Notes under the pieces: model-generated
Seen by the model: only the letters and a program-made list of their open reading frames with translations
Told to the model about the DNA's origin: nothing
Databases searched by the model: none
Program-made: the position numbers and the translations under genes
NCBI GenBank assembly: GCA_033763895.1
Contig: JANRJQ010000010.1
Coordinates: forward strand, 810,146-874,145
Direction: 5' to 3'
DNA from: Chloroherpetonaceae bacterium
GTDB lineage: Bacteria; Bacteroidota; Chlorobiia; Chlorobiales; Thermochlorobacteraceae
DNA: 64,000 nucleotides
In this document: positions 1-64,000 of the stretch, piece by piece
Layout of the letters: each line of letters begins with the position of its first letter
How positions within the stretch are numbered: the stretch's first letter is position 1

Positions 1-1
1 A

Positions 2-790
2 ATGTCAACCGACGGCGGTTGTTTTATCGGTGCATCCCTCTCTTGCGCCGATTTAATTGTTTATATGTATTCCGAAGTTTTGGGCTTAAAGCCCGAATCA
101 TTAAACGACCCCAACAGAAATTATTTCTTGCTATCAAAAGGTCATGATGTACCAGCTCTTTACGGCACTTTAGCTGAACTTGGTTTTATTGAAAGGTCTC
201 GAATAAAAAACCATCTTCATACCAATGATTCGGTTTATTGGCATCCCAACCGCGCGATTCCCGGTGTGGAATTTCACTCAGGTTCACTTGGGCATTTGCT
301 TTCGGTCTCGATGGGAATTGCTTATGATATAAAGCTTCGCGGTGGAAATAATAAAGTCTATGTCGTTTTGGGCGACGGCGAACTCAATGAAGGCTCAATT
401 TGGGAAGGGCTGCTTGTTGCAAAAGCAATGAAATTAGATAATCTCGTTGCGATTGTTGACCGAAACGAATTTCAAGCCAATTTACGCACTGAAGATTTGA
501 TTCCGATTGAACCCTTAGAACCTAAGTTTGAAGCGTTTGGTTGGAATGTAAAACGGGTGAATGGTCACGATTACAATGCCCTTGAATCAGCTTTTCAATG
601 GCTGCCCACCAATGAGTCACCTTCGGTCATTATCGCGGATACGGTACGCGGAAAAGGGTTGCCAAGCATCGAAAAGCGCGCCGACCGATGGTTCGTTAAT
701 TTCAAGCCCGAAGAAGTTGAACAACTTCTTAAAGAGCTTTATGGCGAAGCGCAAGCCGAGTTGACATCTGAAACATTAATGGTGAGGTAG
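2..790 (+). CDS. Transketolase, N-terminal (TPP-binding) subunit, 5' partial
   Basis: This is the thiamine-diphosphate-binding half of a split transketolase, which moves two-carbon ketol units between sugar phosphates in the cytoplasm. Visible family marks are SKGH (about residue 45), SLGH (about 95) and the cofactor motif GDGELNEG (about 124). Family members usually carry some 20-30 more residues before the GASLSCAD segment, and the frame is open to the window edge, so the true start probably lies to the left. The C-terminal half follows 64 bp downstream on the same strand, so the two form one enzyme. With the aminotransferase further on it may serve a surface-sugar pathway rather than central metabolism; that is inference. 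Confidence 0.9.
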   Translation: MSTDGGCFIGASLSCADLIVYMYSEVLGLKPESLNDPNRNYFLLSKGHDVPALYGTLAELGFIERSRIKNHLHTNDSVYWHPNRAIPGVEFHSGSLGHLLSVSMGIAYDIKLRGGNNKVYVVLGDGELNEGSIWEGLLVAKAMKLDNLVAIVDRNEFQANLRTEDLIPIEPLEPKFEAFGWNVKRVNGHDYNALESAFQWLPTNESPSVIIADTVRGKGLPSIEKRADRWFVNFKPEEVEQLLKELYGEAQAELTSETLMVR

Positions 791-854
791 TTTTTTTTCA
801 AGAATCAACAATTACCTAATCAACCAATTTTAAAATCTCAATCTACATTCGATA

Positions 855-1757
855 ATGACTTACGAAGAGGTACTCAAAGATTTTGCTCAAAAAAGTGACA
901 AGTTAGTTGTAATGACTGCCGAAAATCGAGCAGCGATTCGAAACCTGCCCCCTCATTTAGGCAAAAGATTTATTGATGTTGGCATTTCAGAACAAACATT
1001 GATTGGAATGGCCGCGGGACTTGCACTGCGAGGCAGATTTCCAATCACGCATGCTCTTGCTACCTTTCTAATTTTCCGTGCCTATGAATTTATTCGCGAC
1101 GATGTTGCAATCGCAAATCTGCCGGTGAAAATGGTTGGCGGCGTTCCGGGATTTCTTTCCGACGCAAACGGGCCTACCCACCAAGCAATCGAAGATGTTG
1201 CTTTAATGAGAGGACTGCCCAATTTGATGGTCTTTTGCCCTAGCGACGCCGAGGAACTTGCCGAAGGAATCAAAGTCCTAGCAGAGTATCCTGCGCCGTG
1301 CTATATCCGTCATAACCCGCATCCGGCACCAATTCAGCATACCGCGAAGTTTGAAATCGGCAGGGCTGAAATACTTTCTGAAGGAACTGATGTCGCAATA
1401 TTAGTTTACGGTTTCTTACTCCGCGAAGCTGTTAAGGCGAAAGAAATCTTAGAGGCTCAAGGCAAAACCGTTCGATTAATAAACGTCCGGATGCCAAAGC
1501 CTATCGATGAGGAGGCTGTCTTAAAAGCGGTGAACGAATGTAAAGTGGTTGTTACGCTCGAAGATCATTTTATTACCGGTGGGTTGTACTCTATTGTTGC
1601 AGAGTTGCTTTTGAAAAATAAAAGGACTGGAAATGTGCTACCAATCGCATTAGAACACAAATGGTTTAAACCTGCATTGTTAGATAGAGTTCTCGAGTAT
1701 GAGGGATTTACGGGTAAGCAAATTGCCGATAAAATCTTGAAAACATTTAACCAATAA
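855..1757 (+). CDS. Transketolase, C-terminal (pyrimidine-binding) subunit
   Basis: Second half of the split transketolase, 300 residues, containing the pyrimidine-binding domain followed by the C-terminal domain. The catalytic glutamate that activates thiamine diphosphate sits in GISEQTLIG (E46), and the C-terminal part carries the TLEDHFITGG segment typical of the family. It works as a complex with the preceding gene product. The length and domain order are those of split transketolases of bacteria and archaea, so no truncation is seen. The close spacing to the genes on both sides suggests one transcript running to about 3.7 kb. Confidence 0.92.
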   Translation: MTYEEVLKDFAQKSDKLVVMTAENRAAIRNLPPHLGKRFIDVGISEQTLIGMAAGLALRGRFPITHALATFLIFRAYEFIRDDVAIANLPVKMVGGVPGFLSDANGPTHQAIEDVALMRGLPNLMVFCPSDAEELAEGIKVLAEYPAPCYIRHNPHPAPIQHTAKFEIGRAEILSEGTDVAILVYGFLLREAVKAKEILEAQGKTVRLINVRMPKPIDEEAVLKAVNECKVVVTLEDHFITGGLYSIVAELLLKNKRTGNVLPIALEHKWFKPALLDRVLEYEGFTGKQIADKILKTFNQ

Positions 1758-1767
1758 TAGATTCCGA

Positions 1768-2559
1768 ATGGCTACACTCGAAGAAGACATAAGTAATGCA
1801 AAAGCTGAAATCGCAGAGATACGAGCGATTATCAAGGACATTGCTTTGGCTCAACTTCGAAATGAAGGCGAATTAAGAAAGCAATCTGAGGAAAACCGCG
1901 CGTTCAAAGAATATGTGTTAGCGTCTCAACAAAATTTTGAGGCTCGGTGGGCAAAGCTTGAATTGGAAAGAAGAGAAGAAACTCGTGAACGTGAAAAAGA
2001 ACGCTTAGAACAGGAAGAACTTTTACAACGAAGACTTGATCAGTTAGAAAAAGAGAAATTAGAAAGAGAAAAGAGGCAAACGGAATGGGAGAAAGAGCGG
2101 CATGAGATGAACAAAAGATGGGGAGAGTTGGCAAACAAGATGGGTACGCTCGTCGAAGATATTGTTGCCCCGAATATCCCAAGAATTGCCAAAGAGCACT
2201 TTGATATTCAAGAGGTTGTAGATTTCAGTGTTAGAAGAATTGTAAAACATCCCCACGACCCATCACGAATCAAAGATTTTGACGCTCTTCTGATTGGCAA
2301 AGACACGATAATTCTCAATGAGACCAAATCAACGGTTCGCCTTTCTTATATCGAGGAATTCATTGCATTTATTCCAACTTTCTTTGAATACTTGCCACAG
2401 TATGAAGGCAAAAAAATCATCCCTGTTTTTTCTTCATTGTACATTCCTGAAAATTTTTTAGCATACCTCACAAAAAATAATATTTATGCCTTGGCTATGG
2501 GCGATGATTCAATGGAGATAATAAATTTGAAGGAAATCCAAAATTCTGGTAAAAAGTAA
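1768..2559 (+). CDS. Coiled-coil protein with PD-(D/E)XK-like C-terminal domain (DUF3782-like)
   Basis: A 263-residue protein in two parts. Residues about 1-125 are almost all charged heptads rich in E, K, R and L, a long coiled coil. The C-terminal part holds DFDALLIG followed by NETKST, a spacing that fits the D...(D/E)xK core of restriction-endonuclease-fold proteins, as in the DUF3782 family. No function is established for that family. It starts 11 bp after the transketolase gene and ends 2 bp before the hydrolase gene, so it is probably cotranscribed with metabolic genes although its type suggests nucleic-acid work. No signal peptide or membrane segment is seen. Confidence 0.6.
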   Translation: MATLEEDISNAKAEIAEIRAIIKDIALAQLRNEGELRKQSEENRAFKEYVLASQQNFEARWAKLELERREETREREKERLEQEELLQRRLDQLEKEKLEREKRQTEWEKERHEMNKRWGELANKMGTLVEDIVAPNIPRIAKEHFDIQEVVDFSVRRIVKHPHDPSRIKDFDALLIGKDTIILNETKSTVRLSYIEEFIAFIPTFFEYLPQYEGKKIIPVFSSLYIPENFLAYLTKNNIYALAMGDDSMEIINLKEIQNSGKK

Positions 2560-2561
2560 AT

Positions 2562-3248
2562 ATGAGCGAATTGGGTCAAATGGTTTCGTTTTCATCAAAC
2601 GGCAATTTGAGTGAGGGATATTTATCGAAATCAACCTCAGGAAAGGGTATTGGCGTTATTGTGCTTCAAGAATGGTGGGGGTTGGTTGATCATATCAAAA
2701 ATATTTGCGATCGCTTTGCCCGAGCCGGATTTACCGCAATTGCACCTGATTTGTACGATGGAAAAGTCACAAAATCTCCAAACGAAGCAGGCAAATTCCT
2801 AATGGCTCTAAATATTGAAGCAACTGAAAAAAAATTAAAGGGCGCGGTCGCTTTTTTAAAAAATCACGAAGCAGTTTCTTCAGAAAAAATTGGAACAATT
2901 GGGTTCTGTATGGGAGGCCAACTTGCTCTATTTGCTGCAACTTCAAATCCTGAAATCGGCGCTTGTATTAATTTTTATGGAATCCATCCCTCTGTAAAAC
3001 CGGATTACACCAAATTGTCTGGCCCAGTGTTAGGAATTTTTGCGGAAAAAGATTCCTCTGTGCCTAAGGAATCGATTGATCAACTTTCAAACGAAATCAA
3101 CGCTGTGGGAAAAAAATTTGAGTTTCAAGTCTATCCTTCCACAAACCACGCATTTTTTAATGATACCCGCCCTGAAGTTTATGATGTAAAGGCTTCAATT
3201 GATGCTTGGAATAAGTCTTTAAGTTTTCTTAAATCAAATTTGTCATGA
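2562..3248 (+). CDS. Dienelactone hydrolase family protein
   Basis: An alpha/beta-hydrolase of 228 residues in the dienelactone hydrolase family. The catalytic triad is intact: the cysteine nucleophile in GFCMGGQ (C116), the acid in AEKDSSVP (D164) and the histidine in STNHAFFN (H196). The QEWWGL segment near residue 36 supplies the glutamate that tunes the nucleophile in this family. The natural substrate cannot be read from sequence; such proteins are often annotated as carboxymethylenebutenolidase without pathway support. Its stop codon overlaps the next start in an ATGA arrangement, implying translational coupling to the DinB-family gene. Confidence 0.9.
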   Translation: MSELGQMVSFSSNGNLSEGYLSKSTSGKGIGVIVLQEWWGLVDHIKNICDRFARAGFTAIAPDLYDGKVTKSPNEAGKFLMALNIEATEKKLKGAVAFLKNHEAVSSEKIGTIGFCMGGQLALFAATSNPEIGACINFYGIHPSVKPDYTKLSGPVLGIFAEKDSSVPKESIDQLSNEINAVGKKFEFQVYPSTNHAFFNDTRPEVYDVKASIDAWNKSLSFLKSNLS

Positions 3249-3736
3249 GTTTACTTTCACACTTTTCAAAACTGTTTCAATATCAAGGTTGGGCAAATAA
3301 AAAGTTTTTGAAACTAATTTCTGAACACCAAGATCCGAAGTCTTTAGAAATTCTATCTCACAATTTAGGGGCAGAATTAATTTGGCTTCAAAGAATCGGA
3401 AAAGTTCAATTGAGTGATAGAGCATCTCAAGTACTTGAAAGTGCGAAACTAATCATGAATGGAGGTAGTCTTACAATTGATGACATTTCTTTTTCAGTAC
3501 ATGATTTGGATATGACTTGGAATTTATTGATTCAAACAATCACTGAAGAATCTCTTTCAGAAATGATTCACTACAAAAACCTAAAAGGCGATTCATTATC
3601 TACTAAACTAAGCGACATCTTAATGCATGTTGTCAATCACGCCACTTACCACCGAGGGCAGATTTCAATGAATTTGAAAGCAAAAGGGTTGAAAACCATA
3701 CCCAACGATTTTATTGTTTTTGCACGCGAAGCCTAA
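3245..3736 (+). CDS. DinB-family four-helix-bundle metalloprotein
   Basis: A 163-residue member of the DinB/YfiT superfamily. The three histidines expected to bind a metal ion are visible: H39 in LSHNLGAE and H132/H136 in NHATYHRGQ. Family members include damage-inducible proteins of unknown activity and thiol-dependent S-transferases (for bacillithiol or mycothiol), so the reaction remains open. The start overlaps the stop of the hydrolase gene, and this is the last gene of the tightly spaced run that begins with transketolase. No signal peptide; probably cytoplasmic. Confidence 0.85.
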   Translation: MSLLSHFSKLFQYQGWANKKFLKLISEHQDPKSLEILSHNLGAELIWLQRIGKVQLSDRASQVLESAKLIMNGGSLTIDDISFSVHDLDMTWNLLIQTITEESLSEMIHYKNLKGDSLSTKLSDILMHVVNHATYHRGQISMNLKAKGLKTIPNDFIVFAREA

Positions 3737-3766
3737 TTTTTTTCTAAACTGATATCACATTTGCTT

Positions 3767-5110
3767 ATGCCAAATAAAGTTACTTTTAACACAGAATTTC
3801 CCACGATAACAGAATCCGATAAGCTCTATGAACGAGCGACAGGTCTCATCCCAGCCTATACACAAACTTTGGCTAAAGGACCCGGTCAATACACCAAAGG
3901 GGTTTCTCCAAAGTATCTTAAAAAGGGTAAGGGAAGTCATGTCTGGGATGTTGATGGAAATGAATTCATCGATTATCAAATGGCCATCGGGCCGCTTTCT
4001 CTTGGTTATTGTTATGAAAAAGTCGATACCGCGATTAAAGAACAATTATCCGATGGAATTACTTTTTCAATGATGCATCCACTTGAAGTTGAAGTAGCCG
4101 AACTCGTTCGCTCCGTTGTTCCGAATGTAGAATCGGTTCGTTACAGCAAAACAGGATGCGATGTGACCACTGCCGCTGTTCGATTGGCACGCGCCTTCAC
4201 CGGCCGCGAAAAAGTACTTTGCTGCGGCTATCACGGTTGGCACGATTGGTACATTGCCGTAACCGACCGAAATAAAGGCATTCCGAAAGCCACGCAAGAC
4301 TTAAGTTTCACCATCAGTTACAATGATATCCAATCTGTGATTGATTCGATTGATCACGATACCGCATGTGTCATTCTCGAACCAATGGTTTTCGAATTCC
4401 CAAAAGATGATTTTCTTCAAAAACTTCGTAAGGTTTGCGATGAATACGGAATACTGCTCATCTTCGATGAAATGTGGTCAGGCTTCCGATTCGCCTTGGG
4501 CGGCGCACAAGAACTTTTTAATGTCCGCGCCGATCTCATGTGCTTCTCTAAAGCAGTCGCGAACGGAATGCCAATAGGAATTCTTTGCGGAAGAGCCGAT
4601 GTTATGAGCCTCTGCGATAAAGACATCTTTTTCTTTACAACTTTCGGCGGTGAAGCGCTTTCTCTTGCAGCCTGCAAAGCAACCATTACAGAGCTTCGCG
4701 ATAAAAATGTTCCGGCTGCACTTGCACAAAAAGGAAAACAGCTTCGTGAAGGTTATAACGCTATTGCAAAAGAACTTGGAATGGATTACACGCTGTGCGC
4801 CGGCCACGATGCAAGAACCATTATGACATTCAATGCGAGCGCGGGAAATCCGTTGGAAATGAAATCACTGGTACAACAGGAACTCTTCAAGCGAGGCATT
4901 CTTTGGGGTGGATTTCATAATATCTCATTTTCTCATACTGATGAAGACATTGCTTATACCCTTTCAGCCTATCATGAAGTGTTACCCATTTTGAAAAAGG
5001 CAGTCGATGAAAAAAATGTGAAAGGGTATTTAAAGGGTCAAGTCGTTGATGCCGTTTTTAGAAAAACGACCAATTTCAATATGAAGCCAAAGCAACCTGC
5101 AAAAGCCTAA
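3767..5110 (+). CDS. Class III PLP-dependent aminotransferase (glutamate-1-semialdehyde aminomutase-like)
   Basis: A fold-type I, class III pyridoxal-phosphate enzyme of 447 residues. The cofactor-binding aspartate lies in LLIFDEMWSG and the Schiff-base lysine in CFSKAVANGMPIG (about K262). The upstream part resembles glutamate-1-semialdehyde 2,1-aminomutase, but the C-terminal extension and neighbours (split transketolase upstream) fit better with an aminotransferase acting on a sugar or similar carbonyl compound; this is inference. The ATG at 3767 is preferred over a TTG two codons upstream. A strong hairpin with a T-run follows at 5136-5171. Confidence 0.85.
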   Translation: MPNKVTFNTEFPTITESDKLYERATGLIPAYTQTLAKGPGQYTKGVSPKYLKKGKGSHVWDVDGNEFIDYQMAIGPLSLGYCYEKVDTAIKEQLSDGITFSMMHPLEVEVAELVRSVVPNVESVRYSKTGCDVTTAAVRLARAFTGREKVLCCGYHGWHDWYIAVTDRNKGIPKATQDLSFTISYNDIQSVIDSIDHDTACVILEPMVFEFPKDDFLQKLRKVCDEYGILLIFDEMWSGFRFALGGAQELFNVRADLMCFSKAVANGMPIGILCGRADVMSLCDKDIFFFTTFGGEALSLAACKATITELRDKNVPAALAQKGKQLREGYNAIAKELGMDYTLCAGHDARTIMTFNASAGNPLEMKSLVQQELFKRGILWGGFHNISFSHTDEDIAYTLSAYHEVLPILKKAVDEKNVKGYLKGQVVDAVFRKTTNFNMKPKQPAKA

Positions 5111-5135
5111 GTCATTGATAAAAAATTGAGGTAAC

Positions 5136-5171
5136 AAAAAAAGCGTTTCGGTTTCGAAACGCTTTTTTGTT
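5136..5171. terminator. Bidirectional rho-independent terminator
   Basis: The arms AAGCGTTTCG and CGAAACGCTT enclose a GTTT loop, with an A-run before and a T-run after. It sits between two convergent genes, so it can end both the aminotransferase transcript (+) and the OmpA-family transcript (-). Confidence 0.9.
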
Positions 5172-5186
5172 TTAATTCTAAAGTGG

Positions 5187-6431
5187 TTATTTCATTTTAA
5201 CGAGTTCAACTCTTCGGTTCTTTGCGCGTCCTTCCTCTGTCGAATTATCGGCTACTGGTTTTGTTCTACCAAATCCTTTTGCTGAAAGACGCGTTGCGGC
5301 GATTCCTCTTTTTACAAGTTCTTTCATCACAGATTGTGCCCTCATTTCTGAAAGTTTTTGATTTCCAGAAACTTCACCGGTATTATCGGTATGACCTTCA
5401 ATGCTCAATTTGAACGAAGGATTCTGGGTTAGTAGAGTTACAACTTCGTTGAAGGCAGCTTCGGCATCTGCGGGAATAACATCACTTGCTGTTTCAAAAT
5501 TAATGTACAATGCAACCTTGCCTTCACGCTCAAGAGCGGTTTTTAATTCTCCTGCGGTAATTGTTGGAGTTAATGCTTCGCGCTCAAGAATCGTTAATTT
5601 ATAAGCCTTTCCATCTTCCGAAACCTCAACTTTCACCCAAACTTCATTTCGATTTGAAACAATCTTCATCACAGCTTGATTGTAATTGTAATCTTCATAT
5701 TCAACAGTGGCTTTTAAGGTTTTGCCTGCGTTGAGATAATTCTTAATGATCTCAACCGCGCTATTATGTTTAACATACAACTCAGGTTTTATACGATAGC
5801 CAATAACAGTCTTTTTACCTTCAACCTTTTCATATCGATCAAGCGACTTTCTCCAAAATTCATCTTGATCAAAATCTTTTTCATCAAATTCAGAGATATA
5901 GTAATTCGGAAATCGGGTGAAGAGTCTATGGTCTGAACTGCCATTAAAATCAGGTTCTGAGAAAGGAAGGGTGCCAAGCGGATGGTTTACTACAGTGAGT
6001 TTATACCCTTGACCTTCATCGTAAACTTCAACCTTAATCCAATATATTTTCCCGCCTGATTCGCCTCGTCCATTAAGCTTGCCGTAAGGTTGATCTTCAT
6101 ACTCATTCTGAAATTTTAGATTTTTCAAAAGGGTTGAATAATGTTTGAGAACGCTGACAATGCTAACCTTCAGTTTTGATTCATTGTTGAACCTGTAGTC
6201 GATGATTTCAGTCGCGCCGCCTGCTTTCATGTAACGGTCAAATTTTCTTACATAAAAATCTTGAACATCCTCATCTTTAAGTTCATATGTAGAAATAAAG
6301 TAGCCTGCGGGTCGTGGAAATAAGGCGGGGTCTTTTGCGCCTTCGATATCTCCCGATTGAGCTAAAATTTTAATTGGGCTTAAAATGAAGAGGAGGGTGA
6401 GAGCGGTTAATAAAAATCGAATACGCTTCAT
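5187..6431 (-). CDS. OmpA-family outer-membrane protein with duplicated N-terminal domain
   Basis: A 414-residue envelope protein. Residues 1-24 form a Sec signal peptide ending AQ. The C-terminal 110 residues are a complete OmpA-like peptidoglycan-binding domain (EGHTDNTGEVSGNQKLSE followed by RAKNRRVEL). Between them lie two copies of a domain of about 130 residues: FPRPAGYFIS...FDRYMK...IIDYR in the first, FTRFPNYYIS...LDRYEK...VIGYR in the second, each ending in a WIKVEV or WVKVEV strand and a YKLT strand. It probably tethers the outer membrane to the cell wall. The duplicated domain is not one I recognise by name. Confidence 0.85.
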   Translation of the reverse strand: MKRIRFLLTALTLLFILSPIKILAQSGDIEGAKDPALFPRPAGYFISTYELKDEDVQDFYVRKFDRYMKAGGATEIIDYRFNNESKLKVSIVSVLKHYSTLLKNLKFQNEYEDQPYGKLNGRGESGGKIYWIKVEVYDEGQGYKLTVVNHPLGTLPFSEPDFNGSSDHRLFTRFPNYYISEFDEKDFDQDEFWRKSLDRYEKVEGKKTVIGYRIKPELYVKHNSAVEIIKNYLNAGKTLKATVEYEDYNYNQAVMKIVSNRNEVWVKVEVSEDGKAYKLTILEREALTPTITAGELKTALEREGKVALYINFETASDVIPADAEAAFNEVVTLLTQNPSFKLSIEGHTDNTGEVSGNQKLSEMRAQSVMKELVKRGIAATRLSAKGFGRTKPVADNSTEEGRAKNRRVELVKMK

Positions 6432-6578
6432 AAGTGTATGTTGGTATGATTGAATAGCAACTTACTATATACGATTTAACGAAAAGAGATTTTGAAAAAT
6501 AGTTTTAATAAGGTTATTCTTTTGTTAACTTCTCATAATACTTGAAAATCCTACCGAAATATCAACAATAACCATCAA

Positions 6579-7715
6579 ATGGAAAAAGAACGCTTTACGA
6601 TAGGAATCGAAGAAGAATATCAAATCGTCGATCCCAAAACACGAGAGTTGAAGAGCCATATTCAACAGATTTTGGAAGATGGAAGCAAAATTCTCAAGGA
6701 GCACATTAAGCCCGAAATGCACCAATCGGTTGTTGAGGTTGGAACCGGAATTTGCGCCAATATGGATGAAGCTCGTGCAGATTTAGTGAAGCTTCGCACC
6801 CAAATTGCTGAGCTCGCAATGAAGAAGGGACTTAGAATCGTGGCTGCTTCGACACACCCTTTTTCAGATTGGAAGTTTCAAGAAATCACCGACCACGAGC
6901 GCTATCACGGGCTTGTTAATGACCTTCAAGATATTGCACGTGCAAATTTGATTTTTGGGCTTCATGTTCATGTCGGGATAAAGGATAAAGAGGCGCAGAT
7001 TGAAGTGATGAATCAAATACGGTATTTGTTGCCACATATCCTAGCGCTTACAACAAGCTCCCCATTTTGGCTTGGCCGCCCAACAGGTCTTTTCTCGTGG
7101 AGAACTCAAGTATTCAAGAGCTTCCCCCGTACAGGAATTCCAGAATTGTTTCATTCTGCCTCTGAATTTGAAGATTACATCAAATTGCTTATCAAAACTG
7201 GATGTATCGACAATGGAAAGAAAATTTGGTGGGATGTACGGCCACATCCGTTTTTTGATACAATCGAAATTCGCATTTGTGATATTCCAACACGCGTAGA
7301 TGAATCGCTTGCAGTTGCCGCGCTGATTCAAGCAACAGCAAAAAAATTATACGATCTCTACCGGAGAAATATGCAGTTTAAGGGCTATAGCCGTGCGCTA
7401 ATCGAAGAGAATAAATTTTTAGCTGCTCGTTACGGGTTAACCGGGCAATTAATTGATTTCAGCAAAAAGCAAAAAATCAGCACCTCAGATTTGATGCACG
7501 AGTTCTTACGCTTTGTTGACGATGCTGTTGAAGAGTTAGGGTCTAGAAAAGAAATCAACACCATTTACAGCATCCTTGAGCACGGAACAAGTGCACGAAA
7601 ACAACTTGATGTTTTTGAAAAAGCCGGAGATATTAAAAAAGTCGTTGACTTCCTAATCGAAGAAACTCTTGTCGGACTTCCCTTGGAAATCCCGGCTGAT
7701 TTAGTGCAGGCCTAA
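6579..7715 (+). CDS. Carboxylate-amine ligase, YbdK / GCS2 family
   Basis: A 378-residue ATP-dependent carboxylate-amine ligase of glutamate-cysteine ligase family 2. The N-terminal GIEEEYQIVD contains the metal-binding glutamates, followed by HVHVGI (about 129-134) and EIRICDIPT, all conserved in the family. The Escherichia coli homologue YbdK has weak gamma-glutamylcysteine ligase activity and no clear physiological substrate, so glutathione-type synthesis should not be assumed. It is a lone + gene between - genes. The gap upstream (6432-6578) must hold the divergent promoters for it and the OmpA-family gene. Confidence 0.88.
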   Translation: MEKERFTIGIEEEYQIVDPKTRELKSHIQQILEDGSKILKEHIKPEMHQSVVEVGTGICANMDEARADLVKLRTQIAELAMKKGLRIVAASTHPFSDWKFQEITDHERYHGLVNDLQDIARANLIFGLHVHVGIKDKEAQIEVMNQIRYLLPHILALTTSSPFWLGRPTGLFSWRTQVFKSFPRTGIPELFHSASEFEDYIKLLIKTGCIDNGKKIWWDVRPHPFFDTIEIRICDIPTRVDESLAVAALIQATAKKLYDLYRRNMQFKGYSRALIEENKFLAARYGLTGQLIDFSKKQKISTSDLMHEFLRFVDDAVEELGSRKEINTIYSILEHGTSARKQLDVFEKAGDIKKVVDFLIEETLVGLPLEIPADLVQA

Positions 7716-7723
7716 ATGATTGA

Positions 7724-7750
7724 AAAGGAGTCCGAAAGACTCCTTTTTTA
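7724..7750. terminator. Bidirectional rho-independent terminator
   Basis: The stem AAAGGAGTC / GACTCCTTT has a CGAAA loop and is followed by a T-run on +. It lies between the convergent ligase gene and the envelope-protein gene on -, and overlaps the latter's stop codon. Confidence 0.85.
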
Positions 7751-8482
7751 TTGATCGTAAAGCAATCCAAGTTGCAAACCAATCGAAAGAAAATTGAAAC
7801 GAACAGCATGAATTGAGCCGTCATTATCACTGTATTCAAGGGTATTCCCGTTCTTTTTAAAGAGGCTCCCAAACCCTCCTCGAACTCTCAATCCTAATGT
7901 AGTATTAAAATGAGTGGCAAGAGGAAACCCTATCATTGCTCCTAATGAAACAATAATTCCATTTGAATCAAAAGTCTCTTGACCGATAAACTGTGTCTGT
8001 GAGATTCGGGGCATTGAATACATTATCGAGAAATTGAATCCTGAAAATGAATTTGAGGCCAATGCTTCTCTCGAAAAAATTGAACCACCCAAACCAAACG
8101 CCCATCCGGTAAGCTTTAACTGTTGTTCGTTTGAGACAGTTGTAAGATTACTTGCGTCGGGTATAAAAAAATGAGTGGCAGGCCCAATGAATAAAAACTC
8201 CCAAATACGCAGTTTGAAGGATCCTTCTAAATCCAAACCAAACAAAAGATCAGGAGCGCGTCTGCTTAAGAGATTTTCACTATACTTCATAAAAGAAGGC
8301 ACATAATAACCACTTCCTGAAAAACTCAATTCGCTAATCAATGAGGCAAAATTTTCGGGCAACTGCTTTTTTATTTGACTTGAATTATCAACAGTTTGGG
8401 CGTTGCAATTAAGTGGATATTGGTTACAAAATAGTATGGTGAGTAGGGCGAGTAAAAAAAACTTGAACAGACCGTAAAACAT
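7748..8482 (-). CDS. Predicted secreted outer-membrane beta-barrel protein
   Basis: A 244-residue protein of no recognised family. Residues 1-28 look like a signal peptide (hydrophobic core, then CNAQ). The rest alternates short hydrophobic strands with glycine and aromatic residues (for example GFNFSIMYSMPR, FNTTLGLRVRGGFGSLF) and closes with SIGLQLGLLYDQ, the pattern of a small outer-membrane barrel, although the last residue is Q rather than F. No catalytic motif is visible. The gene lies downstream of another - strand exported protein, separated by a terminator, so it probably has its own promoter. Confidence 0.6.
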   Translation of the reverse strand: MFYGLFKFFLLALLTILFCNQYPLNCNAQTVDNSSQIKKQLPENFASLISELSFSGSGYYVPSFMKYSENLLSRRAPDLLFGLDLEGSFKLRIWEFLFIGPATHFFIPDASNLTTVSNEQQLKLTGWAFGLGGSIFSREALASNSFSGFNFSIMYSMPRISQTQFIGQETFDSNGIIVSLGAMIGFPLATHFNTTLGLRVRGGFGSLFKKNGNTLEYSDNDGSIHAVRFNFLSIGLQLGLLYDQ

Positions 8483-8485
8483 AGC

Positions 8486-8514
8486 TTAAAAAAAAGCCGA
8501 ATCTCTCCGGCTTT
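8486..8514 (-). terminator. Rho-independent terminator
   Basis: Read on the - strand, AAAGCCGGAG and CTTCGGCTTT-type arms are followed by a run of eight T. It lies just after the stop of the 201-residue exported protein and before the next gene. Confidence 0.85.
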
Positions 8515-8516
8515 GG

Positions 8517-9122
8517 TTATTCGTCTTGAAAAGTATCGTTTTGTGGTGCTGTTTGAATGGGTTGATTTGAGCGGTTCCACCAATTAGAATTTGATTGGAA
8601 AAAAGGATTCATCGGCATAAAACCACCGTTACCAAACCATCCTCCGTTTTGCCATAAAGCGCCTTGAGGAACTTGTGAAAAACTGACTCCAAAGCCTAAG
8701 TCTTTCGTCGGCTGATATATCGCAGACAGGTTTCGAAGATAAATACCATTAAAATTCATCCCTCCAAACCCTCGATCTCGTTGAAGTTGAGAGACCCCCA
8801 ATGGTTGATGCATCATAGAAACATCTGCACGAATCATTAGTGGAAAATTGAACCGGTAAACCATTGTATTCGTGTATTCACCGGTTGTTGCGCCAGTAAA
8901 AGAATTAAACTGTAGTGCATAAGAATGATTCATTCTGAAATGGTTTTCATCAAATGCACTACCAAGTAAGTTCCCGAAAAAACTCTCACCCGGCTTAAAC
9001 ATCGTTGAGCCTGCGTCAGTAACTTTGTCTCTTTGAATATCTCTAAGAGACTGAGCATAAAGAAGACTACTGAAAGAAAGAAATGCAAAAACAAAAAGCG
9101 ACTTTTGAATCTGAATCTTCAT
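8517..9122 (-). CDS. Exported protein of unknown function
   Basis: A 201-residue protein beginning with a clear signal peptide (MKIQIQKSLFVFAFLSFSS then AQ). The mature part is rich in F, N, G and M, with aromatic strands such as NHFRMNHSYALQF and TMVYRFNFPL suggesting a beta-rich envelope protein, and it ends in a low-complexity W/N/G/Q segment (PWW-like NSNWWNRSNQ). I do not recognise the family. It is 11 bp downstream of the small TMEM14-like gene and may share its transcript. A terminator immediately follows. Confidence 0.65.
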   Translation of the reverse strand: MKIQIQKSLFVFAFLSFSSLLYAQSLRDIQRDKVTDAGSTMFKPGESFFGNLLGSAFDENHFRMNHSYALQFNSFTGATTGEYTNTMVYRFNFPLMIRADVSMMHQPLGVSQLQRDRGFGGMNFNGIYLRNLSAIYQPTKDLGFGVSFSQVPQGALWQNGGWFGNGGFMPMNPFFQSNSNWWNRSNQPIQTAPQNDTFQDE

Positions 9123-9133
9123 AACAAAAATAA

Positions 9134-9493
9134 TTAGGTTCCTGTTTGTTCAGTTGTTTTCAATACAACAAATGTATAAACAGCAAATGCAATAGACAAT
9201 ACCAACATTGCGATCCGTACCCAAGCATCAGAAAAGGATTCTTCTCCAGTCATGAGTTTCTGAACTAAGCCGGGAATCCTCATTCCTACCCCAACAATAA
9301 CCACAACCGCTGAACCGAAGCAAATCCACTTGCCGGTTGATTGAGAGTCTGCAGACATGTACATGTAGCCTCCGATAATAGCCAATAAACCAGCGGCACT
9401 TCCAATAAAAGAGGTTGGACTACCCGATTTCAAATAACCGATAATCCCTATGATAATCATAAGGAACCCAAATGATGCGATGATAGAATTCAT
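9134..9493 (-). CDS. Small four-helix membrane protein, TMEM14-like
   Basis: A 119-residue integral membrane protein with four hydrophobic helices. The segment GIIGYLKSGSPTSFIGSAAG resembles the G..GY.K.GS..SL..G signature of the TMEM14 (UPF0136) family, known in eukaryotes for mitochondrial inner-membrane roles and present in many bacteria without a defined role. The match is by eye on one motif plus topology, so the assignment is moderate. It is placed upstream of the exported protein at 8517-9122 with only 11 bp between them. Confidence 0.65.
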   Translation of the reverse strand: MNSIIASFGFLMIIIGIIGYLKSGSPTSFIGSAAGLLAIIGGYMYMSADSQSTGKWICFGSAVVVIVGVGMRIPGLVQKLMTGEESFSDAWVRIAMLVLSIAFAVYTFVVLKTTEQTGT

Positions 9494-9554
9494 GAATAAA
9501 AAGAATGGTTTGAATGAAATGAATGAAAAATGATGGAATCAAATATAAAGGTTA

Positions 9555-10166
9555 TTACTCATTTTTTGATTTGAACTCGTTCTTCTGAATTAGAGTTGAA
9601 TCTATATCAAATCGGGGTTCTAGAAATGTTCTAATAAGCTTTTCAAATTCTTCTTTCTGCCCGTTTTGAACACGTATTATTTCAATTTTTCGCTGGACAA
9701 TTTTTTTTCCCCTTTTTTCTTTCTTGATGTTTCTGAAAAAATGGTACTCCGTGTAACTATTCTTTGAGCGGGTAAAGTAGTCCGTAACCTCTGCCCATCG
9801 TAAGAGAGAGCGTGAAGGGGAGTTGATACTCAACAGTATTCCTTCATTCAGAACAAGGCGTTGCTCTGATGCAGCAGAACCAAGGAACCAAAAAATACTT
9901 GCAAAAAAATACCCAGTGAATTTAATGACCGATTCGTCGTCACCAATGAGATAAGCTAAAGCAATTGAGAAAAACTGGACTAAAGCATAAATAGAAGGGA
10001 GAAGCGGGAAACCAAATAAGATACCGTGGCGAATGGAAAGCAATGAATGCTTGATTCTTAGTCGATTGAAAAGTGAAATCAGAGCAAAAAAGGGCATTAC
10101 TATAATTACTCCGTAGAAGAAGTAATTTTCTATAGTCATAACGATTGTCTTTAGCTCAAACTCCAT
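9555..10166 (-). CDS. Membrane protein of unknown function
   Basis: A 203-residue protein with three or four hydrophobic helices in residues about 15-95 (FFYGVIIVMPFFALISLF, then FPLLPSIYALVQFFSIALAYL, then FTGYFFASIFWFLG), followed by a soluble charged tail of about 100 residues containing basic KKEKRGKK. The tail's strand pattern could be a small PH-like fold, but this is not certain. The ATG at 10166 is used; another ATG nine codons on is equally possible. No recognised family. Confidence 0.55.
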   Translation of the reverse strand: MEFELKTIVMTIENYFFYGVIIVMPFFALISLFNRLRIKHSLLSIRHGILFGFPLLPSIYALVQFFSIALAYLIGDDESVIKFTGYFFASIFWFLGSAASEQRLVLNEGILLSINSPSRSLLRWAEVTDYFTRSKNSYTEYHFFRNIKKEKRGKKIVQRKIEIIRVQNGQKEEFEKLIRTFLEPRFDIDSTLIQKNEFKSKNE

Positions 10167-10263
10167 AGTAATGATGATAAGAAGTTACTGATTGTAACAG
10201 TCCTTTAGGGCATAGACGTTTATCATGTTAATATAGAAAATTGAAGGGAAGAAGTGAATAGAT

Positions 10264-10290
10264 AAAAAAAGCGGCTAAAGCCGCTTTGAA
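10264..10290 (-). terminator. Rho-independent terminator
   Basis: On the - strand the arms AAAGCGGC and GCCGCTTT enclose a short TTTA loop and run into seven T. It ends the small 71-codon gene, which supports that gene being real. Confidence 0.85.
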
Positions 10291-10294
10291 AAGG

Positions 10295-10510
10295 TTAGTT
10301 TTTGAGAAAGTTAAATTTCTCGATAAAGTTTTTCAGGTTAATTGATAGCTCCTTCATGAATGATTCGGAGTTCGTTTCTGAGATGGTGTGGTCGTTAATA
10401 AACGGATCGAATTTGTTCTCGATATTGGGTTTGTTTCTATACTCCATATCAAGGAACTTATTCATTTCGTTATCTCCGCTGTAAGAGTCGTTTCTATTGG
10501 TGTCTAACAT
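10295..10510 (-). CDS. Small hypothetical protein (71 residues)
   Basis: A short, Asn-, Glu- and Lys-rich soluble protein with no recognised domain. Support comes from context: an ATG at 10510, an uninterrupted frame, and a strong terminator starting 5 bp after the stop. The composition (many N, D, S; no hydrophobic core beyond MKELSINLKNFIEKF) suggests a mostly disordered protein with one amphipathic helix near the end. It faces divergently the cytochrome oxidase subunit IV gene. Function unknown. Confidence 0.5.
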   Translation of the reverse strand: MLDTNRNDSYSGDNEMNKFLDMEYRNKPNIENKFDPFINDHTISETNSESFMKELSINLKNFIEKFNFLKN

Positions 10511-10695
10511 AATTTAAAATAATTTAACTTGCTTATACGCGTTAAGTCAAGAAAGTTGCAGAAGTGGGTTTGTTAAATGTCAGTTGAATAAAAGAAAGAG
10601 AGATTCTCTATACAAGAAAGGAATCGCAAAAACTTGAAAAATGAAAACCGTTTTGTAATTTAACATTGGCTTTAATAATTTATCAGTATCGTAGT

Positions 10696-11115
10696 ATGCA
10701 GCATTCCAGTCAATCGCACTCTCTCCGGAATACAAATACCCATCATCCACACATTCTTCCTTTGAAACTTTATCTGATGGTAGGAGGGGCTTTATTGTTT
10801 CTGACTGTCATTACTGTTTGGGTCGCTCAATTTGACTTTGGCGCGCTGAACCTCATTGTCGCGATGACTGTAGCAACGATAAAAGCGGGACTTGTCGCAG
10901 CGTTTTTTATGCATCTCTATTACGATAACAAATTTTACACTGCGATTCTTTTGATCGGTTTGGTTGCGTTAGCCGTTTTCATTGCATTTACGATGATCGA
11001 TGGAAAAAGCAGAACCGGTATCTATGAAAATGAAATGCAAGAAATAAGAAAGAAATCTAAGATGTATGACGCAAAGCCGAACTCAACGCCAGCCCCTAAA
11101 ACTGAAGGTAAATAA
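10696..11115 (+). CDS. Cytochrome c oxidase subunit IV family protein
   Basis: A small inner-membrane subunit of the aa3-type terminal oxidase, with three hydrophobic helices (LYLMVGGALLFLTVITVWVA, then LIVAMTVATIKAGLVAAFFM, then YTAILLIGLVALAVFIAFTM). The conserved K-G-V-A-FFMHL-type segment between helices two and three is typical of prokaryotic COX4. The ATG at 10696 is chosen because the frame upstream offers only a TTG without support. It heads a + strand group with heme A synthase, Sco and DUF420, all oxidase assembly functions, while subunits I-III are not in the window. Confidence 0.85.
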   Translation: MQHSSQSHSLRNTNTHHPHILPLKLYLMVGGALLFLTVITVWVAQFDFGALNLIVAMTVATIKAGLVAAFFMHLYYDNKFYTAILLIGLVALAVFIAFTMIDGKSRTGIYENEMQEIRKKSKMYDAKPNSTPAPKTEGK

Positions 11116-11176
11116 CTGGCAAATTTGTGCGGAGTTCATCCCCCTAACCCCTTAAACTCTAAATACATCTTTAATT

Positions 11177-12202
11177 GTGCTTGATAAAAATCAGAATCAG
11201 GATAGACTGAGCGTTTATTTCAAAATTTGTGCATCTGCAACTGGAATAACATATTTATTAATTTTCTTAGGCGGTCTTGTGCGTGTTTCTGGTGCGGGTT
11301 TAGGTTGTCCAGATTGGCCAAAATGTTATGGGCTATGGATTCCCCCTATATCCTTAGATCAACTGCCAGCAGGTTACGATCCTTCTACATTTAATGCAAC
11401 ATTAACTTGGATCGAATATATCAACCGACTTTTTGGAGTTTTAACCGGCTTTTTTATCCTCGCTGTATTTTACTATACAATAAGATATTTTAGAAGTAAA
11501 AAAAATTACGTGATTTTTTCACTTCTTTCATTAATCTTGGTGATTTTTCAAGGATGGTTGGGTAAAGTGGTCGTCGATTCTGATTTAGAACCGGTAATCG
11601 TAACCTTACATTTGATTTTTGCAATTTTGATTGTGAGTATACTTTTAGGATTAACTATAGTGGTATGGAAAGACAAAGTAGGAAATCTAAAGTTTATAAA
11701 TCTTGAAGGAATAAATAATCATACCATTTTATTACCAATAAGATTATTGATTGTAATTTGGATTATCTCTTTTATTCAATTGGTATTAGGTACTCAAGTT
11801 CGCGAACAAATAGAACATTTATCTATAAAATATCCATTACTCGAGGATGTTCATAAAGTTGATTTAATGGGAAATATAGGTCATATACACGGCTATTTAG
11901 GTGTATTCACTGCACTACTAACCTATTCATTTGTGTATCTCGTATTAATTAAATTAAATAATGTTTCGCATGAGATAAAAAAGCTGGCTGTAGTTTTTGG
12001 AATCTTGATAACAGTTCAAGTTTTTGTCGGTGTATCCCTTGTTAAAATCGGATTGCCGGAAATTCTTAAACTATTTCATCAGTGGATAGCAACATTATTT
12101 TTGGGAGTTTTGTTGATTCTATTTTTATTGCTAAAAAGCAAGGGCGGTGTTGTGGAAGGAAAGGATGGTTATCATCATTCCCTAAGGAGTACTGGTTTAT
12201 GA
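11177..12202 (+). CDS. ctaA: Heme A synthase (COX15/CtaA family)
   Basis: An inner-membrane protein of 341 residues with eight hydrophobic helices that oxidises heme O to heme A for cytochrome oxidase. Family signs are GGLVRVSGAGLGCPDWPKC near the N-terminus (with the paired cysteine region) and heme-ligand histidines in HLIFAIL, HIHGYLG and HQWIATLF. The start is the GTG at 11177; no in-frame ATG lies close to it. The gene is more A+T-rich than the flanking housekeeping genes, as is the following Sco gene. Its partner heme O synthase (ctaB) is not in view. Confidence 0.9.
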   Translation: MLDKNQNQDRLSVYFKICASATGITYLLIFLGGLVRVSGAGLGCPDWPKCYGLWIPPISLDQLPAGYDPSTFNATLTWIEYINRLFGVLTGFFILAVFYYTIRYFRSKKNYVIFSLLSLILVIFQGWLGKVVVDSDLEPVIVTLHLIFAILIVSILLGLTIVVWKDKVGNLKFINLEGINNHTILLPIRLLIVIWIISFIQLVLGTQVREQIEHLSIKYPLLEDVHKVDLMGNIGHIHGYLGVFTALLTYSFVYLVLIKLNNVSHEIKKLAVVFGILITVQVFVGVSLVKIGLPEILKLFHQWIATLFLGVLLILFLLLKSKGGVVEGKDGYHHSLRSTGL

Positions 12203-12245
12203 TTTTTTAGAATTTTAATAAAATAGATTAATTCTTAATTTGCTT

Positions 12246-12860
12246 ATGAAAAATAGCATTAATATTATTATAGGAATAATCATAGGTGTTCTTTTAGTGG
12301 TATTTATTTCCATATTTACGATTCAAAGTGCAAATAAATCAAGGGGGCAGTTACAAGTACTTGGCTCAATACCGAAATTTGATTTTATTACACAAGATGG
12401 TGAAGTGTTTAATGAATCAAAATTAAAGGGAAAAATTACTGTTTTATACTTTTTTTTTACAAGATGTCCTTCCGCTTGCCCTATAATGGCATCAGAACTT
12501 TTAGAACTGTATTCTTATTACAAAGAAAATGATAAAATACAGTTTTTATCAATAACCGTTGATCCGATTCATGATTCATTAAGTGTTTTAATAAAGTATA
12601 AGGAGTCTGTTGGAATCAATTCTTCGCAATGGCAACTGCTGAGAGGCGATACCTCGAGTGTAATCGAATTCTCTGAACGCGGAATCAGATTACCAGCTGA
12701 AAATCTTCCTGCAGGTCATAGCACAAAATTTGTGCTAATTGATCAAAACCTTCAGATAAGGGGTTATTATAGCAGTGGAGAGCCACAAAGCCTTGCGGCA
12801 TTAAAAACAGCGATAAGAGAATTAGCGCTCTCACAAATGACAAGGAATAATCAAAACTAA
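12246..12860 (+). CDS. SCO1/SenC family copper chaperone
   Basis: A membrane-anchored thioredoxin-fold protein of 204 residues that delivers copper to the CuA centre of cytochrome oxidase subunit II. One N-terminal helix (about residues 5-25) anchors it. The copper-binding CPSAC (CxxxC) sits in FTRCPSACPIMASE, and the conserved histidine is in LPAGHSTKF. The ATG at 12246 is preferred over a TTG two codons upstream. It lies between heme A synthase and the DUF420 gene, which matches a role in oxidase assembly. Confidence 0.92.
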   Translation: MKNSINIIIGIIIGVLLVVFISIFTIQSANKSRGQLQVLGSIPKFDFITQDGEVFNESKLKGKITVLYFFFTRCPSACPIMASELLELYSYYKENDKIQFLSITVDPIHDSLSVLIKYKESVGINSSQWQLLRGDTSSVIEFSERGIRLPAENLPAGHSTKFVLIDQNLQIRGYYSSGEPQSLAALKTAIRELALSQMTRNNQN

Positions 12861-12863
12861 ATT

Positions 12864-13409
12864 ATGGAAGTTATACACAAAGCCTCGGAAAAAAAACTGG
12901 GAATATTCGTTTATTCGATAACTATTGTCGTTGCTAGCCTAGTAACGTATTTATTAATTTACCCTAAGAGTTTAGCAGTTGGAAATCTTGATGTTTCTGG
13001 ACTTCCAAGATTTCATGCCTTTATTAATGGGACTTGCTTCATTTTATTAATTATCGGACTAATTGCAATAATGAGTCGCAATTTTTCACTTCACAAAATA
13101 ATGATGCTAAGTACCTTTGTTCTTTCTGCAATTTTTTTGGTGAGCTATGTTTTATACCATTCTCAAGCTGCACCAACGAAATTTGGAGGAATTGGAAGTA
13201 TTAAGTACGTATATTACTTTATTCTTGTAACTCATATTCTGCTCGCAACAATTATTCTTCCTTTAGCTTTATTTACTATAGCAAGGTCTTGGAGGGGAGA
13301 ATTTGAAAAGCATAAAAAAGTTGCCCGATGGACATTGCCTATTTGGTTATATGTTACTTTGACAGGGGTGCTCGTTTATTTAATGATTTCTCCTTATTAC
13401 TTAAAGTAA
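12864..13409 (+). CDS. DUF420 family membrane protein (CtaM-like)
   Basis: A 181-residue protein with five hydrophobic helices. Conserved features are FHAFINGTCF, a YHSQ segment at the end of helix three, and THILLATIILPLAL, typical of DUF420. The Bacillus member CtaM is needed for activity of a heme-copper oxidase, which agrees with the Sco gene ending 3 bp upstream. It is the last gene of the oxidase-assembly group; an A+T-rich hairpin with a T-run follows at 13472. Confidence 0.85.
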   Translation: MEVIHKASEKKLGIFVYSITIVVASLVTYLLIYPKSLAVGNLDVSGLPRFHAFINGTCFILLIIGLIAIMSRNFSLHKIMMLSTFVLSAIFLVSYVLYHSQAAPTKFGGIGSIKYVYYFILVTHILLATIILPLALFTIARSWRGEFEKHKKVARWTLPIWLYVTLTGVLVYLMISPYYLK

Positions 13410-13471
13410 TTGAATTCTTAACTCCTCAATATCAATTACTTTAAAAGAACCACCAAAAAAATTAATTTTAA

Positions 13472-13522
13472 AATAATTTAATTATAATTGAGTGATTATT
13501 CAAATTAAATTATTATTTTTTT
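13472..13522 (+). terminator. Possible A+T-rich terminator
   Basis: The 12-bp arms AATAATTTAATT (13472) and AATTAAATTATT (13503) pair perfectly and are followed by a T-run. It lies 60 bp after the DUF420 gene in an otherwise featureless A+T-rich gap (13410-13728) where no gene, tRNA or repeat was seen. The lack of G+C in the stem lowers confidence. Confidence 0.45.
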
Positions 13523-13728
13523 GGGAATTTTAAGTATTTAAAGTGGAAAATTAGTTATTTAAAAATTAAATCATGTTCAATACTCCAGTTTTTAAGCTGA
13601 AATGCCAACCTAAAAAGTAAAATCTACACCCCACTATCGAATATAAAAAAAATGCTATTGCTTCTGGATGAAGTTTAGAATTCAGAAGATGTTATGAGAT
13701 GTTTGATGATACAAGTTTTCTAAAAAAT

Positions 13729-15042
13729 TTAATTAATAAATTTAATCACGAATTTCTTTACATCATTAGGGATTTCAAGAATAGACTCTTTGATTTGAGT
13801 GTGATTTGTTTTCGTATGATATACAAAAAATATTATCTCAATAGTCGCAAAGATCATACAATGAATGCTATAAGAAGTAGCTGCTCCAATTAGACCAAAC
13901 TGTGGTATGAAATAGAAATTTAATATAATTGAAGTAATAAGGGAAATGAAGGTAAAAAATAAATGAATATTTACTTTATTCTCACTAACAAGATATGTGC
14001 CAATTATTCTGACCAAACTGAAGAAAACAACTCCCGGGAGAATATAAAATAGGGGCTGAATGGAATCGTTAAATTTGTCTGAATAAAGTAAATCTATAAA
14101 ATATCTACCAAACGTAATAAGCATTATAGCAAGTGTAATGCTAGAAATGAGTACAATAGAAAAGACCTTAATCGTGACTTTGGTTTTATTTTCAATGTTA
14201 CTTGCTAAAAAGACTAATAAAGAGGATGAAATTGAATCTGAAATAAGCCATATTGTTTCACCCATTCTGGTAGCTGTTGAATAAATCCCCAAAGACCTTT
14301 CTCCAAGGAAATTGATTATAATGTAAGTATCAATTTTCATTTCAAGAAAAAAGAATATGACAATAAGGTAAAATGGAACTGCATCTTTTAGAAAATTTGG
14401 AATACCAGATGGAAAAGTATCGAACTTGGATTTTTTGATTTCCCTTAAAATATTCAAATTGTAAGAAACTAAAGTAAATGCAATTATATTTGATCCAATA
14501 AACCCAGAAATCGCAAGAGAAGGACTTAACTTTTCTAAAATGAAAAGTAAAAATAAATAAAAACATAAAAGCCCTTGACTAATTAGGGTTATATAGTTAT
14601 TAAATCTTATTTCACCTTTTCCTATTAGAATTCCGTTTAAAAAATTATTGAGGAAGAACAAGGGAAGGGTTATAAGAAGAAGGATAGTATTAATGTTAAA
14701 TTTTCTATTTGGAAAAAGGAGATAAGAAAATTTAAACTGAAATGATAGGAGAATTAGAAATGTAGTTAAAAAGGTGGCTATAAATGTTACTATTAAAGAG
14801 TAGTAAATTGCTTTACCAATTTCAACACTTTGATTTGCTACCTTAAGTGCATTACTATTTTGAATGCCAAATCCAAAAAAAAGTCCTAAACCAGTTAATG
14901 TGTTAATAAAGAGAATATACTGTCCTTTACCATCTGGCCCAAGCGATCTCGAAATAAAGATATCAATGAGAATTCCTAAAACAAATTTGCTAAATACACT
15001 TGTCAAAAATGTATGTACTGATTCAGAAGCAAGTTTTCCCAT
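13729..15042 (-). CDS. Polysaccharide flippase, Wzx/MATE-like (MOP superfamily)
   Basis: A 437-residue integral membrane protein with about twelve hydrophobic helices. The N-terminal LIDIFISRSLGPDGKGQY and FFGFGIQNSNALKVA segments are characteristic of oligosaccharide-lipid flippases, which move undecaprenyl-linked glycan units across the inner membrane. It is markedly A+T-rich compared with ispG 7 bp upstream of its start, hinting at separate acquisition. No polymerase or glycosyltransferase lies beside it here, but UDP-glucuronate decarboxylase and NeuB genes follow in the same direction upstream, consistent with a surface-glycan locus. Confidence 0.8.
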   Translation of the reverse strand: MGKLASESVHTFLTSVFSKFVLGILIDIFISRSLGPDGKGQYILFINTLTGLGLFFGFGIQNSNALKVANQSVEIGKAIYYSLIVTFIATFLTTFLILLSFQFKFSYLLFPNRKFNINTILLLITLPLFFLNNFLNGILIGKGEIRFNNYITLISQGLLCFYLFLLFILEKLSPSLAISGFIGSNIIAFTLVSYNLNILREIKKSKFDTFPSGIPNFLKDAVPFYLIVIFFFLEMKIDTYIIINFLGERSLGIYSTATRMGETIWLISDSISSSLLVFLASNIENKTKVTIKVFSIVLISSITLAIMLITFGRYFIDLLYSDKFNDSIQPLFYILPGVVFFSLVRIIGTYLVSENKVNIHLFFTFISLITSIILNFYFIPQFGLIGAATSYSIHCMIFATIEIIFFVYHTKTNHTQIKESILEIPNDVKKFVIKFIN

Positions 15043-15049
15043 TCGATTT

Positions 15050-17149
15050 TTATGCCTCTATTTCAGTATCGATTTCTTTAGGTTCTTTCCACTTACCATT
15101 TCGTTTAATCAAGTCAATTAAACGATCCACAGCTTCATTCTCAGGAATATTTCTCTCCACAACTTCTTTTCCAACATAAAGTGAAATTTGTGCTATACCT
15201 GTTCCAACATATCCAAAGTCTGCATCTGCCATTTCGCCCGGTCCATTTACAATACACCCCATTATCCCAATCTTTACCCCTTTAAGATGTGAGGTTCTGG
15301 CTTTTATTTTTGCAGTTACTTCTTCTAAGTCAAAAAGGGTTCTTCCGCAAGAAGGGCAAGAAATATATTCAGTTTTTGTCATCCGATACCTTGTGGCTTG
15401 GAGAATATTATAAACCAAATTTAATTCATCACCACGTAGCATATTACTTTCAAAGGATAAAATATCGCCTATACCATCTGATAAAAGTGAGCCAAACTGA
15501 ATCGAAGCTGCAACGACAGTGTTTAAGTCACTTGTAGACTCTGGGATTTTGATTGACGACGACTTTACTTTTTTTGAATTATATCGAAGCACAATTGGAT
15601 AATGTATTCCATTGGTGTGGAAGGAATATGCTAATCGCCTATAAGGATATATTAGATTTTCTGATAAAATTGAAAATAAAACTTTTTCAATTTTCATTTT
15701 TTGACATTTTAACGCAATTTTTGTCAAAATCTCTGCAACTGCGCGATCACTGGCCTCTTGTTGAATAAAACAAAATTCAATACATCCTGACCCGGAATAA
15801 TACTCTAAATCGCTTAAATCAAAGCGTTCACCTTCTTTAATGAGTAAGGTTACTTTCTCGACTTTATCTATTAATGCTTTTGCAGAAAGTGGTTCGGATG
15901 TTGTAACAGAAATGGGTATTTTTATCAATTTTTCAAAGAGTAGCTTTTGAATTTCAAATACTTCATCAATTGAATCAGTGGAAATTGAAACCAACTCTGA
16001 TTTTGCACCATCCTTCAAGAATGGTTTTGCAGAAAAAATGATTTCATCTCGGACTTCGTCCATTTTTAAGAGGGGTGTTTTTATGTGAAGTTCAACTCGT
16101 GGGGGGGCATCACCACCAATTTCAAAGGATGAAATGGAAAACTTCTTTGATACTCTTCTCGAAAACTCAAAAGGATTATAAGAAACTTCAACTTCTGATT
16201 CTTTTAGGTGGTCGGGTTTTATCAGTTCGCTGACAACTGTAAGTTGATTTTCATGTTTAAGAAGCCATCTTTCATTGTAACGGCGAACAATCTCAAACCC
16301 AACAGCGACTTCATTAACAGGATCCTCAGTTAATGAAACCCGGATAGTATCTCCTAAACCATCTTCTAATAAAGAACCAATCCCAATGGCCGATTTGACC
16401 CGTCCTTCCTCAGAATTTCCTGCTTCGGTAACCCCCAAATGCAACGGATACTTATGTTTCAATTCTTTATCTGCCCGATTCACCAATAGTCGATAGGCTT
16501 GTATCATCACCAAAGGATTTGATGATTTCATCGAAAAAAGGAAATCGTAATATCCGCAATCTTCACAAATCCGAGCGAATTCAAGGGCTGACTCAACCAT
16601 ACCGAGTGGAGAATCACCATATCGATTCATAATTCTATCGGAAAGTGAGCCGTGATTTGTCCCAATTCGAATTGAACGACCTAAATCTTTACATTTTAAT
16701 ACTAGAGGCTTAAATTCTTTATAAATCCTTTCTAATTCCTCTTGATATTCCGAATCAGTGTATTCTCGAACGGCAAATTTCTTTTTATCGGCATAATTTC
16801 CGGGGTTTACGCGAACATTTTCAACAAATTCTGCTGCTTTCAAGGCAGCATTGGGCGTAAAGTGGATATCAGCAACAAGAGGGGTATTAATGTTAAGCGA
16901 GCGTAGTCGCTTAGAGATTTCACCCAAATTCTCTGCTTCTTTCATTGAAGGAGCTGTAATTCGGATAATTTCGCAACCAGCTTCGAAGAGTCGTTGACAT
17001 TGTTCAACCGTTGCTGCTGTGTTCATCGTATCTGTCGTCGTCATTGATTCAACTCGAATTGGATGAACGCCGCCTAACTTAATGATTCCAAACCCAACTT
17101 CCGAGGTTAACCGTCGGTAGTATTTATAAGGGCTTTGTGTGTAATGCAT
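15050..17149 (-). CDS. ispG: (E)-4-hydroxy-3-methylbut-2-enyl-diphosphate synthase, long form
   Basis: The penultimate enzyme of the MEP pathway of isoprenoid synthesis, converting MEcPP to HMBPP with a [4Fe-4S] cluster. At 699 residues it is the long form with a central insert domain (about residues 300-560) between the N-terminal TIM barrel and the C-terminal cluster domain, as known from Bacteroidota, Chlorobiota, Chlamydiae and plants. Cluster cysteines are visible in CPSCGRT and GCIVNGPGE. The first residues MHYTQSPYKYYRR match long-form homologues, which fixes the start. It is followed after 7 bp by the flippase gene. Confidence 0.95.
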   Translation of the reverse strand: MHYTQSPYKYYRRLTSEVGFGIIKLGGVHPIRVESMTTTDTMNTAATVEQCQRLFEAGCEIIRITAPSMKEAENLGEISKRLRSLNINTPLVADIHFTPNAALKAAEFVENVRVNPGNYADKKKFAVREYTDSEYQEELERIYKEFKPLVLKCKDLGRSIRIGTNHGSLSDRIMNRYGDSPLGMVESALEFARICEDCGYYDFLFSMKSSNPLVMIQAYRLLVNRADKELKHKYPLHLGVTEAGNSEEGRVKSAIGIGSLLEDGLGDTIRVSLTEDPVNEVAVGFEIVRRYNERWLLKHENQLTVVSELIKPDHLKESEVEVSYNPFEFSRRVSKKFSISSFEIGGDAPPRVELHIKTPLLKMDEVRDEIIFSAKPFLKDGAKSELVSISTDSIDEVFEIQKLLFEKLIKIPISVTTSEPLSAKALIDKVEKVTLLIKEGERFDLSDLEYYSGSGCIEFCFIQQEASDRAVAEILTKIALKCQKMKIEKVLFSILSENLIYPYRRLAYSFHTNGIHYPIVLRYNSKKVKSSSIKIPESTSDLNTVVAASIQFGSLLSDGIGDILSFESNMLRGDELNLVYNILQATRYRMTKTEYISCPSCGRTLFDLEEVTAKIKARTSHLKGVKIGIMGCIVNGPGEMADADFGYVGTGIAQISLYVGKEVVERNIPENEAVDRLIDLIKRNGKWKEPKEIDTEIEA

Positions 17150-17190
17150 AACTTAACTCCTTCATTTAGAAAAGAATTCAGTGTGAAAAA

Positions 17191-18150
17191 CTACTTCTGA
17201 CTTTTGTCTAAAAAGAATTGAATTGTACGACGAAGCCCTTCGGCACGTCCGATTTTAGGCTCCCACCCTAATATTGATTTTGCCCTTGTAATATCCGGTT
17301 GACGTTGCTTTGGATCATCAGCAGGAAGTGGCCGATACTCAATTCCTACCGTTTTATCAGCCAATTCCTTCATGACATTTTGAACTTCTTTCGCAAAATC
17401 CAAAATGGTGATTTCATTGGGATTGCCGATGTTTACAGGCATGTTTTCAGTTGAATTCAAAAGACGCCAAATTCCATCAACCAAATCGGAAACATAACAG
17501 AAAGAACGGGTCTGGGAACCATCTCCAAACACGGTCATAGGTTCATTGCGTATTGCTGAACCGACAAATGATGGTAGGGCGCGGCCATCATCAAGGCGCA
17601 TTCTCGGGCCATAGGTATTGAATATCCTGAGAATTCGTGTGTCCAGCCCGTGGTGACGGTGATAAGCCATTGTAATTGCTTCTGCAAATCGTTTTGCTTC
17701 ATCGTAACATCCTCTAAATCCGATCGGATTCACATGACCCCAATAAGTTTCTTTCTGCGGGTGTTCAAGCGGGTCTCCATAGACTTCTGAAGTAGAAGCA
17801 ATCATGAATTTCGCGCCCTTTGCTTTTGCAAAACCAAGAGCATTATGTGTTCCTAATGATCCTACTTTAAGTGTTTGGATAGGAATTTTAAGATAGTCGA
17901 TTGGGCTTGCCGGAGATGCAAAATGCAAGACATTATCTACAGGGCCATCGATATAAATAAAATTGCAAACATCGTGACGGATAAACTTAAAGTCAGGGTT
18001 TCCCATCAGATGGGCGATATTTTCAGGGCTTCCGGTCACAAAGTTATCGATAGCAATAACCCGATGGCCTTCGCTCAGAAAACGATCGCAAAGATGTGAA
18101 CCTAAAAAGCCTGCGCCTCCTGTAATGACTGTGGTTTGTTTTTTTGACAT
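17191..18150 (-). CDS. UDP-glucuronate decarboxylase (UDP-xylose synthase), SDR family
   Basis: An extended short-chain dehydrogenase of 319 residues that oxidises and decarboxylates UDP-glucuronate to UDP-xylose using bound NAD. The NAD-binding GGAGFLGSH is at the N-terminus, and the catalytic Tyr-Lys pair is in GCYDEAKR. The segments [10 protein letters not shown] and [14 protein letters not shown] are signature-like for this subfamily, distinguishing it from GalE or dTDP-glucose dehydratase. It feeds surface-polysaccharide synthesis, in line with the flippase and NeuB nearby. The product sugar is inferred from family membership. Confidence 0.9.
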
Positions 18151-18200
18151 AAAATTTCAATGTTATGAATTCGTTATTAAAGAAAGGGGGATGGGATTAA

Positions 18201-19058
18201 TTAATTTACAACCGGAGTGTTTTTGGGTTCAATTTTGATGCTCTTTCGTACAGGTCTAAAAAGATAAGCGGTTTGTAAAACATAACTCTTGGTATCATCC
18301 CAAATCCGTTGGAAAAAAGGTGTACTGGTCGTGCTCAGCGGATAATCGTCGCTGGTTAGACCGTATGCTTTTGGTTTTGAATTGGGCAAATAAGCTGTTC
18401 CAAAAATCCAGTCCCAAATCGCGATTTTCGTTGCAAAGTTTACTGTATTACCTTTTCCTTTACTATGATGCCATCGGTGCATTTCAGGCCCGTTAATTAC
18501 ATATTGAAGTACACCCGACCGTACATCAATATTTGAGTGAATGTACATTCCCCAAACTGCATCGAGCATACCCTTCCAGAGTGCAACTTCAGGAGAGGCA
18601 AAAAGCAAAATGGGAGCATATTCAATGGTTTGATTAATTAGAATTTCAACAAAGTGTGACCGCGACCCAGCGAGCCAATCGACTTGACGGGGCGAATGGT
18701 GAGCTTCGTGAGTTCTAAATAGCCACTTATTCCGGTGCTGCCATCGGTGAAAGAAATAAATGTAGATATCGTGAATGATGAGAAAAAAAATAACCTGAAT
18801 CGTTAACGGGAGATTTCTAACGACGGTAATTGAATCAGTCCCAAAAAAAATCCGAAGATTATTGATAATCCAATCATTAATAACAATACCCAAAATCGCG
18901 CTTTGGATGAGGGTGTACAAAACCAAATCATTAAAAAAGCCTTCCCTAAAAATAGGAAGGCCCTTATCGTATGGAAATATGCGCTCAAGGATTACATAGA
19001 TTATCGCCGAACTAACTATTACCAAAGGCGAAACCCATTGAAGTGTTTCTAATGACAT
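18201..19058 (-). CDS. Fatty acid hydroxylase / sterol desaturase family membrane enzyme
   Basis: A 285-residue di-iron membrane oxygenase. The histidine clusters that hold the iron pair are HDIYIYFFHRWQH, HEAHHS and HRWHHS, all intact, between hydrophobic helices. Family members hydroxylate or desaturate lipids, carotenoids or sterols; without more context the substrate is unknown. Carotenoid or lipid modification is plausible in this lineage, and isoprenoid gene ispG is near, but that proximity alone is weak evidence. It requires oxygen, in keeping with the oxidase genes. Confidence 0.85.
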   Translation of the reverse strand: MSLETLQWVSPLVIVSSAIIYVILERIFPYDKGLPIFREGFFNDLVLYTLIQSAILGIVINDWIINNLRIFFGTDSITVVRNLPLTIQVIFFLIIHDIYIYFFHRWQHRNKWLFRTHEAHHSPRQVDWLAGSRSHFVEILINQTIEYAPILLFASPEVALWKGMLDAVWGMYIHSNIDVRSGVLQYVINGPEMHRWHHSKGKGNTVNFATKIAIWDWIFGTAYLPNSKPKAYGLTSDDYPLSTTSTPFFQRIWDDTKSYVLQTAYLFRPVRKSIKIEPKNTPVVN

Positions 19059-19087
19059 TTTTAATTGAACAAAAGGTTACTTCAAAA

Positions 19088-19978
19088 TTAAACTGTTGCA
19101 GGTGACGATTGAACGCGACGAAGCTTTTTTCGAGGACCGATTTCGCTCTCGTAAAGTTTCTTCACACCATCGCCCAAAGATTTTTCGATATCACGAATAT
19201 TTGAGACAAGCTTAATTAAGCCGCCGATTTCCACAGAAGCCGCTTGGTCTGTTCCCCACATTGCACGGTCAAGCGTAATATGGCGCTCAACAAAAGTAGC
19301 ACCAATCGCGATTGCTGCCCAAGTTGTAGCTAAGCCGGTTTCATGACCAGAATAGCCAATTGGCACGGTTGGATATTTTTGTTTATAGGTACGAATAACA
19401 TTCAAGTTTAATTCTTCAACCTTGCAAGGATAGGTCGAAGTTGCATGTGCAAGAAGAAGATTTTCAGTGCCGATTTCAGCAAGTGCCGTTTCAATCTCTT
19501 CTGTTGTTGACATACCGGTTGAAAGAATCAGTGGCTTGCCGGTTGATTTCTTTTTGCGAATTAAATCTGTATCGGTAAGTGAAGCAGAGGCAATTTTATA
19601 ACACGGAGGGTTAAATTGTTCCATAAAATCAACGGCATCTTCATCCCAGCAAGAGGCAAACCATTGAATGTTTTTGGATTTACAGTAACGATCAATTTCT
19701 GCATATTGATCTTTGGTAAACTCAACTTTATAGCGGTAATCGATATAGGTCATTCTTCCCCAAGGGGTGTCACGCTCAATCATCCATTGATCTTTGGGCA
19801 CGCATTTTTCAGGAGTTCGCTTCTGAAACTTGACTGCATCGCAACCTGCAATAGCGGCGCCATCAATCAACTTTTTCGCGATCTCTAAATCGCCGTTATG
19901 ATTGATACCGATTTCAGCGATCACATAGACGGGTTGACCATCACCAACAAGTCTGTTTCCAATTTTTACTGTAGCCAT
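19088..19978 (-). CDS. neuB: Sialic acid synthase-like protein (NeuB), lacking the SAF domain
   Basis: A TIM-barrel enzyme of 296 residues that condenses phosphoenolpyruvate with an N-acyl hexosamine to make a nonulosonic acid. Recognisable are EIGINHNGDLEIAKKLI, DAVKFQKR and GYSGHETGL. Typical NeuB proteins run to about 340-350 residues and finish with an antifreeze-like SAF domain that caps the active site of the partner subunit; here the protein stops at the barrel after KKLRRVQSSP. Whether the reaction is unchanged is open. It sits with UDP-xylose and flippase genes in a probable surface-glycan region. Confidence 0.85.
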   Translation of the reverse strand: MATVKIGNRLVGDGQPVYVIAEIGINHNGDLEIAKKLIDGAAIAGCDAVKFQKRTPEKCVPKDQWMIERDTPWGRMTYIDYRYKVEFTKDQYAEIDRYCKSKNIQWFASCWDEDAVDFMEQFNPPCYKIASASLTDTDLIRKKKSTGKPLILSTGMSTTEEIETALAEIGTENLLLAHATSTYPCKVEELNLNVIRTYKQKYPTVPIGYSGHETGLATTWAAIAIGATFVERHITLDRAMWGTDQAASVEIGGLIKLVSNIRDIEKSLGDGVKKLYESEIGPRKKLRRVQSSPATV

Positions 19979-20167
19979 AAAAAAGTGATTTGATAATTAC
20001 TCTTGAAATCCATAGCACCAAGAGTTTAAAATTTAGGTTGCAAATCTACCAAAAAAACGACTCATGAGGAAAATAACTGCAAAACAAACTTCGTTTCAAA
20101 TGAGGAACAAAAGCCGTTATTTTAAGAATTTACATTCCGTTAAAGCCAAAAAAGGGATAGTAAGTTC

Positions 20168-20881
20168 TCAATAAATGAATGGAATCAGCCTTTTGACTTT
20201 TTTTGAATACTCAATGTAAGAATCCCCAAACTGTTTAATCAACATCAATTCCTCTCTTTTGATGAAGGTAATTGACCAGAGATAAGCGATAAGAAGAAGA
20301 AGAACAAGGGAAAGCGGGCTTTTCATGATCAAACAAAAACCGGAAAAAAGGAGCAGATAGGCAGAGTAGATTGGATGTCGAACTACACCATATACGCCTG
20401 AAGTGATTAGCGGTTGATTTTTTTTTATCGTTAAACGATCGAAATATTCCCCTAAAGTTCCTACCGAAGAATAGGCGAGAACAAGTGAAAGGATCATAAC
20501 AATTAGACCCAAATAAAAACTAAATTCTCGAGGAAAAAATATTGAGACCGTTGAAGGAAAAAAGGAGAATAAGGAAGTTGAAAGTGCAAGTTTATAGTCA
20601 AAAATAGCTGAGAAGTGAATTCCCCAAAATCCAAAAATTACAGCATTATCTAACCAAGCCTCTAATCGAGTGGGGGGCAAAATATCATCTTTCTTTTTTG
20701 AAAACCGACCTTGTACGGCTGGCCAAAGCGAATTAAAGATAAAAAGAGCGTAAATTGCAACGGAAATTCGAATTTCAATTTGCTGTTCGATTCCTACAAA
20801 CCAAGCCGGTAAAAAAATAAGGAGTAAAAGAAGAAAGAAGATTCTAATAAAGGCATTAAAGAAACGTATGGTTGTTTTCAT
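20168..20881 (-). CDS. Isoprenylcysteine carboxyl methyltransferase-like membrane protein
   Basis: A 237-residue protein with about six hydrophobic helices. The C-terminal half carries the ICMT/PEMT-type signature: GLYGVVRHP-like GVYGVVRHPIYSAYLLLF, then KREELMLIKQFGDSYIEYSKKVKRLIP, which binds S-adenosylmethionine at the membrane surface. In bacteria the acceptor is generally unknown. The gene stands alone, with 190 bp of unassigned sequence between it and neuB and a divergent rsgA gene upstream. Confidence 0.8.
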   Translation of the reverse strand: MKTTIRFFNAFIRIFFLLLLLIFLPAWFVGIEQQIEIRISVAIYALFIFNSLWPAVQGRFSKKKDDILPPTRLEAWLDNAVIFGFWGIHFSAIFDYKLALSTSLFSFFPSTVSIFFPREFSFYLGLIVMILSLVLAYSSVGTLGEYFDRLTIKKNQPLITSGVYGVVRHPIYSAYLLLFSGFCLIMKSPLSLVLLLLIAYLWSITFIKREELMLIKQFGDSYIEYSKKVKRLIPFIY

Positions 20882-21019
20882 TTTTTTAATTCAAATATTT
20901 GAGGCTAAGATAGAAAACCAAATATCGGAATACAATTGAAGGGAATTAAGAAGTGAAGAAATTCCAAGAAATTCCTCAAAAAAGTTGAGAAATAGAGATC
21001 AATATGATTTTACAGTACA

Positions 21020-22057
21020 ATGGCTAAAAAGGATATTCGAGACCGGTCAAGAACGCGCGCGGAGCAATTTTTATCGAACCGTGAACTCGGTGAAGACGGA
21101 ACGGTGATAGGCTTGAAATCCGCCTATTTTATTATTCGAGCCAATGATTCATCTTTACATGATTGTAAACCAAATCGGAGTACTTATTCCAAAAATCCAG
21201 AAGACGAAACGCTTTTGTGTGTTGGTGATGAAGTGACTTTTAAACGAACAAATGCCTCGGGAGGAAATGAGTTTGGTGTAGGCGTTATCACAACAGTAAA
21301 AGAAAGGAAAAATAAAATTTCAAGAGCACGCGATCGAAGAATGACAAGGAGCGGGGAATCGTCTCTTGTTATTGCGTCAAACTTGGATAACATCGTAATT
21401 ATCGCATCCGCTTTTGAACCAATGTTTCGCCCGGGTTTGGTTGATCGATATCTGGTTTATGCCGGCTTTGAAAGGTTAAATCCGTTGATTGTTGTTAATA
21501 AAATGGATCTTTGTTTAGATAAGCGGGATCACAAAGATGTCATTGCAATAACAGAGGTTTACAAAAAACTTGGGTATCAACTGCTTTATTTAAGTGTTGA
21601 GACCGGAAAGGGAATGGATTCTCTTTTTAAGTTTTTGGATGGAAAAACTTCCGTATTGTGTGGTCACTCGGGCGTTGGGAAAACGTCGATTATGAATTTC
21701 CTTACCAAATCCAATTTTGACACGAAAGATGTCAGTGAAAGAACTTTGAAAGGGTCACATACAACCAGTAACGCAATGATGAAAGAATTGGTTGAGATTC
21801 GTGGATACCGATTTATGAACAAAAGTTTTATCGTCGATACACCCGGAATCCGTGAATTTGGATTGGAGATGATTTCAAAGTTAGAAATTCGTCATTTTTT
21901 TCCAGAATTCGAAGTTTATGCCACAAATTGTCAATTCAGTTCTTGCCTTCACGAAAGCGAACCCAATTGCGGTGTAAAAAAAGCGGTTGAGGATAAGAAA
22001 ATCTTAAAAGCTCGATACGAAAGTTATCTCAACATAATGGCAACTGCTACAAATTAA
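21020..22057 (+). CDS. rsgA: Ribosome small subunit-dependent GTPase
   Basis: A circularly permuted GTPase of 345 residues that checks late maturation of the 30S subunit. The order of motifs is G4 (VVNKMDLC), then G1 (GHSGVGKTS), then G3 (DTPGIREFG), the hallmark of RsgA. The N-terminal OB-fold and the C-terminal zinc knuckle (cysteines in CQFSSCLHES and NCGV) are present. It is a single + gene flanked by - genes, with its own terminator at 22060. Confidence 0.95.
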   Translation: MAKKDIRDRSRTRAEQFLSNRELGEDGTVIGLKSAYFIIRANDSSLHDCKPNRSTYSKNPEDETLLCVGDEVTFKRTNASGGNEFGVGVITTVKERKNKISRARDRRMTRSGESSLVIASNLDNIVIIASAFEPMFRPGLVDRYLVYAGFERLNPLIVVNKMDLCLDKRDHKDVIAITEVYKKLGYQLLYLSVETGKGMDSLFKFLDGKTSVLCGHSGVGKTSIMNFLTKSNFDTKDVSERTLKGSHTTSNAMMKELVEIRGYRFMNKSFIVDTPGIREFGLEMISKLEIRHFFPEFEVYATNCQFSSCLHESEPNCGVKKAVEDKKILKARYESYLNIMATATN

Positions 22058-22059
22058 AT

Positions 22060-22084
22060 GAGCGCTGAAAAGCGCTCTTTTAAT
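22060..22084 (+). terminator. Rho-independent terminator after rsgA
   Basis: Perfect stem GAGCGCT / AGCGCTC with a GAAA tetraloop followed by TTTT, starting 2 bp after the rsgA stop codon. Confidence 0.9.
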
Positions 22085-22120
22085 TTATCGAAATTCAATC
22101 CCTGTCAAATCGAAAACCCA

Positions 22121-22843
22121 TTAAAGAACTGATTTTAATCGTGCGACTGCTTTTTCTGCTTCACGACCTTGATTGGTTTTTGAATAGTCTTTTACGAGTA
22201 ATTGATAAATTTTTAGGGCTTCAGATTTATCTCCTGCAAGTTCATAATTTCTAGCTGCATCTGTGAAATAAATCGGCGCAAGTGCGTCGTTTGGGGTTTC
22301 TTTGGCTGCGGTATAGAATAATTTTGCAGCTTTCGCGTAATTTTTTTCTTGTTCGTAACAGGTGGCTTCGCCCGCACTTGCCGCAGAAGTAAGAAGCCCA
22401 GAACCAGACACTTTACCAAATGCAGTTAAGGCAGATTTATAATCACCCGTTTGCAAATATGCATTACCCAAGAAATAATAAGCTTGATTTCCAGCCGGTG
22501 TGCCTGTGTACTTTTCTGCAATTTCGCTTAGGCCTTTAGCCGTTGAATCTCCGCTTATCGCTGTTTTAAAGTCGCTATTTTTGTAGAACGGCATAACCTT
22601 TTCTAGTTCATAGGCGGCATCATCTTTAATTGAATCAATTCGGTAATTCCAGTAAACAAAACCGGCAATCGAAAGTAATACGATGACACCGATACCAATG
22701 AGAAGGTTTTGATTCTTTTCGGCAAAATGAACAAACTCTGCCCATTTCATTTCAACATTGATGCTCGAATCAACGCCATTTTTGGAAGGCTCTTTCGCTT
22801 TTTTTGATGTTGAGGTTTGTGATACTTCTTGTGAATTGGCCAT
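22121..22843 (-). CDS. Membrane-anchored TPR protein (YfgM-like)
   Basis: A 240-residue protein: a cytoplasmic Ser/Lys-rich start, one transmembrane helix (LLIGIGVIVLLSIAGFVYW, about residues 48-67), then a series of tetratricopeptide repeats (for example AYYFLGNAYLQTGDYKSAL and AARNYELAGDKSEALKIY). This layout is shared with YfgM-type proteins that assist secretion and with other periplasmic scaffold proteins, so the precise role is open. It is read toward rsgA. Confidence 0.8.
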   Translation of the reverse strand: MANSQEVSQTSTSKKAKEPSKNGVDSSINVEMKWAEFVHFAEKNQNLLIGIGVIVLLSIAGFVYWNYRIDSIKDDAAYELEKVMPFYKNSDFKTAISGDSTAKGLSEIAEKYTGTPAGNQAYYFLGNAYLQTGDYKSALTAFGKVSGSGLLTSAASAGEATCYEQEKNYAKAAKLFYTAAKETPNDALAPIYFTDAARNYELAGDKSEALKIYQLLVKDYSKTNQGREAEKAVARLKSVL

Positions 22844-22936
22844 TACTTTAATTGAATGATAAAAGTCTTAAATTTTTTGAGCCGCGAATTTAAACAATTC
22901 GAAGGGAGTGACAAAACATTTCAATTTTTGAGAATA

Positions 22937-23782
22937 CTAAAGTTCAACTTTTATATTAAAAAGTGAAACCGTATTGCCAAGAACAGCCTTTGCAACGCTT
23001 TGAATGGGAAGAGACTTTACTTCGGCGATTTTTTTGGCAACTTCTATGACGAATGCAGGTTCATTTCGCTTCCCTCGGTGAGGAACAGGTGCCAAAAATG
23101 GGCAATCCGTTTCTGTTAGAATTTCTGACAAAGGTAACGCCTTGACGACTTCAGGTAAATTGGATTTCTTAAAAGTGATGATTCCGGGGATGGAAATCTT
23201 AAAGCCCAATTCGATCGATCGAGCCGCCTCTTCAATTGTACCGGAAAAGCAATGCATCATGCCTCTTAAGTTTGATGACTTCTCCTCTTCAAGAATTCGG
23301 AATGTATCGCTCCAAGCGTCACGCGTGTGAATTATCACGGGTAAATCAAGCTTTTTGGCAATTCTTAACATTGTCCGAAAGCAGTGTTCTTCTTTCTGTT
23401 TATTTGTTTCCGGGTAGTGATAGTCTAAACCAATTTCACCAATTGCCACCACTTTTGGGTGTTTTGCTAAAGTCTCAAGTTCAGAAAATGAATCTTCATC
23501 AAATTCATTGACATCGCAGGGGTGAAGTCCAACATTGGCATAAACAAAATCAAGCGACTCTGCGCATGCGATCGCATCTCGGGAAGTTTCAACATTGGTA
23601 CCCGGATTAATGATTAACCCTACGCGATTCTCTCTAAGCCTTTGAATGATGGATTCACGATCGGGGTTGTAATCTGGGAAAGATAAATGAGCATGTGCAT
23701 CGACAAAAGTACACCCTTCGAATTCTTTATTCCCATCGGCTCCAAGGGAAGTATGAGCGAAATGAGATTCAGTTTTATTCAT
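22937..23782 (-). CDS. tatD: TatD family metal-dependent hydrolase
   Basis: A TIM-barrel hydrolase of 281 residues. Metal ligands are in DAHAHLSF, GEIGLDYH, HTRDAW and TETDCPFL, with HCFSG also present, all as in TatD DNases. Homologues act as 3'-5' exonucleases on damaged DNA and some have D-aminoacyl-tRNA deacylase activity. Its start overlaps the end of lspA by 8 bp on the same strand, so the two are translationally linked. A short N-terminal extension of about 24 residues precedes the barrel. Confidence 0.92.
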   Translation of the reverse strand: MNKTESHFAHTSLGADGNKEFEGCTFVDAHAHLSFPDYNPDRESIIQRLRENRVGLIINPGTNVETSRDAIACAESLDFVYANVGLHPCDVNEFDEDSFSELETLAKHPKVVAIGEIGLDYHYPETNKQKEEHCFRTMLRIAKKLDLPVIIHTRDAWSDTFRILEEEKSSNLRGMMHCFSGTIEEAARSIELGFKISIPGIITFKKSNLPEVVKALPLSEILTETDCPFLAPVPHRGKRNEPAFVIEVAKKIAEVKSLPIQSVAKAVLGNTVSLFNIKVEL

Positions 23783-24356
23783 GAGGACTTTGGGGGTTTG
23801 ATTCCGGGCTTTGTGTTGTTTCTTTGTTGGATAGTTGCTCTAACTCTCCCATCGTTGAATGGACAAGTGACTGTTCTTCAAAAATTTGTTTATAAAAAAT
23901 GAGACTTGATACAACCCCAATACTTATGGCTGCATCAGCAATGTTAAAGACAGGCCAAAGTGATAGATAATATCCACCGATCGTTCCGTTATAAAGATCT
24001 AAGTGAGCAAAGTCGATAACTCTCCCGTACAAAACGCGGTCGATAAGATTTCCGATGGCTCCTCCGATAACGAAAGAGAATGAGAATTTATATGGCCAAG
24101 TATTTTTAAATGAATGGAAAATATACCAAGTAATCGCAGCGACGGCAATGATGGAAAATATCGAAATCGTAATTCTACCCCCGGGAAGTTCAACCCCAAA
24201 AGCAATGCCGGGATTTTCGACATAAGTGAATTTAAACCAATCGCCAAGTAAAGGAATTTGAAAAATCCCCTTTTCAAACATATAAACTTTTGCCAAGTAC
24301 TTTGTGACTTGATCAAGCCCGATTAAAAAAAGGGCAATAAGAATCATTTGCTGCAT
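23775..24356 (-). CDS. lspA: Lipoprotein signal peptidase
   Basis: Aspartic peptidase of the inner membrane, 193 residues, that removes signal peptides from prolipoproteins. Four transmembrane helices are visible and the two catalytic aspartates are D106 in GNLIDRV and D141 in FNIADAA. NPGIAFG near residue 48 is also conserved. The C-terminal tail of about 30 polar residues is longer than usual and overlaps the start of tatD. Several lipoproteins in this window would be its substrates. Confidence 0.95.
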   Translation of the reverse strand: MQQMILIALFLIGLDQVTKYLAKVYMFEKGIFQIPLLGDWFKFTYVENPGIAFGVELPGGRITISIFSIIAVAAITWYIFHSFKNTWPYKFSFSFVIGGAIGNLIDRVLYGRVIDFAHLDLYNGTIGGYYLSLWPVFNIADAAISIGVVSSLIFYKQIFEEQSLVHSTMGELEQLSNKETTQSPESNPQSPHE

Positions 24357-24374
24357 TTGATGACAATGAAAAGT

Positions 24375-24893
24375 TTACTTTCGGCTTCTGCGTCGTTTGC
24401 TAGGGCTTTCCGCCTCGCGGAGTTTTGCCTCTTTTTGCGGTGATGGTGCTTTCGCTTTACGACCTCGTCGATTTGAAGATGGTTCAACAGGATTGGTATC
24501 GTCAGTAGGGAATATTTCACCGGTTGAGGAGTAGATTTCAACCAGATTCCCATCGGGGTCGGATACGAAGAAAGCGCGGCCGTCACGGCGTTTTGCCGGC
24601 TGCGTGATAAAGTGCACGCGATGCTCCTTTAAAATAGCGGCTGCGTCATCGACATCGGCATCCGTTGGCAAGCGAAGTCCAAAATGATCGTATCGGATGT
24701 CGCCATTTCCCATTGGGCTTGGCGTTTCCGCCTTTACAAGAACTAACGAATCACCATTTGATTCAAGATAAGTCATGTTAATCCCCAGCCGATGGTGAAG
24801 CTTGAATCCAAGAATTTTCATATAAAATTCTTCGGAACGGCGTAAATCATTTACACGCAAAGTAATATGGCTGATGCCCGTCAGTTTTAACAT
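24375..24893 (-). CDS. VOC superfamily (glyoxalase/dioxygenase-like) protein
   Basis: A 172-residue protein whose N-terminal part is a vicinal-oxygen-chelate module (GISHITLRVNDLRRSEEFY, then DHFGLRL, then DPDGNLVEIYS), with likely metal ligands H and E in these motifs. The last 30 residues are a basic Arg/Lys/Ser tail not found in most members. The ATG at 24893 is preferred to a TTG 11 codons upstream, because the upstream bases are part of the terminator of the preceding gene. Substrate unknown. Confidence 0.82.
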   Translation of the reverse strand: MLKLTGISHITLRVNDLRRSEEFYMKILGFKLHHRLGINMTYLESNGDSLVLVKAETPSPMGNGDIRYDHFGLRLPTDADVDDAAAILKEHRVHFITQPAKRRDGRAFFVSDPDGNLVEIYSSTGEIFPTDDTNPVEPSSNRRGRKAKAPSPQKEAKLREAESPSKRRRSRK

Positions 24894-24924
24894 AGTATTT
24901 GGGACTCTTGGGTCTTTAAAAAGC

Positions 24925-24949
24925 AAAACCCCCTTTAAAAGGAGGTTTT
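24925..24949 (-). terminator. Rho-independent terminator after rpoZ
   Basis: On the - strand AAAACCTCC and GGGGGTTTT pair around an A/T loop, followed after two bases by TTTTT. It closes the yicC-gmk-rpoZ run. Confidence 0.8.
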
Positions 24950-24956
24950 GAGTTGA

Positions 24957-25271
24957 TTACTTTTTCTTTGTTACTGCGGGATAATCAAAAGAGTATTGTT
25001 CGGAAAGATACTCCTCAACAGAAACATTCGTTGGCTTAGGAAGGCGTTCGAATTTTACGCTGATATTAACTTGTTCCGGAAATACTTTTTCAGCTTCCGC
25101 TTCGTTGGTTGGATTTCTTGAGCGAACCTTAAAAGGTGAAAGCTTTTCTTCCAACTCCTGACGCTGTTTTTCATTGACTTCTTTTGCACGCCTTGAAAGC
25201 GCCGCAGTTACTTCATAAAGATTTGAAGATTGCCATTTTAGTTTATCAAAATCAACGGTTTTGATCGCCAT
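24957..25271 (-). CDS. rpoZ: DNA-directed RNA polymerase omega subunit, Bacteroidota-type
   Basis: A 104-residue small protein. The segment NLYEVTAALSRRAKEVNEKQRQ corresponds in position to the conserved helical core of omega (the A..RA.q... region) as seen in Bacteroidota and Chlorobiota homologues, and the location just after gmk is the usual place for rpoZ. Omega assists assembly and stability of the polymerase. Identification rests on this core plus synteny, since omega sequences are short and divergent. A terminator follows. Confidence 0.78.
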   Translation of the reverse strand: MAIKTVDFDKLKWQSSNLYEVTAALSRRAKEVNEKQRQELEEKLSPFKVRSRNPTNEAEAEKVFPEQVNISVKFERLPKPTNVSVEEYLSEQYSFDYPAVTKKK

Positions 25272-25382
25272 AGATTAAAGCGTAATTAATAGAGTTTGAA
25301 AAAGAACTGCAAGTTACGATACTTAAAGACAGAAATAAAATTTATAAAAATTTCATTTCAAATTAAGTCGTTTAACCAACAA

Positions 25383-26003
25383 TTAGTTTCTAATGAACGC
25401 TTGTATGGTACTTTTAATTTCATCAACGGCTCTATTCAATTCATCATTCACAACCCGCGTATCAAATTGTATGGATTGTGAGAGTTCGTAATCTACCCTT
25501 TCAAGCCTTTTGAGAATTGATGCTTCACTATCAGTTCCTCTTTTTCGCAAACGATCTTCAAGTATTTCTCGGCTGGGTGGCAGAATGAAAACAAGAAGTG
25601 CGCGCTCTCGATAAATTTTTTTCACATTTAGAGCACCATCGACATCCAAGTCAAGGAGCAAAACTTTTGATTCACTGTATGCCCGATCAACTTCTGACTT
25701 GAGGGTGCCATAATAGTTTTCAAAATGCTTTGAGTATTCGATAAAGCCATCTTCATTGATGGTTTGCTCGAACACATGTTTGCTTAAAAAATAATATTCT
25801 TTACCGTGGGTTTCACCGGCTCGCTGAGGGCGAGTTGTCGCAGAAACGGAAAAGGTCAGTACAGGCAAATCATTCAAAATCATCTTGGAAATGGTCGATT
25901 TACCGGTGCCAGAAGGCGCAGCAAAAACAACGACTTTCGGCCCTTGGGTAAGTCCTGTTTCGGAAAGGTGGGAATCGTATGGGTCTTTCAATGTCTCGTT
26001 CAT
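25383..26003 (-). CDS. gmk: Guanylate kinase
   Basis: Phosphorylates GMP to GDP with ATP; 206 residues. The P-loop is APSGTGKST, followed by SVSATTRPQRAGE (GMP-binding arginines) and DLDVDGALNVKK, all typical. There is a 23-residue N-terminal extension before the first beta strand. The start is 12 bp after the yicC stop, so the genes are cotranscribed. The arrangement yicC-gmk-rpoZ is widespread in bacteria. Confidence 0.95.
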   Translation of the reverse strand: MNETLKDPYDSHLSETGLTQGPKVVVFAAPSGTGKSTISKMILNDLPVLTFSVSATTRPQRAGETHGKEYYFLSKHVFEQTINEDGFIEYSKHFENYYGTLKSEVDRAYSESKVLLLDLDVDGALNVKKIYRERALLVFILPPSREILEDRLRKRGTDSEASILKRLERVDYELSQSIQFDTRVVNDELNRAVDEIKSTIQAFIRN

Positions 26004-26015
26004 TCGCTTAAAGTA

Positions 26016-26897
26016 TTATTCGATATTTTGAACTTGCTCACGAATTTTTTCCAACTCTTCTTTCAAAAAAACTACCAACTGGGCAATTTCAGAATTTTGA
26101 GATTTTGAAGCAATGGTATTTGCTTCTCTGTTTTGCTCTTGAAGAAGAAAGTTGAGTTTTCTGCCTGAAGGTTCTGCATTTCGGAGGGCTTCGATAAAGA
26201 ACTTATTATGACTTCTGAATCGAACGCATTCCTCGGTAATATCCATTTTATCGGCAATGAGGACGACTTCAAGTTCAAGTCTATCACGGCTGATTTTAGT
26301 TTCGTCTGTTAAAATTTCGCGTACTTTTTGGCGAATTTTTTCGCGAGTTTCTTCAATGGTCTGTTTCGAAAGAGATTCGATTTTAAGAAGCGTTTGATTA
26401 ATAGATTCAATTCTTGTTTCAAAGTCTTTTCCCAATTCAATGCCTTCTTTTCGACGCATTTCTCGAAGATTTTTTATCGCTTCTTCGAGAACCGTCTCCC
26501 CTAAATGCCACAATGATTCTTCCTCTTCCTCACCAATATCACTTTCAAAAATGTCAGTAAATTTAAGTAGATGATCGAGTCTGATTTCTTCTTCAATGCC
26601 TGAAGCTTGTTTTAAATCTCGAAGCAAATGTATATAACCGCGAACAGTATCGCTTTTTAACCTTAAAGGAATGTTCTCTCCATCTGTTTTGGTAATTTGT
26701 AGCGATGCAGAAATTTTCCCGCGCAGCAATTGCTTCCTAATGATTTCTTTTGCCTCGATTTCACGAGAAGAAAGAACACGCGGAAGTTTGAGGTTAATTT
26801 CAGAAAATCGGCTATTCACTGATCGAATTTCCGCGGAAAAAGTGGTATTGCCATTCGTTTTTTCGGCAAACCCATAGCCAGTCATGCTTTCAATCAT
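26016..26897 (-). CDS. YicC family endoribonuclease
   Basis: Begins MIESMTGYG, the canonical N-terminus of the family, which favours the ATG at 26897 over another seven codons upstream. The protein (293 residues) has the YicC N-terminal domain with EIRSVNSRF and the C-terminal DUF1732 domain ending in SEIAQLVVFLKEELEKIREQVQN. Members of the family are endoribonucleases acting on small and messenger RNA. It is the first gene of the yicC-gmk-rpoZ group. Confidence 0.92.
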   Translation of the reverse strand: MIESMTGYGFAEKTNGNTTFSAEIRSVNSRFSEINLKLPRVLSSREIEAKEIIRKQLLRGKISASLQITKTDGENIPLRLKSDTVRGYIHLLRDLKQASGIEEEIRLDHLLKFTDIFESDIGEEEEESLWHLGETVLEEAIKNLREMRRKEGIELGKDFETRIESINQTLLKIESLSKQTIEETREKIRQKVREILTDETKISRDRLELEVVLIADKMDITEECVRFRSHNKFFIEALRNAEPSGRKLNFLLQEQNREANTIASKSQNSEIAQLVVFLKEELEKIREQVQNIE

Positions 26898-27039
26898 ATA
26901 TAAACTTTGCGGCGTCATGCCTGTTATTACTTCTAAAACTTATTGGCAAAAGTACACAAATCGAGTTGCTTTTAAGAGGACGAAAAAAGGAGCGAAGGTA
27001 GGTCAAGAAAGCCAATGGGGGATTGGCTGAAATGAATTC

Positions 27040-28272
27040 TTATTTGCAAGTTTGATTCGTGATTTCACCGTTAATGATGACGGTGCAAACATGTGAGGTG
27101 TATTCAAAGGGATCACCGTCAAAAAGAACGAGATCGGCATCTTTACCTTTTTCGATGCTTCCCAATCGTGATTGAAGCCCAAGGATTTCAGCCGCTGAAA
27201 GCGTGATACTTCGAAGCGCGTCCTCGAAACCAAGACCGTTTGAAAGTGTTAAGCCTGCTTCGTAAAGCACAACACGCGTTTTGGGCACATAGGTTTCGTA
27301 ACCACTTTGAATGGCAAATTTGATTCCAGCTGCTTTTAGTTTAGAGGCGGTTTCCATCGAAGCGCTTTTGGCTTCGCCGCCGGTTCTCACCATTGTTGCA
27401 TGAAGAATAACATGCGAGCCTGAAGCTTTTATTTCATTAAGCACAAGCGGCGCTTCGGCGCAGCCATCCAAAATCAGTTTGAACCCAAATTCATTGGCAA
27501 GTCGAATGGCGGTAAGAATGTCATTGGCTTTATGAACTGTGATGAGTGCTCGAAATTTACCATTTAATAAATCGTTGAAAACTTCGAGCTTTAAATCTCG
27601 AGCAGGGCGTTTCGAAGCATCTTTCTCAAGCATTTTTTTTCCATACTCTCTTGCTTTTATGAGCTCTGTTCGGAGCATTGCAATCCCTTTCGCACGAGTT
27701 CCGGGCTTTTTGAAATTCTGCCCTACGAGCGAACCCAAGGTCATCGCAACAGCAAAGCCAGAGTCAATTACAGCGTTTTCTGTTGAACCATTCAGTGTTT
27801 TAACAATAATCGTTTGTCCACTTGCTAAAGCGCCGGGTGCATGACCGGTGTGAAGCGTTGTAATTCCAAAACTTCTTACCCAATCAACCAAAGCTTCTCG
27901 ACCATTGTATGCATCGACAGCTCGAAGTTCCGGTTGAATAGCATCAGAAAGTTCAAGTTGATCTTGATCGTGCGGAGTGTTGTATATCCCCGCAAGGCCG
28001 ACAACCGAGTGAGCATCGATTAAACCGGGCGTGACAACTTTAGCTGTTAAAACCTTGTAACTCGCGGGAATTTTAATTGAATTGGCACTTCCCACCGCTT
28101 CAATTTTTCCTTTGTTTACCAACACAACACCACCAATAAGTTTTGGACCTGATACAGTAAAAACTGTATCTGCTTTAATGGCGATTTGGGCAAAAAGCAA
28201 GTTTTGAGATGAACCAAGAATAAATAGAGGCGTTAAGAATAGAAGCCGTAAACCTTTTGAAAATGATTTCAT
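27040..28272 (-). CDS. Exported amidohydrolase-family protein with lost metal ligands
   Basis: A 410-residue protein with a signal peptide (to about residue 28) and an amidohydrolase fold like its neighbour at 28305-29651. Unlike the neighbour, the HxH metal motif reads DAHSVVG, the later histidine pair reads ILDGCAE and the final acidic motif reads IQSGYET, so three of the expected ligand sites are gone; only the HK in TVHKAND remains. It keeps the flanking GTRAKG, LAAEILGL-like and GKDADLVLFDGDPFE segments. It may be a structural partner of its active paralogue rather than an enzyme. Confidence 0.8.
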   Translation of the reverse strand: MKSFSKGLRLLFLTPLFILGSSQNLLFAQIAIKADTVFTVSGPKLIGGVVLVNKGKIEAVGSANSIKIPASYKVLTAKVVTPGLIDAHSVVGLAGIYNTPHDQDQLELSDAIQPELRAVDAYNGREALVDWVRSFGITTLHTGHAPGALASGQTIIVKTLNGSTENAVIDSGFAVAMTLGSLVGQNFKKPGTRAKGIAMLRTELIKAREYGKKMLEKDASKRPARDLKLEVFNDLLNGKFRALITVHKANDILTAIRLANEFGFKLILDGCAEAPLVLNEIKASGSHVILHATMVRTGGEAKSASMETASKLKAAGIKFAIQSGYETYVPKTRVVLYEAGLTLSNGLGFEDALRSITLSAAEILGLQSRLGSIEKGKDADLVLFDGDPFEYTSHVCTVIINGEITNQTCK

Positions 28273-28304
28273 GTCAATTCTAAAAATGAGTTATTGAATA
28301 GTTT

Positions 28305-29651
28305 TTACTTTGAATTGCTGGTTTGAGAACCTGTTTCTCCATAACCGCCGAGATAGTGGTCAAAAATTTCACCTCGGTAAACCCCATACCCACCGGCAGC
28401 ATATTTTCTAAATTCGGGCAACGCATAATCAAACACATTGGCGCCTTCAACCCAAGTCTGTTCGATTCGGCTGTAAACACTGAGCGGGTCGCCGGAAAGA
28501 ATGATGAAATCGGCATCTTTTCCCGCATCAAGAGATCCGACACGATTTTCAAGCCCAAGCATTTTAGCACCTGCAAGTGTTAGCCCCTCAAGCGCTTTCT
28601 TTTTCGACATTCCAGCACGAACCGCAAGCGCGGCGGAGCGAAGAAAGACGCGGGAATCGGTAACTCCATCGTCGGTATGGAAAGCAACATCAACGCCGGC
28701 GGCTTCGAGCACGGCACCATTTTCATATTTGATTTCTGCGGCTTCAAGTTTTCCGCCCGGTGTATCAAGAATAATGATGGAGCAAGGGATTTTGGCTTCA
28801 GCAATTTCTTTTGCAACCTTCCACGCTTCGCTCACATGATGAAGTACCGGACGATAGCCAAATTCTTTTGCGATACGAATCACGGTGAGAATATCGTCGC
28901 CGCGGTGCGTGTGATGATGAACCGTACGTTTGCCTTCAAGCACTTCCACAAGCGGCTCCATCATGATGTCGCGAGGTGGTAATTTTGAACTATCACCTTT
29001 CGCGGCTTTGATTTTAGATTGATAATCAACGGCTTTTGAATAGAGCTGTCGGATAATGGCAGCCGACTTAGCACGCGTGCCCGGAAAAGGCGATGGGCGA
29101 AGCGGATTTGTCCCATTGGCCATTTTAAGCCCACCAATAATTTCTTTCTGCGGATTCGAGACAAAGAGCATATCGTCAACTTTTCGCGGTTTCTGTCTCA
29201 ATTTAAGATACACGGTTTGACCGCTCATCAAATGACCTGAACCGGGCATCACATTAACGGTTGTGATTCCCCCTGCGCGGGCTTTGTTGAATGTATCATT
29301 GTTTGGATCGATGGTGTCATAAATTCGGACATCGGGATGAATCGGTGCAGAGCCATCACCGCCATCGCCGCCGCCGATATGTGAGTGGGTATCGACAAGC
29401 CCCGGCATAATCACTTTTCCTTTGACATCGTGAATGACGGCATTGGCAGGAATCGCAACACTGCCCGTTTTCCCAACGGCAAGAATCTTTTTCCCCCGTA
29501 TGACCAAATCACCATTCTCAATTGGCTCTCCTGAAATCGGAAAAATTGTTGCCCCGCGAAATACATGAATTTGTTCCGCTTCTTGGGCTGTAACTAAGTT
29601 TTGTTTTACGAGGGAAAGAATGAGAAGAATCAAAGCAAATTTGATTTTCAT
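28305..29651 (-). CDS. Exported amidohydrolase (imidazolonepropionase-like)
   Basis: A 448-residue metal-dependent hydrolase with an N-terminal signal peptide ending near AQEAEQ. The metal site is intact: DTHSHIGGG (HxH), HHHTHRGDD, VLHHVSEAW and AFHTDDGVT. GKDADFIILSGDPL closes the fold, as in imidazolonepropionase-related amidohydrolases. Its periplasmic substrate is unknown; peptides or other amides are likely classes. It begins the pair with the degenerate paralogue 32 bp downstream, and the two were probably produced by tandem duplication. Confidence 0.88.
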   Translation of the reverse strand: MKIKFALILLILSLVKQNLVTAQEAEQIHVFRGATIFPISGEPIENGDLVIRGKKILAVGKTGSVAIPANAVIHDVKGKVIMPGLVDTHSHIGGGDGGDGSAPIHPDVRIYDTIDPNNDTFNKARAGGITTVNVMPGSGHLMSGQTVYLKLRQKPRKVDDMLFVSNPQKEIIGGLKMANGTNPLRPSPFPGTRAKSAAIIRQLYSKAVDYQSKIKAAKGDSSKLPPRDIMMEPLVEVLEGKRTVHHHTHRGDDILTVIRIAKEFGYRPVLHHVSEAWKVAKEIAEAKIPCSIIILDTPGGKLEAAEIKYENGAVLEAAGVDVAFHTDDGVTDSRVFLRSAALAVRAGMSKKKALEGLTLAGAKMLGLENRVGSLDAGKDADFIILSGDPLSVYSRIEQTWVEGANVFDYALPEFRKYAAGGYGVYRGEIFDHYLGGYGETGSQTSNSK

Positions 29652-29791
29652 AAATGCTGGATTAAGTTGATAGAATTCTTAATGTGAAAACTGAAATAAT
29701 TGAGTGAATGTTAATAGCAAATTTCAATTTGACCGATTTTTACTTTTAAGATATATATTCGCTTTTGTTTTTTTTACTGCATTAACTCCCA

Positions 29792-30751
29792 ATGAAAAAA
29801 TCTTTTTATCAAATGAGAATCGTTTGCAAAAACTCAACCTTATCTTTTTTATGGTTGATTGTGATTGTCTCGATGATTTCACCACTTCAATTTTGGGGTT
29901 GTAGCTCCATCAAATCTCTCGACCAAAAAACGGTTTACCTTACCTTGTTTTCTGAATTCGATTCTGAAAGATTGCAAGGCTTTCGGGATGGTCTGAATCT
30001 TATAGATTCTTTGAGAGATACGACGACAATCATTATTGAATATTCTGCATCATTCGACGAAAGCAAAGAAGGTATTGAAGAGAAATACCGAAAACAGTTT
30101 CAAAAAGTGGTGACAATTGACTTAAGAAAACCGTTGGATTTTGGAGAAGAACATTGTTTTGAACCGAAATCGATAATCAACCTAAAGCCTCGATCATTTC
30201 CTTGCGATTCAATAAAACTTGAAAAGTTGCTTTATGCTGTTAAGGCACTCTTTCCTTCCAAGATTCGGCTTGGAGTTGTATGGGTGAGGGATTCGGTAGA
30301 GTCAAACTCACGCAAAAAGAAATTTCAAGAGATAGTTTTTCGAAATGGGTTGGAATTAATCTTGGTGGAATCAGGAGGAGAAAAAGAATTTAAAGGTGCA
30401 TTCAAACAGCTGCTTCGAGAAAAACCACAAATTTACTTCGCGGGGGAATCGCTTGAGCTTCAAGCGAATTTTGAAACTTATGCTGAGTTGCTGACAAGAG
30501 AAAGAATTCCAATTATAACCAAAAACATCAGTTTCCTCTCGCGCGGCGCCTTTGCAGGTTTTGGGTTATTGCCATATCAAGAAGGAAGATTTTCAGCAGA
30601 ATTGCTCAAGAGCGCATCGTTACAAGGCGGGAAAGCATTATCTTCGCCCCCGCACAATCAATTTTATTTTCAGCCAAGTCTTTTAGCGGAGTTTCGAGTT
30701 AAAATTCCCGCTGCTTTTATTGCTTATGAACCACTTCAGAGAAAAAAATGA
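29792..30751 (+). CDS. Lipoprotein resembling ABC-transporter substrate-binding proteins
   Basis: A 319-residue protein. A positively charged start and a hydrophobic stretch (SFLWLIVIVSMIS) end in LQFWGCSS, a plausible lipobox with the cysteine near residue 37. The rest has alternating strand-helix segments of a type I periplasmic-binding fold (TVYLTLFSEFDSERLQGFRDG, then RLGVVWVRDS, then ITKNISFLSRGAFAGFGL), resembling the ABC_sub_bind family. No permease or ATPase gene is near. It overlaps the next start by 4 bp (ATGA). Confidence 0.55.
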   Translation: MKKSFYQMRIVCKNSTLSFLWLIVIVSMISPLQFWGCSSIKSLDQKTVYLTLFSEFDSERLQGFRDGLNLIDSLRDTTTIIIEYSASFDESKEGIEEKYRKQFQKVVTIDLRKPLDFGEEHCFEPKSIINLKPRSFPCDSIKLEKLLYAVKALFPSKIRLGVVWVRDSVESNSRKKKFQEIVFRNGLELILVESGGEKEFKGAFKQLLREKPQIYFAGESLELQANFETYAELLTRERIPIITKNISFLSRGAFAGFGLLPYQEGRFSAELLKSASLQGGKALSSPPHNQFYFQPSLLAEFRVKIPAAFIAYEPLQRKK

Positions 30752-31053
30752 AAACAGCTTTACTTCATTCGGATCAAATCCAAGAAGCCTTGAATTCACT
30801 GCCTGAATGGGCAATTGAAGGCAACAAAATCGTTCGCTTAGTAAAATATCCCTATCTAAAAAATGAACCGAGCCCTTTTATGAAAGGGCTCTATCTCTGT
30901 GAGCGAATCGCCGGACTCGCCGAATCGGCCGATCATCATCCCGATATTTTATTGACATACCCGTTGGTAAAAATTGAACTCACTACCCACGATTCCGGTG
31001 GAATTACCATAAGAGATATCGAACTTGCAAAAAAAATCAATTCAATTATTTAA
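30748..31053 (+). CDS. 4a-hydroxytetrahydrobiopterin dehydratase (PCD/DCoH)
   Basis: A 101-residue enzyme that dehydrates 4a-hydroxytetrahydrobiopterin, recycling the pterin cofactor. The catalytic histidines are in ESADHHPDI, and LTTHDSGGIT completes the conserved C-terminal motif. Pterin-dependent hydroxylases are not in this window, so its partner is elsewhere. Translationally coupled (ATGA) to the lipoprotein gene upstream, and 11 bp from the phosphatase gene downstream. Confidence 0.92.
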   Translation: MKTALLHSDQIQEALNSLPEWAIEGNKIVRLVKYPYLKNEPSPFMKGLYLCERIAGLAESADHHPDILLTYPLVKIELTTHDSGGITIRDIELAKKINSII

Positions 31054-31064
31054 CTCCCTCACGC

Positions 31065-31847
31065 ATGTTTTCAGAAGAATTAGAACTCGCTCTCGACGCA
31101 TCACGCGAAGCCGGAAAAATTGCAATGAGCTTTTATAGAAACCGCTATTTAGAAGTAATGACAAAGCGCGATGCCTCACCGGTAACAAAAGCCGATCAAG
31201 AATCAGAAAAGAAAATCACCTCGCTCATCAAAAAGAAATTCCCAAACGATGAAATTTTGGGCGAAGAATTTGGAAGCTCAAAATCAAAAAAATCGAAGAC
31301 GAGCCAAAAACGAAAGTGGATTATAGACCCGATTGACGGCACAAAATCATTCATCCACGGCGTTCCGCTTTTTGGGATGATGATTGGTTTTGAGATTGAT
31401 GATACACCGACGGTGGGCGTTGTGCATTTTCCGGCTTTGGGTGAAACCTATTACGCCGAAAAAGGTCAAGGTGCCTTTCGAAACCTACAGAGACTTTCTG
31501 TCTCGAAAATTTCAACATTCAGCGAAGCGACACTGCTTTTAACCTCGCCTGAATACTTGACAGAAGAAGCAAAAACGCATCCATTTTACGCCTTGCGGGA
31601 CGAGGCGAAATTGGTGCGCATGTGGGGTGATTGTTACGGACACTGCCTTGTTGCTGCGGGTGAAGCCGATTTAATGATAGACCCAAAAATGAACCCTTGG
31701 GATTGCGCGGCGCTTCTGCCGATTCTGACCGAAGCAGGTGGTAAAATTTTTGATTTCAAAGGGAAGTATCATAGCTATGGCGGAAGCCTTGTGAGTGCCA
31801 ATGCCGCACTTGGAAAAGTAATGCTTTCAATGATTTCCAAACACTAA
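31065..31847 (+). CDS. Inositol monophosphatase family phosphatase (HisN-like)
   Basis: A 260-residue Mg-dependent, Li-sensitive-type phosphatase. Metal ligands appear in GEEFG, DPIDGTKSF and NPWDCAALLP. The overall pattern, including KRDASPVTKADQESEK, is that of histidinol-phosphate phosphatase or related enzymes; IMPase and CysQ are alternatives, since the family is hard to split by sequence alone. No his genes are adjacent. Confidence 0.85.
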   Translation: MFSEELELALDASREAGKIAMSFYRNRYLEVMTKRDASPVTKADQESEKKITSLIKKKFPNDEILGEEFGSSKSKKSKTSQKRKWIIDPIDGTKSFIHGVPLFGMMIGFEIDDTPTVGVVHFPALGETYYAEKGQGAFRNLQRLSVSKISTFSEATLLLTSPEYLTEEAKTHPFYALRDEAKLVRMWGDCYGHCLVAAGEADLMIDPKMNPWDCAALLPILTEAGGKIFDFKGKYHSYGGSLVSANAALGKVMLSMISKH

Positions 31848-31887
31848 AAAATAGATTTAGAAACGAAGTTTATCTCACGATTCATCA

Positions 31888-33900
31888 ATGCTTGAAGCAA
31901 GAAATTTATACTTAACCATAGGAACAAAAGAACTTTTCAAAGACTCCTCCTTTCGAATTGGCGATACCGATAAGGTTGGGCTTGTTGGGCTGAACGGCGC
32001 AGGAAAATCAACCCTTCTTAAATTTCTTGCCGGCGAAATGCCCTCCCAAACGCTTCATACTGAAGGGCAAATTTTGAAATCCGCCTCAACCAAAATCGGC
32101 TACCTTCCGCAAGAAATTTCTTTTGAAGCCGAGCTTGAAAAAACGGCGATGGAATATGCGTTGGAAGCCAATGCGGAACTACATCTTTTGGGAAAGAAAA
32201 TTTCTGAGATGGAAATTCAATTGGCTGAAAACACCGATCACGAAAGTGATGCATACGCTAAACTGATTGAACGGTTTTCGGAAGCTACCGAGCGATTCGA
32301 TCACTTGGGCGGTTATAAAATGCAAGGTGATGCCGAAAAGGTGTTGATTGGATTGGGCTTTTCAAAAGAAGACTTCGAAAAAAAGGTCAAGGAGTTTTCG
32401 GGTGGATGGCAAATGCGGCTGCTAATTACGAAGCTACTTTTGAGCAAACCCACGCTGCTGTTTTTGGATGAACCAACCAACCACTTGGATATCGATTCAC
32501 TCCATTGGCTCGAAAATTATCTCCTTGATTTCGATGGCGGGTATATCATTATCTCGCACGACCGTTTCTTTTTGGATAAGCTCACCACCAAAACGCTCGA
32601 AATCAGCTTAAAGAGAATCACAGAATACAAAGGCAATTACACTTTCTTCGAAAAGGATAAAGCTGAGCGTTATGAAATTCAAATGGCGAAATTGGAGAAT
32701 GATCAAAAGAAAATTGAGCATCTGCAAAAGTTCGTCACGCGCTTTAAGGCAAAGGCAACAAAGGCCACCCAAGCGCAAAGCCGCATGCGGATGATTGAAA
32801 AACTGCAAGAAAATTTGGAAGCCCCAGAGCAAGACCTTTCGCAGATTTCATTTCGTTTCCCTAAAGCTTTGCCTTCAGGAAAATTGGTGATGACATTAGA
32901 AGGGATTTATAAGGTATATCCGATTCCAACCGGAGGCACAAAAATTGTCTTTAACGATCTCTCGTTGGAAATCAACCGCGGCGATCGCATTGCAATTGTA
33001 GGTTCAAACGGGGCAGGAAAATCAACCTTCTGTAAAATTCTTACCGAAGAAACTGACTTTCAAGGCAAGCGCAATGTGGGTCATAATGTGAGTATCGGTT
33101 ACTATGCACAGCATCAAGCAGAACTCTTGGATACCAATAAAACCGTGCTTCAAGAAATGCTTGACCACGCGCCAGACTCGGAAGCGCGTAAATCGGTACG
33201 CGATATTCTTGGCTGCTTTCTCTTTTCCGGAGACTCCGTTGAAAAGAGAATTGGTGTGCTTTCAGGCGGTGAGAAATCGCGCGTGGCACTTGCGAAACTT
33301 TTACTTCAGGCTTCAAACCTCTTGATTCTTGACGAGCCGACAAACCACTTGGATATGCGCTCGAAAGAAATGCTGATTGAATCGCTTGAAAATTATGACG
33401 GAACCCTGCTCATCGTCTCTCACGATCGGTACTTTTTGGATTCACTGGTGGATAAGGTTTTTTATGTCAAAAAGGGCGGCGTAAAAACTTATCTCAATTC
33501 CTATCAAGAGTTTTTGCAAAAGCTTGAAGCGGAATACGCCGAGCAAGATGCTGCAGCGAAAGACGCAACAAAAAAATCAAATGCTCCTAAACCGGCTGAA
33601 CCCGTAAAAACAAATACACAAGGCGCAAATAAACCGCAAGCCTCCACAACGAATGGCTCAGCATCGAAGCCGGCAAATGGTCAAGAGAAATCACTGACAG
33701 CGGCGAATTCAAAACAAGTGTCAAAGATTGAATCGAAAATTAATAAGTTGGAAGATGAAAAGATGAAATTGGAATCAATAATGGCAGATGCCGATTTCTA
33801 CCGCGATTCGCAAAAATCAAAAACCACGCTTGCAAGCTATCAATCGACGGTTGTTGAACTCAATGCGCTTTATGCAGAGTGGGAAAAACTCAACGCCTAA
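31888..33900 (+). CDS. ABC-F family ATP-binding protein
   Basis: A soluble ABC protein of 670 residues with two ATPase modules and no membrane part. First module: GLNGAGKST, FSGGWQMR, FLDEPTNHLD. Second module: GSNGAGKST, LSGGEKSR, ILDEPTNHLD. Between them is the ARE/linker region of about 80 residues rich in K/Q/E, and the tail is a Pro/Ala/Thr-rich linker followed by a C-terminal coiled coil (SKIESKINKLEDEKMKLE). ABC-F proteins act on the ribosome, rescuing stalls or protecting from antibiotics; the Uup-like C-terminal coil favours a housekeeping type. Confidence 0.9.
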   Translation: MLEARNLYLTIGTKELFKDSSFRIGDTDKVGLVGLNGAGKSTLLKFLAGEMPSQTLHTEGQILKSASTKIGYLPQEISFEAELEKTAMEYALEANAELHLLGKKISEMEIQLAENTDHESDAYAKLIERFSEATERFDHLGGYKMQGDAEKVLIGLGFSKEDFEKKVKEFSGGWQMRLLITKLLLSKPTLLFLDEPTNHLDIDSLHWLENYLLDFDGGYIIISHDRFFLDKLTTKTLEISLKRITEYKGNYTFFEKDKAERYEIQMAKLENDQKKIEHLQKFVTRFKAKATKATQAQSRMRMIEKLQENLEAPEQDLSQISFRFPKALPSGKLVMTLEGIYKVYPIPTGGTKIVFNDLSLEINRGDRIAIVGSNGAGKSTFCKILTEETDFQGKRNVGHNVSIGYYAQHQAELLDTNKTVLQEMLDHAPDSEARKSVRDILGCFLFSGDSVEKRIGVLSGGEKSRVALAKLLLQASNLLILDEPTNHLDMRSKEMLIESLENYDGTLLIVSHDRYFLDSLVDKVFYVKKGGVKTYLNSYQEFLQKLEAEYAEQDAAAKDATKKSNAPKPAEPVKTNTQGANKPQASTTNGSASKPANGQEKSLTAANSKQVSKIESKINKLEDEKMKLESIMADADFYRDSQKSKTTLASYQSTVVELNALYAEWEKLNA

Positions 33901-33912
33901 CCAATAACATCA

Positions 33913-35268
33913 ATGGCATACGATTTTAATGAGGTGATTGAAACGCTCCGAATGACGGAGGTTGAGCACTTCGATATTCGCACCGTGACACTCGGCGTTA
34001 GCCTGCGAGATTGTGCCACGCATAGCCTTGAGCTTGCAAAAGAAAAAATCCGCACGAAGATTATGCGCCGTGCTGAAAAGCATTTATCTGCCGCTGCGGA
34101 AGTTGAACACATGTTTGGCATTCGAATTGCCAATAAACGCCTATCCATCACACCGCTTTCGATTCCCTTCGATCAATTTCGTGAGCATGAATTGATTGAA
34201 CTCGGCGTGGTGCTCGATCGCTGCGCTGAAGAGCTTGGGGTTGATTTCATCGGTGGCTATTCGGCCTTGGTTGAAAAGGGAATGACCGATGGCGAGCTCG
34301 CATTAATTCGCTCCGTGCCAGAAATGATGAGGCGCACGAAGCATATTTGCTCCAGCATCAATGTCGCGACAACCAAAGCAGGCATTAATATGAACGCCGT
34401 TTATGAGGTGGCGAAAATGATTAAGCACCTTTCGGCCCATACGCCGCGGGCTGAAGGCTGCTGTAAGTTTGTGGCATTTTGCAATGTACCGGAAGACAAT
34501 CCATTTGTTGCGGGTGCGTTTCACGGCATCAGCGAGCCCGATGTCACGCTCAATGTTGGCATTTCCGGTCCGGGTGTGGTGCTTTCAGCAATCCGCGAAG
34601 CAGGGCAGTGCGATTTCCCCACACTTGCCGAAGTTATCAAGCGCACCGCATTTAAGATAACCCGTGCCGGCGAACTCATTGGAAGAAAAGTGGCAGAGAA
34701 GGAAGGCATCCCTTTCGGCATCGTGGATATTTCACTTGCGCCGACACCGGCTTGGGGCGATAGCATCGCCGAGATTTTAGAAGCAATCGGCGTTGAAGCC
34801 GTCGGCGCACCGGGCACGACAGCAGCGTTGATGCTCTTGAATGATAGCGTCAAAAAAGGCGGGATGATGGCGAGCGCTTTTGTCGGCGGAATGTCTGGCG
34901 CGTTTATTCCGGTTTCAGAAGATGCAGCGATGATTCGCGGGGTGGAGATGGGCTCGCTTTCAATTGAAAAACTTGAGGCGATGACAAGCGTCTGCTGTGT
35001 CGGGCTTGATATGGTGGCGGTTCCGGGCGATACAAGCGCAGAAACCCTTGCAGGAATTATTGCCGATGAATGTGCAATTGGTGTTTCAAACAACAAAACA
35101 ACAGCCGTTCGGATTATTGTACCGCCCGGCGCGAAAGTCGGCGATACCATTGATTACGGCGGGCTGCTTGGAAAAGCCATTATTATGCCTGTGAGTCAAT
35201 TCAGCTCAAAAGGTTTTGTCACTCGCGGAGGCCGCATTCCTGCCACTACCCGTGCAATGAGTAATTGA
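33913..35268 (+). CDS. PFL family protein, DUF711 (UPF0210)
   Basis: A 451-residue protein with the conserved length and Gly/Ala-rich pattern of DUF711, including FVGGMSGAFIPVSEDAAMI and CCVGLDMVAVPGDTS. The family resembles pyruvate formate-lyase in fold but its reaction is unknown; no glycine-radical activation motif is visible here. Locally higher in G+C than the cassette region that begins 90 bp after it. A terminator follows its stop. Confidence 0.9.
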   Translation: MAYDFNEVIETLRMTEVEHFDIRTVTLGVSLRDCATHSLELAKEKIRTKIMRRAEKHLSAAAEVEHMFGIRIANKRLSITPLSIPFDQFREHELIELGVVLDRCAEELGVDFIGGYSALVEKGMTDGELALIRSVPEMMRRTKHICSSINVATTKAGINMNAVYEVAKMIKHLSAHTPRAEGCCKFVAFCNVPEDNPFVAGAFHGISEPDVTLNVGISGPGVVLSAIREAGQCDFPTLAEVIKRTAFKITRAGELIGRKVAEKEGIPFGIVDISLAPTPAWGDSIAEILEAIGVEAVGAPGTTAALMLLNDSVKKGGMMASAFVGGMSGAFIPVSEDAAMIRGVEMGSLSIEKLEAMTSVCCVGLDMVAVPGDTSAETLAGIIADECAIGVSNNKTTAVRIIVPPGAKVGDTIDYGGLLGKAIIMPVSQFSSKGFVTRGGRIPATTRAMSN

Positions 35269-35290
35269 GCGGATATTCCATTTGTTCATT

Positions 35291-35317
35291 AAAGGCAGCT
35301 AAGGCTGCTTTTTTTTA
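35291..35317 (+). terminator. Rho-independent terminator after the DUF711 gene
   Basis: GCAGC / GCTGC stem extended by AAA/TTT pairs and a G-T wobble, with a TAAG loop and a run of eight T. It marks the end of the core-gene segment to the left of the cassette array. Confidence 0.8.
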
Positions 35318-35354
35318 TTTGATAAGTTTTCTTGGCATATCAGGAGTAGAATGG

Positions 35355-35479
35355 CGAGGGGCTTTGCGAAGTGGCGGATTTCGGAGCACTACACTGTCAA
35401 CCAGCTATGAACTTGAATAGAAGCACAAAGCTTCAAGTTTGCATTTCACCCCGACTGATGAAAAACCCGTGTTATGTGC
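35355..35479 (-). repeat. attC-like site S1 (array left end)
   Basis: Left arm GGGGCTTTGCGAAGTGGCGG, right arm CCCCGACTGATGAAAAACCC ending in GTTATGTGC. The left outer end lacks the ATAACG bases seen in S2, so the boundary with the chromosome is degenerate. About 84 of 101 central positions match S3b in a hand alignment. It lies 25 bp after the stop of the VOC gene. Confidence 0.7.
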
Positions 35480-35503
35480 ATACCCTTTTCTGTCAATCAG
35501 TTT

Positions 35504-35920
35504 TTACTCTACGTTTTCGTAAAAAGTCAGTAAGTTTCCGTATAAGTCCAAAGTTGGAAATTCCCTTGTTCCGTAATATGTTGTTTCTATTTCCGACTTT
35601 TCGTTGTGAAGCACATTTTTTGCTTTCAGTTCGTTATACAGTTCGTCAATCCCTTTCACTTCAATTCTGCAACTGTGTGTTCCTGCCAAAAAACTTTCTG
35701 ATCCACTACTGATTGGTTTTAGAAACAGAAATATGCTTTTCCATTTCCAACTGTTATTACAGGAAGCCCACAAATGCAGTTCAATGTCGCCCCGAACTAA
35801 AATTGCAAAAGTTTCTTCCTTGTGTCGGCAGTCAAACCCGAATTTGTTCTTGTAAAACTCAACCGATTTGTCAATCTGTCGGACGGGGAACGCTGGTATC
35901 GTTTTTAATAATTTTGTCAT
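35504..35920 (-). CDS. VOC family protein, bleomycin-resistance-like (cassette gene)
   Basis: A 138-residue protein of the vicinal-oxygen-chelate superfamily closest by eye to bleomycin-binding resistance proteins: FPVRQIDKSVEFYKNKFGF at the start, ELHLWAS, SGSESFLAGTHSCRIEV, and TLDLYGNLLTFYE at the end, in the order seen in that family. Such proteins sequester bleomycin-type glycopeptides as a dimer. Actual binding is untested. The gene occupies nearly all of a unit bounded by GTTATGTGC (35471) and GCACATAAC (35954), 34 bp before the start and 25 bp after the stop. Confidence 0.75.
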   Translation of the reverse strand: MTKLLKTIPAFPVRQIDKSVEFYKNKFGFDCRHKEETFAILVRGDIELHLWASCNNSWKWKSIFLFLKPISSGSESFLAGTHSCRIEVKGIDELYNELKAKNVLHNEKSEIETTYYGTREFPTLDLYGNLLTFYENVE

Positions 35921-35953
35921 CGGTTTGTCCTTTTACGGTGTCTTCTTAGGGTT

Positions 35954-36090
35954 GCACATAACGGTTTCGGGCTTTGCGTTCGGGCGGGTTTCGGAGCACA
36001 AAAGCTTGTTTTATTACTGATGTTTAATAGAATTACTACCGTTGAGTTTTGCACTTCAACCCGCCTGACGCAAAACCCTTGTTATAGGGT
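35954..36090 (-). repeat. attC-like site S2
   Basis: The best-preserved site. The left arm reads ATAACGGTTTCGGGCTTTGC, then GGCGGGTTTC; the right arm reads CAACCCGCCTGACGCAAAAC, then CCTTGTTAT. GGCGGGTT and GGGCTTTGCGT pair with AACCCGCC and ACGCAAAACCC with a few unpaired bases, as in folded attC sites, around a central region of about 50 bp without long stems. Confidence 0.75.
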
Positions 36091-36094
36091 GTTT

Positions 36095-36292
36095 TTATTT
36101 GTTTGTTATTACTTCTACATTTCTACCAAGCGTTTTAAATCTAACACCGTTGCTTTGCAAAACAGTTATTGTAATGTGTCTAGTTTTGCTCGTTTTTAGG
36201 TCTTGTACAATACCTGATTTCCCCTTATGTGTTCCGCCAATGACGATACAATGGTCTCCGTTCTTTAATTTTTGGGTTTTAGAATTGTCCAT
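36095..36292 (-). CDS. Small KOW-domain protein (cassette gene)
   Basis: A 65-residue protein from the ATG at 36292. GDHCIVIGGTHKGKSGIVQDL is a KOW motif (the beta-strand pair found in NusG, ribosomal L24 and L26), followed by ITITVLQSNGVRFKTLGRNVEV. The KOW fold binds RNA or ribosomal surfaces; a stand-alone protein this short has no assigned job. The stop lies only 5 bp from site S2, the tight spacing expected of a cassette gene. Confidence 0.65.
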   Translation of the reverse strand: MDNSKTQKLKNGDHCIVIGGTHKGKSGIVQDLKTSKTRHITITVLQSNGVRFKTLGRNVEVITNK

Positions 36293-36321
36293 ATCATTTG
36301 CTTTCAATTATTTTATTAATG

Positions 36322-36417
36322 TTAATCAATTCCTTTGTGTTTGTCTTTCGCATAAATGCCGTCAAGCCTGTATATAGGGCTCTGCTTGTCTGTCCGCAGA
36401 GTTCGTATCCTTGTCAT
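36322..36417 (-). CDS. Possible 31-codon ORF between KOW and lipoprotein genes
   Basis: Runs from an ATG at 36417 to a TAA at 36322 and encodes a basic peptide (MTRIRTLRTDKQSP, then IYRLDGIYAKDKHKG). A one-base shift near the end would extend it by about ten residues (ELININKIIES), so it may be a frameshifted remnant of a slightly longer protein. No separate attC-like site is seen on either side. Weakly supported; listed because the gap has no other content. Confidence 0.2.
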   Translation of the reverse strand: MTRIRTLRTDKQSPIYRLDGIYAKDKHKGID

Positions 36418-36427
36418 CGGTAAATTT

Positions 36428-36952
36428 TTATTTAATTCTCCGTTGTCTGCTGTAATATTCATCGTCCACTTTGCCGTCTTGGTCAAAGTCCTCAACTCCC
36501 CAATATTCTACAAAAAATTTGTCCACCTTTATTTTATATTTATAAGTCACTCGTTTAGGAATAGTGTCTTGAATTATTAGCGTGTCATTTTCAATTCTCC
36601 AAGTTCCGGCTGGGTCATAAATAATGCTGTCTTGAAGATTTTTGTGAACAGAATGGTAAGTTCCGTCATTGGCAAAGTAGGTTTGAATATTTCTGGTTTT
36701 CATTTTTTCTTCCCATTCGTTTCCATTTACCTCAATTACCTTGACGCTGTCTGTATTTTGGAAACTGTGCATTGTGATTTTCATTTCGTCTATTTCCCAA
36801 GCCCCTACCAAATCAGATTGTTTCTTGGTAGCACAAGAAAAAACAATGATAGTAAGGGCGATAAAAAAATGTCCTTTATTATTTGCGATTGTAGTCATTG
36901 TTATTTTTTTAATATTTAATTTTTTCATTGGTATTATTTTTTTAATGTCCAT
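36428..36952 (-). CDS. Lipocalin-like lipoprotein (cassette gene)
   Basis: A protein of 174 residues (166 if the second ATG at 36928 is used). A hydrophobic stretch (FFIALTIIVFSC) ends in a lipobox cysteine, so it should be anchored in the envelope. LVGAWEIDEMKI and GTWRIENDTLIIQD are typical of lipocalin-like or META-type beta barrels in Bacteroidota. Near the end DFDQDGKVDDEY resembles an EF-hand calcium loop (DxDxDGxxxD). It shares a unit with the KOW gene since no site separates them. Function unknown. Confidence 0.65.
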   Translation of the reverse strand: MDIKKIIPMKKLNIKKITMTTIANNKGHFFIALTIIVFSCATKKQSDLVGAWEIDEMKITMHSFQNTDSVKVIEVNGNEWEEKMKTRNIQTYFANDGTYHSVHKNLQDSIIYDPAGTWRIENDTLIIQDTIPKRVTYKYKIKVDKFFVEYWGVEDFDQDGKVDDEYYSRQRRIK

Positions 36953-36996
36953 ATTTTGTCAGTAGTACTTTCATAGTTGTTGTGTCGTTTTAAAAT

Positions 36997-37113
36997 GCCC
37001 CATAATGGGGAGCGGCTTTGCGGGGGGTCGAAGGGCGCGAAGCAGCCCGAAGACTCACGCAAAACCGATGTTCAACGAAGCGAAGTGAGCGAACAGCGGT
37101 GTAGCCGCTCCCC
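36997..37113 (-). repeat. attC-like site S3a, composite
   Basis: Outer arms GGGGAGCGGCT (37007) and AGCCGCTCCCC (37103) pair perfectly. Nested inside is GGCTTTGCG ... CGCAAAACC, the same stem as in S2 and S4. A further small hairpin AGCGG/CCGCT lies at the right. Its left end ATAATGGGG only roughly complements the GTTATAGGGTG at the right of S2. Possibly several sites or minimal empty units fused together. Confidence 0.55.
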
Positions 37114-37138
37114 GTTCAGCTAAACGCAGCGAAGCGGA

Positions 37139-37275
37139 GTTAAGCTGAACGTTTTGGCGCTTGGCGCAGTGGCGGGTTTCATAGCACTAAACTGTCAACC
37201 AGCACTACACTTGAATAGAAGCACAAAGGTCCAAATTTGCAAATCACCTCGCCTGATGAAAAAAATTAATAAATG
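37139..37275 (-). repeat. attC-like site S3b
   Basis: About 83% identical to S1 over 101 bp, including TTGAATAGAAGCACAAAG in the centre. Left end GTTAAGCTGAAC complements GTTCAGCTAAAC 14 bases to its left, enclosing a spacer too short to hold a gene. The right end (AATAAATGTG) is degenerate. Confidence 0.65.
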
Positions 37276-37283
37276 TGAAGTAT

Positions 37284-37622
37284 TTATTTTTGATTTTTCT
37301 CAATTTTCCTAAGTTGTATAATATTCCCTTTGTTATCGGTTTTAATTTTAAAAATATCATTTTTGGTTTTGTATATTAACTCAATAATTTCATCATCTCT
37401 TTTGTACTGAAAATGAGATAAATAAATTTGAGAGGGTTTTAAATTATATTCATTTAGTAACTTATCCTTTATATCTGATTTGATCTTTATAGTATTAACA
37501 GCCTCTTTATCGAAATTTTTTGATTTAATTGCATCAAATAGTCTCATTGTCAATTGCACTGTTAGACCACCAGCAACTGCAATTAAATATGTTGTCCAAA
37601 AACCACTCGCACCTTTTCGCAA
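37284..37622 (-). CDS. Small membrane-anchored protein, second gene of a two-gene cassette
   Basis: A 112-residue protein, apparently from a TTG at 37622. One hydrophobic helix (TTYLIAVAGGLTVQLTM, about residues 10-26) is followed by a soluble part of about 85 residues, Lys/Ile/Asp-rich, with strand-like IIELIYKTKNDIFKIKTD. Its first 40 bp overlap the end of the upstream gene, so translation is coupled. No family recognised. The pairing of a soluble protein with a small membrane protein could fit an effector-and-anchor or toxin-and-immunity design, but nothing in the residues proves it. Confidence 0.5.
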   Translation of the reverse strand: MRKGASGFWTTYLIAVAGGLTVQLTMRLFDAIKSKNFDKEAVNTIKIKSDIKDKLLNEYNLKPSQIYLSHFQYKRDDEIIELIYKTKNDIFKIKTDNKGNIIQLRKIEKNQK

Positions 37623-38050
37623 ATTTCGTTACTTTTAATAATTTTGAATTCAACTACTTCATCACTTAGTATTTCTTTTATATTTTGAAGTTCATTATCA
37701 CTGAAATAAATGTTGGTAGTGTTAATCTGAATACATTCTTCAAATTCAATATTTGAAAATGGTTTGTAGATGTCAATGTTGTTGTCAGTAATTTTGTACT
37801 TTGATAAATAGTTTAATAATTTCTCAATTGATCTATCTCCCATTAATACTATACTTAGTATAGAGTATTGTTCATAGTTATCACTACTTACTTCTATGCC
37901 TTCTCCGAGTAAACTATATAAATCTTGTTCTAATTTTGATAATTCTATGTCGTCAATATAAGTAGCGAAATACCTCGGTTTTGTTTCAATTACATTATGA
38001 AAGTCATCATCGTAAATGTGTGTGAAAATTTCGATATGTAGTGTATTCAT
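37583..38050 (-). CDS. Hypothetical protein, first gene of a two-gene cassette
   Basis: About 155 residues from the ATG at 38050, which lies 9 bp inside the left end of site S4; another ATG at 38062 would start within the site itself. It is acidic (many D, E, N, I, Y), with MNTLHIEIFTHIYDDDF at the start and YFSDNELQNIKEILSDEVVEF near the end. No signal peptide, helix bundle or catalytic motif is recognised. The next gene overlaps its 3' end. The gene is bounded by S4 and S3b, so these two genes would move as one cassette. Confidence 0.55.
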   Translation of the reverse strand: MNTLHIEIFTHIYDDDFHNVIETKPRYFATYIDDIELSKLEQDLYSLLGEGIEVSSDNYEQYSILSIVLMGDRSIEKLLNYLSKYKITDNNIDIYKPFSNIEFEECIQINTTNIYFSDNELQNIKEILSDEVVEFKIIKSNEICEKVRVVFGQHI

Positions 38051-38058
38051 ATTAGTTA

Positions 38059-38193
38059 ACATAAAAGTTAAAGGCTTTGCGTAACATGAAAGTTTTTGTT
38101 TTAGAATATTAACTAACGGAACTGTAATTGAATAGATGTACAAAGCACCAAGTATGCAAGTCAGCCCGCCTGACGCAAAACCCGTGTTAGCTG
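38059..38193 (-). repeat. attC-like site S4
   Basis: Left end ACATAAAAGTTAAAGGCTTTG aligns with ACATAACGGTTTCGGGCTTTG of S2 and pairs with the right arm TGACGCAAAACCC. The right end is GTGTTAGCTG. The central TTGAATAGATGTACAAAG matches the conserved centre of S1 and S3b. Confidence 0.65.
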
Positions 38194-38228
38194 TTCGTGC
38201 TTCTACTTGTCCAACGTGTCTGAAATTA

Positions 38229-39239
38229 CTATTTTTTTGTATACTCTTTTGCTAGTTCGTCATATACTTTTACGGAATAGTAGTCTTTAGAGCCGCCTTT
38301 GGGGTTATCTAAGTTTAAATATCTTGGTTTATGAAATTTAGGATTGTTCTTTAGTTTTTTCAGTTTGTTATTAAAATTATTATTGATTTTAAAGTCTGAA
38401 AAGAGTTTTTTGCATTTTACAGTCACATCGTGATACGTTTGTGTGTAAACTGTCCTGAATAAATTTTCCTCATCAATTTTAATTTTTTTTACTCCTTCTT
38501 CATTTTCGTCATCTGTCAAAACAAACTTACTTATAACATTTTCAACTCTAATTGCTGCTTTCTTTTTGTCCCTAGTGATTGCAGCTACAACATCAGCATT
38601 TTTTATCCTGCTTTCATTTATTAATGACATTTTGAAGCTAAATAATATGGAATCTTCTATTCCTTCGTCTGAAATTTGTTCCGTGGATTTTATTATACTC
38701 TTTACAAAGGACTGAACGGCTTTAGATGATTTTTCAATTTGTGATGCGTTTGAAAGAAAGTCTATTGGTGAAGCTGGCTTTTTAAAGCCGATTGGAAGTA
38801 GAATTAGATTTGTCTCGCTGGCAATATCAATTCCGAAATACTTCAGAAGAAAATCGTGATACAACAAAATGTTTTTACTCAATAATGAGAAAAGCAAGAC
38901 ATCAATGTCATCCTGATAAAAGTGTATAGTATTGCAGCGATACTCATAAATTTTTTCAAGGTTTTGTTTAGCTACTGAAAAATCCTTCCCCAATTCACCT
39001 GCAACAAACGCTAAACATTCGTCAAATGGTTTAGTTGTCCCGTCAGGTCGAATGACTATGACTTTTGGGAAGTGTTTTATAATAAAAGATTTTAAAAGCA
39101 ATTCCCAAGAATTTATATTTAGGATTGCACACAACTCGTAGCGAAAAGGGAATGTCGGCTTGTTGTGTATTTCTATACAGGCAAGTTGTGATGATTTGCT
39201 ATTAAGTAAAAGCTTGTCCAGAACTTCTTCCATTTTCAA
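38229..39239 (-). CDS. DUF3644-like, HEPN-type protein (cassette gene)
   Basis: A 336-residue soluble protein. The N-terminal half resembles DUF3644 (SWELLLKSFIIKHF, then DECLAFVAGEL, then LLFSLLSKNILLYHDFLLKYFG). YEYRCNTIHFYQD contains Rx4H, the RNase motif of HEPN domains, in the expected place after a helix. The C-terminal part is Lys-rich. HEPN proteins with this motif are common in phage-defence and toxin systems where they cut RNA. The family match is by eye. The stop is 36 bp from S4 and the start 53 bp from S5. Confidence 0.6.
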   Translation of the reverse strand: MKMEEVLDKLLLNSKSSQLACIEIHNKPTFPFRYELCAILNINSWELLLKSFIIKHFPKVIVIRPDGTTKPFDECLAFVAGELGKDFSVAKQNLEKIYEYRCNTIHFYQDDIDVLLFSLLSKNILLYHDFLLKYFGIDIASETNLILLPIGFKKPASPIDFLSNASQIEKSSKAVQSFVKSIIKSTEQISDEGIEDSILFSFKMSLINESRIKNADVVAAITRDKKKAAIRVENVISKFVLTDDENEEGVKKIKIDEENLFRTVYTQTYHDVTVKCKKLFSDFKINNNFNNKLKKLKNNPKFHKPRYLNLDNPKGGSKDYYSVKVYDELAKEYTKK

Positions 39240-39291
39240 AGCTAATTTGTAAGTTACATTTTCAGGTTAGCAGTGTCGTCATAGCCTGACC

Positions 39292-39425
39292 GCTAACGGC
39301 TGGGGGTGTGACCAGTTTGGGCGAACTGAGCCAAGATTTCATCATGCGATACTGCGCCCCGCTGCGAGCCGACCCGAACGCCTAACCCGTACATCCCAAA
39401 TTGGTTACACCCCTTGTTGTGCTCA
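39292..39425 (-). repeat. attC-like site S5
   Basis: GGGGTGTGACCAGTTTGGG pairs with CCCAAATTGGTTACACCCC with two mismatches, the longest stem in the array. Ends are GCTAACGG on the left, CCTTGTTGTGCTCA on the right. GCTAAC complements GTTAGC at the right end of S4, across the DUF3644 unit. Confidence 0.75.
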
Positions 39426-39432
39426 GTTTTTT

Positions 39433-40602
39433 TTATCTTATCTCAAGCAAATTCATTTTATCAAAGAATTTTACTTGATATTCCATTAATTCATCATAAG
39501 TCATTAAATGAATATAGCCTTGATTGAGTTGTCTCATTATTTTTTCTAGCTCAAATATTCGTTGGTCTTTTTCTTCTTTTCTACCAATTAGAATGTTATA
39601 ACTAATTTTCTGGGGAACCATTCCGAAAATCTTATTAAGTTCGGTTTTATTTTGGGCACTTTCTATATAATCCTTATAGTCATTAACTTGTATAATATGT
39701 TCAATCAGTTTTGAAAGAGGGGCGTTATGTCTTTTTTTACTCTTCATAAAAGTTTCATTAGGCAATTTTATTTCTAAAAGATTTAAGTCTGTTCTGTAAT
39801 TAAAATTTGGTTTTAGAAAGAAATCAGGCTCTTCATAATTTACTTCGTTTTTCATTAATCTAGGTTCATACCAATATCTTGAAAAACTGTCTCTTAACAA
39901 AAAGTATTTATTTTCTCTAAAAAACTTATGATAAACTTTTTCTTCTCCCTTTTTTCCTATTCTTGAAGAACGTTTAAGTAGTTTTATAAACTCATCTATG
40001 GATTTTTCGATTTGCTTAGTGTTAAAATTCAACCAGTAATAATTAAGTTTTCTAGGAAATAATTTGAAGTTTTCAGATAATATCTTTGTTCCTATATGAG
40101 TTTTTCTTTTTTCACTAAAATATTTAGAATAATCAATAATACCTGAATTAAATCTAATCCCAAGTAAATCAAGTTCATTTAACACCGATTTTCTCCAACT
40201 TTTAATTGTTGATATAAAATCGGAAGTAAATAAATGAATTTTGTCTATACCAATATCATCAATTGTTAAATCATAGTTATGAAACGCTGTTTTGTTTTCT
40301 TCTGAACTTACAATTAAACAAATAGGCATTTCATTAAGGTTGAAGTCTCTTTTAGAGTAAGTTCTTTCGAAATCTTTTCTTAACCAATTCTTGAATTCTT
40401 CGGAACGTTCATAACCTACAATGCTATATGTAATTATTAAGTCTAGGGGCGATTGAAATTCTACTATATAATTATTAATGAAATCTTTTGCTGAATGAAA
40501 TGAATTACAAAAGGTTAGCGAGTCGCCTTCGCATAAATCAGACAACTCATTTCTTAAACTATATTCATTATTCCCTTGATTAGTAATTACTAATATGCGC
40601 AT
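39433..40602 (-). CDS. Shedu-like (DUF4263) nuclease with N-terminal receiver-like domain (cassette gene)
   Basis: A 389-residue protein. The C-terminal part fits DUF4263, the nuclease domain of Shedu phage-defence proteins: EEPDFFLKPN, then LNLLEIKLPNE (a PD-(D/E)xK-type D...ExK core), then HIIQVNDYKDYIE and ISYNILIGRKEEK. Residues about 1-140 look like a receiver or pseudo-receiver domain (MRILVITNQGNNEYSLRNEL, then LDLIITYS), probably a sensing module. Shedu proteins cut DNA on phage infection. The start is 11 bp from the S6 boundary and the stop 8 bp from S5. Subfamily is not established here. Confidence 0.65.
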   Translation of the reverse strand: MRILVITNQGNNEYSLRNELSDLCEGDSLTFCNSFHSAKDFINNYIVEFQSPLDLIITYSIVGYERSEEFKNWLRKDFERTYSKRDFNLNEMPICLIVSSEENKTAFHNYDLTIDDIGIDKIHLFTSDFISTIKSWRKSVLNELDLLGIRFNSGIIDYSKYFSEKRKTHIGTKILSENFKLFPRKLNYYWLNFNTKQIEKSIDEFIKLLKRSSRIGKKGEEKVYHKFFRENKYFLLRDSFSRYWYEPRLMKNEVNYEEPDFFLKPNFNYRTDLNLLEIKLPNETFMKSKKRHNAPLSKLIEHIIQVNDYKDYIESAQNKTELNKIFGMVPQKISYNILIGRKEEKDQRIFELEKIMRQLNQGYIHLMTYDELMEYQVKFFDKMNLLEIR

Positions 40603-40612
40603 TTTCTAAAAT

Positions 40613-40690
40613 TGAGCACAACTCGTTTATAGGTGTAGAAAAACTACATAAAAACAGACGAATGGCTGGCTTGGTGTAGTTTTAGTGTCA
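40613..40690 (-). repeat. attC- or attI-like site S6 (array right end)
   Basis: TGAGCACAAC (40613) is the exact reverse complement of GTTGTGCTCA at the right of S5, 1.2 kb away. Next to it AAAACTACA and TGTAGTTTT form a short stem around a 25-bp spacer. Its composition differs from the other sites, so it may be the attachment site at the head of the array. The recombinase remnant begins just beyond. Confidence 0.55.
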
Positions 40691-41021
40691 TAAATCATCA
40701 AATGGACGTTTAATGTTTTGATGGTTTTCTGCGATGTAAAGATCTCTTTTTATTTGTCCCTCAAAAAGCCACATTTAAGGTTTGTATGCCTTATTATAAT
40801 TCCTCAGCATTTCTAAAATTTTTTAAGAAATCGGAACATTTCGATCTTTTTAACTTTCTTTCGTTTAATGAGCAGAATTCCACGATTACTGTCAATCTCG
40901 GCAGGATTGAGGTAAAGCAATTCATTTCTTCTCGGTCCGCAAGCGTAAATCAAACTTAGCCTCGTGCGGTGCGTGATGTTGCCGGGGCTTCCTGAATGAT
41001 TTTTTTCTTTTGCTCAAATAT
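40690..41021 (-). pseudogene. Decayed tyrosine recombinase (integrase) fragment
   Basis: On the - strand one frame reads HRTRLSLIYACGPRRNELL, then YLNPAEIDSNRGILLIKRKK, which is the box I region of a tyrosine recombinase (conserved arginine in GPRRNEL, lysine hairpin after it), ending at a TAG (40813). Beyond it, in a shifted frame, MLRNYNKAYKP, a stop, then MWLFEGQIKR and ENHQNIKRP follow, matching the usual continuation before the HxxR box. No start codon precedes it and the catalytic C-terminal part (HxLRH and Tyr) is missing, cut at the array edge. Confidence 0.7.
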
Positions 41022-41046
41022 ATATTATGACTTCCCGCCGAAAAAA

Positions 41047-41310
41047 TCAATTACCCACCTCCGAGGTATCCCTTCCCACCTCCGAAGTATCCCCCCCCAC
41101 CTCAAACATGAACAAGTTCATGTAAAAACCGAACTTGTTCAGGTAAAACATCAACTGGTTTAGGTCAGAGAGAAACTGGTTCAAGTCGGAAGTGAACTGG
41201 TTCATGTAAAACATAAACTGGTTCAAGTCGGAACTGAACTGGTTCAAGTAAAACATAAACCGGTTCAAGTCGGAGTAGAACTGGTTCAAGTAAAACATCA
41301 ACGGGTTCAT
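41047..41310 (-). CDS. Possible 87-residue repeat protein encoded by 21-bp repeats
   Basis: Because the tandem unit is exactly 21 bp, this frame stays open and gives heptads such as MFYLNQF and SSDLNQF, each with LNQF, then three acidic units (EVGGDTS, EVGRDTS). Seven-residue periodicity with a hydrophobic pair per turn could form a coil. There is no clear ribosome-binding site, and open frames arise easily in such repeats, so coding is uncertain. Confidence 0.3.
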   Translation of the reverse strand: MNPLMFYLNQFYSDLNRFMFYLNQFSSDLNQFMFYMNQFTSDLNQFLSDLNQLMFYLNKFGFYMNLFMFEVGGDTSEVGRDTSEVGN

Positions 41311-41368
41311 GTTTGAAGTGAACCCGTTTAGGTCAAAGCTGAACTAATTCAAGTATTGAAAGAACGGG
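41054..41368. repeat. Tandem array of fifteen 21-bp units
   Basis: Fifteen contiguous units of exactly 21 bp. The central units follow TTCAAGTCGGAASTGAACTG and TTCAAGTAAAACATMAACTG, alternating to give a 42-bp higher-order period; the first three read CCCACCTCCGARGTATCC. Outer units are more diverged. There are no spacers between units. Confidence 0.9.
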
Positions 41369-41416
41369 TTAATCTTTAAGGTGAGCGCCTGATGAAATAA
41401 ACGCGCTCGCTTGGTA

Positions 41417-41896
41417 TCAAGAAGGCTGTGTTCGGCTTTTTCTTGGAGCGCCTTGCCCATCAAAACGCTTCTTTAAATCCTCCAAAATCGTCTTCGCGTT
41501 CGGGACATTCATTTTAGCGGCCTGCCGCAAGGCGTTGTAATACGCAAGGGCAGAAGTATAAGCCTCACTGCCCGAAAGCATTTGCGTATCGCGCAAGTTA
41601 TCGCAAAGCGGCGCGGCAATCTGCAAAAGCGATTCCATTTCTTGATAGGCCTTCATATCCGTTCTAAGCTCAGGAATGCTGACAAAAGGCGGCGCAAATT
41701 CCGGATTCGTGGCGGTGTAGTCGAGCACCTTATCGACAAAGGGCAAAGTTTTATCGCTCATCTTGGGCAGGTTCTGCCGGTCGTCGGGCGTGAGTGCCAC
41801 GAGATACGGTTTGAGCAGTTCGGTGCATTCCGTTAGGTTGGCTTTGACTTTGGCGAGTGTTTCAGCCGGAATTTGAATCGAGATGTTGTTTTCCAT
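41417..41896 (-). CDS. Hypothetical protein of a family seen across Bacteroidota
   Basis: A 159-residue, mostly helical soluble protein: IPAETLAKVKANLTE, then LVALTPDDRQNLPKMSDKTLPFV, then AAKMNVPNAKTILEDLKKRF. I recall similar proteins as uncharacterised in many Bacteroidota-group genomes (memory of the pattern LPKMSDKT..FV.KVL.Y and GSEAY..AL.YYN..KQAAKMN.P.AK). No motif of known function. It lies between the 21-bp repeat array and two 84-bp palindromic repeats, an unstable-looking segment. Confidence 0.75.
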   Translation of the reverse strand: MENNISIQIPAETLAKVKANLTECTELLKPYLVALTPDDRQNLPKMSDKTLPFVDKVLDYTATNPEFAPPFVSIPELRTDMKAYQEMESLLQIAAPLCDNLRDTQMLSGSEAYTSALAYYNALRQAAKMNVPNAKTILEDLKKRFDGQGAPRKSRTQPS

Positions 41897-41996
41897 AGGA
41901 CGAGGAAATTTAAGTTTGTTGGACTATAGAGATACAGGATTTCAGAATTTAGAAAAGGGATGGGAAATTTTAAAGCGGATTTTTCAACTTATTCAA

Positions 41997-42080
41997 GTCA
42001 TTTCGAACGGAGCGAAGCGAAGGGATAAATCTCTGGTGTGCGGAGGGTCTGAGATTTCTCGCTGCGCTCGAAATGACAAA
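41997..42080. repeat. REP-like palindromic repeat, copy 1
   Basis: 84 bp with arms GTCATTTCGAACGGAGCGAA and GCTGCGCTCGAAATGAC that can pair into a long imperfect hairpin, around a GAAATCT ... AGATTTC inner stem. It matches copy 2 at 83 of 84 positions. Confidence 0.85.
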
Positions 42081-42086
42081 GAGGGA

Positions 42087-42111
42087 GGTCATTGAGCCTG
42101 TCGAAATGACC
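42087..42111. repeat. Short related palindrome
   Basis: GGTCATT and AATGACC ends enclose GAGCCTGTCGA; this is the same GTCATT/AATGAC terminus as the 84-bp copies on both sides, so probably a reduced relative. Confidence 0.6.
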
Positions 42112-42177
42112 GTGTCATGTGGTGGTGGTTTCGACAAGCCGTGGCCACCTCAGTTTTTTTGAGTGCAGGAAATGCGA

Positions 42178-42261
42178 GTCATTTCGAACGGAGCGAAGCG
42201 AAGGGAGAAATCTCTGGTGTGCGGAGGGTCTGAGATTTCTCGCTGCGCTCGAAATGACAAA
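42178..42261. repeat. REP-like palindromic repeat, copy 2
   Basis: Same orientation as copy 1, 181 bp away, with a single base difference. The near identity points to recent spread or gene conversion. No target-site duplication was evident. Confidence 0.85.
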
Positions 42262-42321
42262 CTGAAAGCGAGTGGCATTCATCGCCGGAAAGACAGGAAA
42301 GGGAAGAGGCTCTCGAACAAA

Positions 42322-43479
42322 TTATAAGTGTTTTATCAAGTATGCCGCGACTTCCTTCGAGGGGCTACGGCTGCCGAGCTTTGCACGAGAATTCAATAGC
42401 TGTGCTTGCATCTCGCGCAAATACTCCGGGCGTTGCAACATTTCACGCGAATTCGCGGCGAGCGCGGCGCCGCTCACTTCGTGCTGCAATAGCTCCGGCA
42501 CCGTGCGCTTGGGTGAATTCAAGCCTTGTGAGACAATGTTCGCAAGCGCGATGTTTTTAATCTTCACCAATCGCTTGCCGATAAAGTAATTCAAGGGGCT
42601 TGTTTTATACACCACAATCATCGGTGTGCCGAAGCAAAGCGCCTCAAGCGTCGCCGTGCCGCTCGTAATCCAAGAAAGATGACTTTGCAGCATCACGCGG
42701 TATGCAGTTGTTTGAACAATCGGCAGCGCGGTGCTTTTCAGGAACTTCGCATAGTAACTTGGGTCGAGTGTTGGGGCTAAGCCCAAGAGGAATTTGTAAT
42801 CGCCTTCTTTGGCAAGAATTTCCGCAGCCTTCAGCATTTCAGGAAGCAAGCGATCCACTTCCTGCTTGCGGCTGCCGGGCAAAAGCCCAATGATGCGTTG
42901 GTCTTTCTCGGGGTTAAATGCTTGCAGCGAAGAATTGACTTCCGCCGTTCCGCTATGATTCAGTTCTTCAATAATCGGATGCCCGACAAAAGCCGCGTCA
43001 AGCCCACGCTCTTTGAAAAAGCCGACTTCGAAATCAAAAACAACACAAAGCTTGGAAATCGATTTTTTCATCTTCTTCACTCGGCTTTCTTTCCAAGCCC
43101 ATACTTGCGGGGCGATGTACCAAACCACAGGTATTCCCAAAGACTTAAGGTACTTTGCCAAGATGAGATTCATTCCGGGGTAATCGATTAATAGCGCAAC
43201 ATCGGGGCGTTCGGTTTTGATGGCCCGCTTGAGCTCACGGAGGACACGGCGAAGAAAAAGAAAATGCCGCGCAATTTCGGTAAAGCCCATAAAGCTAATC
43301 TCGGAAGCCTGATAAATACAAGCAACGCCGGCTTCTTTCAGCAGCGTGCCACCAACACCAAAAAAGTGAACGTTGGGGTGTGTTTTTTTGAGTTCATTGA
43401 TAACGCCCGCGCCGTGCAAATCGCCTGAAGCTTCGCCGGCAAGGACAAATACTTTTTTTAGTGCAAATTCTTTTTCCAC
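42322..43479 (-). CDS. lpxB: Lipid-A-disaccharide synthase
   Basis: Glycosyltransferase of lipid A synthesis, joining UDP-2,3-diacylglucosamine and lipid X at the inner membrane. KKVFVLAGEASGDLHGA at the N-terminus and LLPGSRKQEVDRLLP are typical. I start it at the GTG at 43479 (385 residues), two codons from the usual position of the first strand, rather than the ATG at 43614, which would add a hydrophobic tail absent in the family and run into the divergent aroK start. It shows that the host makes lipid A. Confidence 0.9.
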   Translation of the reverse strand: MEKEFALKKVFVLAGEASGDLHGAGVINELKKTHPNVHFFGVGGTLLKEAGVACIYQASEISFMGFTEIARHFLFLRRVLRELKRAIKTERPDVALLIDYPGMNLILAKYLKSLGIPVVWYIAPQVWAWKESRVKKMKKSISKLCVVFDFEVGFFKERGLDAAFVGHPIIEELNHSGTAEVNSSLQAFNPEKDQRIIGLLPGSRKQEVDRLLPEMLKAAEILAKEGDYKFLLGLAPTLDPSYYAKFLKSTALPIVQTTAYRVMLQSHLSWITSGTATLEALCFGTPMIVVYKTSPLNYFIGKRLVKIKNIALANIVSQGLNSPKRTVPELLQHEVSGAALAANSREMLQRPEYLREMQAQLLNSRAKLGSRSPSKEVAAYLIKHL

Positions 43480-43582
43480 AAGTGGCAATTGTTTATATAA
43501 TAAAGCGATGCAAAAGTAAAGATGATGCGTCTTTTTTTGGAATTTTACGATAAGAAAATTATAGTAGTATTGTAGTGAGTGA

Positions 43583-44212
43583 ATGTTCATAATTATGTCC
43601 AAACCAACAATCATCTATTTAACGGGTTTCAGCACGGCCGGCAAATCGACGATCGGCCCCATCTTAGCGAATTCATTGGGGTTTTCGTTTATCGATATCG
43701 ATAAAGCCATTTCGGATCAAGAATCTAAATCCATTAATGAAATTTTTGCTGAAAAAGGCGAAGCCTATTTCAGGCGCTTGGAGTATGAAATCGTGACTTC
43801 AATTACGAATGCTTCAAACGGGAACTTGGTTGTCGCCTTAGGCGGTGGCACACTTGAAAATGATAAGAGTTACGAAGCCATTACAAATTCTGGGACATTG
43901 GTTTATTTGAAAACAGATCCGAAAACGCTTTCGAAACGCCTTTCCAATAAAGACGATCGGCCGCTGATAAAAGCAGAAAATGGGTCAAAGCTTAGTCAAG
44001 AGGAGATTTCAAATCGGGTGGAAATGATGCTTGCCAAGCGTGAGGCCCGATATGCCAAAGCGCCGATTTCTATTCCAACCGATGAATCCCACATTGGCAA
44101 AACTGTGGAATCGCTGACGCGTCAAATTGAACGGTATCTGAAGCTTTATGGTGGGCGGGCGGAGATTGAGCCCCTATCAAAAAAAAGGCGAGCCAATCGC
44201 AGTGAAGAGTAG
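43583..44212 (+). CDS. aroK: Shikimate kinase
   Basis: Phosphorylates shikimate at O3 in the chorismate pathway. The P-loop is GFSTAGKST (GxxxxGKS/T), shikimate-binding FIDIDKAIS and RRLEYE, GGG in VVALGGGT, and RPLIKAE of the lid. The 209-residue length includes a basic C-terminal tail (KKRRANRSEE) beyond the usual 170. ATGs at 43583 and 43595 are both possible. aroB starts 8 bp after its stop. Confidence 0.92.
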   Translation: MFIIMSKPTIIYLTGFSTAGKSTIGPILANSLGFSFIDIDKAISDQESKSINEIFAEKGEAYFRRLEYEIVTSITNASNGNLVVALGGGTLENDKSYEAITNSGTLVYLKTDPKTLSKRLSNKDDRPLIKAENGSKLSQEEISNRVEMMLAKREARYAKAPISIPTDESHIGKTVESLTRQIERYLKLYGGRAEIEPLSKKRRANRSEE

Positions 44213-44220
44213 GAAAGCAC

Positions 44221-45303
44221 GTGAAAAATATATTTGTCTCAACGCCCGCACTCTCGGTTCTGGGGAAACTCTTTCGGGAGTATCGCCTAAGGCCGAAAGC
44301 CGCCTTGCTTTTTGACAGCACCACCGAAAAGCTGTTTCAAAAAAAAATTACGCAAGAGCTCAAGCATCAAGCGATTGAGTTCAAAACGTTTACTGTCAAA
44401 TCTGGCGAGAAGTCGAAATCGTTGCGAACGGCGGAGTCGCTTTATTCAGCGTTTTTGAAAGAGGGAATCGACCGAAGCTATACCTTAATTGCTTGCGGCG
44501 GCGGAGTGGTGGGTGATTTAGGCGGGTTCGTGGCGGCAAGTTATATGCGAGGCCTGCCGCTGATTCAAATGCCAACCACGCTGCTTGGAATGGTCGATAG
44601 TGCGATTGGCGGAAAAACTGCTGTGAACTTAGCCGAAGGGAAAAATCTCATCGGCTTTTTTTATGAACCGTCGTTTACGCTCATTGAGCCGGAGTTTTTG
44701 AAGACACTTGAAGCAAGAGATATTGTTTCGGGCTGTGCGGAAATCTTGAAATACGCGCTCATTTTAGATGCGCCCTTTTTAACATTTTTGGAGTCACACT
44801 TCGAAAAACTATTGAAACTCACCCCGCCTTATACCCATCAAGCGATTCGCCGCTCTGCACAGTTGAAATCGCGCGTCGTAAGGCTCGATTTGAAAGAAAC
44901 CTTGGGGATTCGGGCGAAATTGAATTTTGGTCACACCTTTGCGCATGCCATTGAAACGATTGGGAATTACAGCGGGCTTCGTCACGGCGAGGCGGTGCTC
45001 GTGGGAATGCTCTGTGCCACCTATCTTTCGGATAAAACAATGGGGATGAAATCGCGCGAGATCAAGCGAATCGAAGCAATGGTCTCGCGGTTTACTTTGC
45101 CTAAAAGCATCCTCACCCGCGATTTCCTCAATCAATCGCCCGAAGCCCTGATTGCCGCAATGCAAAGTGATAAGAAGAAATCGGGGAAGCAATTGCGCTT
45201 TGTCTTGCTTTCAAAAATCGGCTCCGCGAAACTTTCAGAGTCGCAAATTCCTTTCAAAGATGTCTCGAAAGCAATTGATAAAGCAAAACAATTTTTATCC
45301 TAA
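44221..45303 (+). CDS. aroB: 3-dehydroquinate synthase
   Basis: Converts DAHP to 3-dehydroquinate, using NAD and a metal ion; 360 residues. Signature segments are CGGGVVGDLGGF, PTTLLGMVDSAIGGKTAVN and the metal ligands in LNFGHTFAHAIE and LRHGEAVLVGM. It starts at a GTG immediately after aroK, so the two shikimate-pathway genes form an operon. The following lipoprotein gene is 6 bp downstream and may be cotranscribed. Confidence 0.95.
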   Translation: MKNIFVSTPALSVLGKLFREYRLRPKAALLFDSTTEKLFQKKITQELKHQAIEFKTFTVKSGEKSKSLRTAESLYSAFLKEGIDRSYTLIACGGGVVGDLGGFVAASYMRGLPLIQMPTTLLGMVDSAIGGKTAVNLAEGKNLIGFFYEPSFTLIEPEFLKTLEARDIVSGCAEILKYALILDAPFLTFLESHFEKLLKLTPPYTHQAIRRSAQLKSRVVRLDLKETLGIRAKLNFGHTFAHAIETIGNYSGLRHGEAVLVGMLCATYLSDKTMGMKSREIKRIEAMVSRFTLPKSILTRDFLNQSPEALIAAMQSDKKKSGKQLRFVLLSKIGSAKLSESQIPFKDVSKAIDKAKQFLS

Positions 45304-45309
45304 ATCACT

Positions 45310-45723
45310 ATGAAAAAAAGTATCACCGCAGTTCTCACTCTCCTACTTCTCATCTCCGTTTCAATTTCTTCCTGTTCAAAAAGCCAAAGCGAAAGTTCAA
45401 AAGGAGATAAAGCGGAAGTTAAAACGGAAGTAAAGGAGGAAGTGACCTTAAGCGGCTATATGACCGATGCCCGCTGCGGGGAATCGCTTGATTCCGATGA
45501 ACTTGCAAAAATTCATTCCCGCGAGTGTTGTTTAGAAGTTGAAAGCCAGAAGAGCGGCTATGGCGTATTTAGCCAAGGCAAGTTTCAGAAATTTGATTCA
45601 ACAAGCACCCTTAGAGTAAAAGACTTTCTTCGCTCCATTCAAAAGGAAGAGGAGTTGAAAGTTCAAGTCAAAGGTCAATGGGTCAGTAACGCCTTCCAAG
45701 TCGAAACGATTTCGCTTCTCTAA
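45310..45723 (+). CDS. Lipoprotein of unknown function
   Basis: A 137-residue protein with a signal peptide ending in SISSCSK (lipobox cysteine near residue 22) and a charged Lys/Glu linker. The mature part has TLSGYMTDARCGESL, ECCLEVESQKSGYGVFS and QVKGQWVSNAFQVETI, a small beta-rich domain with three cysteines, in a layout reminiscent of OB-fold periplasmic proteins. No family named with confidence. Follows aroB closely. Confidence 0.7.
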   Translation: MKKSITAVLTLLLLISVSISSCSKSQSESSKGDKAEVKTEVKEEVTLSGYMTDARCGESLDSDELAKIHSRECCLEVESQKSGYGVFSQGKFQKFDSTSTLRVKDFLRSIQKEEELKVQVKGQWVSNAFQVETISLL

Positions 45724-45783
45724 AGCTTTTCCCCCCGAATCCCCAATTCCACGCCTTTAAAATCTTCATCGAGCGAAATCCAA

Positions 45784-45846
45784 TGTTTGGCGATAAAAAT
45801 TGAGTGTTTGGCGACGATTTTCAAGTGTTCGGCGAATCGAGAGTAA
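45784..45846. repeat. Three 21-bp direct repeats
   Basis: Three adjacent 21-bp units starting TGTTTGGCGA, TGTTTGGCGA and TGTTCGGCGA. The period equals that of the array at 41 kb, but the unit sequence is unrelated. They sit in the otherwise unassigned gap 45724-45914 before the response regulator. Confidence 0.7.
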
Positions 45847-45914
45847 TTTGTTCAGAATTTCATCATAAGTTGTCATCCTGCTGCTTGTTTTCTGTAATTA
45901 TCAAGGCTGCGATT

Positions 45915-46301
45915 ATGGTTAATGAGCGAAATAAATTCATTCTTGTCGTTGATGATGAGAATTATATGAGTGAAATCTTGTGCGAAGCATTGTCCGATGC
46001 CGGCTTCAAAGCACAATTTGTATTGAACGGAATTGATGCATTGCAGATCTTTCAAGATCAATGGCAGGATATTGATTTGGTCGTTCTGGATATGAGATTA
46101 CCCGATATAACAGGGCTTGACTTGTACTCTCGAATGCGAGAGATTCATCCAAAGGTGAAGATTCTTTTTTCCGCAGGCTACTTAGACGACGCTGACATTT
46201 ACCAATTAAAGAAAAACGGCGTGGAATCTATTTTCATCAAGCCTTTTGCGCTAAGTTCGTTTATTTTTGCTGTTGAGAATCTTCTTTCAGCAAAGATGTG
46301 A
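45915..46301 (+). CDS. Single-domain response regulator
   Basis: A 128-residue receiver domain from the ATG at 45915; the frame upstream of it falls in the 21-bp repeats and lacks receiver sequence. Acidic pocket VVDDE, phosphorylated aspartate in LVVLDMRLPD, and the conserved lysine in IFIKPFA are all present. There is no output domain, so it probably acts by protein contact. No sensor kinase is adjacent. Confidence 0.9.
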   Translation: MVNERNKFILVVDDENYMSEILCEALSDAGFKAQFVLNGIDALQIFQDQWQDIDLVVLDMRLPDITGLDLYSRMREIHPKVKILFSAGYLDDADIYQLKKNGVESIFIKPFALSSFIFAVENLLSAKM

Positions 46302-46365
46302 AGGCATCCATAGCAGAGAGGCGTTCCATCGCTGAAAAGTGGTAAAAGGTAATTCAATAACCCGA

Positions 46366-49002
46366 TTAAGGTTTGCCGAATAATTTTCGAATCCCTTCTT
46401 TTGCCTTTCCTTCAAGTTTCTTTTTCTCTTCTTCTGCTTTTGCCCTTGCGGCTTCTTCAAGTTTCCTTTTCTCTTCTTCAATTTTTGCGCGTGCCTCCGC
46501 TTCAAGACGCGCTTTTTCTGCTTGTAGCTTTGCCTCGGCTTCGCGCTTCAATGAATCAGCGACTGCGCGGGCTTGGGCTTCTAATTGTTTTTTAGCTTGT
46601 GCAAGAAGCGACTCCTCGCTAAGCGAAACGCTTGGTGAAGATAACGTGCCCCCAACCTTGAATGAGAGTGGAACTCGGCCGCTTTCATCTTTGAGGAACT
46701 GTGCGGGTTTCGACCCAATGACCAAATCAAGTTTAGCTGAAAGAGCCTGATCCAATTTCAATTCAACGGCATAATTGATGCTGCCGTCAAGCCCTTGCGA
46801 GCCCGCAACACCGGCGGTACTACCGCCAAAATTGATATTCAAACCACTGATGTAAAGCCTGCCGTTTCGAATTTCGAAGCTATTTCGCCAATCTTCAAAA
46901 CCATAGTCTTTCAATTCGGCAATCTTCACAAGCCCGGCAATTTTATCTTGAATCGGATGTCCGGTGAGTTTGCCTTTAGAAATTTCTAAAAGGCCGTTCG
47001 CAAAGAGTGAATTTAAGTCGGGTGTTAAGGAATCGGTGAGAGAACCGGTTGTTGAAAAGTTAAGCGAAGTGACGCCGTTGATATAGCCCGAAAGCCCTGT
47101 AATGGCGGTGAGTTGCGGCAATTCGGTAAAGGCTGAGGCGATAGAAATTTTTGAAATTCCAAGGTTAAAATCAAAGGTTGGCTTTTCGGGATTTGAGAGG
47201 TTGAAAGAGCCGCTTGAATTGAATGTTCCACCTAAAAAGTCAAATGAAAATTGAGATAGTGAAATCTTGCTTTCTTTGTAATCGACGCGTCCTTTTACTG
47301 TTCTGAGATGCACGCCTTTGGTTTGAAGCGAATCAATCGTTGCCGTAAAGTTTGCAAGCATTTTGGGTAGGAGAAGCCCTTTGGTCGAGATTTTTTTTGC
47401 ATCAGGTTGAGAGGCTTTTTCTTCCGAAGAGGACGAACTGAAATCGTCCAAATTCAAGCGATGAGAAGCAAGTGAACCTGTAAACACCGGAAGCGATTTC
47501 GATAGGGAATCGGGAAACACAAGAAGAAGATAATCGGTAAAGCTGCCTGTGAGCGAGAGATCATTTTTGCCAATCAGCATTTGAAGTTTTTGCAATTCAA
47601 TCTTTTGATTGTTGAATTGAAGTGTGCCCGAAATATCATCAATCGGATTGGGATTGTTGGGAAATCTCGACTGAAAGCCATCAAGCACGATTTTACCTTC
47701 TGATTTTAACTCTTTGGGTTTAGAGGCGGAGCCTTTTAGCGAAACAGTGCCACCCAGTTTGCCCGAAAGGGAAGTTCCGGGTTCAAGAGGATAAAAATCT
47801 TTGACTTCCGCAAGATTGAGATTTGACGAGACTTTTAAGGCAATATTCTTTTTGGTGAAGTCGTCAATTCTGAAAAACGCATTCACTGAATTTTGCCCTA
47901 ATGATGCCGCGAATGAGGAAAGCTCGAAATAGGTCATATCCCCTTTGCCTTCCAAATTGAGGCCGGTTATCGGCTTCGGGAGTGAGGGAAATTGAAGCGA
48001 GCCATTCTTCAACCCAAATCCAACCCGAAATCCGGGTAACTCGGTTTTTGAAAATCCGCCGTTGATTCCAAGTTCAAGCGAGAAATTTCCACTGGCAGAG
48101 GCTGTCTGCATTTTTTTGGAATAGGCTTGTGGCAGAAGCGAGAGGAGATTTTTAAGGTCAGATTGTGGCGAAACAATCGTCATATCAAAAAGCATTCTCT
48201 CCGTAAGTAAGCTGTCAATAAAGCCCGTGACTTGAATTGGCAGATTTCCCAAAGTACCCGCAGTTTCCAGAAATGTCAGTTTTCCTTGAGCAAGATTAAA
48301 TTGAAGGGTGCTATGCGCCTCAGCGGGTGTATTCGAAAGTAACTTTCCAAAGCTATTTTCAAAATAAACCTCCCCAAGCGTAGCCGTCGCCGCGATTTCA
48401 AGGTTTGAGAGGCTTTCGATACTTTTTACGCCAAGCGTGGCATCAACACCGTTCAGCGCAAAGAGATAACCCGATTTGCGGCTTGCTTTTTCAAACACCA
48501 ACCCACGAAGCGAAATGGAATTCGCCAAGAACTGAAAGCGTGTTCCAATACCGGAGCTCTCTCTTGATGCGGATTCTTCTTCAGGAACACCAGTGGGCTT
48601 GACAAGGCTATCAAGATTTGAGCGGTCAAATTTATCCGATTCCATAAAGAAGTAGAGGCTATCAACCGCAAGCGCACTGACTTCTAACTTGTCTTTGAAA
48701 AGAGAGAAGACATTTAATTGAACGGAAAGAGAACTGATTTTTAGTAACGGTTTTGTTGAGGTAAAAAGGGAATCGGTTCGATTTTCAATAAAAATATCTG
48801 AAACCTGAAGGCCGATGAGCGGCCAAAAGTCGATTGAGATTTTGCCGACACGCGCATCTCGGTAAAGGTTGTCTTTCAAGGTTTGATTAATCAATGGGCG
48901 AAGCTTTTCATCTGAAAGTTGAGAATAAACAAATGCAATGAAAAGACAAATGGATAAACCAAGGAAACCCAAAATTGCAAAGAGGATTTTCTTCATTGTC
49001 AT
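46366..49002 (-). CDS. AsmA-like envelope protein with charged coiled-coil tail
   Basis: An 878-residue protein of the AsmA superfamily (with YhdP/TamB-like bridges that help carry lipid to the outer membrane). One N-terminal helix (ILFAILGFLGLSICLFIAFVY) anchors it, followed by long beta-strand repeats (for example LDGSINYAVELKLDQAL and GRVPLSFKVGGTLSSPSVSL, the AsmA C-terminal signature). The last 90 residues are a Glu/Lys/Ala-rich coil (EEEKRKLEEAARAKAEEEKK) that is not typical of AsmA. Its substrate is unknown. Confidence 0.85.
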   Translation of the reverse strand: MTMKKILFAILGFLGLSICLFIAFVYSQLSDEKLRPLINQTLKDNLYRDARVGKISIDFWPLIGLQVSDIFIENRTDSLFTSTKPLLKISSLSVQLNVFSLFKDKLEVSALAVDSLYFFMESDKFDRSNLDSLVKPTGVPEEESASRESSGIGTRFQFLANSISLRGLVFEKASRKSGYLFALNGVDATLGVKSIESLSNLEIAATATLGEVYFENSFGKLLSNTPAEAHSTLQFNLAQGKLTFLETAGTLGNLPIQVTGFIDSLLTERMLFDMTIVSPQSDLKNLLSLLPQAYSKKMQTASASGNFSLELGINGGFSKTELPGFRVGFGLKNGSLQFPSLPKPITGLNLEGKGDMTYFELSSFAASLGQNSVNAFFRIDDFTKKNIALKVSSNLNLAEVKDFYPLEPGTSLSGKLGGTVSLKGSASKPKELKSEGKIVLDGFQSRFPNNPNPIDDISGTLQFNNQKIELQKLQMLIGKNDLSLTGSFTDYLLLVFPDSLSKSLPVFTGSLASHRLNLDDFSSSSSEEKASQPDAKKISTKGLLLPKMLANFTATIDSLQTKGVHLRTVKGRVDYKESKISLSQFSFDFLGGTFNSSGSFNLSNPEKPTFDFNLGISKISIASAFTELPQLTAITGLSGYINGVTSLNFSTTGSLTDSLTPDLNSLFANGLLEISKGKLTGHPIQDKIAGLVKIAELKDYGFEDWRNSFEIRNGRLYISGLNINFGGSTAGVAGSQGLDGSINYAVELKLDQALSAKLDLVIGSKPAQFLKDESGRVPLSFKVGGTLSSPSVSLSEESLLAQAKKQLEAQARAVADSLKREAEAKLQAEKARLEAEARAKIEEEKRKLEEAARAKAEEEKKKLEGKAKEGIRKLFGKP

Positions 49003-49053
49003 GACCGAAAAGGAAGTTAGAACTTCAGAAAGTGTTGAAAAAATTTTGAAAGA

Positions 49054-49848
49054 TTAGTGCCTGAAGAAAAGTTCATAGATAGTTAGAACGATTTCAAAAA
49101 CAATCAGAGCAACGATATACCACTCAACCCTTAATGACCGTCGGTTTTGCATTAGGTCAAGCAAGGTTTCTGCTGTTCGAGAGACAACACTCAATTTACG
49201 CTCAATCGCAATCTGCCGTTCATCGATTTCGTAATCGTCTGAAAGTTTCAAATAAATTCGCTCAAGTTGAGGAAATTCCCAAAGGACATCAGGCTTTTCA
49301 CCAACTTGAGCTCTGCCTACAAGCTTATGTTCAATTTGCAATGCGCCCCCAATATGTTTAAGCACATCTTGATCTTTGAAAAAAACGCGGGATGATTTAC
49401 CAAGATCTTTCGCTAAAGGTTCAACGCGGTCAAACACCGACCCGACTTCTGATTCATAGTGCGCGAGCACGACACTTTTTGCTAAAACATCGGCTATGAC
49501 TTGAATATGTGATACGGTAATCGATCGAAGTGATAGAGACAGGGCCGTGATTTGTTCTTCCTTTGCATCATCGATTCTGATGCGCAGTTCTTCGGTTTCT
49601 ATCTTTTCGTATTCATCAAAGAGAAATTGGCGAAGATACTCCAAGAGTGAACGCTCTTCGGTTTCATTGACATTAAAAACCACAACAACGCCATAACGAA
49701 ATATAACCCCAAATCCTGCTTGACCAACATTAAGTACCAAAGGTGGCATTGTCAAAAGCGCATCTTTTTTAATTTTCTTCATATCAAACCGCTCACCTAA
49801 ATTCAAAGCGCGGGCTTGTAACGATGAAATTTCCGGAAAAATGACCAT
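49054..49848 (-). CDS. RMD1/DUF155 family membrane protein
   Basis: A 264-residue protein of the DUF155 family, which includes yeast RMD1 and human RMND1. The order of segments YGVVVVFNV, LSLSLRSITVSHIQVIADVLAKSVVLAHYE and ERKLSVVSRTAETLLDLMQNRRS is typical, with a C-terminal transmembrane helix (WYIVALIVFEIVLTIYELF). The bacterial function is unknown. It stands 52 bp upstream of the AsmA-like gene on the same strand. Confidence 0.85.
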   Translation of the reverse strand: MVIFPEISSLQARALNLGERFDMKKIKKDALLTMPPLVLNVGQAGFGVIFRYGVVVVFNVNETEERSLLEYLRQFLFDEYEKIETEELRIRIDDAKEEQITALSLSLRSITVSHIQVIADVLAKSVVLAHYESEVGSVFDRVEPLAKDLGKSSRVFFKDQDVLKHIGGALQIEHKLVGRAQVGEKPDVLWEFPQLERIYLKLSDDYEIDERQIAIERKLSVVSRTAETLLDLMQNRRSLRVEWYIVALIVFEIVLTIYELFFRH

Positions 49849-50016
49849 AATTTTTGTGCTTACTTTCCCTTAAGATACGAATTTTCAAGGGTCTTTGGGC
49901 TGTGGGGTGTTTTAACGAATGATCATGCTTTAGGGATTGGAATAGCAGACAACATTAGGGAAATAAATTCAAAAGGAAAAGGGGGAATCCAAAACCTTGA
50001 AATGAAGGGGAATTGG

Positions 50017-50853
50017 TTACGAAACGAGATTAAGCAATTTTTCAATTTTTGATTTCAGTTCTTTTCGGTGAACCACCAAATCAACAAAGCCTTTTTCTTT
50101 GAGAAATTCAGCGCGTTGAAAACCATCGGGCAAATCGCGGCGGATGGTTTCTTTGATGACTCTTGGACCTGCAAAGCCTATGAGTGCGTTGGATTCGGCA
50201 ATGTTGAAATCGCCAAGCATCGCAAATGAGGCCGTGACACCACCCATCGTGGGGTCGGAGAGTAAGGAGATATAAGGAATTCCTTTATCGTGCAAGCGGG
50301 TCAGTTTCGCGGATGTTTTAGCCATTTGCATTAACGAAAGTGCAGCTTCCATCATTCTTGCACCACCGGATTGAGAAATGATAATCAAGGGTGAATTGGT
50401 GGCAAGGCTTTTATCAATTGCACGTGCAATCTTTTCTCCAACAACAGAACCCATTGAGCCTCCAATAAATCCAAAGTCCATCGCGGAAATGACGGTATTT
50501 CGACCGCCAATCGTTCCGGTGGCATTGCGAGCGGCATCGTTAAGACCGGTTTTCTTGATGGTTGAGGCAACACGGTCAGAATACTTTTTAGTATCAACGA
50601 AATTGAGCGGATCAGCGGAGGTTAAATCAGCATCGAATTCATTAAAATTTCCACCGTCAAAAAGAATTTCAAAGTACTTCAAAGGTGAAATACGAAAATG
50701 ATTATTGCAATGAGGGCAGGTATAAAGATTTTCTTCCAACTGCTTGCGGTGAAGTGCCGCACCGCAATTATCACATTTCCACCAAAGGCCTTCGGGAACA
50801 TCTCTTTTTTGTTCAGTTAAAATGGAAGGCTTTGCTCGCTTAAACCACGACAT
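50017..50853 (-). CDS. accD: Acetyl-CoA carboxylase carboxyltransferase, beta subunit
   Basis: The beta half of the carboxyltransferase that makes malonyl-CoA for fatty acid synthesis; 278 residues. The N-terminal zinc ribbon is C27/C30 (CDNC) and C46/C49 (CPHC), followed by the crotonase-fold core with [17 protein letters not shown] and [16 protein letters not shown]. No accA is in the window. The gene is followed after 160 bp on the same strand by the RMD1 family gene. Confidence 0.95.
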
Positions 50854-50874
50854 AATAAAATGTTTCTTTTAAGA

Positions 50875-51255
50875 TCAAATTGCAGTTTTTTTTAAGAAAA
50901 GTCGATTGGCGGTTTCTACCATATTCATTAACCGATCAAGATTGAAAGGTTTGGTGATAAATTGGTGAATAACCCGCCGCTTTAGCAAATGTTCGATAGA
51001 TTCAAAATCAATAAAACCTGACATCATGATAATGAAAATATCCGAATCAAATTCCTTTACCTTTATTGAAAGATCAGCACCGTTCATTTCCGGCATTGCA
51101 TAATCTGTTAAAACCACCTGAACAAGGCCTTTATTGGCTTTTATGTATTTCAAGGCTTCTAAACCATTTGAAAAGAGATTAATCGGGTACTTATCAATAA
51201 AGGCCTCTGTAAGCATTTCTCTAACTGAAAAATCATCGTCAACAATTACAAGCAT
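50875..51255 (-). CDS. Single-domain response regulator
   Basis: A 126-residue receiver with acidic pocket VIVDDD, phosphorylated aspartate in VVLTDYAMPE and conserved lysine in QFITKPFN. The SGFIDFESIEHLLKRR segment is unusual but keeps the T/S position. It has no output domain and lies between pheA (6 bp upstream) and accD, so expression may be tied to those metabolic genes. Its kinase is unknown. Confidence 0.9.
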   Translation of the reverse strand: MLVIVDDDFSVREMLTEAFIDKYPINLFSNGLEALKYIKANKGLVQVVLTDYAMPEMNGADLSIKVKEFDSDIFIIMMSGFIDFESIEHLLKRRVIHQFITKPFNLDRLMNMVETANRLFLKKTAI

Positions 51256-51261
51256 TTAATT

Positions 51262-52209
51262 TTATAATAATGGATAAAGGCCAAGGAGCTCTGAACTTTT
51301 ACACCACTTTTGAAAGTGAGCTTCAAGCAATTTGAAATTTGGCAAACGGTTAAAAGAAACTTCTAATAAATACACAGGAAAGAAAGCTGTGTGTCTGATT
51401 GGCCGAGTTGTAAAGTGCTCAATGTGAATATTAAACCGCGAAAGTCCCCGAAAGAAATTATCGAGTCCTTCGTAGCGCTTGGCAAGTTTAAATACAAAAA
51501 AAGCCCTCAATCTTAAGCGCCTCCTCGATTTCATTTGTTCTTTAAAAGGAAATTGTGTGTCATTTTCCTCGATAAAACGAACGAAGTCTTGAAAATAACC
51601 AAATTTATGTGAATGATGGAGAGATTTCTTAAAGATGAGAAATCTTGTTTTATTCCATCCTGCGTCGGCTGCTTTGGGATGAAGAATAGAGAGTCCGTAA
51701 ACTTCGGCGGCACGCTCTGAAGCAATTGCCAAACGTTTTGGGTCTTTTAATTGAGCGACCTCAAGTGCCGCGCCTGCGGTGTCATACGCTTCAATAATTC
51801 GTAAATGCGGGTGTTGGCGAAGAAAATTTTGGCATTGCATAATGGCTTGCGGGTGAGAGGCAATCTCAGATGCGGTTTCAATGTTGCTTCCGTGAATTCC
51901 CAAAACGGTATGCTGAATGGGAATGTGGGTTTCTCCTACAATTTCAACCTCTTTCTTAAACTCAACAAGTGAATCGCAAACCCCATAAACAGAGCCTCCG
52001 ATGGCATTTTCGATAGGCAAAATGGCGAAGTCCGTTGTTCCATTGAGCAATGATTGAAAGGCATCATAAAAAGTAGGGCAAGGGTGCCCTTCACCAAAAC
52101 GCAACGCCGCGATTTCGCTGAATGCACCTTTTTCGCCTTGATAAGACAATAAAGGCACTTTTTTAAAAGGTGGGGAAAAGTTTTTTTGACTGAATGTATG
52201 GCGTGACAT
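51262..52209 (-). CDS. pheA: Prephenate dehydratase with a divergent ACT domain
   Basis: Converts prephenate to phenylpyruvate in phenylalanine synthesis; 315 residues. The catalytic domain is well kept (LLSYQGEKGAFSE, LPIENAIGGSV, and the TRF motif in NKTRFLIF). The C-terminal ACT domain is unusual: the GALV-like segment reads YEGLDNFF and the ESRP site reads FTTRP, which in other enzymes bind phenylalanine. Feedback control may differ. It is divergent from the FAH-family gene and 6 bp before the response-regulator gene. Confidence 0.9.
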   Translation of the reverse strand: MSRHTFSQKNFSPPFKKVPLLSYQGEKGAFSEIAALRFGEGHPCPTFYDAFQSLLNGTTDFAILPIENAIGGSVYGVCDSLVEFKKEVEIVGETHIPIQHTVLGIHGSNIETASEIASHPQAIMQCQNFLRQHPHLRIIEAYDTAGAALEVAQLKDPKRLAIASERAAEVYGLSILHPKAADAGWNKTRFLIFKKSLHHSHKFGYFQDFVRFIEENDTQFPFKEQMKSRRRLRLRAFFVFKLAKRYEGLDNFFRGLSRFNIHIEHFTTRPIRHTAFFPVYLLEVSFNRLPNFKLLEAHFQKWCKSSELLGLYPLL

Positions 52210-52255
52210 GATCTTCGATTAATTTCAGCAAAATGAATTAATCCGTAAAATAAAC

Positions 52256-53146
52256 ATGAAACTTGGAACCTATATTGACCCAATTTCCGGAAAAGAGACC
52301 GTAGGGATTCTTGAAGATGGGTGGGTCTTCGAAACTGCTTATCACAAAATGCTCACTGCAATTGAATCGACCCAAGGAAATTTATCAACGATAAAAAAAG
52401 GAAATCGACAGTGGCGGCAAAGCGAGGTTCTGTGGAAAGCCGCGTTACCGCATCCAAAATCTTTCCGCGATTTCTTTGCTTTTGAAACCCATATAAAAAA
52501 CGCCAGAAAAAAACGAGGCTTAGAGGTACCACCGGAGTGGTATCAATTCCCGGTCTTTTATTTTTCAAATCACCAAGCGATCATTGGCCCTTATGACGAA
52601 GTTAAAAAGCCAAGCAAATCATCGCGCTTCGATTACGAACTTGAACTAGCCTTAGTTATTGGGAAAGAATGCCGGAATGTTAAAGCCCTCGAGGCTGAGC
52701 AATTCATTGCCGGATATACCATATTGAATGATTGGTCGCTTCGTGATATTCAAATGGAAGAAGTCAAAGTGGGTTTAGGACCTGCAAAGGGAAAAGATTT
52801 TGCAACCACTTTAGGACGAGAACTCGTTACGCCAGATGAGCTTCAAACGAAAGTGCTGATTGATGAAAATGGATTACAACGGTTTGACCTTGAAATGGAA
52901 GTGTTTGTCAATGGAAAGAAATATGGCGGTGGAAATTTCAAAAGCATTTACTACACTTTTGGTCAAATGATTGAAAGAGCATCTGAAGATGCTACACTTT
53001 TCCCCGGAGATTTGATTGGAAGTGGCACGGTAGGAACCGGTTGTCTTCTTGAACTGGACAATGCTCAATTTCCTTTTCTAGAAAAAGGGGATTTGGTCGA
53101 GATGAGAATTGAATCCATCGGAGAATTGAGAAACAGAGTCGTATAA
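52256..53146 (+). CDS. Fumarylacetoacetate hydrolase family protein
   Basis: A 296-residue Mg-dependent hydrolase of the FAH family. Metal ligands are in FDYELELALVIGKE (E, E) and WSLRDIQ, with GSGTVGTGC near the end. The segments are complete, but the family covers several C-C hydrolases and isomerases of aromatic and dicarboxylic-acid breakdown, so the substrate is unclear. The neighbouring pheA could be a hint toward aromatic amino-acid metabolism, though they are divergent. Confidence 0.85.
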   Translation: MKLGTYIDPISGKETVGILEDGWVFETAYHKMLTAIESTQGNLSTIKKGNRQWRQSEVLWKAALPHPKSFRDFFAFETHIKNARKKRGLEVPPEWYQFPVFYFSNHQAIIGPYDEVKKPSKSSRFDYELELALVIGKECRNVKALEAEQFIAGYTILNDWSLRDIQMEEVKVGLGPAKGKDFATTLGRELVTPDELQTKVLIDENGLQRFDLEMEVFVNGKKYGGGNFKSIYYTFGQMIERASEDATLFPGDLIGSGTVGTGCLLELDNAQFPFLEKGDLVEMRIESIGELRNRVV

Positions 53147-53258
53147 GAATCGGAAAATTTTTCTGAAAAAGTGGCGAATTGTTTTTTTATAATTAAAATG
53201 TGTTTCATTTTTGGGCAAATCTTTTTTTTGATTTCTTAATTCATTAGTCAAACTTCGA

Positions 53259-54542
53259 ATGGAATTTTTGCGAGCAGCATTGGGAATCCTGTTTTTTATT
53301 GTAGTTGGTTGGTTGGCCTCTTCAAATCGAAAAATCATCCAATGGCGGCTTGTTGCGACCGGAATTGGATTGCAAATCTTCATTGGCGTGATGGTATTGA
53401 AGGTTGGTTTTATTCGAGATGCCTTTATTTCCATTGGTTACGGGTTTACAACTTTTATTGGATATGCTCGGAACGGTACTCAATTTTTATTTGGAAAATT
53501 GGGTGTTTTTGGAGAACCGATTGGATTTGTTTTTGCCTTTCAAGTGTTACCCATTATTGTTTTCTTTTCGGCTGTTACGGCAGGTCTTTACTATCTCAAT
53601 GTGTTGCAAAAGCTTGTTTATGGAATCGCTTGGGTGATGTCAAAAACGATGAAGCTTTCAGGCGCAGAAACCCTTTCTGCATCAGCCAATATTTTTCTAG
53701 GTCAAACTGAAGCCCCTCTGCTCGTGAAGCCATTTGTAAAAACAATGACCACTTCAGAACTAAATTGCTTAATGACCGGAGGAATGGCGACTCTTGCCGG
53801 CAGTGTGATGGCAAGTTATATCAGCATGTTGGGTGGCGGGAATCCTGATGTTGAAGCCCGGTTTGCAGCTTATTTCCTTACGGCCTCAATAATGAATGCC
53901 CCTGCGGCACTCGTATTTTCAAAAATGCTCGTCCCTGAAACGGAGAAAATCAATACGAAGCTTGAAGTTTCGAAAGAATCTTTAGGTGTGAATTTAATTG
54001 ATGCCGTTTCAACTGGTGCTGCTGATGGACTGAAATTAGCGCTCAATGTCGGCGGAATGCTCATTGCCTTTATTGCTATAGTAGCTTTTATGAATGGTAT
54101 TCTCGACTGGGTGGGTAATTGGAGTGGATTGAATCTTGCAATAAAAAATTATACCAATAATATTTTTGAAGGACTTTCACTTCAGTATCTCTTTGGCATA
54201 CTTGGCCAACCTTTTGCGTGGATGATGGGCGTGGATTGGAACGAATCTTTGGTGGTAGGAAGTTTATTAGGTCAAAAAACCGCCATAAACGAATACATCG
54301 CCTATGATTCGTTAACAAAATTTAAGGCAGTTGAAGGGCTGCTTTCACCAAAGTCAATCTTGATTGCCACATTTGCATTATGCGGATTCGCAAACTTTTC
54401 GTCCATTGCGATTCAAATTGGTGGTATTGGAGGAATGGCTCCTGAAAGACAATCAGACATTTCAAAACTTGGTATTAAAGCCCTAATTGGCGGAAGTTTA
54501 GCAACATTTTTAAGTGCAACCATTGGCGGAGCATTGTTCTAA
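53259..54542 (+). CDS. Concentrative nucleoside transporter (NupC/CNT family)
   Basis: A 427-residue cation-coupled nucleoside importer. About eight hydrophobic segments are present, with the family marks NIFLGQTEAPLLVKP and MTGGMATLAGSVMASYISML, and the C-terminal SKLGIKALIGGSLATFLSATIGGALF. CNT proteins use Na+ or H+ gradients. The A+T-rich gap upstream (53147-53258) should hold the promoter. No other nucleoside genes are nearby. Confidence 0.93.
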   Translation: MEFLRAALGILFFIVVGWLASSNRKIIQWRLVATGIGLQIFIGVMVLKVGFIRDAFISIGYGFTTFIGYARNGTQFLFGKLGVFGEPIGFVFAFQVLPIIVFFSAVTAGLYYLNVLQKLVYGIAWVMSKTMKLSGAETLSASANIFLGQTEAPLLVKPFVKTMTTSELNCLMTGGMATLAGSVMASYISMLGGGNPDVEARFAAYFLTASIMNAPAALVFSKMLVPETEKINTKLEVSKESLGVNLIDAVSTGAADGLKLALNVGGMLIAFIAIVAFMNGILDWVGNWSGLNLAIKNYTNNIFEGLSLQYLFGILGQPFAWMMGVDWNESLVVGSLLGQKTAINEYIAYDSLTKFKAVEGLLSPKSILIATFALCGFANFSSIAIQIGGIGGMAPERQSDISKLGIKALIGGSLATFLSATIGGALF

Positions 54543-54615
54543 TGAATAAATTGATTTCAGTACATCAAGTTAAAGGTGGTCTATCGTGTTTTGAGTTTAT
54601 TTCGTCAAGTTTATC

Positions 54616-55041
54616 ATGAGTGAATTATCCAACCTCCCATTCGAAACCAAGAAGTCTTCAAAAAAATGGATTTTTGGACTTTTGGGTGTTGCCTCGGCGG
54701 TGGCCTTGGGCATCATTGTTTCAAAGAAATTGCCTAAAAGAGATTCTTCAAATCATAAAAAACTGGATTTCAGTTCTCGATGGAATGATTTAAAGGAAGG
54801 GGGCGAAAGGCTTGCCTCCCCAATGCACGAAAAGGGCGTCGATATTCTGGAAACAATCGATAAACTGCTGCATCATAATGGGATCAGCGGAATTCAAGTG
54901 TATCTCCGCGGCAATACGGCATTACTTATTTCAGGCGCTCATCACGCTTCCGATTTAGAATTGGCAACCGTCCTTATTCGAAAAATTGATGGCATTCAAG
55001 AGGTTCAAAGTGTGGTTTTGGAGGACACACCAAAATCATAA
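54616..55041 (+). CDS. Membrane-anchored protein with BON-like domain
   Basis: A 141-residue protein with one transmembrane helix (WIFGLLGVASAVALGIIVSK) near residue 19 and a soluble C-terminal part (HEKGVDILETIDKLLHHNGI, then VYLRGNTALLISGAHHASDLELATVLIRKIDGIQEVQSVV). The last section has the helix-strand pattern and IDGIQEV.sVV ending of BON or heavy-metal-like small domains. It precedes the ATP-grasp gene by 2 bp. Confidence 0.6.
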   Translation: MSELSNLPFETKKSSKKWIFGLLGVASAVALGIIVSKKLPKRDSSNHKKLDFSSRWNDLKEGGERLASPMHEKGVDILETIDKLLHHNGISGIQVYLRGNTALLISGAHHASDLELATVLIRKIDGIQEVQSVVLEDTPKS

Positions 55042-55043
55042 CA

Positions 55044-56093
55044 ATGAAAGTTGCATTTCTATTTAATCAAAAGCCGGAACCGAATTCGGATGAGGCTTCC
55101 AGTTCAAAAATATCTCCGGATGAATTTGCTGAGTGGGATAATCCCGAAACCATTCGTGCAGTTTCGAACGCATTGCGCGAACACCACGAGGTAGTGGATA
55201 TTGACTGTCATCCGGATAAAATAAAAAATGTGATTGATGCGCTTCATCAATTTGCCCCCGATATTTGTTTCAACATCGTTGAAGGTGCCGGTGCAATGAG
55301 CCGTGAGGCACAGATTCCCGCGTTGCTTGATTTGCTTGGGTTGCCGCACACTGCAAGCGATGCCACAACACTGGCCATCACTCACGATAAAGCGCGAACC
55401 AAAGAAATTCTTGCGTATCATCAGATTCGTACCGCCGCTTTTCAAGTCATTGAAAGAATCGATGATCAAACCGATTTTACAGGGATACTCTGTACATTTC
55501 CGCTCATAGTGAAACCGCTGCATGAAGGGTCGAGCAAAGGAATATTTGAACGCTCTGTGGTTGAAACTCGAAGCGAGCTTATTGAACAAATTCAAGAAGT
55601 CATTCATCGTTACAAACAACCGGCGATAGTAGAAGAATTTCTCCCCGGACGGGAATTTACGGTTGGAGTGTTAGGGAATGGTGCACAGGCAGAAATTCTC
55701 CCGATTGTTGAAATTCGCTTTGATGCCCTTCCGAAACATTCGAAGGGAATATATTCTTTTGAGGCGAAGTGGGAATGGGACACGAAAGACAGTCCCGTGG
55801 AGGTTTTTGAGTGTCCGGCAAAACTTTCGAAAGATGAAGAAGATGATATTCGCCAGCAAGTTCTCAAAGCCTATCGAACACTGCGTTGCAGAGATTGGGC
55901 ACGAATCGATGTTCGTTTTGACAAAAATGGAAAAGCCACGATTATTGAAATCAATCCGCTTCCCGGTATCTTGCCAGACCCGAATGAGCATTCCTGTTTG
56001 CCCCTTGCGGCAAGAACAGCTGGGCTTGAATACAACGCCCTTATTCAAAGGGTGTTAAGTGAAGCGACTCGGCGATATGGCCTCGTTGAGTGA
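55044..56093 (+). CDS. D-alanine-D-alanine ligase-like ATP-grasp protein
   Basis: A 349-residue ATP-grasp enzyme. Conserved segments are FNIVEGAGAMSREAQIPALLDLLGL, THDKARTKEIL, IVKPLHEGSSKGI (ATP-binding lysine), and DWARIDVRFDKNGKATIIEINPLPG (metal-binding E and N). This is the Ddl fold, but the first segment is altered compared with true Ddl, so it may join other amino acids. The tight upstream gene suggests cotranscription. Cell wall role is possible, not certain. Confidence 0.8.
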   Translation: MKVAFLFNQKPEPNSDEASSSKISPDEFAEWDNPETIRAVSNALREHHEVVDIDCHPDKIKNVIDALHQFAPDICFNIVEGAGAMSREAQIPALLDLLGLPHTASDATTLAITHDKARTKEILAYHQIRTAAFQVIERIDDQTDFTGILCTFPLIVKPLHEGSSKGIFERSVVETRSELIEQIQEVIHRYKQPAIVEEFLPGREFTVGVLGNGAQAEILPIVEIRFDALPKHSKGIYSFEAKWEWDTKDSPVEVFECPAKLSKDEEDDIRQQVLKAYRTLRCRDWARIDVRFDKNGKATIIEINPLPGILPDPNEHSCLPLAARTAGLEYNALIQRVLSEATRRYGLVE

Positions 56094-56222
56094 TTTATGG
56101 TCAAATTGGTTGAACTTTGATCATGTGACTTGTGTCAAGGAAATCAAACCGGGTGAGTTGTAAAATCAGAGAAGGAACTTTGAAACTGCAAAAGATATTG
56201 TGTTAATTGAAATTTGTGTGTT

Positions 56223-56241
56223 ATCACAATCATTTTGTGAT
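56223..56241. promoter_or_regulatory. Inverted repeat in the 300-bp gap before rsmB
   Basis: ATCACAA and TTGTGAT flank a 5-bp spacer, an operator-like inverted repeat. The surrounding gap (56094-56391) is A+T-rich with no gene or tRNA seen. The repeat lies about 150 bp before the rsmB start, so a link to a regulator is only possible. Confidence 0.3.
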
Positions 56242-56391
56242 TTGTCACCGTTAATCGAAATTATCCGAGTTTTGAGGACTCATTTTGATGTATTTTAGCC
56301 CTTGAAAAGATTTTTATTAAACATTGTTGTATAAATAACCTTACTCCTCATTTTATTGGTTGTAACAACATTCAAAAATACATTATAAGTT

Positions 56392-57723
56392 ATGACGGCA
56401 CGCGAGGTCGCGATTAAAGTATTGAAGGACGTTGAATTAGGCCGGTCCAAGTCCGATACGGCACTTAATTCACATTTTCACTCGGCCAACCTTGAATCAC
56501 TAGATAAAGCATTTACAATGCATGTGGTTTACGGGACATTAAGAGAGAAAATGAAAATTGATTTTGTAATCCAGCAGTTCTATCGCCACGATTATCAAAA
56601 GGTTGATATTGACATCAAAAACATTTTAAGAATTGGCGTTTATCAATTGCTTTTTCTCAATAAAGTGCCGAAGTGGGCGGCTGTGAATGAATCCGTAGAA
56701 TTGGCCAAAAGATTAAAAAATCAATTTTTAGGGAATTTGGTGAATGGCGTTTTGAGAAATGTGGCCAATAATCTTGAGACCATCACCTTTACGGCTCGAG
56801 GTGGAACTTTTGCAGATCAGATTTCACTCCAATATTCACATCCAAAATGGCTTTTGGAGCGATGGATTCAGCGATTTTCACTTGGTGAAGCGCAAGATTT
56901 GATGACAGCCAATAACGCCGTTCCACGCCTAAGTTTTCGAATTAATTCCCTCAAAACAACCTTTGATGAAATGAGAAAACTCATTTCGGAAAAAGGCGTT
57001 GCTTTTCAAGAAACCGTAATGGAGGAATTTATATCTGCTGAACGGTTCTATGACTTTGACGAATTTATGTCTCAGGGGTTACTTTCAGTTCAAAGTGAAT
57101 CTCAAGGAATTGCCTGCAAGTTATTAGATCCTAAGCCCGGCGAAGCGGTGCTTGATATGTGCGCGGCTCCCGGCGGGAAATCGACCTACCTTGCCGAAAT
57201 GATGAATAACAAAGGGAAGGTACTCTCTTTAGATATTTATCTCAATAAACTCAAGGATATTCAAACTGCTTCAGAGCGTTTAGGAATATCGATTATTGAG
57301 ACACTCAAAGTTGATGCACGAATTTATGCACCGGAAGAAAAATTTGATCGTGTTTTGGTCGATGCGCCCTGTACAGGAACGGGTGTACTAGGGAAGCGAG
57401 CCGAACTTCGGTGGAGACTTTCGCCAAATGATATTATTGCAATGAGCCGGTTACAAGAAGAAATTTTAACCAATGCCGCGACTTGTGTTAAGCCGAATGG
57501 AGAACTCGTTTACTCCACATGCTCCCTTGAGCCGGAAGAAAACATGCTTGTAGTTCGGAAGTTTTTAGCAACCCATCCGGATTGGAAAATTATGGATGCT
57601 CGTGATATTCTTCAGCCTTCTCTTCATCAGTTTATCAATCAGCAAGGTGCCGTTGAAATTCTCCCGCATGTGCATCATTACGATGGCGCCTTTTCAATCA
57701 GGCTTCACAAAGGCAATTCATAA
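56392..57723 (+). CDS. rsmB: 16S rRNA (cytosine-967-C5) methyltransferase
   Basis: A 443-residue SAM-dependent RNA methyltransferase. An N-terminal NusB-like domain (AREVAIKVLKDVELG, then IGVYQLLFLNKVPKWAAVNES) is followed by the Rossmann core with DMCAAPGGKSTYLAE. The two catalytic cysteines are in DAPCTGTGVLG and YSTCSLEPEEN. It modifies C967 of 16S rRNA. It is a lone + gene with a shared terminator to the right. Confidence 0.95.
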   Translation: MTAREVAIKVLKDVELGRSKSDTALNSHFHSANLESLDKAFTMHVVYGTLREKMKIDFVIQQFYRHDYQKVDIDIKNILRIGVYQLLFLNKVPKWAAVNESVELAKRLKNQFLGNLVNGVLRNVANNLETITFTARGGTFADQISLQYSHPKWLLERWIQRFSLGEAQDLMTANNAVPRLSFRINSLKTTFDEMRKLISEKGVAFQETVMEEFISAERFYDFDEFMSQGLLSVQSESQGIACKLLDPKPGEAVLDMCAAPGGKSTYLAEMMNNKGKVLSLDIYLNKLKDIQTASERLGISIIETLKVDARIYAPEEKFDRVLVDAPCTGTGVLGKRAELRWRLSPNDIIAMSRLQEEILTNAATCVKPNGELVYSTCSLEPEENMLVVRKFLATHPDWKIMDARDILQPSLHQFINQQGAVEILPHVHHYDGAFSIRLHKGNS

Positions 57724-57732
57724 ATCTTTTTA

Positions 57733-57770
57733 AAACGATAAAACCGCCATTTGGCGGTTTTATCGTTTTA
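57733..57770. terminator. Bidirectional rho-independent terminator
   Basis: AAAACGATAAAACCGCC and GGCGGTTTTATCGTTTT pair over 17 bp with an ATTT loop. It separates convergent genes rsmB (+) and the Nfu-type gene (-) and can serve both. Confidence 0.93.
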
Positions 57771-57788
57771 TGAAAATTGTAACTCAGT

Positions 57789-58067
57789 TTAGGAAATTGC
57801 TTCAACGCGAGTAATTTCCGGAACTGCACGCTTAATCGCTTGCTCTACGCCAGCGCGAAGTGTCATTGTGCTCATAGGGCAAGAGCCACAAGCGCCAACC
57901 AAGCGAAGTTCGACAACCTTATCTTCAGTAATTCCTACAATTTCGCAATCTCCGCCATCGGATTGAAGATATGGGCGAATGGTATCTACGGCTGCAGTTA
58001 CTTTTCCATAGATCTCATGTTCAGCCGAAATATATTGAGAAGCTACGGTTGCTGTTTCTTGTTGCAT
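57789..58067 (-). CDS. NifU-like (Nfu) iron-sulfur scaffold protein
   Basis: A 92-residue protein consisting mainly of the Nfu C-terminal domain, with the cluster-binding CGSCPMS (CxxC) and the conserved YLQSDGGDCEIVGI. It receives and passes on [4Fe-4S] clusters; IspG in this window is one likely type of client. The ATG at 58067 is chosen because AGGAGTT lies 7-13 bp before it, and the homologous part begins soon after; the longer frame reaches into the next gene. Confidence 0.93.
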   Translation of the reverse strand: MQQETATVASQYISAEHEIYGKVTAAVDTIRPYLQSDGGDCEIVGITEDKVVELRLVGACGSCPMSTMTLRAGVEQAIKRAVPEITRVEAIS

Positions 58068-58143
58068 CTTTACAACTCCTGTTAAATTGAAAAAAATCTT
58101 TGGGTTTCTTAAATATAAGTAACTCCTCGACCGGAATAAAAAT

Positions 58144-59643
58144 TTATTCAAATTTAAGTAAGACTAAGTTTTCACTTAGTACTGAAAATTTATCACGGAA
58201 GGTTACCCGAAAAATAGACCCTCGCTGACGTTTCACTTCTAATCGTCCTTTTAATTGCCTGACAAGACTATTGACAATCATCAGTCCAATCGAACCGGCC
58301 TGTTTGAAATCGAATTTATCGGGCAATCCAACGCCATTATCTTCAACGGCAAATGAAAGGCTTCCGGGGTCTTCGCCTTTTCCAAAAGTAACGGTAATAT
58401 CGCCTTCAGCTTCTATATCGGGGAAGGCATGCTCAAAGGCATTGACAATGAGTTCATTAATTACCAAACCTGAGAGAATCGCAGAGTGGTAGTAAAGAAG
58501 AATATCTTCACATTTTAAGGAGAGTCTGATTTTCCCCCCTGAATATTTTTCATTTATCCGTTGCAAACTTTTTTCTAAATATTTTGTCATTTTAACAGAG
58601 GCAACGCCGTCTGTAACGGATAGAGAATCCAACGCACGCGCAATGATTTCAGCGCGATTAACCGCGTCTTGAAAAGTTTGTCGAAGCTTTTCATCTTTTG
58701 CAATTTGAGATTGCAAATTCAAAAGAACTGAGGTGACTTGTAAGCTGCTTTTGGATACTTGCTGCAATGCGCGGAAGTCGGACTCAACTTTCGAGAGTTT
58801 ATCAAAAACGTCACGATCACTATCTCTCCGCAAACTTTTTCTTCTTGAATCAAGGTTGGTTAATGCCTTAAGTCCTATTTGCTTTTTCGGTTCGATGCGA
58901 TTAAGGACAGAAATCATCCCGCTTCTGCTTCCTGATTCTTCAATGAAGTGAACCGTTTGTTCGATTTCTTTTGTGCTACCATCGGGAAATCTCAATTTGT
59001 GAGTAAATGACTCTTTATTACTCGCAGAAACGAAAAGCATATCATAACTCTCATAATCTAATGCGGTTGCAAAGTTAATGAGCGATGAAATCGACTTCCC
59101 GCGAAGTTGGTCGTTCGATTTCTCAAAAAGCTTTTCGCATGCTCTGTTGGCACTGGTGATTTTACCGTTCTTATCAGAAATCAAGATGGCGGATTGGCTG
59201 GAATCGAAAAGAATGTTGTAAAGAACTTCAAAGCGGTTTCTTTCCAAAGATGAGCGAGCTTGCTCAACGGATTGAATAACGGCTTCATGTAACCGCTCGG
59301 GAGTTAATGATACTTTTTTGAGATAACTCTTCACGGATTGATGTTTCCGAATCGAGTTCAAGTCGCTTGCATTGGTAATAACAACAATTTGGGGATGCTG
59401 GAAGTTATAATCCTCGCGAAGGAAAGTGACAAATTCGATGCTATCCATATCGGGAAGAAAATGATCGAGCAAGATGCAATCGGGGTTTTCTTTTCTGGCA
59501 ATCGAAAGCCCATCTGACCCATTGAGAGCGATATGGACTTGATAAGTGTGTTTTGTATCTCTCGCTAAATACCGCTTTAAGAGCTCGCAGTTTTCAAGAT
59601 TATCATCAACAATTAACACTGAGTAAGTGCTTTTGCTACTCAT
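58144..59643 (-). CDS. Hybrid protein: receiver, PAS and histidine-kinase-like domains without the phospho-acceptor His
   Basis: 499 residues. A receiver domain (VLIVDDN, aspartate in CILLDHFLPD) is followed by a PAS domain (ILISDKNGKITSANRACEKLF, about 165-280) and a HisKA_2-type dimerisation segment. Where family members read HHRVKNNLQV, this one has QQVSKSSLQV, so the phosphate-accepting histidine is missing. The ATPase part is intact in appearance (NELIVNAFEHAF, VEDNGVGLPDKF and GSIGLMIVNSLV). It may act as an allosteric partner or a signal sink rather than a usual kinase. Confidence 0.85.
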   Translation of the reverse strand: MSSKSTYSVLIVDDNLENCELLKRYLARDTKHTYQVHIALNGSDGLSIARKENPDCILLDHFLPDMDSIEFVTFLREDYNFQHPQIVVITNASDLNSIRKHQSVKSYLKKVSLTPERLHEAVIQSVEQARSSLERNRFEVLYNILFDSSQSAILISDKNGKITSANRACEKLFEKSNDQLRGKSISSLINFATALDYESYDMLFVSASNKESFTHKLRFPDGSTKEIEQTVHFIEESGSRSGMISVLNRIEPKKQIGLKALTNLDSRRKSLRRDSDRDVFDKLSKVESDFRALQQVSKSSLQVTSVLLNLQSQIAKDEKLRQTFQDAVNRAEIIARALDSLSVTDGVASVKMTKYLEKSLQRINEKYSGGKIRLSLKCEDILLYYHSAILSGLVINELIVNAFEHAFPDIEAEGDITVTFGKGEDPGSLSFAVEDNGVGLPDKFDFKQAGSIGLMIVNSLVRQLKGRLEVKRQRGSIFRVTFRDKFSVLSENLVLLKFE

Positions 59644-59712
59644 AAAAATAAGAATACAATGGCAAGGCGATGAAGTGATAAGTTTAGTAAACAGCAGTTA
59701 ACTGAAATTTAC

Positions 59713-59750
59713 AAAAAAAATGAACCCGAAAAGAAGGTCTTTTCGGGTTT
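59713..59750 (-). terminator. Rho-independent terminator after the alpha-2-macroglobulin gene
   Basis: AACCCGAAAAGA and TCTTTTCGGGTT form a 12-bp stem with an AGG loop; on the - strand it runs into eight T. Confidence 0.9.
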
Positions 59751-59778
59751 ATGATTTAGAGCAAAAAGTCTTGAATTC

Positions 59779-62700
59779 TTAATCTTTGATCACGACAGAG
59801 CTTGAAGCGGTGCGGCCATAGACCTCAGGCGAATACATTTGCTCAACGCTTGAAGGGGGTAATGAAAATGTTCCATAAGTGATTGCTCGGCAAAAATAAG
59901 TGTATTTATAAACCCCTTTGTCAAGTGTTTCAGCAAATAGCGTTAGACGATCGTCTTTGAATTCGCTAAAGTCAAATCCATATCGGCGGATTGGATAGTC
60001 GTATTCAGATTCGCCTTCTTCATATTGATTATTAGTTACTTCTTGTTCTCTTTTCATAACGGTTGAATTCACTCGCAAACGAGGATTAATTGCTTCAAAC
60101 CCCGCCGGAAGTGGATCGGATAGGGCGATAAAATTCATTTCATAAGGAATTGACACTGTCAGCGTCACTTGCACGACATCGCCTGCCTTAAATTCATTAT
60201 GCTTAAAGCCCTCACGTTTCACAAGTGGCTTAATTTCTCGCATGATACTTATTCCACGATCTACCGACTTCAATTGATAGGTTGGGAAATAAGTTAACCT
60301 TGCGCCGTAATACAATTTTCCAATGCCTGTTTTGGCGATGGTCAGTGGTAACGATTCGCCTTTTGCAAAATTTTCCAAAGAACTGCTGGTAACCTCTTGC
60401 TTAATTGAGCGACCTTTGAAGGTTGTCGAGAGAAGTGATTGAGAAGCAACTGTAAACTCTATTTTGAAATTCGGTTCAAGCGATTCAAACCGTGTGAAGT
60501 ATTGATTCAAGGCCTCAAGAACAAAAATGTTATCCTGCGTATTTTCCCAATGTCCTTTTTTCTGCTTCTTTAAGAGCCACCGAACCGATTTGGAAACAAT
60601 CTCATCTGGGATCACATTGCTTCGACTCTCAAAAGCAGCGATTAATACGCTTGCTGTGGTTTTCGCGGGAGAACTGAAAAACCAAACCCCACCTGCTTGA
60701 TCATTGTTCTCAAAATGGCAGGTTTCAGATTCCATTTTAGCAAGCGTGAGTACTTCATTCAACAAGATTTCAACTCTTTTGGAATCTTCTTTTTGGGTGA
60801 CACTCCCTTTACCGAGTGCCGCATAAGCTCGAATTAAATAGGCTTTTGCATCCATTGGCAGAATCGCTCTATTTTCAAACATTGAATTTGCCATTGATCG
60901 AGCGTATGCTTTATCGCCTGAAAGTGTTAGGGCATAGACAATGAACGCATTTGTGACATTATCATAACTTTGGCCGTAGTAACTGCTTTGATTTTTGTAC
61001 AAAACTGATCTGAGATAGGTAATGGCTTTCGATTTCATTGATGCCTTGAATTCAATCCCTTGCTTTTCAGCGAGAATCATCGCATAAACCACATAAGCGG
61101 TGAGATAATCATAAGGTACTTCGCCATTGGGCCAATAAGAAAACCCACCACTACTCACTTGGTATTTTTCAAATTCCATCATAAGCCGTGAGAGTTCCGC
61201 TTTGTATCCTCCCTTAGCCGTATCAAGGGCGGTTTGCAACTTGAATTCCTTCAAAAGAGACTCTGCTACGAGATAGGGCATCATCTTTGAGGTTTTCTGC
61301 TCTAAGCACCCGTAAGGATAATCAAAGACATACATCACCGCTTCTCTTAACCCAACTAACGCTGAGGAAGAGGCTTGTACAGTGAGGTCTCCGGCATTGG
61401 GAAGAATGGCTTTAGGGATAGAAATTTTTTCTGTGATTGTAGAATCGGTAGAGCTGAAAACTGAAAGAACTTCTTTCACTTCAGGGAGCTGAATGGGAAC
61501 AGGGACTTGAATGGCATCGCGATATCTCGGAGATTCGGCGGTAAATCGGAAGATGGCTGTTCCACGTTTTTCAGCTTTGAAGGCAAAGCGAACTTCTTTG
61601 GATTTTCCGGCTTCAAGTGTAATTGACGAATTTTTAGTACCTAGACTTGAAATGCCTTCGGTGAGGTTGTTAAGTGAAACGGTCATTGGTTCATCGGTAT
61701 AATTATGAACTGAAACACCGGCTTCAAAGGCATCACCCACTCGAGCAAAGCGAGGAAGCGAGGCTAATAATAAAAGCGGTTGATTGACAACGATATCTGT
61801 TTGTGAATACCCAAAATGCGTGATTGAATGCGCATCTGCCATTAGTCGGAAGGTGGTCATGTTGTCGGGCAAGGTAAACCTAACGGTTGCTTTTCCATTG
61901 GCATCGGTCACTAAGGTGGGATTCCAATAGGCTGTTGTGATAAAGTTTTGACGGAAGGCATATCCCCCGATACCGGCGCCGCCTTTATCGCCACCGCGCG
62001 CTTCACCCTTTTCACCGTAGTTGCGTTGCTCAATCAGTTTCAGACGGCTTTCTGTCCCGATTACGCCAAGCCCGCGCTCTTGATAAAACGCCTCAAATAA
62101 ATTTGGAAAAGTGTAACCAATAAGATTCAAGACACCGGCATCAACAGCGGCTAAAGTAACTTCCGCTTGAACCGGCGAACCGTTTTGATCGGTTACGAAT
62201 ACCTCTGCTTCTACCGTTTCTTTGGTGTGGAAATTTTTCTTTTGTGGGGTAATTCTAACCTTAAGTTGTCTACTGTCTTTGATGACTGAAAGTTTTGTAT
62301 AACCCAATCGGAATTGAGGTTTACCAAAATCATTTTCTCCTTTTTTGGGATAAGAGACTCTGCCCTTTAACAACGCCACAGAAACATACACATTGGGCAA
62401 GTAATCCTCCTTGATGGGGATTTCAATCGCGCCGGATGTCGAGGTTAAGGTTTGAACCCGATGATCAAAAATGCCTTCTCGTTCAACGGTAATCAATGCC
62501 GTGGCGGTATCGAAAGGTGATTGTACAAGAATTTTTGCAGTTTCTCCGGGCTTGAATTCCTTCTTGTTTGTGACTAGCTCAATTCGATCATGATCTTCCC
62601 GCTCCCACGCAACATACGAAGCGCCGTAAGCATAGCAGTATGTTTCGCTGCGAGTGATATTTCCTCGAGAATCTGTGGCAGAAGCGCGAATAAAAAAGAT

Positions 62701-63987
62701 TCCAGAGCCTTCAAGTTTCAGTTTTTGTGAACTTGCGCCGCTTTCGGAAGTTGAAACCGTTATTGTTTTGATGGTGCTATCTACTTGCTGCGATTCCCAC
62801 TCATAGCGGCCGCCAACGCCGGCACGCTTGACACTGATCCATTGTCTGCGAACCAATTCGACCTTCACATTCGATTTTACAGCTTTTCCTTCCGGAGTGG
62901 CTGTGACAATCTCAATTGGAAGTTCATAATTTTCGGAAGCAAAGGTGGTTTGGGGTTTCAAACCAATATAAAATTCAGCGGGGTGGAAAATCACTGATGC
63001 TCTTTCTGAAATGGTTTGACGGGTGTTTGAAGTAATCTCGGTCTCTAATGTAAGCAAAGCCGGTTCGGTAGTTTCAAAATCCGTTTTTAAGGAAAGGGTT
63101 GCTTCGCCCTCTGCGGAGAGGGTTCCCTCACCTTGTCCAAGATTATAATTTCGATCGACATATTCCGAAGACCAGCCAAGTGGTTGCCAGAAATAGCCAT
63201 CAAAGCCTGTGATTGAAAGGCTTGGCAATACGGCACGATTTAAATTCCAACGGTAGGTGCTCTTCGACATCGGTGCGCCAAAAAGGTATCTGCCCTCAAT
63301 CACGGCTTTAAGCGGGGAACCGCGCACGATGGAGCGCTCGCTCGGGATGACCTTTGCAGTGAAGGTTGCCGGTTTAAAAGCTTCAACTTGAAATGAACCG
63401 GAGCTGAGATATTCATTTTTCGCATTTCGTAGAGAAATGGAATAGTAGCCTAATTTCGCTGAAGTGGAAAGTGAAAGGGAATCGGCAAATGCGCCGTATT
63501 TCTTATCGGGAGAATATGTTTTTTTGAATATGACCTCATCGCGAGCATCTCTAACCTGAAGTTCAATTGGTGTGGTGAGATTTTCCCAACCTCTCAGGCC
63601 ATATCGGCGAGCAATGCCTTTGAAGAATACTTTTTCGCCGGCTCTGTAAATTCCGCGTTCCGTAAAAAGCTCAACCCGCTCGTTGTTGCGATCGGTATTA
63701 TAATCAGCGATTCCAAATCGCCACCGCTCGATACCGTTGTCATCAGAGGAAATTACAGAGGTCTCGCCGTTATACTCTGTAACGATGACAATTCCTTTTT
63801 TTCCGTAATCGCCGTTAGCGTGATGAAACGCTATTTCATTTGAATAAAGATTTCCTGCTAAAGCGACACCATCCGAATTGGTTTTACCTTCCCATACTTT
63901 TTTCCCGTAGGAGTAAATTCGAACATCGGCGTTGGGGAGAGGCTGCGCATTTGAGAGTTTTGTTACCAATACACGGGCATTGTTCAT
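59779..63987 (-). CDS. Bacterial alpha-2-macroglobulin family protein, 5' end beyond the window
   Basis: At least 1402 residues. The first ATG in view is at 63987, but the frame stays open to the window edge (AKFG before the methionine), and bacterial members usually have several hundred more residues, so the N-terminus is missing here. Visible are macroglobulin beta domains, and the thioester site GCLEQ (CxEQ) in YPYGCLEQKTSKMMPY, followed by a helical thioester domain (YVVYAMILAEKQGIEF) and C-terminal receptor-like domain. It traps attacking proteases in the periplasm. A penicillin-binding protein often accompanies it; that side lies outside the window. Confidence 0.9.
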   Translation of the reverse strand: MNNARVLVTKLSNAQPLPNADVRIYSYGKKVWEGKTNSDGVALAGNLYSNEIAFHHANGDYGKKGIVIVTEYNGETSVISSDDNGIERWRFGIADYNTDRNNERVELFTERGIYRAGEKVFFKGIARRYGLRGWENLTTPIELQVRDARDEVIFKKTYSPDKKYGAFADSLSLSTSAKLGYYSISLRNAKNEYLSSGSFQVEAFKPATFTAKVIPSERSIVRGSPLKAVIEGRYLFGAPMSKSTYRWNLNRAVLPSLSITGFDGYFWQPLGWSSEYVDRNYNLGQGEGTLSAEGEATLSLKTDFETTEPALLTLETEITSNTRQTISERASVIFHPAEFYIGLKPQTTFASENYELPIEIVTATPEGKAVKSNVKVELVRRQWISVKRAGVGGRYEWESQQVDSTIKTITVSTSESGASSQKLKLEGSGIFFIRASATDSRGNITRSETYCYAYGASYVAWEREDHDRIELVTNKKEFKPGETAKILVQSPFDTATALITVEREGIFDHRVQTLTSTSGAIEIPIKEDYLPNVYVSVALLKGRVSYPKKGENDFGKPQFRLGYTKLSVIKDSRQLKVRITPQKKNFHTKETVEAEVFVTDQNGSPVQAEVTLAAVDAGVLNLIGYTFPNLFEAFYQERGLGVIGTESRLKLIEQRNYGEKGEARGGDKGGAGIGGYAFRQNFITTAYWNPTLVTDANGKATVRFTLPDNMTTFRLMADAHSITHFGYSQTDIVVNQPLLLLASLPRFARVGDAFEAGVSVHNYTDEPMTVSLNNLTEGISSLGTKNSSITLEAGKSKEVRFAFKAEKRGTAIFRFTAESPRYRDAIQVPVPIQLPEVKEVLSVFSSTDSTITEKISIPKAILPNAGDLTVQASSSALVGLREAVMYVFDYPYGCLEQKTSKMMPYLVAESLLKEFKLQTALDTAKGGYKAELSRLMMEFEKYQVSSGGFSYWPNGEVPYDYLTAYVVYAMILAEKQGIEFKASMKSKAITYLRSVLYKNQSSYYGQSYDNVTNAFIVYALTLSGDKAYARSMANSMFENRAILPMDAKAYLIRAYAALGKGSVTQKEDSKRVEILLNEVLTLAKMESETCHFENNDQAGGVWFFSSPAKTTASVLIAAFESRSNVIPDEIVSKSVRWLLKKQKKGHWENTQDNIFVLEALNQYFTRFESLEPNFKIEFTVASQSLLSTTFKGRSIKQEVTSSSLENFAKGESLPLTIAKTGIGKLYYGARLTYFPTYQLKSVDRGISIMREIKPLVKREGFKHNEFKAGDVVQVTLTVSIPYEMNFIALSDPLPAGFEAINPRLRVNSTVMKREQEVTNNQYEEGESEYDYPIRRYGFDFSEFKDDRLTLFAETLDKGVYKYTYFCRAITYGTFSLPPSSVEQMYSPEVYGRTASSSVVIKD

Positions 63988-64000
63988 TCCGAATTTAGCA

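Follow-up and report, generated by a model that had tools for sequence, protein, structure and literature searches.

In this study, we analysed a stretch of 64,000 nucleotides (the window) from a Chloroherpetonaceae bacterium and assign its gene at 39433-40602 to the Shedu (SduA) family. We put at about two in three the probability that this gene encodes a single-gene Shedu anti-phage nuclease which forms the first cassette of an integron-like array and whose N-terminus, a pseudo-receiver, gates the nuclease. The gene and its two domains are as follows:

39433..40602, minus strand: Shedu (SduA) gene, 389 aa, ATG start (open reading frame list, HMM matches, Foldseek)
39487..39945, minus strand: PD-(D/E)XK nuclease domain (SduA_C), residues 220-372, with D260, E277, K279 and Q305
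40165..40602, minus strand: N-terminal receiver-like (pseudo-receiver) domain, residues 1-146, proposed from fold alone at low confidence

The nuclease assignment is not a chance match, since SduA_C/PF14082 (DUF4263) aligned to residues 220-372 with 52.8 bits (E 6.5e-14) in the Pfam search, against a curated cut-off of 27 bits, and the PADLOC SduA model matched the 389-aa protein with E 2.9e-8. The DUF4263 motifs that had been quoted from the letters alone are all found in the open reading frame: EEPDF at 257-261, LLEIKLP at 275-281 and ILIGR at 337-341. In alignments of 27 rows and of 39 Shedu proteins, D260, E277, Q305 and G340 were invariant or nearly so, and K279, which completes E-x-K with E277, is in place across the 39. 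A C-terminal SduA_C PD-(D/E)XK domain with D, E-x-K and Q is likewise shared by EcSduA (8ps4, 8ps5), BcSduA (8ti8, 8ti9) and VcSduA. Structurally, the nuclease half of the AlphaFold model is mostly confident, and the top Foldseek matches of the model were EcSduA 8ps4 and 8ps5 (E 3.3e-7, probability 1.00), with BcSduA 8ti9 (E 1.3e-4, probability 1.00) and 8ti8 also among them. Searching PDB sequences with a Shedu profile led to Shedu chains; the ribosomal-protein matches returned by the single Shedu sequence were put down to chance. In the PDB-chain alignment, E277 lies over a BcSduA glutamate that is alanine in the 8ti9 chain, as would be expected of a catalytic mutant. The PD-(D/E)XK fold and the D/ExK residues are both present, and the Shedu-like nuclease proposed by the sequence-only reading is borne out: the protein is a Shedu family member with a complete D/E-x-K core.

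Since the nuclease step is known from other Shedu proteins, we infer the same step here. EcSduA captures DNA ends in an N-terminal clamp, and its PD-(D/E)XK domain makes a nick at a fixed distance (PMC12904381, PMC12137116). By analogy, the C-terminal PD-(D/E)XK domain of our protein would most likely nick or cut phage DNA, and the protein as a whole may be expected to act against phages. A nuclease role outside phage defence, for example in DNA repair or in restricting plasmids or foreign DNA of any kind, would fit the fact that Shedu nucleases act on DNA ends, which are not exclusive to phages (PMC12904381). We regard it as rather improbable, given the Shedu family itself, the adjoining PDC-S19 gene, and the second Shedu gene and other defence genes found in sister arrays.

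The N-terminal domain calls for a more guarded assessment. Shedu N-termini vary and are sensors or clamps in studied members, a GHKL ATPase type being active in Vibrio (PMC12904381, PMC12137116). The protein examined here resembles the Shedu type I nucleases in being encoded by a single gene and in having a variable N-terminal domain, but where VcSduA carries an N-terminal GHKL domain it has a receiver-like one, with neither SduA_N (PF21407) nor HATPase. The AlphaFold N-terminus runs in the order beta-alpha-beta-alpha-beta-alpha-beta, with predicted strands at 3-7, 29-32, 55-60 and 94-98, helices between them and a long helix at 122-146; as modelled, this order is compatible with a receiver. 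The receiver fold is taken from a low-confidence model, in which, for the full protein, pLDDT is about 68-84 for residues 1-60 and below 50 for residues ~83-186, and modelling the N-terminus by itself gave a poorer model than within the full protein. Foldseek searches with two separate models returned nearly all receivers for the N-terminus, with probabilities up to 1.00 and E above 0.001 throughout; among these were the Sln1 receiver 8phx (probability 1.00, E 0.014) and, with the second model, the HupR receiver 2jk1 (probability 1.00, E 5.5e-3).

This likeness to PF00072 receivers in predicted strand and helix order and in Foldseek matches is not accompanied by likeness in sequence or in signature residues. 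The Pfam receiver model (PF00072) found no match in the Shedu protein at E<=1, hhalign of the N-terminus against a receiver profile gave a non-significant 4.5%, and a receiver HMM built, together with a consensus, from 31 receivers of the same genome gave three N-terminal pieces scores that about 6-10% of the shuffles scored also attained, which is likewise not significant. When the signature positions were placed by hand alignment to that same-genome consensus, the acidic pair was found to be T7/N8, the phospho-Asp Y59, the Thr/Ser V98 and the Lys F125; in the relative from Mucilaginibacter corticis (L037) the corresponding residues are L/N, Q, I and Q. Because all signature residues are replaced both here and in this sole full-length relative, a phospho-receiver sensor is unlikely. 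The receiver-like N-terminus that had been claimed from the letters alone therefore finds support, at low confidence, in its predicted fold, and none in profile matches or signature residues; the modelling points to a pseudo-receiver at most, that is, a receiver-like fold without receiver chemistry.

Two other readings of this domain deserve weighing. A different alpha/beta (Rossmann-like) domain, for example a nucleotide- or ligand-binding one, might resemble a receiver only in a low-confidence model; the low pLDDT past residue 82, the non-significant profile and HMM tests and the receiver matches that all lie above E 0.001 would agree with this, against which stand the nearly all-receiver matches, at probabilities up to 1.00, from two separate models. 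We consider it the less likely reading, with perhaps one chance in a few. A working receiver, through which a histidine kinase would switch the nuclease by aspartate phosphorylation, is very improbable: the predicted fold is receiver-like and the genome has 75 receiver matches, so that kinases are probably plentiful, but the phospho-Asp position holds Y59 (Q in the relative), the acidic pair T7/N8 and the Lys position F125, and the cassette contains no kinase gene. The preferred pseudo-receiver would thus not be switchable by aspartate phosphorylation and would more likely serve as a domain for regulation and assembly that binds protein, ligand or DNA. In the mechanism that we propose, it would restrain the nuclease until infection, and gating of the nuclease by the N-terminus is to be understood in this inferred sense.

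Relatives of the whole protein are scarce. The M. corticis protein, with 50% identity in the best segment and residues 1-388 matched, was the sole full-length relative found, and its gene is frameshifted near L037 5217-5264. A pair of direct repeats, each about 125 nt long (L037 4814-4940 and 6180-6303), flanks this copy; they are partly palindromic, differ from the repeat family described below and may belong to another mobile unit. Whole-protein searches covering 98 genomes from the order and 395 from the phylum found no full-length homologue besides the protein itself; a profile search, run with no positive control on 395 genomes from a different class, found none either, and none was found in phages, plasmids and viral contigs. 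Among 38 other Bacteroidota Shedu proteins, Pfam identified four SduA_N and two HATPase N-termini and no receiver (0/38). The N-terminus type therefore looks new among the Shedu proteins sampled, although the classification of Gu et al. 2025 might already list one.

The Shedu gene lies in an array whose cassette genes are all on the minus strand and in which several cassettes end in copies of an attC-like repeat of ~139 nt, R1. In the order in which they would be read, the features are:

40816..41013, minus strand: array recombinase remnant, an open frame of 66 aa that lies upstream of the first cassette
40607..40622, minus strand: start of the Shedu cassette, GTTGTGCTCAATTTTA, which pairs with the cassette end
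39416..39431, minus strand: end of the Shedu cassette, AAAAACTGAGCACAAC, which pairs with the cassette start
39298..39415, minus strand: attC-like site of the Shedu cassette, with the long stem GGGGTGT.ACC.ATTTGGG / CCCAAACTGGTCACACCCC seen in the fold
38229..39239, minus strand: second cassette, a DUF3644 / PDC-S19 candidate defence gene; cassette start at 39282-39297
38053..38193, minus strand: attC-like repeat R1
37583..38050, minus strand: third cassette, an unknown ORF with its ATG likely at 38050
37284-37622, minus strand: small unknown ORF of 112 aa, next after the 37583..38050 ORF
37138..37275, minus strand: attC-like repeat R1 with a decayed 5' end
36994..37150, minus strand: geneless cassette containing a short repeat of 84 nt (36994-37077)
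36428..36952, minus strand: lipocalin-like cassette gene (Pfam)
35950..36088, minus strand: attC-like repeat R1
35504..35920, minus strand: glyoxalase / bleomycin-resistance-like (Ble-like) cassette gene
35340..35478, minus strand: last attC-like repeat R1, the end of the array

The two ends of the Shedu cassette, GTTGTGCTCAATTTTA and AAAAACTGAGCACAAC, are complementary at 11 of 13 positions past the fixed GTT, and a circularised cassette would be predicted to carry the junction AAAAACTGAGCACAAC-site-GTTGTGCTCA. The pairing of ends holds across the genome: for its 15 distinct cassettes, the start/end matches added up to 133, permutations averaging 67 (sd 8) and reaching that sum in 0/100000 cases, the ends having been chosen from model matches and in a few cases by reading the sequence, a choice that somewhat favours a match. 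The claim that the gene is a cassette is thus upheld by its matched 16-nt ends and by this genome-wide pairing. Its place as the first cassette also holds, as the array runs one way and the Shedu cassette lies directly downstream of the recombinase remnant at 40816-41013. Best expression from the first position, which had been proposed along with it, is plausible from integron biology (PMC12409362); our scan upstream of the array found no sigma-70-type promoter, and the organism may use others. Two further observations concern this upstream region. At 41047-41376, ten-odd tandem units of 21 nt encode a 7-residue protein repeat (FYLNQF...DLNQF), and at 41991-42080 and 42172-42261 two copies of a 90-nt repeat, 97% alike and with inverted arms (GTCATTTCGAACGGAGCGA), adjoin an lpxB-like gene.

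A covariance model found 28 copies of R1 in about seven clusters of this genome, with the adjoining genes mostly in the same direction as the repeats. The Shedu cassette's own attC-like site falls outside the R1 sequence family and, taken as a whole, folds no more stably than shuffled versions; of the six attC-like sites in the window, two have folds clearly more stable than those of shuffles (z -3.0 and -2.6) and four do not. Other arrays of the genome contain PDC-M65AB, Fic proteins, a MoxR/vWA pair and a UvrD-PDDEXK helicase-nuclease with a cytosine methylase, and the genome's second Shedu gene (L040 12817-13956), which has SduA_N, lies in a cassette of the same repeat family. The geneless cassette also recurs in several arrays of the genome (L099 6795-6950, L100, L102) as a type of about 150 nt with a short repeat of 83-84 nt and the ends GTTCAGCT...GCTGAAC.

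Beyond this genome, 30 of 98 genomes from the order carry R1, as do 67 of the 119 Bacteroidia genomes sampled (49/84 genera). In three Bacteroidia genomes with 20 cassettes, the cassette-end test, based on automatic end picks only, gave 189 against 97 (sd 8.5), with 0/20000 permutations reaching that value. In 24 Bacteroidia repeats, 87% of cells in the R1 hairpin were paired and covariation scored 0.478, against 0.164 for shuffled and <0.1 for slid versions, in an alignment fitted to the model, which favours structure. Among the 38 other Shedu loci, R1 lies directly downstream on the same strand in five (L012, L029, L125, L126, L132; gaps of -4 to 71 nt) and about 15 nt upstream in L011, whereas a simple density estimate would predict ~0.04 Shedu loci with an adjoining R1. 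Shedu genes are thus a repeated cargo of R1 arrays. Other cargo was seen in passing. One cassette interval of ~7.5 kb (L141 2529-10054), far above the usual integron cassette size, holds lantibiotic dehydratase, LanC-like and S41 peptidase genes, and an array of more than 10 cassettes (L138) holds a BanI restriction-modification pair, a GmrSD_N protein, an Eco57I-type methylase and a DUF1016/YhcG nuclease. R1 is also carried by Empedobacter and Riemerella plasmids (L142 2221-3134, NZ_CP043636.1; L143 3001-3998, NZ_CP072192.1), in one case directly after lnu(H), which is preceded by arr, and in the other directly before a class D beta-lactamase gene.

As to the recombinase, no integron integrase (IntI) was found in this genome, where only XerC and XerD matched, and none of the nine family genomes had an IntI over the cut-off; 16 of 98 genomes of the order had an integron-integrase match. 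In one order relative (G005), cassettes whose ends have the same format (GTTACCAAGCATTTTA / AAAAACGCTTGGTAAC) lie ~4 kb from IntI, which ties this format to integrons, while R1 near canonical IntI genes of the order gave only two weak matches, both in that genome. Of 16 Bacteroidia arrays examined, eight have a tyrosine recombinase within ~4 kb of the first-cassette end, and it is on that side in all eight (8/8). These are open frames of 246-419 aa, most of them with an extra N-terminal region bearing a W-S...W motif:

L139 5176-6099: Bacteroidia array recombinase
L140 232-969: Bacteroidia array recombinase
L164 6897-8153: Bacteroidia array recombinase
L167 7327-8466: Bacteroidia array recombinase
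L171 7267-8205: Bacteroidia array recombinase
L176 16625-17716: Bacteroidia array recombinase
L177 18489-19631: Bacteroidia array recombinase
L178 12176-13321: Bacteroidia array recombinase

A profile of these eight, run over the window and the flanking DNA of this genome's other arrays, had a single match, the remnant at 40816-41013 on the minus strand (41.3 bits, E 4.1e-11). Six of them, when scanned, scored ~188-209 bits against the integron-integrase model TIGR02249 (cut-off 265), in two pieces split around the IntI-specific additional domain; in the alignment this domain, near patch III and described as defining IntI (PMC9668308), is missing. Their best NCBIfam name was 'site-specific tyrosine recombinase/integron integrase' (NF040815; 204-233 bits against 220). 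In a tree they were separate from Xer proteins (100/100); IntI rows were not in the tree, so their relation to IntI is read from scores and alignment. On these sequence comparisons, the array recombinases appear to be related to IntI but to lack its defining domain.

Could the repeats be ordinary dispersed repeats between unrelated genes, and the array no set of recombination cassettes? The genome without an integron integrase and the several window repeats that fold no better than shuffles might suggest so, yet the pairing of cassette ends (0/100000 here, 0/20000 in Bacteroidia), the strong R1 covariation, the shared direction of genes and repeats, and the recombinase at the first-cassette end wherever one was found, with a remnant in the window, leave this explanation hardly credible. 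The cassette array, our preferred reading, shares with chromosomal integrons and with CALIN (attC clusters without integrase) one-way cassettes, foldable attC-like sites, complementary cassette ends, a recombinase adjoining the first cassette and defence cargo; both defence genes in integrons and integrase-less arrays have been described before (PMC12409362, PMC9024848). It differs in its extended 16-nt cassette ends, in cassettes of up to ~7.5 kb with several genes, and in a recombinase beside the R1 family that lacks the IntI-specific domain and survives in the window only as a remnant.

In conclusion, we see about even odds that Bacteroidota have a widespread integron-like system of their own, with attC-like hairpins of ~139 nt, 16-nt ends and a recombinase without the IntI-defining domain, of which the window would be a decayed example headed by a pseudo-receiver Shedu. 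Its cargo would include defence genes, among them Shedus with new sensors, and restriction systems, with plasmid copies beside antibiotic-resistance genes. Such a Bacteroidota-wide cassette system with a candidate recombinase lacking the IntI-specific domain looks new, and R1 in 67 of 119 Bacteroidia genomes contrasts with the stated rarity of complete integrons in Bacteroidetes (PMC9024848). Non-IntI recombinases at the place of IntI in several arrays make the need for the IntI-specific domain in cassette recombination testable, and R1 arrays offer a search handle for new defence genes. If our reading is true, a pseudo-receiver-gated Shedu nuclease would add a sensor type to the family and would provide a compact test case for the N-terminal restraint of Shedu nucleases.
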